IMG/VR virus record: IMGVR_UViG_3300010885_072008
Location: 1-20,463 of that record
Direction: 5' to 3' (one strand)
Source of the DNA: a virus
DNA length: 20,463 nt
Shown: positions 1 to 20,463 of the stretch, piece by piece
How the letters are laid out: each line of letters starts with the position of its first letter
How positions within the stretch are numbered: position 1 is the stretch's first letter
Notes under the pieces: generated by a model
Told to the model about the DNA's origin: nothing
The model's input: the letters and a program-made list of their open reading frames with translations, nothing else
Database searches by the model: none
Program-made: the position numbers and the translations under genes

Positions 1-1
1 A

Positions 2-1990
2 AATGAATTCTTACCAATAAACGTTAAAATAAAAGACGTAATAGGTGAATTTATATATTTTCAAAAAATCACGATCAACTATTGGCCAGATTCAACTCAA
101 ATATTTGATTATCAAATAAATGAAAATATACCAATTGTGATTTATCCTAGCGATAATGTTAATCTTGTACTTAGATCGCTAGATCCATTATATAGACAAG
201 GATCGACTAGAGGTATAGATTTAGGCGTAGTTAGATATAATAATGAATTTACCAACCCGTTTGAAAATTCTCAAAATTATATAAAGGACCAAATCACTGG
301 AATTAATGAATATATTATTAAGTTCTATGAAAATATTAGAGATCAGAGATTTCCTAATCTAAATGAAAGGTTAACTTGGGAATTTGGAGATGATCCACAG
401 AGAGTTATTGGTGCGCCCGTAATATTAACTGCAGATATATCAAAATTTCTAGTCCAGGATTTAAATGGGGTTAAGCTAGAAGATTTAGATGCTATCGCAG
501 TAGGATTAGATCCGTATTGGACATTTGAAAATATTGACTTTAGAAATTACTATGAAATTAATTGGAGAATAACTAAACCTGGACCAACTCCATATAATTT
601 TGAATATAGAGGAAAAGTCGTTGACCTTCATACACTACCTCATTTCTTACCATATTCTGGAAAATACAGAATAACAATTGAATTAATTGATTTCTATGGA
701 AATACTAATGTTTTTTCTAAATTTATAACTGTTTCAGATCAAATGAAACCAGAAATAATTGGATTTGCAAAAGTAGAAGACAAATTTAATTACGATATTG
801 AAAATTTATCAAATATCCAACTTCAAGATTTTGGAGCTTCTCCGATATATTATCCTAAAGTTAATGTTTTAGATAATGAAGATGCATCAGTTAAAATTAA
901 TCTATATAAAAATTTAACTGAATGGGGTTCATTCTTTAAAAATAGATATGGAATGGGTCAAAATATTTATGATGCAGATTTATATAATGCTGATACTAAC
1001 TCATATATTCCATATACTGATTCTTTACAAAATCACCCTAAGAAAAGATATTGGGGTCTTGGAGAAAATGATAATCCGATAACATTAAAAGATTTTAGAG
1101 ATATTACAGTAGGCTCTTTATACTGGTTACGAATTAATGATCTAGTATATGTTGATGACTTCGAAGCTGGATTCTATTTTAGTAATCCTTCACCGGGTGA
1201 TACTATTACACTATCGCTATTTTCAGCATATATTATTCCTGCGTTCTCATCATTTGATGAATTAATTACAATCTTAAATGAAAGTATACATCCAGCAATA
1301 AGCTTATTTACATATGCTATTGTTTCAAGTGAAATACATGCGCAAGCTAGATTTTTAAGTAAGGAACTATATCATACGATTCAATATACTGGTCCAACTA
1401 TTACTGGTGATGAATTTACATACTTTACTCCAAAGAAAGTATTCTCACAAAAATTAATTGATTATTTACTTGCAACATATCCTTTATTTAAAGAAGAAAC
1501 GCTTTTCCTACTTTCTAAAACAAGTGATGTATTAAATGGATCAATCCAGGATCCTAATTATTGGGTTGATAATTATTGGTATTTTGATGGTGATAAACAA
1601 TATGGCTTTTTACCTACAACTATTGATCAAAATGTATTTAATATTAATGATATTAAACTATTCAATGGAACATTCTCTTTTCCTGAAAATGGAATAGCCT
1701 TCTTTGTTGTAAATAACTTAGATGGAAAATCTGATTTTATTTGGATATTAACAGACTTGATCACAGGAGAAGAAATTATTCGAGTTAAGTCAGTTCCTTT
1801 CTTCGTTTGGAAATTTAAAGACTTAGGTAATTTTTCATTAAGTGTAGAAGTAATAGATAATCGTGAAACAAATTATCAAAACTCAGTACAAAACTTTATT
1901 AGAGTACTTGATAAGAATGATTATATTGCAAATATTGAAAATAGATTAAACCTTAGGAAAAATCAATTGATCGAGAACTATAATTTTTAA
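2..1990 (+). CDS. Large phage structural protein with PKD/Ig-like segments, 5'-truncated by window edge
   Basis: The reading frame is open from the first complete codon at position 2, so the gene starts upstream of the window. A GTG at 137 is internal and not the start. About 662 codons are visible, ending in TAA. Two stretches look like PKD/Ig-type beta sandwiches. The first is at visible residues about 138-248, with the strand pattern YSGKYRITIELIDFYGNTN. The second is at about 557-635, with FKDLGNFSLSVEVIDN. Between them, around 417-465, lies a mixed region containing FDELITILNES and IHAQA. No signal peptide, membrane segment or catalytic motif is visible. The composition is rich in Asn, Asp, Tyr and Phe, as in the following genes. 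The stop lies 29 bases before the next ATG. By context it is a baseplate or tail component. The family is not recognised and the exact role is unknown. Confidence 0.8.
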   Translation, partial: NEFLPINVKIKDVIGEFIYFQKITINYWPDSTQIFDYQINENIPIVIYPSDNVNLVLRSLDPLYRQGSTRGIDLGVVRYNNEFTNPFENSQNYIKDQITGINEYIIKFYENIRDQRFPNLNERLTWEFGDDPQRVIGAPVILTADISKFLVQDLNGVKLEDLDAIAVGLDPYWTFENIDFRNYYEINWRITKPGPTPYNFEYRGKVVDLHTLPHFLPYSGKYRITIELIDFYGNTNVFSKFITVSDQMKPEIIGFAKVEDKFNYDIENLSNIQLQDFGASPIYYPKVNVLDNEDASVKINLYKNLTEWGSFFKNRYGMGQNIYDADLYNADTNSYIPYTDSLQNHPKKRYWGLGENDNPITLKDFRDITVGSLYWLRINDLVYVDDFEAGFYFSNPSPGDTITLSLFSAYIIPAFSSFDELITILNESIHPAISLFTYAIVSSEIHAQARFLSKELYHTIQYTGPTITGDEFTYFTPKKVFSQKLIDYLLATYPLFKEETLFLLSKTSDVLNGSIQDPNYWVDNYWYFDGDKQYGFLPTTIDQNVFNINDIKLFNGTFSFPENGIAFFVVNNLDGKSDFIWILTDLITGEEIIRVKSVPFFVWKFKDLGNFSLSVEVIDNRETNYQNSVQNFIRVLDKNDYIANIENRLNLRKNQLIENYNF

Positions 1991-1999
1991 ATAATAAAT

Positions 2000-2010
2000 A
2001 ACTAAAATAA
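2000..2010 (+). promoter_or_regulatory. A/T-rich leader element AACTAAAATAA
   Basis: The 11-mer AACTAAAATAA lies 9 bases before the ATG at 2020. The identical 11-mer occurs at 16595-16605, upstream of the ATG at 16631. It could be part of a phage late promoter or a translation-enhancing A-rich leader. In DNA of roughly 30% GC a chance match is quite possible. Confidence 0.25.
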
Positions 2011-2019
2011 TTAATTGAC

Positions 2020-2970
2020 ATGGCATTTACACCAATCGCATTGCCGATCCAAGAAATATTAATGACTAATTTTGTTACAGATATTGCGTCTATAACAAAT
2101 GCAAATGCTTTACTTTTACAAGCAAAATTAGAAGATTTAATTAATAATCTTGAAATCGATACTGCAGGATTATCGATCGGTACTGATACTCCGATAAACT
2201 ATTTAAAAACAAAATCATTAATTTTACATGATACTGGGTTTATATATCAGACAGGTTCGCCTACTCCAGTAACAATTGCAAGTTTAACTAAGAATGTTAG
2301 CAATGAATCAATATTACAAGTAGATAGAATTATTTCAAATTTAGCATTAACTGCAGATACACTTTCAGTAAATACACTGACTTTAAACACCGCTGCTACT
2401 TTTACAGGAACTTCTACCTTTAATTCAAATGTTAAAATTAATTCAAGTTTTACTGAATCTTCTGAATCAATCACACTTGATTTACTTGCAAACGTTGGAG
2501 CAACTGCTGCGAGTTCAACTATTACATTAACAAGTACTTCTAGACAAAACATATTTGTTACTTTAAAAGCATCTGCTGCACCAGTTTTAAATCCAGTATA
2601 TGATTCAGGAACATCATCAATTACTCCTACGATTCTTGATTTTTCTTTAATTATTGATTTTGATTCAGTTAGCCCACCTGCGGCAAATACTCAATTTACA
2701 ATACACATTGTTGATGTAATCGAATCAAATTTATCTAGTTCAATTACTGGAGCTTTTCAATCAGCGGTAGTCCCAGTGTATATATTAGCCGGTACAAATA
2801 ATAATACTTCTGCTTCTATCCTTTTACATAATGCTGTAAATAATATAGGCTTGCCATCATCTTTAACTTTTCAAAAATATGGAACGAACATTTCATTCCT
2901 TTATATTAAAGATTCAGTAAATGATGATCGTATTCTAGTAAAAGCATTAGTTGGTGCTGAGATATTCTAA
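2020..2970 (+). CDS. Small fibre-like virion protein (316 aa)
   Basis: Starts at ATG 2020 (MAFTPIALPIQ). The sequence is strongly Ser/Thr/Asn-rich with almost no Cys and alternates hydrophobic and polar residues. Residues about 105-145 show short beta repeats (LSVNTLTLNTAATFTGTSTF) of the kind seen in trimeric beta-structured phage fibres. Residues 20-45 are probably helical. The C-terminal 130 residues look all-beta. The first 11 residues match the start of the next protein (MA-TP----PIQ), so both may dock to the same virion site through this segment. There is no enzyme motif, signal peptide or membrane segment. It sits 29 bases after the previous gene and 17 before the next, apparently in one transcription unit. 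A short fibre or baseplate-decorating protein is the best guess. Confidence 0.75.
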   Translation: MAFTPIALPIQEILMTNFVTDIASITNANALLLQAKLEDLINNLEIDTAGLSIGTDTPINYLKTKSLILHDTGFIYQTGSPTPVTIASLTKNVSNESILQVDRIISNLALTADTLSVNTLTLNTAATFTGTSTFNSNVKINSSFTESSESITLDLLANVGATAASSTITLTSTSRQNIFVTLKASAAPVLNPVYDSGTSSITPTILDFSLIIDFDSVSPPAANTQFTIHIVDVIESNLSSSITGAFQSAVVPVYILAGTNNNTSASILLHNAVNNIGLPSSLTFQKYGTNISFLYIKDSVNDDRILVKALVGAEIF

Positions 2971-2987
2971 AAAAAAGAAAAAAATAA

Positions 2988-5111
2988 ATGGCAGTAACTC
3001 CTTTAATTAAGCCGATTCAGGACAAGAAGGGGATATTTTATAACTTTCAAAGTGCTCTTGAAGACATAAATATCACATTAAGTAACAGTGAGAATGCTGT
3101 TCGTTTTTCAAAATTTGCCCTGCTTAGGATACCTGAAATAGGTACCCCAAATACATTAGCTACAGATAATAAAGTACAATTTGCAGCGGCTGGCGAATCT
3201 CCTATAATTGAAGGACTTAATCCAGATAATAATGTAAATCTTGCAGAGAATTTTCAAAACTATGCACTTAATTTTGAATCCTTACTTCTTTCTAGACCAA
3301 CATATAAGAAAAATGAAAGACTTACTGTTTCCGAAAGAGTATTTTGGAAGTGGTTAAAGGAGACTGGCGCAATTCGTTTCCAAGATGCAAATTCTATTGA
3401 GAAAAATTCAGCAAATTTGCCAGTTACACCTGAGCATACTGAATATCGATTTGTTGAAAAGCCAGAAACTACTTCAACTTATAAGCGAGTTGTTAAATAC
3501 ATCGGTGATATAGACGTAGTTAATACTCTTTCATCTAGTGAAAATTCATATACTGAAGTTTACATACATGTTCCTACAAATGTTGGAACTACTCCACATG
3601 TCCTATTTAAATCAGTACAGGATGATAATTATAAACCGTCACTGTCGCCTATCGCTAATACTTTAGCAAATCCATTAGATATTGAATATCTTTCAGGCAG
3701 ACACTATACTGACACTCACCCATTTGGATTATCATTAAAAGCATTCTATGATTTAGATGATGCTAGTGTAACTACCGAGATTAAAAATACTCTTGCTGGA
3801 ACATATGCTCCAGGTAACTGGTTTACAGGTACTATTAATAATTCATATTATATTGAATCTGCAGCTAATTTTAATGTTGCACAAGACCAATTTATTAGAA
3901 AAACTCAAGGCTCAACTGTTGTTGAATATCAAAGATCTACACTTGATGGTATATCACTTGATTTCGATTTAGCTAATTATAAACTAGCTAGTGAAAACCC
4001 AGCAATAAAAGTATTTTCTCAATTTAATGACTACGTAGCAAATAGAGATTTTGAATTTAATGCGATACTTGTATATTATGATACATATGATCCAAATACG
4101 CTTGACTCTACTGGAAATCCGACTGATTTTAAAACAAATCTGTATGGAGTTTTATTTCTAGATAAGATTCAACAGAGCGGATTAGAGTTTGTAATTCCAC
4201 CAATTACTAAATATAAACCAGATCCTTTAAATAAGACTAATGGTAATTCATTTTCATTTAAAATGAATTTAAAATTAGATACTTCAATTGAGGAAACAAA
4301 AGTTGAAAAATCTATTAATGACTATTCAACATTCTCATTAGACTTATTTACAGATGTCTTAACTAAATTTACACAGTTACAAACAACATATAGTAATAAA
4401 ATACTTGAGCTAGACGCATTACAACAACAAGTAACAGCAGCAAAAGATTTATTACTAAATACTGTCGATAGTTCTGAAATTATTGCTAGGATTTCTAATT
4501 TAGAAACATCGCTTATTGCAAATCAAGCAATATTCAGCAATACTTCAAGCCTTATTGATATGATTGATAATACAAACAGTAAAATTAATTCTATTATTGC
4601 AGGCGAATCAAACATAACTGTTTCATATAATACTGATACTATTCGTCCCGGTGATGGAATATCCGTAAATCGATCTACTCCAAATATAATAAAAATTAAT
4701 AATACTGATCAATATTATAATATTTCAAATAATTCAATTGCAAATATATTAAGTAGTCTAGATCCTACATTAATACTCGGAACGTTTACAAATTACTTTT
4801 CACATTATATTGATGGAACTACTCCAATTATATTAAATGCAGACGTTAAAATTAAAATCGATGACTCTACTGTTTCTTGGAAAAAAGGTCAAGTTCTTAG
4901 ACTTGTTTTCGATGATGAAGTAATACCACAAAGCTTTAATTTAAGTATAGTTACAGATGCATTAAATGTAAATAATACAGGAATATACGGAGTTCAAATT
5001 GGAGGATTATTTACTGATTTGGATTTTACTCCATCACTTAATAAACCGATATTTGATATAATTTGTTTAGATGATAAAGCATTCACATTTAAAGTAGATA
5101 AAATAAGATAA
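2988..5111 (+). CDS. Virion structural protein with central coiled coil (707 aa), baseplate-like
   Basis: Starts at ATG 2988 after a 17-base, almost pure-A leader. The N-terminus MAVTPLIKPIQ repeats that of the preceding protein. Residues 20-50 (YNFQSALEDINITLSN) look like an alpha-helical docking segment. Residues 119-130 are FWKWLKETGAIR, an aromatic motif I associate with large-phage baseplate proteins, although I cannot name the family. Residues about 130-440 are mixed beta. Residues about 453-541 form a long helical, Leu/Ile-rich coiled coil (TQLQTTYSNKILELDALQQQ). A C-terminal all-beta region follows, beginning ITVSYNTDTIRPGDGISV. This head, stalk and tip layout suits an elongated tail or baseplate subunit. 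The gene ends 3 bases before the next ATG, so translation is probably coupled. The function is inferred from context only. Confidence 0.75.
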   Translation: MAVTPLIKPIQDKKGIFYNFQSALEDINITLSNSENAVRFSKFALLRIPEIGTPNTLATDNKVQFAAAGESPIIEGLNPDNNVNLAENFQNYALNFESLLLSRPTYKKNERLTVSERVFWKWLKETGAIRFQDANSIEKNSANLPVTPEHTEYRFVEKPETTSTYKRVVKYIGDIDVVNTLSSSENSYTEVYIHVPTNVGTTPHVLFKSVQDDNYKPSLSPIANTLANPLDIEYLSGRHYTDTHPFGLSLKAFYDLDDASVTTEIKNTLAGTYAPGNWFTGTINNSYYIESAANFNVAQDQFIRKTQGSTVVEYQRSTLDGISLDFDLANYKLASENPAIKVFSQFNDYVANRDFEFNAILVYYDTYDPNTLDSTGNPTDFKTNLYGVLFLDKIQQSGLEFVIPPITKYKPDPLNKTNGNSFSFKMNLKLDTSIEETKVEKSINDYSTFSLDLFTDVLTKFTQLQTTYSNKILELDALQQQVTAAKDLLLNTVDSSEIIARISNLETSLIANQAIFSNTSSLIDMIDNTNSKINSIIAGESNITVSYNTDTIRPGDGISVNRSTPNIIKINNTDQYYNISNNSIANILSSLDPTLILGTFTNYFSHYIDGTTPIILNADVKIKIDDSTVSWKKGQVLRLVFDDEVIPQSFNLSIVTDALNVNNTGIYGVQIGGLFTDLDFTPSLNKPIFDIICLDDKAFTFKVDKIR

Positions 5112-5114
5112 TCC

Positions 5115-8100
5115 ATGGAAACAAAAAATACACTATCTGATGTTCTAAAAAGACTTGTTGTCGATATTGACAATATGAATCAATTCGTTTTTAGTTTACA
5201 GAATATATTAGAATCACGTTCAGAAAATGTAACTATCTCTCAAACCAAGGTCGATGGTACACAAACAAACATTAATGTTCCATCATTTGGATATTTAAAA
5301 GGAAAGATTGAAGATATTGATACAAAATTTGATACTCTTATTTCTGCAAATAGTGATGTAATTGGAATAAAATCTTCAAATGGAGATGTTAGAAAATTTG
5401 AATTAAAGAAGACATCTAAATTAATAAGTGATTTAGAGAAAGTTCAAACCTCAACTTTTACTTCTCCTAGTTCATTTAAAGTAAAAAATAACTGGTTTTT
5501 TGAATCATTCTTAAATCCATTATTGTATATTAGTTTAGATATTTCTAGTATATTAACTGATGATATCGACCAATTTGTAGTAAAGAGAGTTATTCTTAAT
5601 ATTGCAAATAACGATGATTTTTCAAAATATTTTGATGAAAATTATAAAGGAAAAAACGATATCTCGTTAGATGCACTTAAACTAGATTTAAGTAATACTG
5701 GAATCGATTTCTTCGAAGATGACAACCAAGTTGATATGGAAGTATCTATTAATAGATATAAAGGATCATTTGATGTTATTAAAATATTAGAAGAAGAAGG
5801 TAATCAGACATTAACTAGTGGCTCAACTGTTTCTATTGTACGTAGAAGATATAAATTAAATAGTTTAGTTTATACTGATACTTTATCAGGGGTACAAAAC
5901 ACTAAGACTTTAGCAGTAGGCGATGTTTTAATTACTGTAAATGACAGTGAATATAGAGTAATTTCAATAAATTCAACTGATACTGAAGTTATACTTGAAA
6001 GAATTTTTGGAACTGATCCAATTACAATAGGCGCTAATATTCTTAAACTTAAACCTGTACCATATCGTCGACCTGAATTACAAATAAATGTAGGTTTTAA
6101 TGAACATGAAATAATATTTATTAAGCCTGTAAGTAGATCTAAAAATCTAACAGTTAACGATTTTTCAAAAGGTGTTGCAGTATATACAAATGATTTAACT
6201 ATTCCATTACAAGATGACTCAACAGTTACTCTTGCAGAATACTATAATAATTTTGTATCTGATTTTGGAGTAATCCTATTAAATTTAGCAAAAGAAAAAA
6301 CTCAACCTGCAATTTTAGGAATTTCTCCAGATTCACCAGTATTGGATGCAAAAAGTTTTAATGTAGTTCAAGTAGATCAACATATTCAAGATTCTGCAAA
6401 TGTTACTGAGCTTAATAATAATGTTAAAGAAAAAGCAGCTATTCAACAGGAAATAGAGGAACTTAATAAAAAGATTGATTCAATTAAATCGAATATTACA
6501 ACTGTATCTAAAACTCCTAAAGAGACTGCGCGTTTACAAAAACAATTAAAAGAATCTTTAACTAATAGAACTGAAAAAACTTCTTCGCTTTCTTCGATTG
6601 TTACAAATATTACTACTCAACTTTCTACAACTCCTCAGTTTATAACTGCTAGGAAATATGAAGTTCGAGGATTTTGGCATATACCTAGCCCTAAAGTAAG
6701 TAAATATGGACCTCAAAATGTAGTTCAATTTAAATACCGATATAGATATTTAAGTTTAACTGGAACTCAGCAAAATACTCAGCAACAGTCATTTACTGAA
6801 GTTGACGGATCTGTTAGACATGCGTCCTTTTCTCAATGGACTGAAGTAACAACTAAACCTAGATTAAAAGTATTAAACGATACAACTGGATTATATGAAT
6901 GGGCAGAAGAAACCCTAACTGATTCAGATATTGTAAATACAAATCAATTAAATATTTCTATTCGTAAAGGTGAAATAGTTGAAATTCAAGTAAAATCTTT
7001 ATCTGAGGCTGGGTGGCCATCAAACCCGGCTGAATCAGACTGGTCATTACCTGTTCAAGTAAATTTTCCAGAAAGCATTCAAGCTCAAGAAGAATCTGTT
7101 ATTACTTCACAAAAAACATTTGCTGAAAAAGCAAAACTTGACTTTGAAACTAGTTTAAATTCAAAAGGATTAGACAGTCACTTAAGTAGTCAATTTACAT
7201 CAGGCAATAAATTTTATTCACACGTAGCTGAAGATATTTCAAGTGGATTTTTTACACCTGAAGGAAACGTAGTTGATTTATACCAAAAATTAAAAACTCT
7301 ACAGACAACTCTTGATAGTATTCAACAATCTATTCAATTAGATAAAGGAGTTATTAAAGTAAGTATTATTGATTCAGATGGTAATTCATTAGATGTTGCA
7401 AACGGTGATACAATTAACCTATTTGCTGGATATTATAAAGACTTAATTAAAGATACTACTGGTGGAACTGTCGTATATAAAGAAGGATCAGTTATTACAA
7501 AACAATATGCTATTTCTATTCAAAATACCTCTGCTACTAATTTAGAATTAGTTTCATTATTATTTGGAGGAATTGGCGAATTAGTTGATGATAGTCTTCC
7601 ATTTATTCCAGGATCAGACTATCATAGAAATAGAAGATATGATATTGTTCCAATTGGAGTTAATTCTAATCCGACCCCGACCATTAATAACTTTAAGCAT
7701 ATTGCGAGTAAACAATCTGGACAAGTTAAGAGCCAGTTTATACATTCTAGAGTAAGAGAGTATGGTCTTGCTGAAGAACTTTATGAACCATCTGATCCAA
7801 CTACTACATATGCTGCATATTTGAATCCTACATATGCATATAATGGTCAAGTTATTTCTAGTAAAACTATACCAACTAATGGTAGTCACTACCTACCATA
7901 TGTTCCTAACTTTGCTGCACCGTCAACTTCGGTTGATCCTAGAGTATGGAACGGTACAACTACTGCTGCTTCTGTTGCAAACGGTGGAGGTTACCTTACT
8001 GAATTCTGTATAAGTAAAGATCATCCTGAGTTGCCTACATTATGCAATGCTTCTTTTTCAGTAACAAATATTGCTAGAGTATTTAGACCTGAGTTTGCAG

Positions 8101-8678
8101 CAGGCGGATCTATTTCATCTACTGCTAATCAACAATATTTACCATTTTCGCAAGCATTAAATTTTGAAACCAGTGTGTCTGATTCAACAAATATATTCGG
8201 AGTCGCTTATTATAAACAGGCAAGTAGAATCACGCCGGCTCTACCTACTAGTGATACCTCTAGAAATGATTCTCATTATCCTACAAAATTAGGTTTTGTT
8301 AAAAACGATGAATATCTAATAGGAAAATATACATGTGGATCATATTTATATATGTATCCTACTAATTATGAATCTGTTTCAGTTCAAGGAAATTTCCCAG
8401 CAAGATCAAGTAAATCAATTAAAGTTGGTTCTGAAAATGCAGTGAATATTCCAGTATTATTTCAATTTAGAGCATCAGATAAACTTGGATATATTGGCGG
8501 ATATAAAACCGACGGGACTCTTACTAATATAAAATATTCTAAGAAACTTGGAATTGACATTATCTTAAAGGATGATTCACCTTTTTCTTTTGATTTACAA
8601 GTAAGTGCGCAATATATTAAGGAGACTACACTTGATGCACCGCTTGTTCAAAGTACAGGAAGAGTAACTACATTCTAA
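5115..8678 (+). CDS. Large virion structural protein with coiled coil and FN3-like segment (1187 aa)
   Basis: Starts at ATG 5115, 3 bases after the previous stop. Residues 1-110 are helical with heptad-like spacing (LKRLVVDIDNMNQFVFSLQN), suggesting oligomerisation. Residues about 110-400 are beta-rich. Residues about 428-500 form a clear charged coiled coil (AIQQEIEELNKKIDSIKSN, then ARLQKQLKESLTNR). Residues about 511-652 resemble a fibronectin type III module: paired-Tyr strands (FKYRYRYLSL) and the typical last strands (VEIQVKSLSEAGWPSNPAES). A second short coiled segment lies near 715-735 (YQKLKTLQTTLDSIQQSIQL). The rest is Gly/Ser/Asn/Tyr-rich beta structure with a few Cys residues. No enzymatic motif was seen. 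A tail or baseplate appendage component is likely. The family is not recognised. The FN3 call rests on pattern, not a search. Confidence 0.75.
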   Translation: METKNTLSDVLKRLVVDIDNMNQFVFSLQNILESRSENVTISQTKVDGTQTNINVPSFGYLKGKIEDIDTKFDTLISANSDVIGIKSSNGDVRKFELKKTSKLISDLEKVQTSTFTSPSSFKVKNNWFFESFLNPLLYISLDISSILTDDIDQFVVKRVILNIANNDDFSKYFDENYKGKNDISLDALKLDLSNTGIDFFEDDNQVDMEVSINRYKGSFDVIKILEEEGNQTLTSGSTVSIVRRRYKLNSLVYTDTLSGVQNTKTLAVGDVLITVNDSEYRVISINSTDTEVILERIFGTDPITIGANILKLKPVPYRRPELQINVGFNEHEIIFIKPVSRSKNLTVNDFSKGVAVYTNDLTIPLQDDSTVTLAEYYNNFVSDFGVILLNLAKEKTQPAILGISPDSPVLDAKSFNVVQVDQHIQDSANVTELNNNVKEKAAIQQEIEELNKKIDSIKSNITTVSKTPKETARLQKQLKESLTNRTEKTSSLSSIVTNITTQLSTTPQFITARKYEVRGFWHIPSPKVSKYGPQNVVQFKYRYRYLSLTGTQQNTQQQSFTEVDGSVRHASFSQWTEVTTKPRLKVLNDTTGLYEWAEETLTDSDIVNTNQLNISIRKGEIVEIQVKSLSEAGWPSNPAESDWSLPVQVNFPESIQAQEESVITSQKTFAEKAKLDFETSLNSKGLDSHLSSQFTSGNKFYSHVAEDISSGFFTPEGNVVDLYQKLKTLQTTLDSIQQSIQLDKGVIKVSIIDSDGNSLDVANGDTINLFAGYYKDLIKDTTGGTVVYKEGSVITKQYAISIQNTSATNLELVSLLFGGIGELVDDSLPFIPGSDYHRNRRYDIVPIGVNSNPTPTINNFKHIASKQSGQVKSQFIHSRVREYGLAEELYEPSDPTTTYAAYLNPTYAYNGQVISSKTIPTNGSHYLPYVPNFAAPSTSVDPRVWNGTTTAASVANGGGYLTEFCISKDHPELPTLCNASFSVTNIARVFRPEFAAGGSISSTANQQYLPFSQALNFETSVSDSTNIFGVAYYKQASRITPALPTSDTSRNDSHYPTKLGFVKNDEYLIGKYTCGSYLYMYPTNYESVSVQGNFPARSSKSIKVGSENAVNIPVLFQFRASDKLGYIGGYKTDGTLTNIKYSKKLGIDIILKDDSPFSFDLQVSAQYIKETTLDAPLVQSTGRVTTF

Positions 8679-8694
8679 AAAATGAATAGTATAT

Positions 8695-11600
8695 ATGGGA
8701 AATCGTAATGTATCATCAACTAAAATTTTAACTGACTCTGCAAGTTTTCAATTAGTGAGAACTAATCCTAAGCTTACAGGTAATGTTAAAGTTATGGTTA
8801 GTGAGTCTGATGAAATGTGGCTAGAATCAATTAAAGCTAACTCTGAATTATCAAAGGATTTATATTCAAAAGTAAGTATTGATACTGTCCAATCACATGC
8901 ATCAAATATTTTTAGATTTTTTAATAATGGTACTACTCCAAATGAAATTATCTTTGATCTTTCTGAAAAAGTAGATTCAACTAGAACATCTAAAGATTTT
9001 AAAGACCAATATGATTTTTCACACTATTTTAGCGGAGCAAAATACTTAGTTTCAAACAAGTATTCTGAAAGAATGGCTTATTTTGCTCCATTATATCTTA
9101 GAAAAGATCTTCCTTCATATTTTATTGTTCTTAAAATAACTGATCCTGCTAATTTTCCACTAGATCAAGTAAAAAAGTTATACGATGATTCTCAATCAAA
9201 AACAGATTATTTAATTGATCTTTTTAGTAAAGCATCAATCATAAAAACTTTTGATTTACGTCCTGAAACTAAAGTAGGTCAATATATTCGTAATTATGTA
9301 AATGATAAGAATTTTCCAGCAAGTCCATTAACTGTTGGCTTTGGTGAAAATGAATATACTAATTGGAATGGCGTATTAATAAATGAAGGAGCACTTGGAA
9401 GCAAAGGAGAATTATTAGAAAACTTATATACTTCATCCCAACCTTTAAAATTCTTTGAAGAAAATATTACAAATGGTTATTCTAGAAATGGAATACTTTT
9501 TCCAGATATATTAAATCTTGAATTTATTTTTAATGATGATAGTTCAGAAAAATATGATTTCAATAGATATTTAGGATTCTATGTAAACTCAATTGAATTA
9601 AGTAAATTAGATATTGATTTAGATCGTGCATATTCTAATCGTGGTACTTGGGAAAATACACCTCATTTAAGAAAACCTTTTCTAGAATCAGATGATGTTA
9701 GTATTCCGCAAGCTAATCCAAATGGTGTAATTATTCCATATAAAAACTTAGATATCAATATTTCTGAATTTAATAATATTTTTAAGGATTCAGATAATCT
9801 ATTTTTAAATTATATTAGTGATAAAGATGGTAAATTATACATACCGACTCTTAATCCTACGTCTAACACATTCAATATTGATTATACTAATCCTATCCCA
9901 ATTGCATTAAGTAATATCGGTACACTCGTTAGTGCTACTCAAGCCTCTCACGGGTATTTAACAGATGATCTAATAGTAATTACTAGTTCTGACTCTGATT
10001 ATTCTGGAGAGTTCCTAGTAACTAAAATCGATGATGATATTTTTGAATATCAAGTTAACTCTATCCCAATTAACCCTACTGCAAGTGGTACATCTCGAAA
10101 AGAACTTCGTTCAGGTAATATTCGATTTGCTAATAATAAAATAGATCTTGGATTATTCTTTGGACAGAGCCGAAACTCTTTTTTACAAGATGCAGGAACC
10201 GCTGTTAAAACTCAAGGATTATCTCATTCAGTAATTAAAATTAATTCAACTCTTAATAATTATGATGAAATTAGAATATATCATCCTCATGGAACTAGAG
10301 TAGATTTAATTGGAAAATATGATTTAATTCAAGCAGTACAAGCTCTTCCAGTATATTCGCTAATTCCTAATCCTGGAGATTATTATGTATATAATGATTA
10401 TGATAATATCTTAGGATATGATGAATTTTATATGAATGGCTCAGGTTACTTATCACAAGTAGCTAGTGCATTAGCAAATTGTATAAATGGAATTAGAAAT
10501 AGATCTTTTACTGCCTATGCATATGATGATCAAGTATTCATTAAATTAAATATTCCAGGCGAATTTGATATAGATTATAAGTTATCATTTACATCACCGA
10601 CTTTACAATATTCAGTTGTATCAATATATGGCGTTACTGGAAATTCTTTAATAAACACTCAAATTAATTTTAAAGGTGGATCTAAAGAAGTAGGGAATAG
10701 ATTAATTATTGATGCTGGTCATCTAGACAAACTTAATAATAATTTTGAATCTATTTTAATTAAATCTTCTAATAGTTATTCTAAAATTAGAAAAATATCA
10801 CAATACATTGATGATATTAATGAAGAGAATTCATTAACTCAATCATCTAGATCAAAAGCTATTAATTCATATAATACAAAGATTGCGATTGTTCTTGACG
10901 AGAATGAAACTCCAACCGTTTCGCATAATGAATTTTTAATGAGACCTAAATTTAGACCATCTATTGGTCTACTTTCTTTTTTCTCAATTAGAGATTTAGA
11001 TTTTGATTTTTATTCAAGTACATATACAAATTTTCCAGAAATAGATTTATATAACTATTACTTTATTCCTGAGGATACTAAATTACTGGAGCCAGGAATA
11101 GACTATATTGTGTATAATGGAACAATTAATGTAATCGATAGTTTAAATCCTACTGGTGTTAACTATTCTGAAGATACTCCATTTACCGTTTCTTCGCTAG
11201 TTTCATATTCAATTATAGATGGAACTCCACTAGTTACATTTTATGCGGCTGCTATACAGAATCCAATTATCCCTATCCTTGATGAAAATAAAGAACTTAG
11301 AGATTTTAGCGGTTTCTCATTATTAAAGGATCCAAGTAAAATAGTTCCTCAACGTGATGATAATGAATATAATTTAAGAACAAAATATTTAAACGGGGTA
11401 ACATATACTGAATATGATTACTATAAGGAAAATGAAAGTTTGGATTTTGCATTACGTTCAAAAATACTTCCGTATATTACTAAATGGGGAATAAAAAATG
11501 GTACTGATTCTAGAAGTAATCCATATCGTTTAAATACTGAAATTATATTTGGCCGTAATAATTTTTCACCTGATCATGTTGATGCTTCTCAAAATCCACT

Positions 11601-13995
11601 AAATTTTACGCACGAATGGTTTTATATTGAGAGTAATTTTAATTATATGGAGGATGATTCCTTAATTGCACAAAATAATTATTATTTTGATACTCCGTTT
11701 GATTATAAAGGTAAATTATTAACTGATCCCGATTATTTTATAAATTATTTTACTTATACTCCAACTAATTCTAGTGGAGAGGAAATCGGCGATACTCAAT
11801 TTAGATACGCTTCTCTAATTAAGAATAATGCTGGCCAATATGAAGCATTCTTTAAAGGTTTTAAACTTACGTTTAAAGATGTCACAGATCCAACCGTTAT
11901 TGGACCAGACGGAAAGGCTATTGCTAAAACTATTAGTAATAGATTTGATGGATATAAATTTAGTTGTATTTTAAAACCTATAAAAGAAGATATTGATAGT
12001 AAAAATCAACCGCCAATTGCATATAAAGTAATTGAACATACTGATTTTAAATTTATTTTAATAGTTATTGAAGTATCCCTAGGATATCTTGCAGAAATTG
12101 ATCTTATTTGGAAAAATCCTGTGCCGCCTATTTTCAATACTCTTAATTTTAATGATTCGACTCTATTTACACCAGTTGATCCAACTAAAATCTATCCATT
12201 TGAAACAATTAATGGAGATTATAGAATTCAATTTGATTCAAATAGTGTTTCTAATATAACTCATACTTTATTATATTCATTAAAAAATAAAAAATATAAT
12301 AATACATTAAATTCATTTTCAAATATTAGACTTGCATCAAAATTAAATATTACATTTTCAGGAGTATCTAATAATAATATTGCTAGATTATCTAATTTAG
12401 CAACTCCAAACTATCCATCGACTCTATCTGACGATTTAAATAAATTAACTGACAATACTGTAATTTTTATCAAAGATACGTTTACTGGACTTAATATTTT
12501 TATTGATGCTAAGTCAGGTGCTTTTCCAGTATCTCAATTTGGAGCAATAATAAATATTTTTGATACTGTCGTTGATGATTACATACATTATGATACTACT
12601 ACTTATGGACTATGTTTAGCCATACCTATTCTTCCAAATACTATAGCACTATACAACAATATACCTTCTGGATTAGTATCTGTTATTAATAATCATTATG
12701 TATTTAAAGTAATGACAGGTGGCGAAAAATATTTTGAAAAATTATTTGAGAAAATATCATTTGCTAAATTTAAAAAATACGTAAATGAACAGACTCCATC
12801 AACTAAACATCCAATTATTGAATATTCTTCATATTCGATCGTTAATGGAATCAGTACACTAAATACTGATCCTAATTTCTATTTAGAAATACTTGATGTA
12901 TCGCATATTGAGAAAAAAAATCAATTAATAACTAATAATACTGCTAGAATACCTACTCAATTTTCAGGGAAATCTGATATTGGTACAGATTATGAGGTTG
13001 CTGATCTTCCATTGAAATATGAAGTTAATCGATATAAGGGAGAATATGAACCAGTTATTCGAAACTATTCAATTTATCAAAGCAATTTTATATTTAAAAA
13101 TAATAAGATTAATGATATTTCATTAAGTAATATTAAATTTAATTCACTAATTGATTCATTAATGACTCTTCCAAACTTTAATCACATTAAAGTAGCAGAT
13201 AGTCAAATATTAGAACTTGAATCAGATGATACTTATTTACCGATCTATCCTAAACTTGATGAAGTAGCTATTGGCCAATCTGATTATTTTCTTCTTAAAG
13301 GTAATTGGGATTGGGGCTTCCATCATAAGTATTCAACTAAATCTAAAAAAGATCCTGTTTCAGGTGCTTTACGAATAGAGGAAGATGATTCATTCTTAGC
13401 AAAATTAATAAACTTGCCAGAATATATTGAATTAGATTATTTCGATAAAACTGACCCATCTCAATTTTATATAATAGATGAATCCACTGATTTAGATAAA
13501 GTAGATATTTCTAATCGTGAATTGGTGATTAAAGAAACACCATCTTCTTTAACTGGAATTATTAATTTAAATAATACATTAACCAGATTCTTGATTAATG
13601 ATGGAATAAGTGTTAAATTCAATGAATATCTATCAGATACGCTAGTGGATTCAACATATACATATAATAAGTATATTGGGAATTTTAATAATATTACAGA
13701 TTATGTTAAACAATACATAAAACTAAATATTTTAAAAGTGTACGATATTAATGTAAATGAATTTTATGCCAAATCAAATGCTTTGATATCTGCCACAAAT
13801 ACTCAAAGTACATCGAATCCAAATGGAATAGAATTCAACTTTTTAACAGACAGTCAGCGCTTTGCACAAGGCTATGATATATTAAAATCAGTGCAAATAA
13901 ATAAAAAAGACAAACTGATACTTAAATTCAGCTTTAATAAACAAGCAGGTTCAGGTTTATCCGTTAGTCCTAAGATAAAAATTAAATTCATCTAA
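8695..13995 (+). CDS. Giant virion structural protein (1766 aa), tail/baseplate-associated
   Basis: Starts at ATG 8695; an ATG at 8682 runs into a stop after eight codons. It is the largest gene in the window. Residues 18-35 (FQLVRTNPKLTGNVKVMV) resemble the N-terminal signature of very large structural proteins of T4-like and jumbo phages, as I remember them; their precise role is not known to me. Residues about 410-466 carry a small beta domain (ATQASHGYLTDDLIVITSS, then YSGEFLVTKIDDDIFEYQV). It matches the widespread pattern of a T..HG...GD-type strand followed by Y-G-F-V-V and F-Y-V strands found in many phage appendage proteins. The remainder is Asn/Tyr/Ile/Asp-rich, consistent with long beta structure. 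No membrane segment or catalytic motif is visible. It lies 16 bases after the previous gene and ends 1 base before the next ATG. A baseplate hub, wedge or tail-tip protein is plausible. Confidence 0.75.
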   Translation: MGNRNVSSTKILTDSASFQLVRTNPKLTGNVKVMVSESDEMWLESIKANSELSKDLYSKVSIDTVQSHASNIFRFFNNGTTPNEIIFDLSEKVDSTRTSKDFKDQYDFSHYFSGAKYLVSNKYSERMAYFAPLYLRKDLPSYFIVLKITDPANFPLDQVKKLYDDSQSKTDYLIDLFSKASIIKTFDLRPETKVGQYIRNYVNDKNFPASPLTVGFGENEYTNWNGVLINEGALGSKGELLENLYTSSQPLKFFEENITNGYSRNGILFPDILNLEFIFNDDSSEKYDFNRYLGFYVNSIELSKLDIDLDRAYSNRGTWENTPHLRKPFLESDDVSIPQANPNGVIIPYKNLDINISEFNNIFKDSDNLFLNYISDKDGKLYIPTLNPTSNTFNIDYTNPIPIALSNIGTLVSATQASHGYLTDDLIVITSSDSDYSGEFLVTKIDDDIFEYQVNSIPINPTASGTSRKELRSGNIRFANNKIDLGLFFGQSRNSFLQDAGTAVKTQGLSHSVIKINSTLNNYDEIRIYHPHGTRVDLIGKYDLIQAVQALPVYSLIPNPGDYYVYNDYDNILGYDEFYMNGSGYLSQVASALANCINGIRNRSFTAYAYDDQVFIKLNIPGEFDIDYKLSFTSPTLQYSVVSIYGVTGNSLINTQINFKGGSKEVGNRLIIDAGHLDKLNNNFESILIKSSNSYSKIRKISQYIDDINEENSLTQSSRSKAINSYNTKIAIVLDENETPTVSHNEFLMRPKFRPSIGLLSFFSIRDLDFDFYSSTYTNFPEIDLYNYYFIPEDTKLLEPGIDYIVYNGTINVIDSLNPTGVNYSEDTPFTVSSLVSYSIIDGTPLVTFYAAAIQNPIIPILDENKELRDFSGFSLLKDPSKIVPQRDDNEYNLRTKYLNGVTYTEYDYYKENESLDFALRSKILPYITKWGIKNGTDSRSNPYRLNTEIIFGRNNFSPDHVDASQNPLNFTHEWFYIESNFNYMEDDSLIAQNNYYFDTPFDYKGKLLTDPDYFINYFTYTPTNSSGEEIGDTQFRYASLIKNNAGQYEAFFKGFKLTFKDVTDPTVIGPDGKAIAKTISNRFDGYKFSCILKPIKEDIDSKNQPPIAYKVIEHTDFKFILIVIEVSLGYLAEIDLIWKNPVPPIFNTLNFNDSTLFTPVDPTKIYPFETINGDYRIQFDSNSVSNITHTLLYSLKNKKYNNTLNSFSNIRLASKLNITFSGVSNNNIARLSNLATPNYPSTLSDDLNKLTDNTVIFIKDTFTGLNIFIDAKSGAFPVSQFGAIINIFDTVVDDYIHYDTTTYGLCLAIPILPNTIALYNNIPSGLVSVINNHYVFKVMTGGEKYFEKLFEKISFAKFKKYVNEQTPSTKHPIIEYSSYSIVNGISTLNTDPNFYLEILDVSHIEKKNQLITNNTARIPTQFSGKSDIGTDYEVADLPLKYEVNRYKGEYEPVIRNYSIYQSNFIFKNNKINDISLSNIKFNSLIDSLMTLPNFNHIKVADSQILELESDDTYLPIYPKLDEVAIGQSDYFLLKGNWDWGFHHKYSTKSKKDPVSGALRIEEDDSFLAKLINLPEYIELDYFDKTDPSQFYIIDESTDLDKVDISNRELVIKETPSSLTGIINLNNTLTRFLINDGISVKFNEYLSDTLVDSTYTYNKYIGNFNNITDYVKQYIKLNILKVYDINVNEFYAKSNALISATNTQSTSNPNGIEFNFLTDSQRFAQGYDILKSVQINKKDKLILKFSFNKQAGSGLSVSPKIKIKFI

Positions 13996-13996
13996 T

Positions 13997-15727
13997 ATGC
14001 CAATTAGAATAAACTTAAAAGAAATTTTTCCATCTGATGCTCAGGAGATAAGTAGTGAAAAATTAAACTTCAATTTTAATAAACTCCTTGAACTAGGAAT
14101 AGGTACCTCTGGGCCAATTGGTCTAACTGGGCCAATCGGACCTCCTGGTCCAATAGGTTTAACTGGAACCCAGGGAATTCGTGGCGCTACTTGGTTTATT
14201 GATTCAAATGATCCAAATACACATACTTTTATTGGATTACTTGATGGAGATCTATATTTAGATAATATTAATTTTGATGTATGGCAATGGGATGCAAGTA
14301 CGTCTACTTGGGTATTAGAAGTAGGGATTTCAACGATTATTAATAATTATCTAATTGCAAATGGTTCACCGTTTGTTAAAACATTGGGTACTTCAACTAA
14401 ATTTATTGCGTTTGGTGTAAGAAATTCACCATCTGACTCTTTACGAGGAACTACTAATCCTTCTCTAAATAATATTTTATACTTAAATAATTTTGATGAA
14501 ACTGATCCATTAATTAATTTTCCAAGTAATACTGATGAATTATACAATTCTTTATTAAGCATTTCGGCTAATCATTCAGATAATCAGCAATCCGTTGCTG
14601 CAGATCTAGGTAGATATCATATTGAATTAAGTTCTTTATATACAGATAATAACGGGGTGTCAGCTGAATTAAGTGATATAAAACATAATTTAAAAATTAA
14701 ATTTTATAAAAATTATATTAATCCGTTAAGTAGTTACTTACCTTTAACTAATGAATGGATTAATACTGCTAAATTTTCTCTTTCTGTACCTGAAGAAAAA
14801 TCATTATTAGATATTAACCAAAATTCAATATTTAATTTTCTTACTCCAAAATGGAATAATGAATCTATTCCTTCATTTCAAGCAGAATTATCTACACTAA
14901 TTGGATCTGCTGAGTCACATGTTGAACAAGGACTTGGTTTCCAACATATCGTAGCAGACGGTATAACTTTTTCATTAACTGGTGGAACAAGCTCAATTAA
15001 TTCAACTGTTGGTCTCGCTTATAATTATAGTAGTGTATACACTCGATTAGATACTTCTAATTTAATGATGCTTGATACTAATTCAAATATTGATGGTATT
15101 CTACTTAATAATAAAACTTATGTAATCGGTAATACAAATGTAATCGGTAAAATATCAATTGGTGATATTGATCCTACTTCTGATTTAACAATATCTGGAA
15201 ATGCCTCAATTGGCTCTGGGTATGATACTATTAATGCGCCTACTAATGGTGCAATAATTGAAGGAACGGTCGGTATAGGGACAAGCTCGCCAGATGGAAG
15301 TGTTAACTTACATGTTGTCGGTAAAACTATAATGAGTGACTCACTTGATGTATATGGTTCACATACTACACATAGTTCAGTATTTAGTAAAACACGAACC
15401 ATCATTACTCGATATGATGCAACTCCTCCAATGATTGGAATAGCTGATATTGGAGTAGATCTACTTGCCACTGATCATATAGTATTTATGCGAGCACAGG
15501 ACCCTTTACTTGCAGGCTACGATAATGCAGTTGTGTTACCCTCTGCAGGTACTCCAGGTCGATCAATATGTCTTCAATTAATATCTAATACTGGAGCACC
15601 AACACTAACCATAAAAAGTGTCGCAGGTACTATAAATGGTTCAACTACATATACTTTCCCTCTTGCACTATATACAAAGCGAACGTTTATCTCTGATGGA
15701 TTCTCCAATTGGTATACTGAACCTTAA
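13997..15727 (+). CDS. Collagen-like tail fibre protein (576 aa)
   Basis: The ATG at 13997 follows the previous stop by one base. Residues 1-33 form a probable virion anchor (MPIRINLKEIFPSD, then NFNFNKLLELG). Residues 36-62 are nine consecutive Gly-X-Y triplets rich in Pro and Ile, forming a predicted collagen-like triple helix and so implying a trimer. Beta-rich shaft regions follow, with hexapeptide-like repeats near residues 375-385 (VIGNTNVIGK). Near residue 425 is the GIGTSSPDG motif, followed by LHVVGK, a common preface in tail fibres. The last about 85 residues (VVLPSAGTPGRSICLQLIS, ending in DGFSNWYTEP) fit a widespread fibre C-terminal beta domain ending in a WY pair. No peptidase S74 chaperone domain is seen after the GIGTSSP motif, although the two often occur together. 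Likely role: a host-recognition or neck/baseplate fibre. Confidence 0.85.
   Translation: MPIRINLKEIFPSDAQEISSEKLNFNFNKLLELGIGTSGPIGLTGPIGPPGPIGLTGTQGIRGATWFIDSNDPNTHTFIGLLDGDLYLDNINFDVWQWDASTSTWVLEVGISTIINNYLIANGSPFVKTLGTSTKFIAFGVRNSPSDSLRGTTNPSLNNILYLNNFDETDPLINFPSNTDELYNSLLSISANHSDNQQSVAADLGRYHIELSSLYTDNNGVSAELSDIKHNLKIKFYKNYINPLSSYLPLTNEWINTAKFSLSVPEEKSLLDINQNSIFNFLTPKWNNESIPSFQAELSTLIGSAESHVEQGLGFQHIVADGITFSLTGGTSSINSTVGLAYNYSSVYTRLDTSNLMMLDTNSNIDGILLNNKTYVIGNTNVIGKISIGDIDPTSDLTISGNASIGSGYDTINAPTNGAIIEGTVGIGTSSPDGSVNLHVVGKTIMSDSLDVYGSHTTHSSVFSKTRTIITRYDATPPMIGIADIGVDLLATDHIVFMRAQDPLLAGYDNAVVLPSAGTPGRSICLQLISNTGAPTLTIKSVAGTINGSTTYTFPLALYTKRTFISDGFSNWYTEP
14102..14182 (+). repeat. Collagen-like Gly-X-Y coding repeat, 9 triplets
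   Basis: This encodes nine uninterrupted Gly-X-Y triplets (GTS GPI GLT GPI GPP GPI GLT GTQ GIR). GPI occurs three times and GLT twice. The triplets are spelled with different synonymous codons (for example ccaatt, ccaatc and ccaata for Pro-Ile), so this is not a recent DNA-level expansion. It joins the anchor to the shaft of the fibre. Confidence 0.9.
15120..15150 (+). repeat. 13-base direct repeat within fibre gene
   Basis: ATGTAATCGGTAA occurs at 15120-15132 and again at 15138-15150, an 18-base period. It encodes the six-residue periodicity VIGNTN/VIGKIS in the fibre shaft. The near-identical DNA suggests a local duplication of one beta turn. Confidence 0.8.
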
Positions 15728-15735
15728 ATAATATC

Positions 15736-16542
15736 TCAATCCATCCATTGATTTAGGGTAAAAGGCATTAATCTTTCAGATGAAATGAGCCCATAAAGCT
15801 CACTAATTATATTTGATTCAAATTCAATGCCTTTTGCTATACCTTTATTCAATAGAATAATATCTTTAATAACATTCGCTACCATTTTTTCAGGAGGACC
15901 CTCTAAGACAGCGAAGCATACATTCTTATATTCTTTCATATTCTCTAATTCAGGCTCGTCCAGTTTATCTAATTCTATTCTAAGAGCATTCTCTTTAACT
16001 TCGTTAATCGTAACCGATTTTATTCGCTTGAATGAATATCCGAAATTTTTACGAGGGTCATCTTTTATTTTCCAGATAGAATACTTCTTATTTCCAGCAT
16101 GATTAATAACTAGAAAAATCTCAGGTTGCTCATGAATCATCTCATTTAGGTAAAAGAAATTAATATTATCTAGTATATCTAACTGAAGATCCATATAGTC
16201 CAAAATAAGATTTAAGAATACGTAATTTGCATTTCTAAATATCTCAACAACATCTGCTTTTCTAGAATAAATTTGTTTAAGCTCTCTGCTAATTTCCTTT
16301 ATTCTATCATTCCTAAAAATAGGATGCATTTTAAAATCAAATATACTTCCATCAACTGCTAAGTTATTTAAATTTAAACTATGGAAAAATATCTCATAAA
16401 AATGGTCGAGCATACCTTCCTCTAAGTCAATCTTATATTTTTGACTTGCATCAAGTAAAATATAATTAAAATATTCTGAATCTATGTAAGATCCTTTAGT
16501 TATCCAAAACGGATCCAGTATTTGTTTATTTCTCAAGACCAT
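15736..16542 (-). CDS. Hypothetical protein encoded against the structural operon (268 aa)
   Basis: This is the only - strand gene here. Its ATG is at 16542 and its TGA stop ends at 15736, 8 bases from the convergent stop of the fibre gene. It is also the only gene in the window not ending in TAA. The product looks cytosolic with no signal peptide or membrane segment. Residues 1-140 appear mainly helical and aromatic-rich (DPFWITKGSYIDSEYFNYI; FYEIFFHSLNLNNLAVDG). Residues about 140-200 look alpha/beta (EIFLVINHAGNKKYSIWKIK). The end is acidic and helical (IELDKLDEPELENMKEY). I recognise no family or catalytic motif. Its orientation suggests separate timing from the late genes, perhaps an assembly chaperone, a regulator or an acquired accessory gene. 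This is conjecture. It is preferred over the 91-codon open frame on the opposite strand because it is longer, fills the gap exactly and has a normal composition. Confidence 0.75.
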   Translation of the reverse strand: MVLRNKQILDPFWITKGSYIDSEYFNYILLDASQKYKIDLEEGMLDHFYEIFFHSLNLNNLAVDGSIFDFKMHPIFRNDRIKEISRELKQIYSRKADVVEIFRNANYVFLNLILDYMDLQLDILDNINFFYLNEMIHEQPEIFLVINHAGNKKYSIWKIKDDPRKNFGYSFKRIKSVTINEVKENALRIELDKLDEPELENMKEYKNVCFAVLEGPPEKMVANVIKDIILLNKGIAKGIEFESNIISELYGLISSERLMPFTLNQWMD

Positions 16543-16553
16543 ACATCTTTTTA

Positions 16554-16565
16554 TTATTTATTTTA
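16554..16565 (-). promoter_or_regulatory. Candidate promoter element TAAAATAAATAA (- strand)
   Basis: Read on the - strand this is TAAAATAAATAA, ending 11 bases before the ATG of the reversed gene. It is identical to the element at 16598-16609 on the + strand. The core resembles the T4 late promoter box TATAAATA only approximately. The close spacing to the start codon would give a very short leader. Confidence 0.3.
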
Positions 16566-16583
16566 CTATAACGTAGATACTAG

Positions 16584-16601
16584 TTTAGTTCAAAAACTAA
16601 A
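16584..16601. other. Small inverted repeat (7-bp stem, 4-base loop)
   Basis: TTTAGTT and AACTAAA are perfect complements separated by CAAA. There is no T tract on either strand, so it is not a convincing terminator. It overlaps the start of the + strand promoter-like element and could be an operator or mRNA leader structure. Confidence 0.4.
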
Positions 16602-16609
16602 ATAAATAA
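16598..16609 (+). promoter_or_regulatory. Candidate promoter element TAAAATAAATAA (+ strand)
   Basis: The 12-mer ends 21 bases before the ATG at 16631 and mirrors the - strand copy at 16554-16565. Part of it belongs to the 11-mer AACTAAAATAA that is also found before the gene at 2020. A phage late promoter is a reasonable reading, but A/T richness weakens the statistics. Confidence 0.35.
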
Positions 16610-16630
16610 ACTAAATAAGCTTTTATCTTA

Positions 16631-18775
16631 ATGGCTAATACAACTGTAAAATTATTAATCGATCCTCAGAATAATTCCCTGACATTTAATCAAAATTTTA
16701 GGATATTTTCAACAGTCGATCCGATATGTGATATTCTAGAATTTACTGATTTTGTTGAAGATCTAGTTATCGAAATGCCAAATACTCTGGATTTAACTAA
16801 GCTTACTCGACAATTTAGATATTCTAGAAATAGATTAGACTGGTCACTATGGTATGTCGTTGCTCCTGGAAATTTAGGAGACGCTGCTCATATCTTCCTA
16901 GAAGACTGCACAGATTTCTACTTTGAAGTTAAGTATGAATATGATGATGGAACAAATAGCGAATTATCTACTCCGATTGAAATTAATGAAGTTAAATTGA
17001 GATTTAGACAATCTGCGCCAGTTGCAAATACCTATTCTCCTAAGTTAATATGTAGTGATGAACAGTGTACTTCAATTATTCAAAATAGGGATCCTAGTTT
17101 TAGGCCATATGCTGTAGATAGTGCAATTGGCATGTATCAAGAAATATCTTTCTTTACTAATCAATTATATGGACATCAAGTTATCTATTTTAGGACTCTT
17201 CCTGATTCAAATAGCGGAGACTATGTATTTAAAGAGTGGACTGTCTATAAAAACATAGATCGTAAGTGTATTAAAGTAATGGTAAATGGAAATGTCTTTC
17301 CGAGTAATGCACCAAAATACTCTGAATTTGGAATGGATTTTCAATTACCTTTCGAAGTTGAAATTGATCATAAATATTTTCAATCAATATTTGGAACAAG
17401 CTCTGAACCTAGAAAAAGAGATTTCCTATATTTTCCACTCTTAAATAGAATGTTTGAAATACAAGGATCTTTCTTACATAGGGGATTTATGATGGCGCCT
17501 GTCTTTTGGAAGATTCAACTTAAAAAATACAATCCAAATATCGATATGTTATTATTGGACGAAACTCGAAGTTTCCTAGATAACGTTATCCTAAGCGCAG
17601 ATCAACTTTTTAGTGAAGAAGTACTAGATGATATTAAGGATGCTACTATGCCATCACAATATAGTAAAATAAGTACAACTTTTGATTCTTCTAGAAAAGA
17701 GATTCATCCTGATATAACTCAACGACCTTTGAAATATACATTTAACTTTGCTCCTTTAATAGAAAACTATTATGATCTTAGTAATATTTCAATCATAGAT
17801 ACTATTACTAATATAACAACTGATGTGCCTATACTTGCAACAAGTCAAGAAGTCGTAAGTTTACCAAGTTTAGATAAAACTCCTGCACCAATTAATAAAG
17901 TTATCCTTGCATATCAAGGCAGTGACTTATTTACTACTTGGAAAAATGGTGGATTTGTTACTCATGATAAGAATACTAGCGGCTTATCTACTATGTATTG
18001 TAAAGTAAGAGGGCCATTTGATACAATCGAAAATCATATTGGTACCAGTGGATCGGGTCGATATATTAGAATTGAAGCATATCGAAATATTGCATTAACT
18101 GATCAAAGAGATATCTTAATTGATACTTCAGGAGCGGTTGATACTGCAAGTTTTAAATTACGAGAATCTGCAATTATCTATACTGCTCTTCCTAAGTTTA
18201 ATGATACTACTAATAGGAATCTATCATTTACATGCCTATTTAATGTGCCAAGTACTTCTGAATCAATTAGTTTTATTGATGGATATGAAGATGATACCCA
18301 AGCTGGAATTAGGATATCTGCTATATTCAATCGATATAATTCAACTGCGCCTGAGGGAGACTTAACTATTACAGTAAAGATAAATTCACAAGTTAAAAAC
18401 TATATTATTAATAATTTTATTAGTGGAGTATGGCACGCTATTATAATTTCAGCATCAAATGAATTTAAGCAATGTGGAGCATATGTATATCAGATAAAAG
18501 ATGATCCTAGTGATATTATAAATCATACTAATTTTATTAGAGTCTTGGCTACATCTTCATCATTTACACAAGATTCATTTGACCTTACTCAAAATTATAG
18601 ATTACCTAGTTCTAAATTATTAATTACTAATCTTCGAATCTTTAATACTATGCTAAGAGAAGAGGAACATGATTTTATCCTAAGTCAACAGTTCTTAAAG
18701 GACGAATCAATGTTAGTCTTAATTGATAATTGTAGACCTCAAATTAATTTACCATATATCGCTAAAAACAGATAA
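16631..18775 (+). CDS. Virion structural protein with C-terminal LamG/concanavalin-like segment (714 aa)
   Basis: The ATG at 16631 follows the divergent promoter region, so this is the first gene of the next + strand unit. Residues 1-130 are beta-rich (KLLIDPQNNSLTFNQNFRIF) and include FRYSRNRLDWSLWYVV, which looks like an Ig-like or baseplate-docking domain. Residues about 260-303 hold FLYFPLLNRMFEIQGSFLHR and a following MAPVFWKIQLKKY, which I remember as a conserved stretch in large-phage structural proteins without a known function. Residues about 506-686 fit a LamG/concanavalin-like jelly roll: GVWHAIIISASNEF corresponds to the usual 'W-H-v-a' strand, and ITNLRIFNTMLREEEHDFI to the usual final strand and helix. 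That fold often binds glycans. The gene ends 4 bases before the gp15-like gene. A tail or baseplate protein with a possible carbohydrate-binding tip is likely. Confidence 0.75.
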   Translation: MANTTVKLLIDPQNNSLTFNQNFRIFSTVDPICDILEFTDFVEDLVIEMPNTLDLTKLTRQFRYSRNRLDWSLWYVVAPGNLGDAAHIFLEDCTDFYFEVKYEYDDGTNSELSTPIEINEVKLRFRQSAPVANTYSPKLICSDEQCTSIIQNRDPSFRPYAVDSAIGMYQEISFFTNQLYGHQVIYFRTLPDSNSGDYVFKEWTVYKNIDRKCIKVMVNGNVFPSNAPKYSEFGMDFQLPFEVEIDHKYFQSIFGTSSEPRKRDFLYFPLLNRMFEIQGSFLHRGFMMAPVFWKIQLKKYNPNIDMLLLDETRSFLDNVILSADQLFSEEVLDDIKDATMPSQYSKISTTFDSSRKEIHPDITQRPLKYTFNFAPLIENYYDLSNISIIDTITNITTDVPILATSQEVVSLPSLDKTPAPINKVILAYQGSDLFTTWKNGGFVTHDKNTSGLSTMYCKVRGPFDTIENHIGTSGSGRYIRIEAYRNIALTDQRDILIDTSGAVDTASFKLRESAIIYTALPKFNDTTNRNLSFTCLFNVPSTSESISFIDGYEDDTQAGIRISAIFNRYNSTAPEGDLTITVKINSQVKNYIINNFISGVWHAIIISASNEFKQCGAYVYQIKDDPSDIINHTNFIRVLATSSSFTQDSFDLTQNYRLPSSKLLITNLRIFNTMLREEEHDFILSQQFLKDESMLVLIDNCRPQINLPYIAKNR

Positions 18776-18779
18776 TATT

Positions 18780-19565
18780 ATGAAAGTTACAAATAATGAA
18801 AACGTTAGAAACGAAAATGTACAAGACATTTTTCTTAGGAATGCAACACTGACTGTCCTAGATCTCTTGAATAGACAAATAATTATTCAATTAACTAGAG
18901 ATGGAAAAATTGAAGATCACCCAGTTCCATTCTTCTATAATTTTGGAGGAGATGAAGGATTTATGAAAGATTTCTTTATGGAATTACCAACAGATTGTCT
19001 CTATCCTAACCATGCAGAAGGCAACTATGAACAGTTACCTAGAGGAATTGTTACACTCTCTTCATTTGCTATAAAACCATTAGATAACACTAATAAATTT
19101 GTTCGAGGTACCTTTAATCAAGAAACTCGTGATGAAAATGATCAAAAAGTATTAAAAGCATTCTCAGCTAGATTATTTACTCTACCTATGACTCTTGCAT
19201 TTAATATTAAAATAGAAAGTGATAATATTAACAAGACATTTAAGATAATGGAAAAAATGTTTGATTTCTACTATAAGAACCAAGTAAAATACTTTCAATT
19301 TAGAGGAGTTAGGGTTCCAGCACAAATTACTATGCCTGACTCTGCTGCATTTACCAAAGCCTATACTTTTACTTATGTTGAGGCAAATACTGTAAGTATT
19401 TCACTTGACTTAAATATGGAAACTTACTTTCCTAGTTTCGATGATCACTCTAAGATGTATAAAGGTAATACAATTAAACAATTTAATTTTCGTGAAACTA
19501 CTGGATCTGATGAAACACTGTTAGATGATACATGGATTGACCAAGATTATCCACCGGTTGAATAA
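18780..19565 (+). CDS. T4 gp15-like tail terminator / sheath stabilizer
   Basis: The ATG at 18780 is chosen over a TTG at 18723 because the latter lies inside the preceding gene. From this ATG the product is 261 residues, close to T4 gp15 (272). The layout also follows gp15 as I remember it. There is a strand with Pro-Val-Pro then F-Y plus a helix at 47-69 (HPVPFFYNF, FMKDFFMEL), and LPRGIVTLSSFAI at 86-98. Next comes LPMTLAFNIKIESD followed by FKIMEKMFDFYY at 135-165, matching the gp15 pattern of a P-beta strand, an acidic turn and a ME/VEQ-type helix. Late strands run from about 180 to 225, ending YFPSFD. In T4, gp15 caps the tail tube and sheath and joins the tail to the neck. If correct, this establishes a contractile tail. 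The assignment is by remembered pattern, not alignment; another tail-completion protein is the main alternative. Confidence 0.55.
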   Translation: MKVTNNENVRNENVQDIFLRNATLTVLDLLNRQIIIQLTRDGKIEDHPVPFFYNFGGDEGFMKDFFMELPTDCLYPNHAEGNYEQLPRGIVTLSSFAIKPLDNTNKFVRGTFNQETRDENDQKVLKAFSARLFTLPMTLAFNIKIESDNINKTFKIMEKMFDFYYKNQVKYFQFRGVRVPAQITMPDSAAFTKAYTFTYVEANTVSISLDLNMETYFPSFDDHSKMYKGNTIKQFNFRETTGSDETLLDDTWIDQDYPPVE

Positions 19566-19574
19566 ATAATTAAT

Positions 19575-20150
19575 ATGAAAACACGAATAACAAGTTTTAG
19601 TCAATTTATAGGTGAAGGCAAGATTTCCGAAAATCTTAAATATCATATAGATAATAATAATAGTATTGCTGAATCAGTATTTAGACCTGGTTCAAATGCT
19701 CACATTATATTATTATGCGAAGCTCGAGATAGATTTTATGATGGGTATTTAGAATTAGGGAGATTAGACAAGCAATTATTTGAATCAACTGATCTTGGAT
19801 TAACTGATTATTTCAATGGAGAAGTAGTTCCACTTGATCTTCCATTAGAAGAGTTAGAGATATTTGAAGAGGCTGATGTTAAATTAAACTATCCTCGGCG
19901 TGGAGGAAAAAAGACGAAGTATCATGTGTATGTAAAGAATCCTAAAACTGGAAGAGTAATGAAGATTGCTTTTGGAGATGTACATGGTGGATTAACTGCA
20001 AAAGTAAGTGATCCTAACGCTAGAAAATCATTTGCTGCTAGACATAACTGCGCTGAGAAAAAAGATCGAACTGCTGCTGGTTATTGGGCATGTAGAATAA
20101 ATCGATATGCTCATCTTTGGGGCGGAAAAACTTATCCTGGATTTTGGTAA
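19575..20150 (+). CDS. Putative head-associated protein with capsid-targeting-like leader and basic C-terminal domain (191 aa)
   Basis: The ATG at 19575 lies 9 bases after the previous stop. The N-terminus (MKTRITSFSQFIGEGK) resembles the capsid-targeting leaders of T4 internal and scaffold proteins (MKTYQEFIAEA). It contains I-G-E|G at 12-15, fitting the gp21 prohead-protease consensus (L/I)-X-E|(G/A). A second fit, L-C-E|A, is at 47-50. Residues 85-101 are acidic. Residues 106-191 form a basic domain beginning YPRRGGKKTKYHVYVKNP. They include KIAFGDVHGGLTAKV, RHNC (156-159) and YWACR (170-174), and end in PGFW. I recall this domain from many T4-like marine and jumbo phages, always without a firm function. 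The conserved His and two Cys could bind metal. A plausible reading is an acidic propeptide removed during head maturation to release a DNA-binding basic domain. The stop codon overlaps the next start (TAATG). Confidence 0.65.
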   Translation: MKTRITSFSQFIGEGKISENLKYHIDNNNSIAESVFRPGSNAHIILLCEARDRFYDGYLELGRLDKQLFESTDLGLTDYFNGEVVPLDLPLEELEIFEEADVKLNYPRRGGKKTKYHVYVKNPKTGRVMKIAFGDVHGGLTAKVSDPNARKSFAARHNCAEKKDRTAAGYWACRINRYAHLWGGKTYPGFW

Positions 20151-20463
20151 TGAAATATTTAATGACATATAGAGTATTTGAAGCTACTCAACATGAGACT
20201 AACAAAGATTTGCCGAGTATTAGCGAATTAACGATAGTATCAATTAAAACAATTGAGGGTAAAAATAAATGGGACTACCCAAAGGACAAGCTTGTACATA
20301 TGGTGTTTGATTTAGGTGAATGGGAAGAATTTTCATCAGCAAATATTCCTAAGTTCTATGAAAATATCAAAAAATATCTTCCTTCAATGGATGCACATCG
20401 ATGTTCAGTAGGAAGAAGAGGAGGATTCTTTTCAAGAGTAAAAGGAGGAACTTGGTTAGGCCA
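20150..20463 (+). CDS. Cyanophycin synthetase N-terminal-domain-like protein, 3'-truncated by window edge
   Basis: The ATG at 20150 overlaps the previous stop by one base. 104 codons are visible and the frame is open at the window end. Residues about 27-104 follow the N-terminal domain of cyanophycin synthetase (CphA) as I remember it. They show G-x-N-x-W at 37-41, KLVHMVFDLGE at 47-57 and IPKFYE at 66-71. LPSMDAHRCS at 77-86 and RRGGFFSRV at 89-97 come next, with GGTWLG at 99-104 just where CphA has a G-T-(Y/W)-(M/L)-G-H motif. In CphA this domain binds the growing Asp-Arg polymer; the ATP-grasp and Mur-ligase-like domains that follow it do the ligation. Whether this phage protein has those domains cannot be seen. 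The first 12 residues (MKYLMTYRVFEA) precede the homologous region and resemble a T4-type leader. The domain match is strong; the function is unknown. Confidence 0.8.
   Translation, partial: MKYLMTYRVFEATQHETNKDLPSISELTIVSIKTIEGKNKWDYPKDKLVHMVFDLGEWEEFSSANIPKFYENIKKYLPSMDAHRCSVGRRGGFFSRVKGGTWLG

Follow-up and report, generated by a model that had tools for sequence, protein, structure and literature searches.

A gene cut off at the right end of a 20,463-base phage contig (here the window, meaning the whole stretch of DNA analysed) encodes the N domain of cyanophycin synthetase 1 (CphA1), and in related phages this domain is a complete, free-standing protein. Sequence comparison and a structure model indicate that the metallopeptidase-like centre of the domain, Cx19HxxEH, is retained. 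In the lineage of the window, the domain is preceded by a short tag that recurs at the starts of many other genes. We propose, giving the idea about an even chance of being correct, that the protein is an endo-cyanophycinase packed into the phage head and injected against host cyanophycin; its packaging, activity and substrate are what we infer from the comparisons below.

A free-standing CphA1-type N domain

The features of the window that matter here, all on the plus strand, are the following.

16631..18775 (+): neck / head closure Hc2-like protein (phrog_679, 1.2e-6; PF11649 below cut-off)
19575..20150 (+): upstream gene, 191 residues, of the function-unknown family phrog_7595; starts with tag A
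19575..19616 (+): tag A of the upstream gene (MKTRITSFSQFIGE), assigned by start pattern; also at L007 5423, G012 10007 and G017 132140
20150..20463 (+): stand-alone CphA1-type N-domain gene, 5' part, 104 codons, from PF18921 and its completion in L002
20150..20182 (+): tag A, MKYLMTYRVFE, a proposed capsid-targeting sequence with a proposed cut after E11, from the enriched start pattern and likeness to T4 ipIII
20234..20461 (+): window part (residues 29-104) of the CphA N-domain fold proper, from the 7lg5 alignment and the model
20396..20404 (+): codons of H83 and C85, equivalent to H57 and the metal ligand C59 of SuCphA1

The frame opens at an ATG (20150) and meets no stop up to the contig end (20461). 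A first-pass annotation, made from the letters alone, had recognised a CphA N domain here by its signature motifs, and these are indeed present (KLVHMVFDL, IPKFYE, LPSMDAHRCS, RRGGFFSRV and GTWLG). The Pfam search it called for matched PF18921 at 54.9 bits with the fragment (cut-off 27, E 1.1e-14; profile positions 2-55 of 115 only), a score that rules out chance as the source of the motif matches. The complete gene in the relative L002 (6001-6546) has 181 codons, shares 104 of 104 residues with the window frame and matches PF18921 at 141 bits (cut-off 27, E 2e-41; profile positions 2-114 of 115), and the profile scored above its cut-off in 10 of 10 records.

The full L002 protein has no second Pfam domain, and neither an ATP-grasp nor a Mur domain. 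In the relatives the stop comes just past the N domain, leaving a protein of 181 residues that lacks what defines the whole enzyme, namely the ATP-grasp G domain and the Mur-ligase-like M domain of cyanophycin synthetase 1. Because the record ends at 20,463 bases, relatives supplied both the stop and the HxxEH half. The earlier conjecture of a stand-alone domain detached from its enzyme is thereby borne out, the downstream part having been read in relatives. The ligating role suggested alongside it finds no support in a protein that lacks both ATP-grasp and Mur domains; a search made for Mur_ligase_M alone found it in 0 of nine phage records.

Residues 29-167 align to residues 3-141 of Synechocystis CphA1 (7lg5) without a gap (139 residues, E 1.9e-33). 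An AlphaFold model of the phage protein (pLDDT 90.2, pTM 0.85), in which residues 7-18 are of low confidence and poorly ordered, superposes on the Synechocystis and Trichodesmium CphA1 chains at an rmsd of 1.0-1.4 A with 41-42% identity (Foldseek E 2.7e-14; TMq 0.81-0.83 to the first seven CphA1 chains), and so passes the superposition that the annotation had proposed as a check. The fit is poorer to the T. morbirosei and A. baylyi enzymes (7lgn and 7lgm, 3.3-4.6 A), and also to CphA2. The phage protein thus shares its predicted fold and catalytic residues with the CphA1 N domain (PF18921; PDB 7lg5, 7txv, 7wac), but where that domain is part of a ligase of about 880 residues, the phage copy stands free and carries additions of its own, a tagged 26-residue N-terminus in clade A and tagged C-terminal parts in clades B and C.

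Sharon et al. 2022 (PMC9262961) describe a zinc metallopeptidase-like centre hidden in the N domain, Cx19HxxEH with H57, F67, R70 and E87 around it, that cuts cyanophycin into primers. According to the same paper, the isolated SuCphA1 N domain supplied in trans permits primer-independent synthesis, cyanophycin oligomers are cleaved by SuCphA1 and not by its E82Q form, and the native N domain is slow. Phage residues H83, C85, F93, R96, H105, E108, H109 and E113 correspond to SuCphA1 H57, C59, F67, R70, H79, E82, H83 and E87; only the first four lie inside the window, and the HxxEH half, beyond the contig end, is seen in L002. All 21 viral loci, near-copies among them, and all 80 bacterial loci have the full set (Cx19HxxEH plus the equivalents of H57, F67, R70 and E87). 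In eight aligned phage rows the centre is kept together with the equivalents of R70, S60, T101 and Y110, which contact cyanophycin, while SuCphA1 E90, another polymer contact, is Thr both in the phage and in the aligned bacterial rows. The gene is under purifying selection, with dN below dS in all eight pairs tried (for L002 and L007, 0.16 against 1.55). From these residues, the phage protein is probably an enzyme. The first-pass idea of a polymer- or peptide-binding module survives as regards the detached domain and falls short as regards a purely passive binder, since no residue of the published metallopeptidase centre has been lost.

By comparison with PMC9262961, the HxxEH metal motif is common to the phage protein and the inverzincins (M16 peptidases), and the C-H-H ligand set to the phage protein and peptide deformylase. 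Unlike either, the phage protein has a small CphA-type fold with the Cys ligand upstream of the histidines, and falls outside M16. The proposed substrate is that of the cyanophycinase CphB (Peptidase_S51), but the family differs, the phage protein matching only PF18921. CphB and other cyanophycin-degrading enzymes of its kind are exo-enzymes, in contrast to the cut inside the chain that we propose for the phage protein. We found no earlier report of a phage-encoded CphA N domain among the printed papers listed by our searches (preprints lay outside the scope).

Phage relatives, gene neighbourhood and origin

The scan of viral contigs returned L002, with the same 104-residue start, and nine further relatives, and wider alignments, in which 21 of 39 matched stretches were confirmed, enlarged the set to 21 viral loci. 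All 12 phage rows in a tree of 94 N domains fall into a single clade (100/100), set off by a long stem of 1.37 changes per column and divided into three subclades: A, with 13 viral loci and the window, and B and C, with four loci each. The sister group of this clade is weakly supported (93/66). The N domain was probably acquired once by large T4-like phages, which make up the single clade observed, from a presumed CphA1 donor. The best 80 of 319 bacterial loci are all named as Bacteroidota except three records (one Williamsia, two Algicola). In the same 80, 74 are stop-ended frames of 572-951 codons, most near 880, and six are open at a contig end; no stand-alone bacterial N domain occurs among them. 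A Bacteroidota donor is likely, and we put it no higher because the peptide patterns of the bacterial scan resembled the phage sequence, which favoured phage-like residues, and because the phage sister group is weak.

The full protein had no match at E up to 1 among 50,697 phage records, and the gene was found in no isolate. The window fragment hit a Vibrio tail tubular protein in the phage collection at E 0.1, which we take as chance. A large virion protein of the window is shared by 31 phage records, whose named hosts are Prevotella, Tenacibaculum, Chryseobacterium, Flavobacterium and Sphingomonas, the last represented by two records of one phage. Judged by their genes, the carriers are large T4-like phages whose relatives mostly infect Bacteroidota. 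The MCP, searched with PF07068 and phrog_138, is clear in G011 and G013 and broken and weak in G010, where a gp23-like match (L018, G010:132991-135781) is crossed by a TAA and spread over three ORFs; an intron, a frameshift or an assembly fault is possible. Pfam and PHROG scans of candidate head genes in G006 and G010 found no head gene and left many candidates with no match at all, while matching a terminase, DNA polymerase, helicase, ligase, an endolysin-like protein and a tape-measure-like protein. The right end of G006 (112000-136739) consists of short genes in a style unlike the rest, possibly another type of region or a chimera.

Within the window, the phage structural cluster named by the annotation is upheld by the ORF of the T4 neck / head closure Hc2 type, which scored 22.6 bits against PF11649 (cut-off 25, 7.9e-5). 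This predicted Hc2-like gene places the CphA-N gene in a T4-like virion gene cluster. The stop of the gene directly upstream overlaps the CphA-N start as TAATG, which makes the proposed translational coupling plausible. The description of that neighbour as a putative head protein does not stand, its one match being to phrog_7595, a family of unknown function (7.3e-11; computed for the window copy only). Look-alikes of this neighbour, judged by eye, lie at L007 5423-6001, G012 10007-10588 and G017 132140-132712; together with the window copy, they start with tag A in four lineages and sit directly 5' of the CphA N domain in three, and elsewhere in G017.

Other genes recur around these loci. A gene of 84-89 residues with a WHRDxxDR motif follows the CphA N domain in three loci (L002 6543-6797, L007 6543-6809, L048 482-751), and a look-alike occupies another place in G010 (G010:23884-24150); the L002 copy has no Pfam match. 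In both the window (15736-16542) and G006 (G006:41224-42030), the neck gene is immediately preceded by a minus-strand gene that encodes 268 residues; the two look similar by eye, and the window copy matched nothing in Pfam above its cut-off. Window positions 13997-15727 encode a probable fibre protein with a collagen-like GPxG stretch near its N-terminus (PF01391 below cut-off).

Recurrent tags and a repeat-bearing protease-scaffold

In clade A the domain is preceded by an extension of about 26 residues that opens with MKYLMTYRVFE. The seven aligned rows that include an N-terminus all have Y7, F10 and E11, and differ in the sequence and length of the linker that follows. The ipIII protein in the T4 record starts MKTYQEFIAEA, with the same aromatic spacing followed by E. 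The review PMC9026906 reports that the first ten residues of ipIII suffice for head packing, that fusions carry foreign proteins into the host, and that residues 4 and 7 of the T4 capsid-targeting sequence serve targeting while 8 and 10 serve processing; PMC5694885 and PMC3012670 likewise give the T4 sequence a capsid-targeting role. From the shared pattern, which is observed, and its likeness to T4, tag A would be a capsid-targeting sequence.

We defined strict tag A as [FY]..[FYW].{0,3}E, that is, two aromatics three apart and an E within the next four residues, and counted it at the starts of genes called by a simple script (at least 80 residues for counts). The pieces of G011-G017 had little or no overlap, so that border genes are cut, and the counts for G011 and G014 omit the last 1,265 and 391 bases, respectively. 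The 436-kb record G011 has the tag on 53 of 458 genes (shuffled starts 9.2+-2.8), G010 on 31 of 263 (5.3+-2.3) and G017 on 15 of 197 (2.9+-1.7). In G006 the strict form occurs on only 7 of 139 genes (2.6 by chance) and a looser form on 17 of 139 (3.6+-1.8), and in the window 2 of 11 genes carry tag A. The T4 stretch has the pattern on 2 of 52 genes, ipIII and one other, against 0.9 by chance, and ipI is missed. Samples of two further genomes gave 6 of 100 (LR745206; 1.7+-1.2, inside the shuffle range) and 9 of 90 (LR756500; 2.7+-1.6, an excess). Flavobacterium phage MaF61 showed no excess (1 of 148; 1.5+-1.2), and 50-kb samples of PAU and PTm1 gave 1 of 54 (0.4+-0.7) and 2 of 53 (0.4+-0.6). 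By the counts for these last three, the tag seems not to be a general trait of Bacteroidota phages. We found no earlier report of tags of this kind among the printed papers listed by our searches.

The bodies behind the tags are unlike one another, with a mean column identity of 6%. For the 51 of 53 strict-tag proteins of G011 with at least 100 residues, Pfam gave nine families with one member each, and PHROGs gave eight. Thymidylate synthase and a GIY-YIG protein in this set are probably chance tag matches, in keeping with the nine or so expected by chance. Two positions ahead of the tag's E, 55 of 84 tags have I, L, V, M or F, compared with 31% of other glutamates, an excess that the pattern itself partly forces (16 of the 55 are F). 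The codons at this E are GAA 69 times and GAG 15 times. A mere start signal at the DNA level is unlikely, because the codons vary and because in the sister lineages the tags are internal or C-terminal.

In clade B, tag A shows no excess (G013, G014, G016), and a second tag recurs at gene starts: on 19 of 108 genes in G014 (shuffles 0.6), 7 of 87 in G013 and 7 of 103 in G016 (0.4 each). Its forms MKRIIRLTESDLTRIVRRVI, MKHLIRKILKEE or MNLQESIRRILREE appear on many genes of L171-L174 (G014) and L148-L152 (G013), and two genes that bear it (56725 and 57778) lie between the G013 protease and capsid genes, the place of the T4 core genes. In a search of the first 30 residues, IRRIL[RK]E was found in 7 of 98 G013 proteins, 2 of 116 G014 proteins and 0 of 125 G016 proteins. 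The CphA-N proteins of all three records carry ESIRRIL[RN]E right behind the domain, followed by bodies that are mutually unlike. The clade C protein of G017 has its tag at the very end (...MSYQEFVEAHKKFTNK): of 197 G017 proteins, it is the only one in which the final 22 residues contain [FY]..[FY][ILVMF].?E. That the tag may act as an address is hinted at most strongly by its varying position among the clades: the same domain meets a tag in front, behind or at the far end, which argues for an address over a detail of gene starts.

What such an address might bind is suggested by the prohead protease. A gp21-type protease, searched with phrog_207 (chosen via T4 gp21), was detected in three of nine records, one of each clade (G011 6.9e-33, G013 2.1e-45, G017 1.4e-36), and not in the fragments G006, G010, G012, G014, G015 and G016. 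The alternative probe PF03420 matched none of five records and was silent in the control genomes too, so it is not read as absence. In L055 (G011:269288-271387), L205 (23624-25669) and G017:55509-57485, the protease is fused to a scaffold of 14-residue repeats. The second half of the 699-residue G011 fusion holds 11 copies of the core YSEY[IL]AE or of a close variant, mostly in a 14-residue tandem period, and the capsid protein gene directly follows. The G017 protease has eight strict motifs and further degenerate copies, and the huge phage LR745206 (634,780 bases) has 11. In LR756500 the repeats are degenerate, with two strict motifs, despite its tag excess, and MaF61 has an annotated scaffold without the motif and no tag excess. 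Proteins with at least three scaffold motifs were sought elsewhere: G006, G010 and the window have none, and in G011-G014 and G016 there is one other, a 269-residue G011 protein with three.

Many other proteins of these phages bear N-terminal tags that match the core of the scaffold repeats. In the few phages concerned, this link between repeats and tags is suggestive, and it is possible that the match reflects a general packaging code. A gp21-type protease is found in T4 and in three of these records. IPIII shares with tag A the aromatic pair three apart and then E, though by a loose pattern that admits chance matches, and IPI has the aromatic pair with the E farther away. In contrast to the T4 internal proteins, the candidate cargo here is an enzyme domain of bacterial origin, and the tag pattern is on dozens of genes, not a few.

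Cyanophycin as a proposed target at infection

Among the best 80 of 319 bacterial CphA loci, regular expressions found a cyanophycinase-like ORF in the flank of 76 and an isoaspartyl-peptidase-like ORF near cphA in 61; in L064, Pfam places both beside cphA (PF03575 6.8e-23, PF01112 2.3e-114). Peptidase_S51, like Mur_ligase_M, was absent from the nine phage records while the control genomes gave matches, so full degradation of the polymer must lean on the host. Use of host cyanophycin is judged here from relatives rather than from the phages' own hosts. The slowness of the native domain speaks against much nitrogen being gained, unless the free protein works faster. Delivery itself is plausible, since head proteins of phiKZ are co-injected according to a jumbo-phage review (PMC13282480).

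We suggest that these phages joined their own capsid-targeting tag to an acquired CphA1 N domain. If T4 internal proteins are a guide, the tag would attach during head assembly to the protease-scaffold with its tandem repeats of the same motif, and the gp21-type protease would cut behind the tag's glutamate. The freed domain would remain in the head, enter the next host along with the DNA and cut stored or growing cyanophycin into short chains, which host cyanophycinase and isoaspartyl peptidase would finish to Arg and Asp for the phage. Tapping host cyanophycin and acting from within the virion, both among the uses floated in the first-pass annotation, appear the best to propose. A broader reading, which we hold tentatively and at somewhat under even chances, is that large T4-like Bacteroidota phages use a modular address code. 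The tag, which the tandem repeats of the fused protease-scaffold would have donated or received, would direct dozens of unrelated proteins to the head, whether it sits at one end of the chain or inside it, and among these passengers would be a stolen bacterial domain that is injected so that the host's nitrogen-storage polymer is cut as soon as infection begins.

The catalytic evidence would be identical if the endo-cyanophycinase were made and used in the same infected cell, as an auxiliary metabolic enzyme whose tag is not a capsid address. A site among virion genes is no proof of packaging, the tagged sets probably include chance matches (thymidylate synthase, for example), and some records show the pattern only weakly. 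This explanation nonetheless seems unlikely to us, as it leaves aside a tag that has the spacing of T4 ipIII and matches the scaffold repeats, the variable linker after it with low model confidence at residues 7-18, and its placement behind the domain in clade B and at the C-terminus in clade C.

The protein may instead be a packaged or injected zinc peptidase with another substrate, acidic head-core peptides or host peptides, for which cyanophycin cleavage is ancestral only. The backbone that the enzyme cuts is poly-Asp (PMC9262961), T4 core protein gp67 and the G011 protease-scaffold contain very acidic stretches, and the nine phage records encode neither Peptidase_S51 nor Mur_ligase_M; the long phage stem and the loss of E90 leave room for a new substrate. 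Against this, the Thr at E90 is common to the aligned bacterial rows, and the centre and the cyanophycin-contacting equivalents are kept in the aligned phage rows, and we consider a changed substrate quite unlikely. Improbable, in our judgement, is a non-catalytic decoy that binds cyanophycin chains or host CphA1 protomers and so spares Arg, Asp and ATP. The N domain of CphA1 also anchors the growing chain, according to PMC9262961, and a free N domain could compete for that role; yet a pure binder has no need of the catalytic residues, every one of which is present in 21 of 21 viral loci, when by the same account CphA1s themselves have the full motif in only 83% of cases and TmCphA1 lacks it.

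If the head-packed endo-cyanophycinase is real, it would be a natural free-standing form of the cryptic third active site of cyanophycin synthetase, and a free-standing N domain would open this hydrolase to study apart from the polymerase. It would also mean that viruses attack a bacterial nitrogen store by protein delivery and not by gene expression alone. The tag and the scaffold repeats would then together provide a rule by which the packaged proteome of very large uncultured phages could be predicted from sequence.
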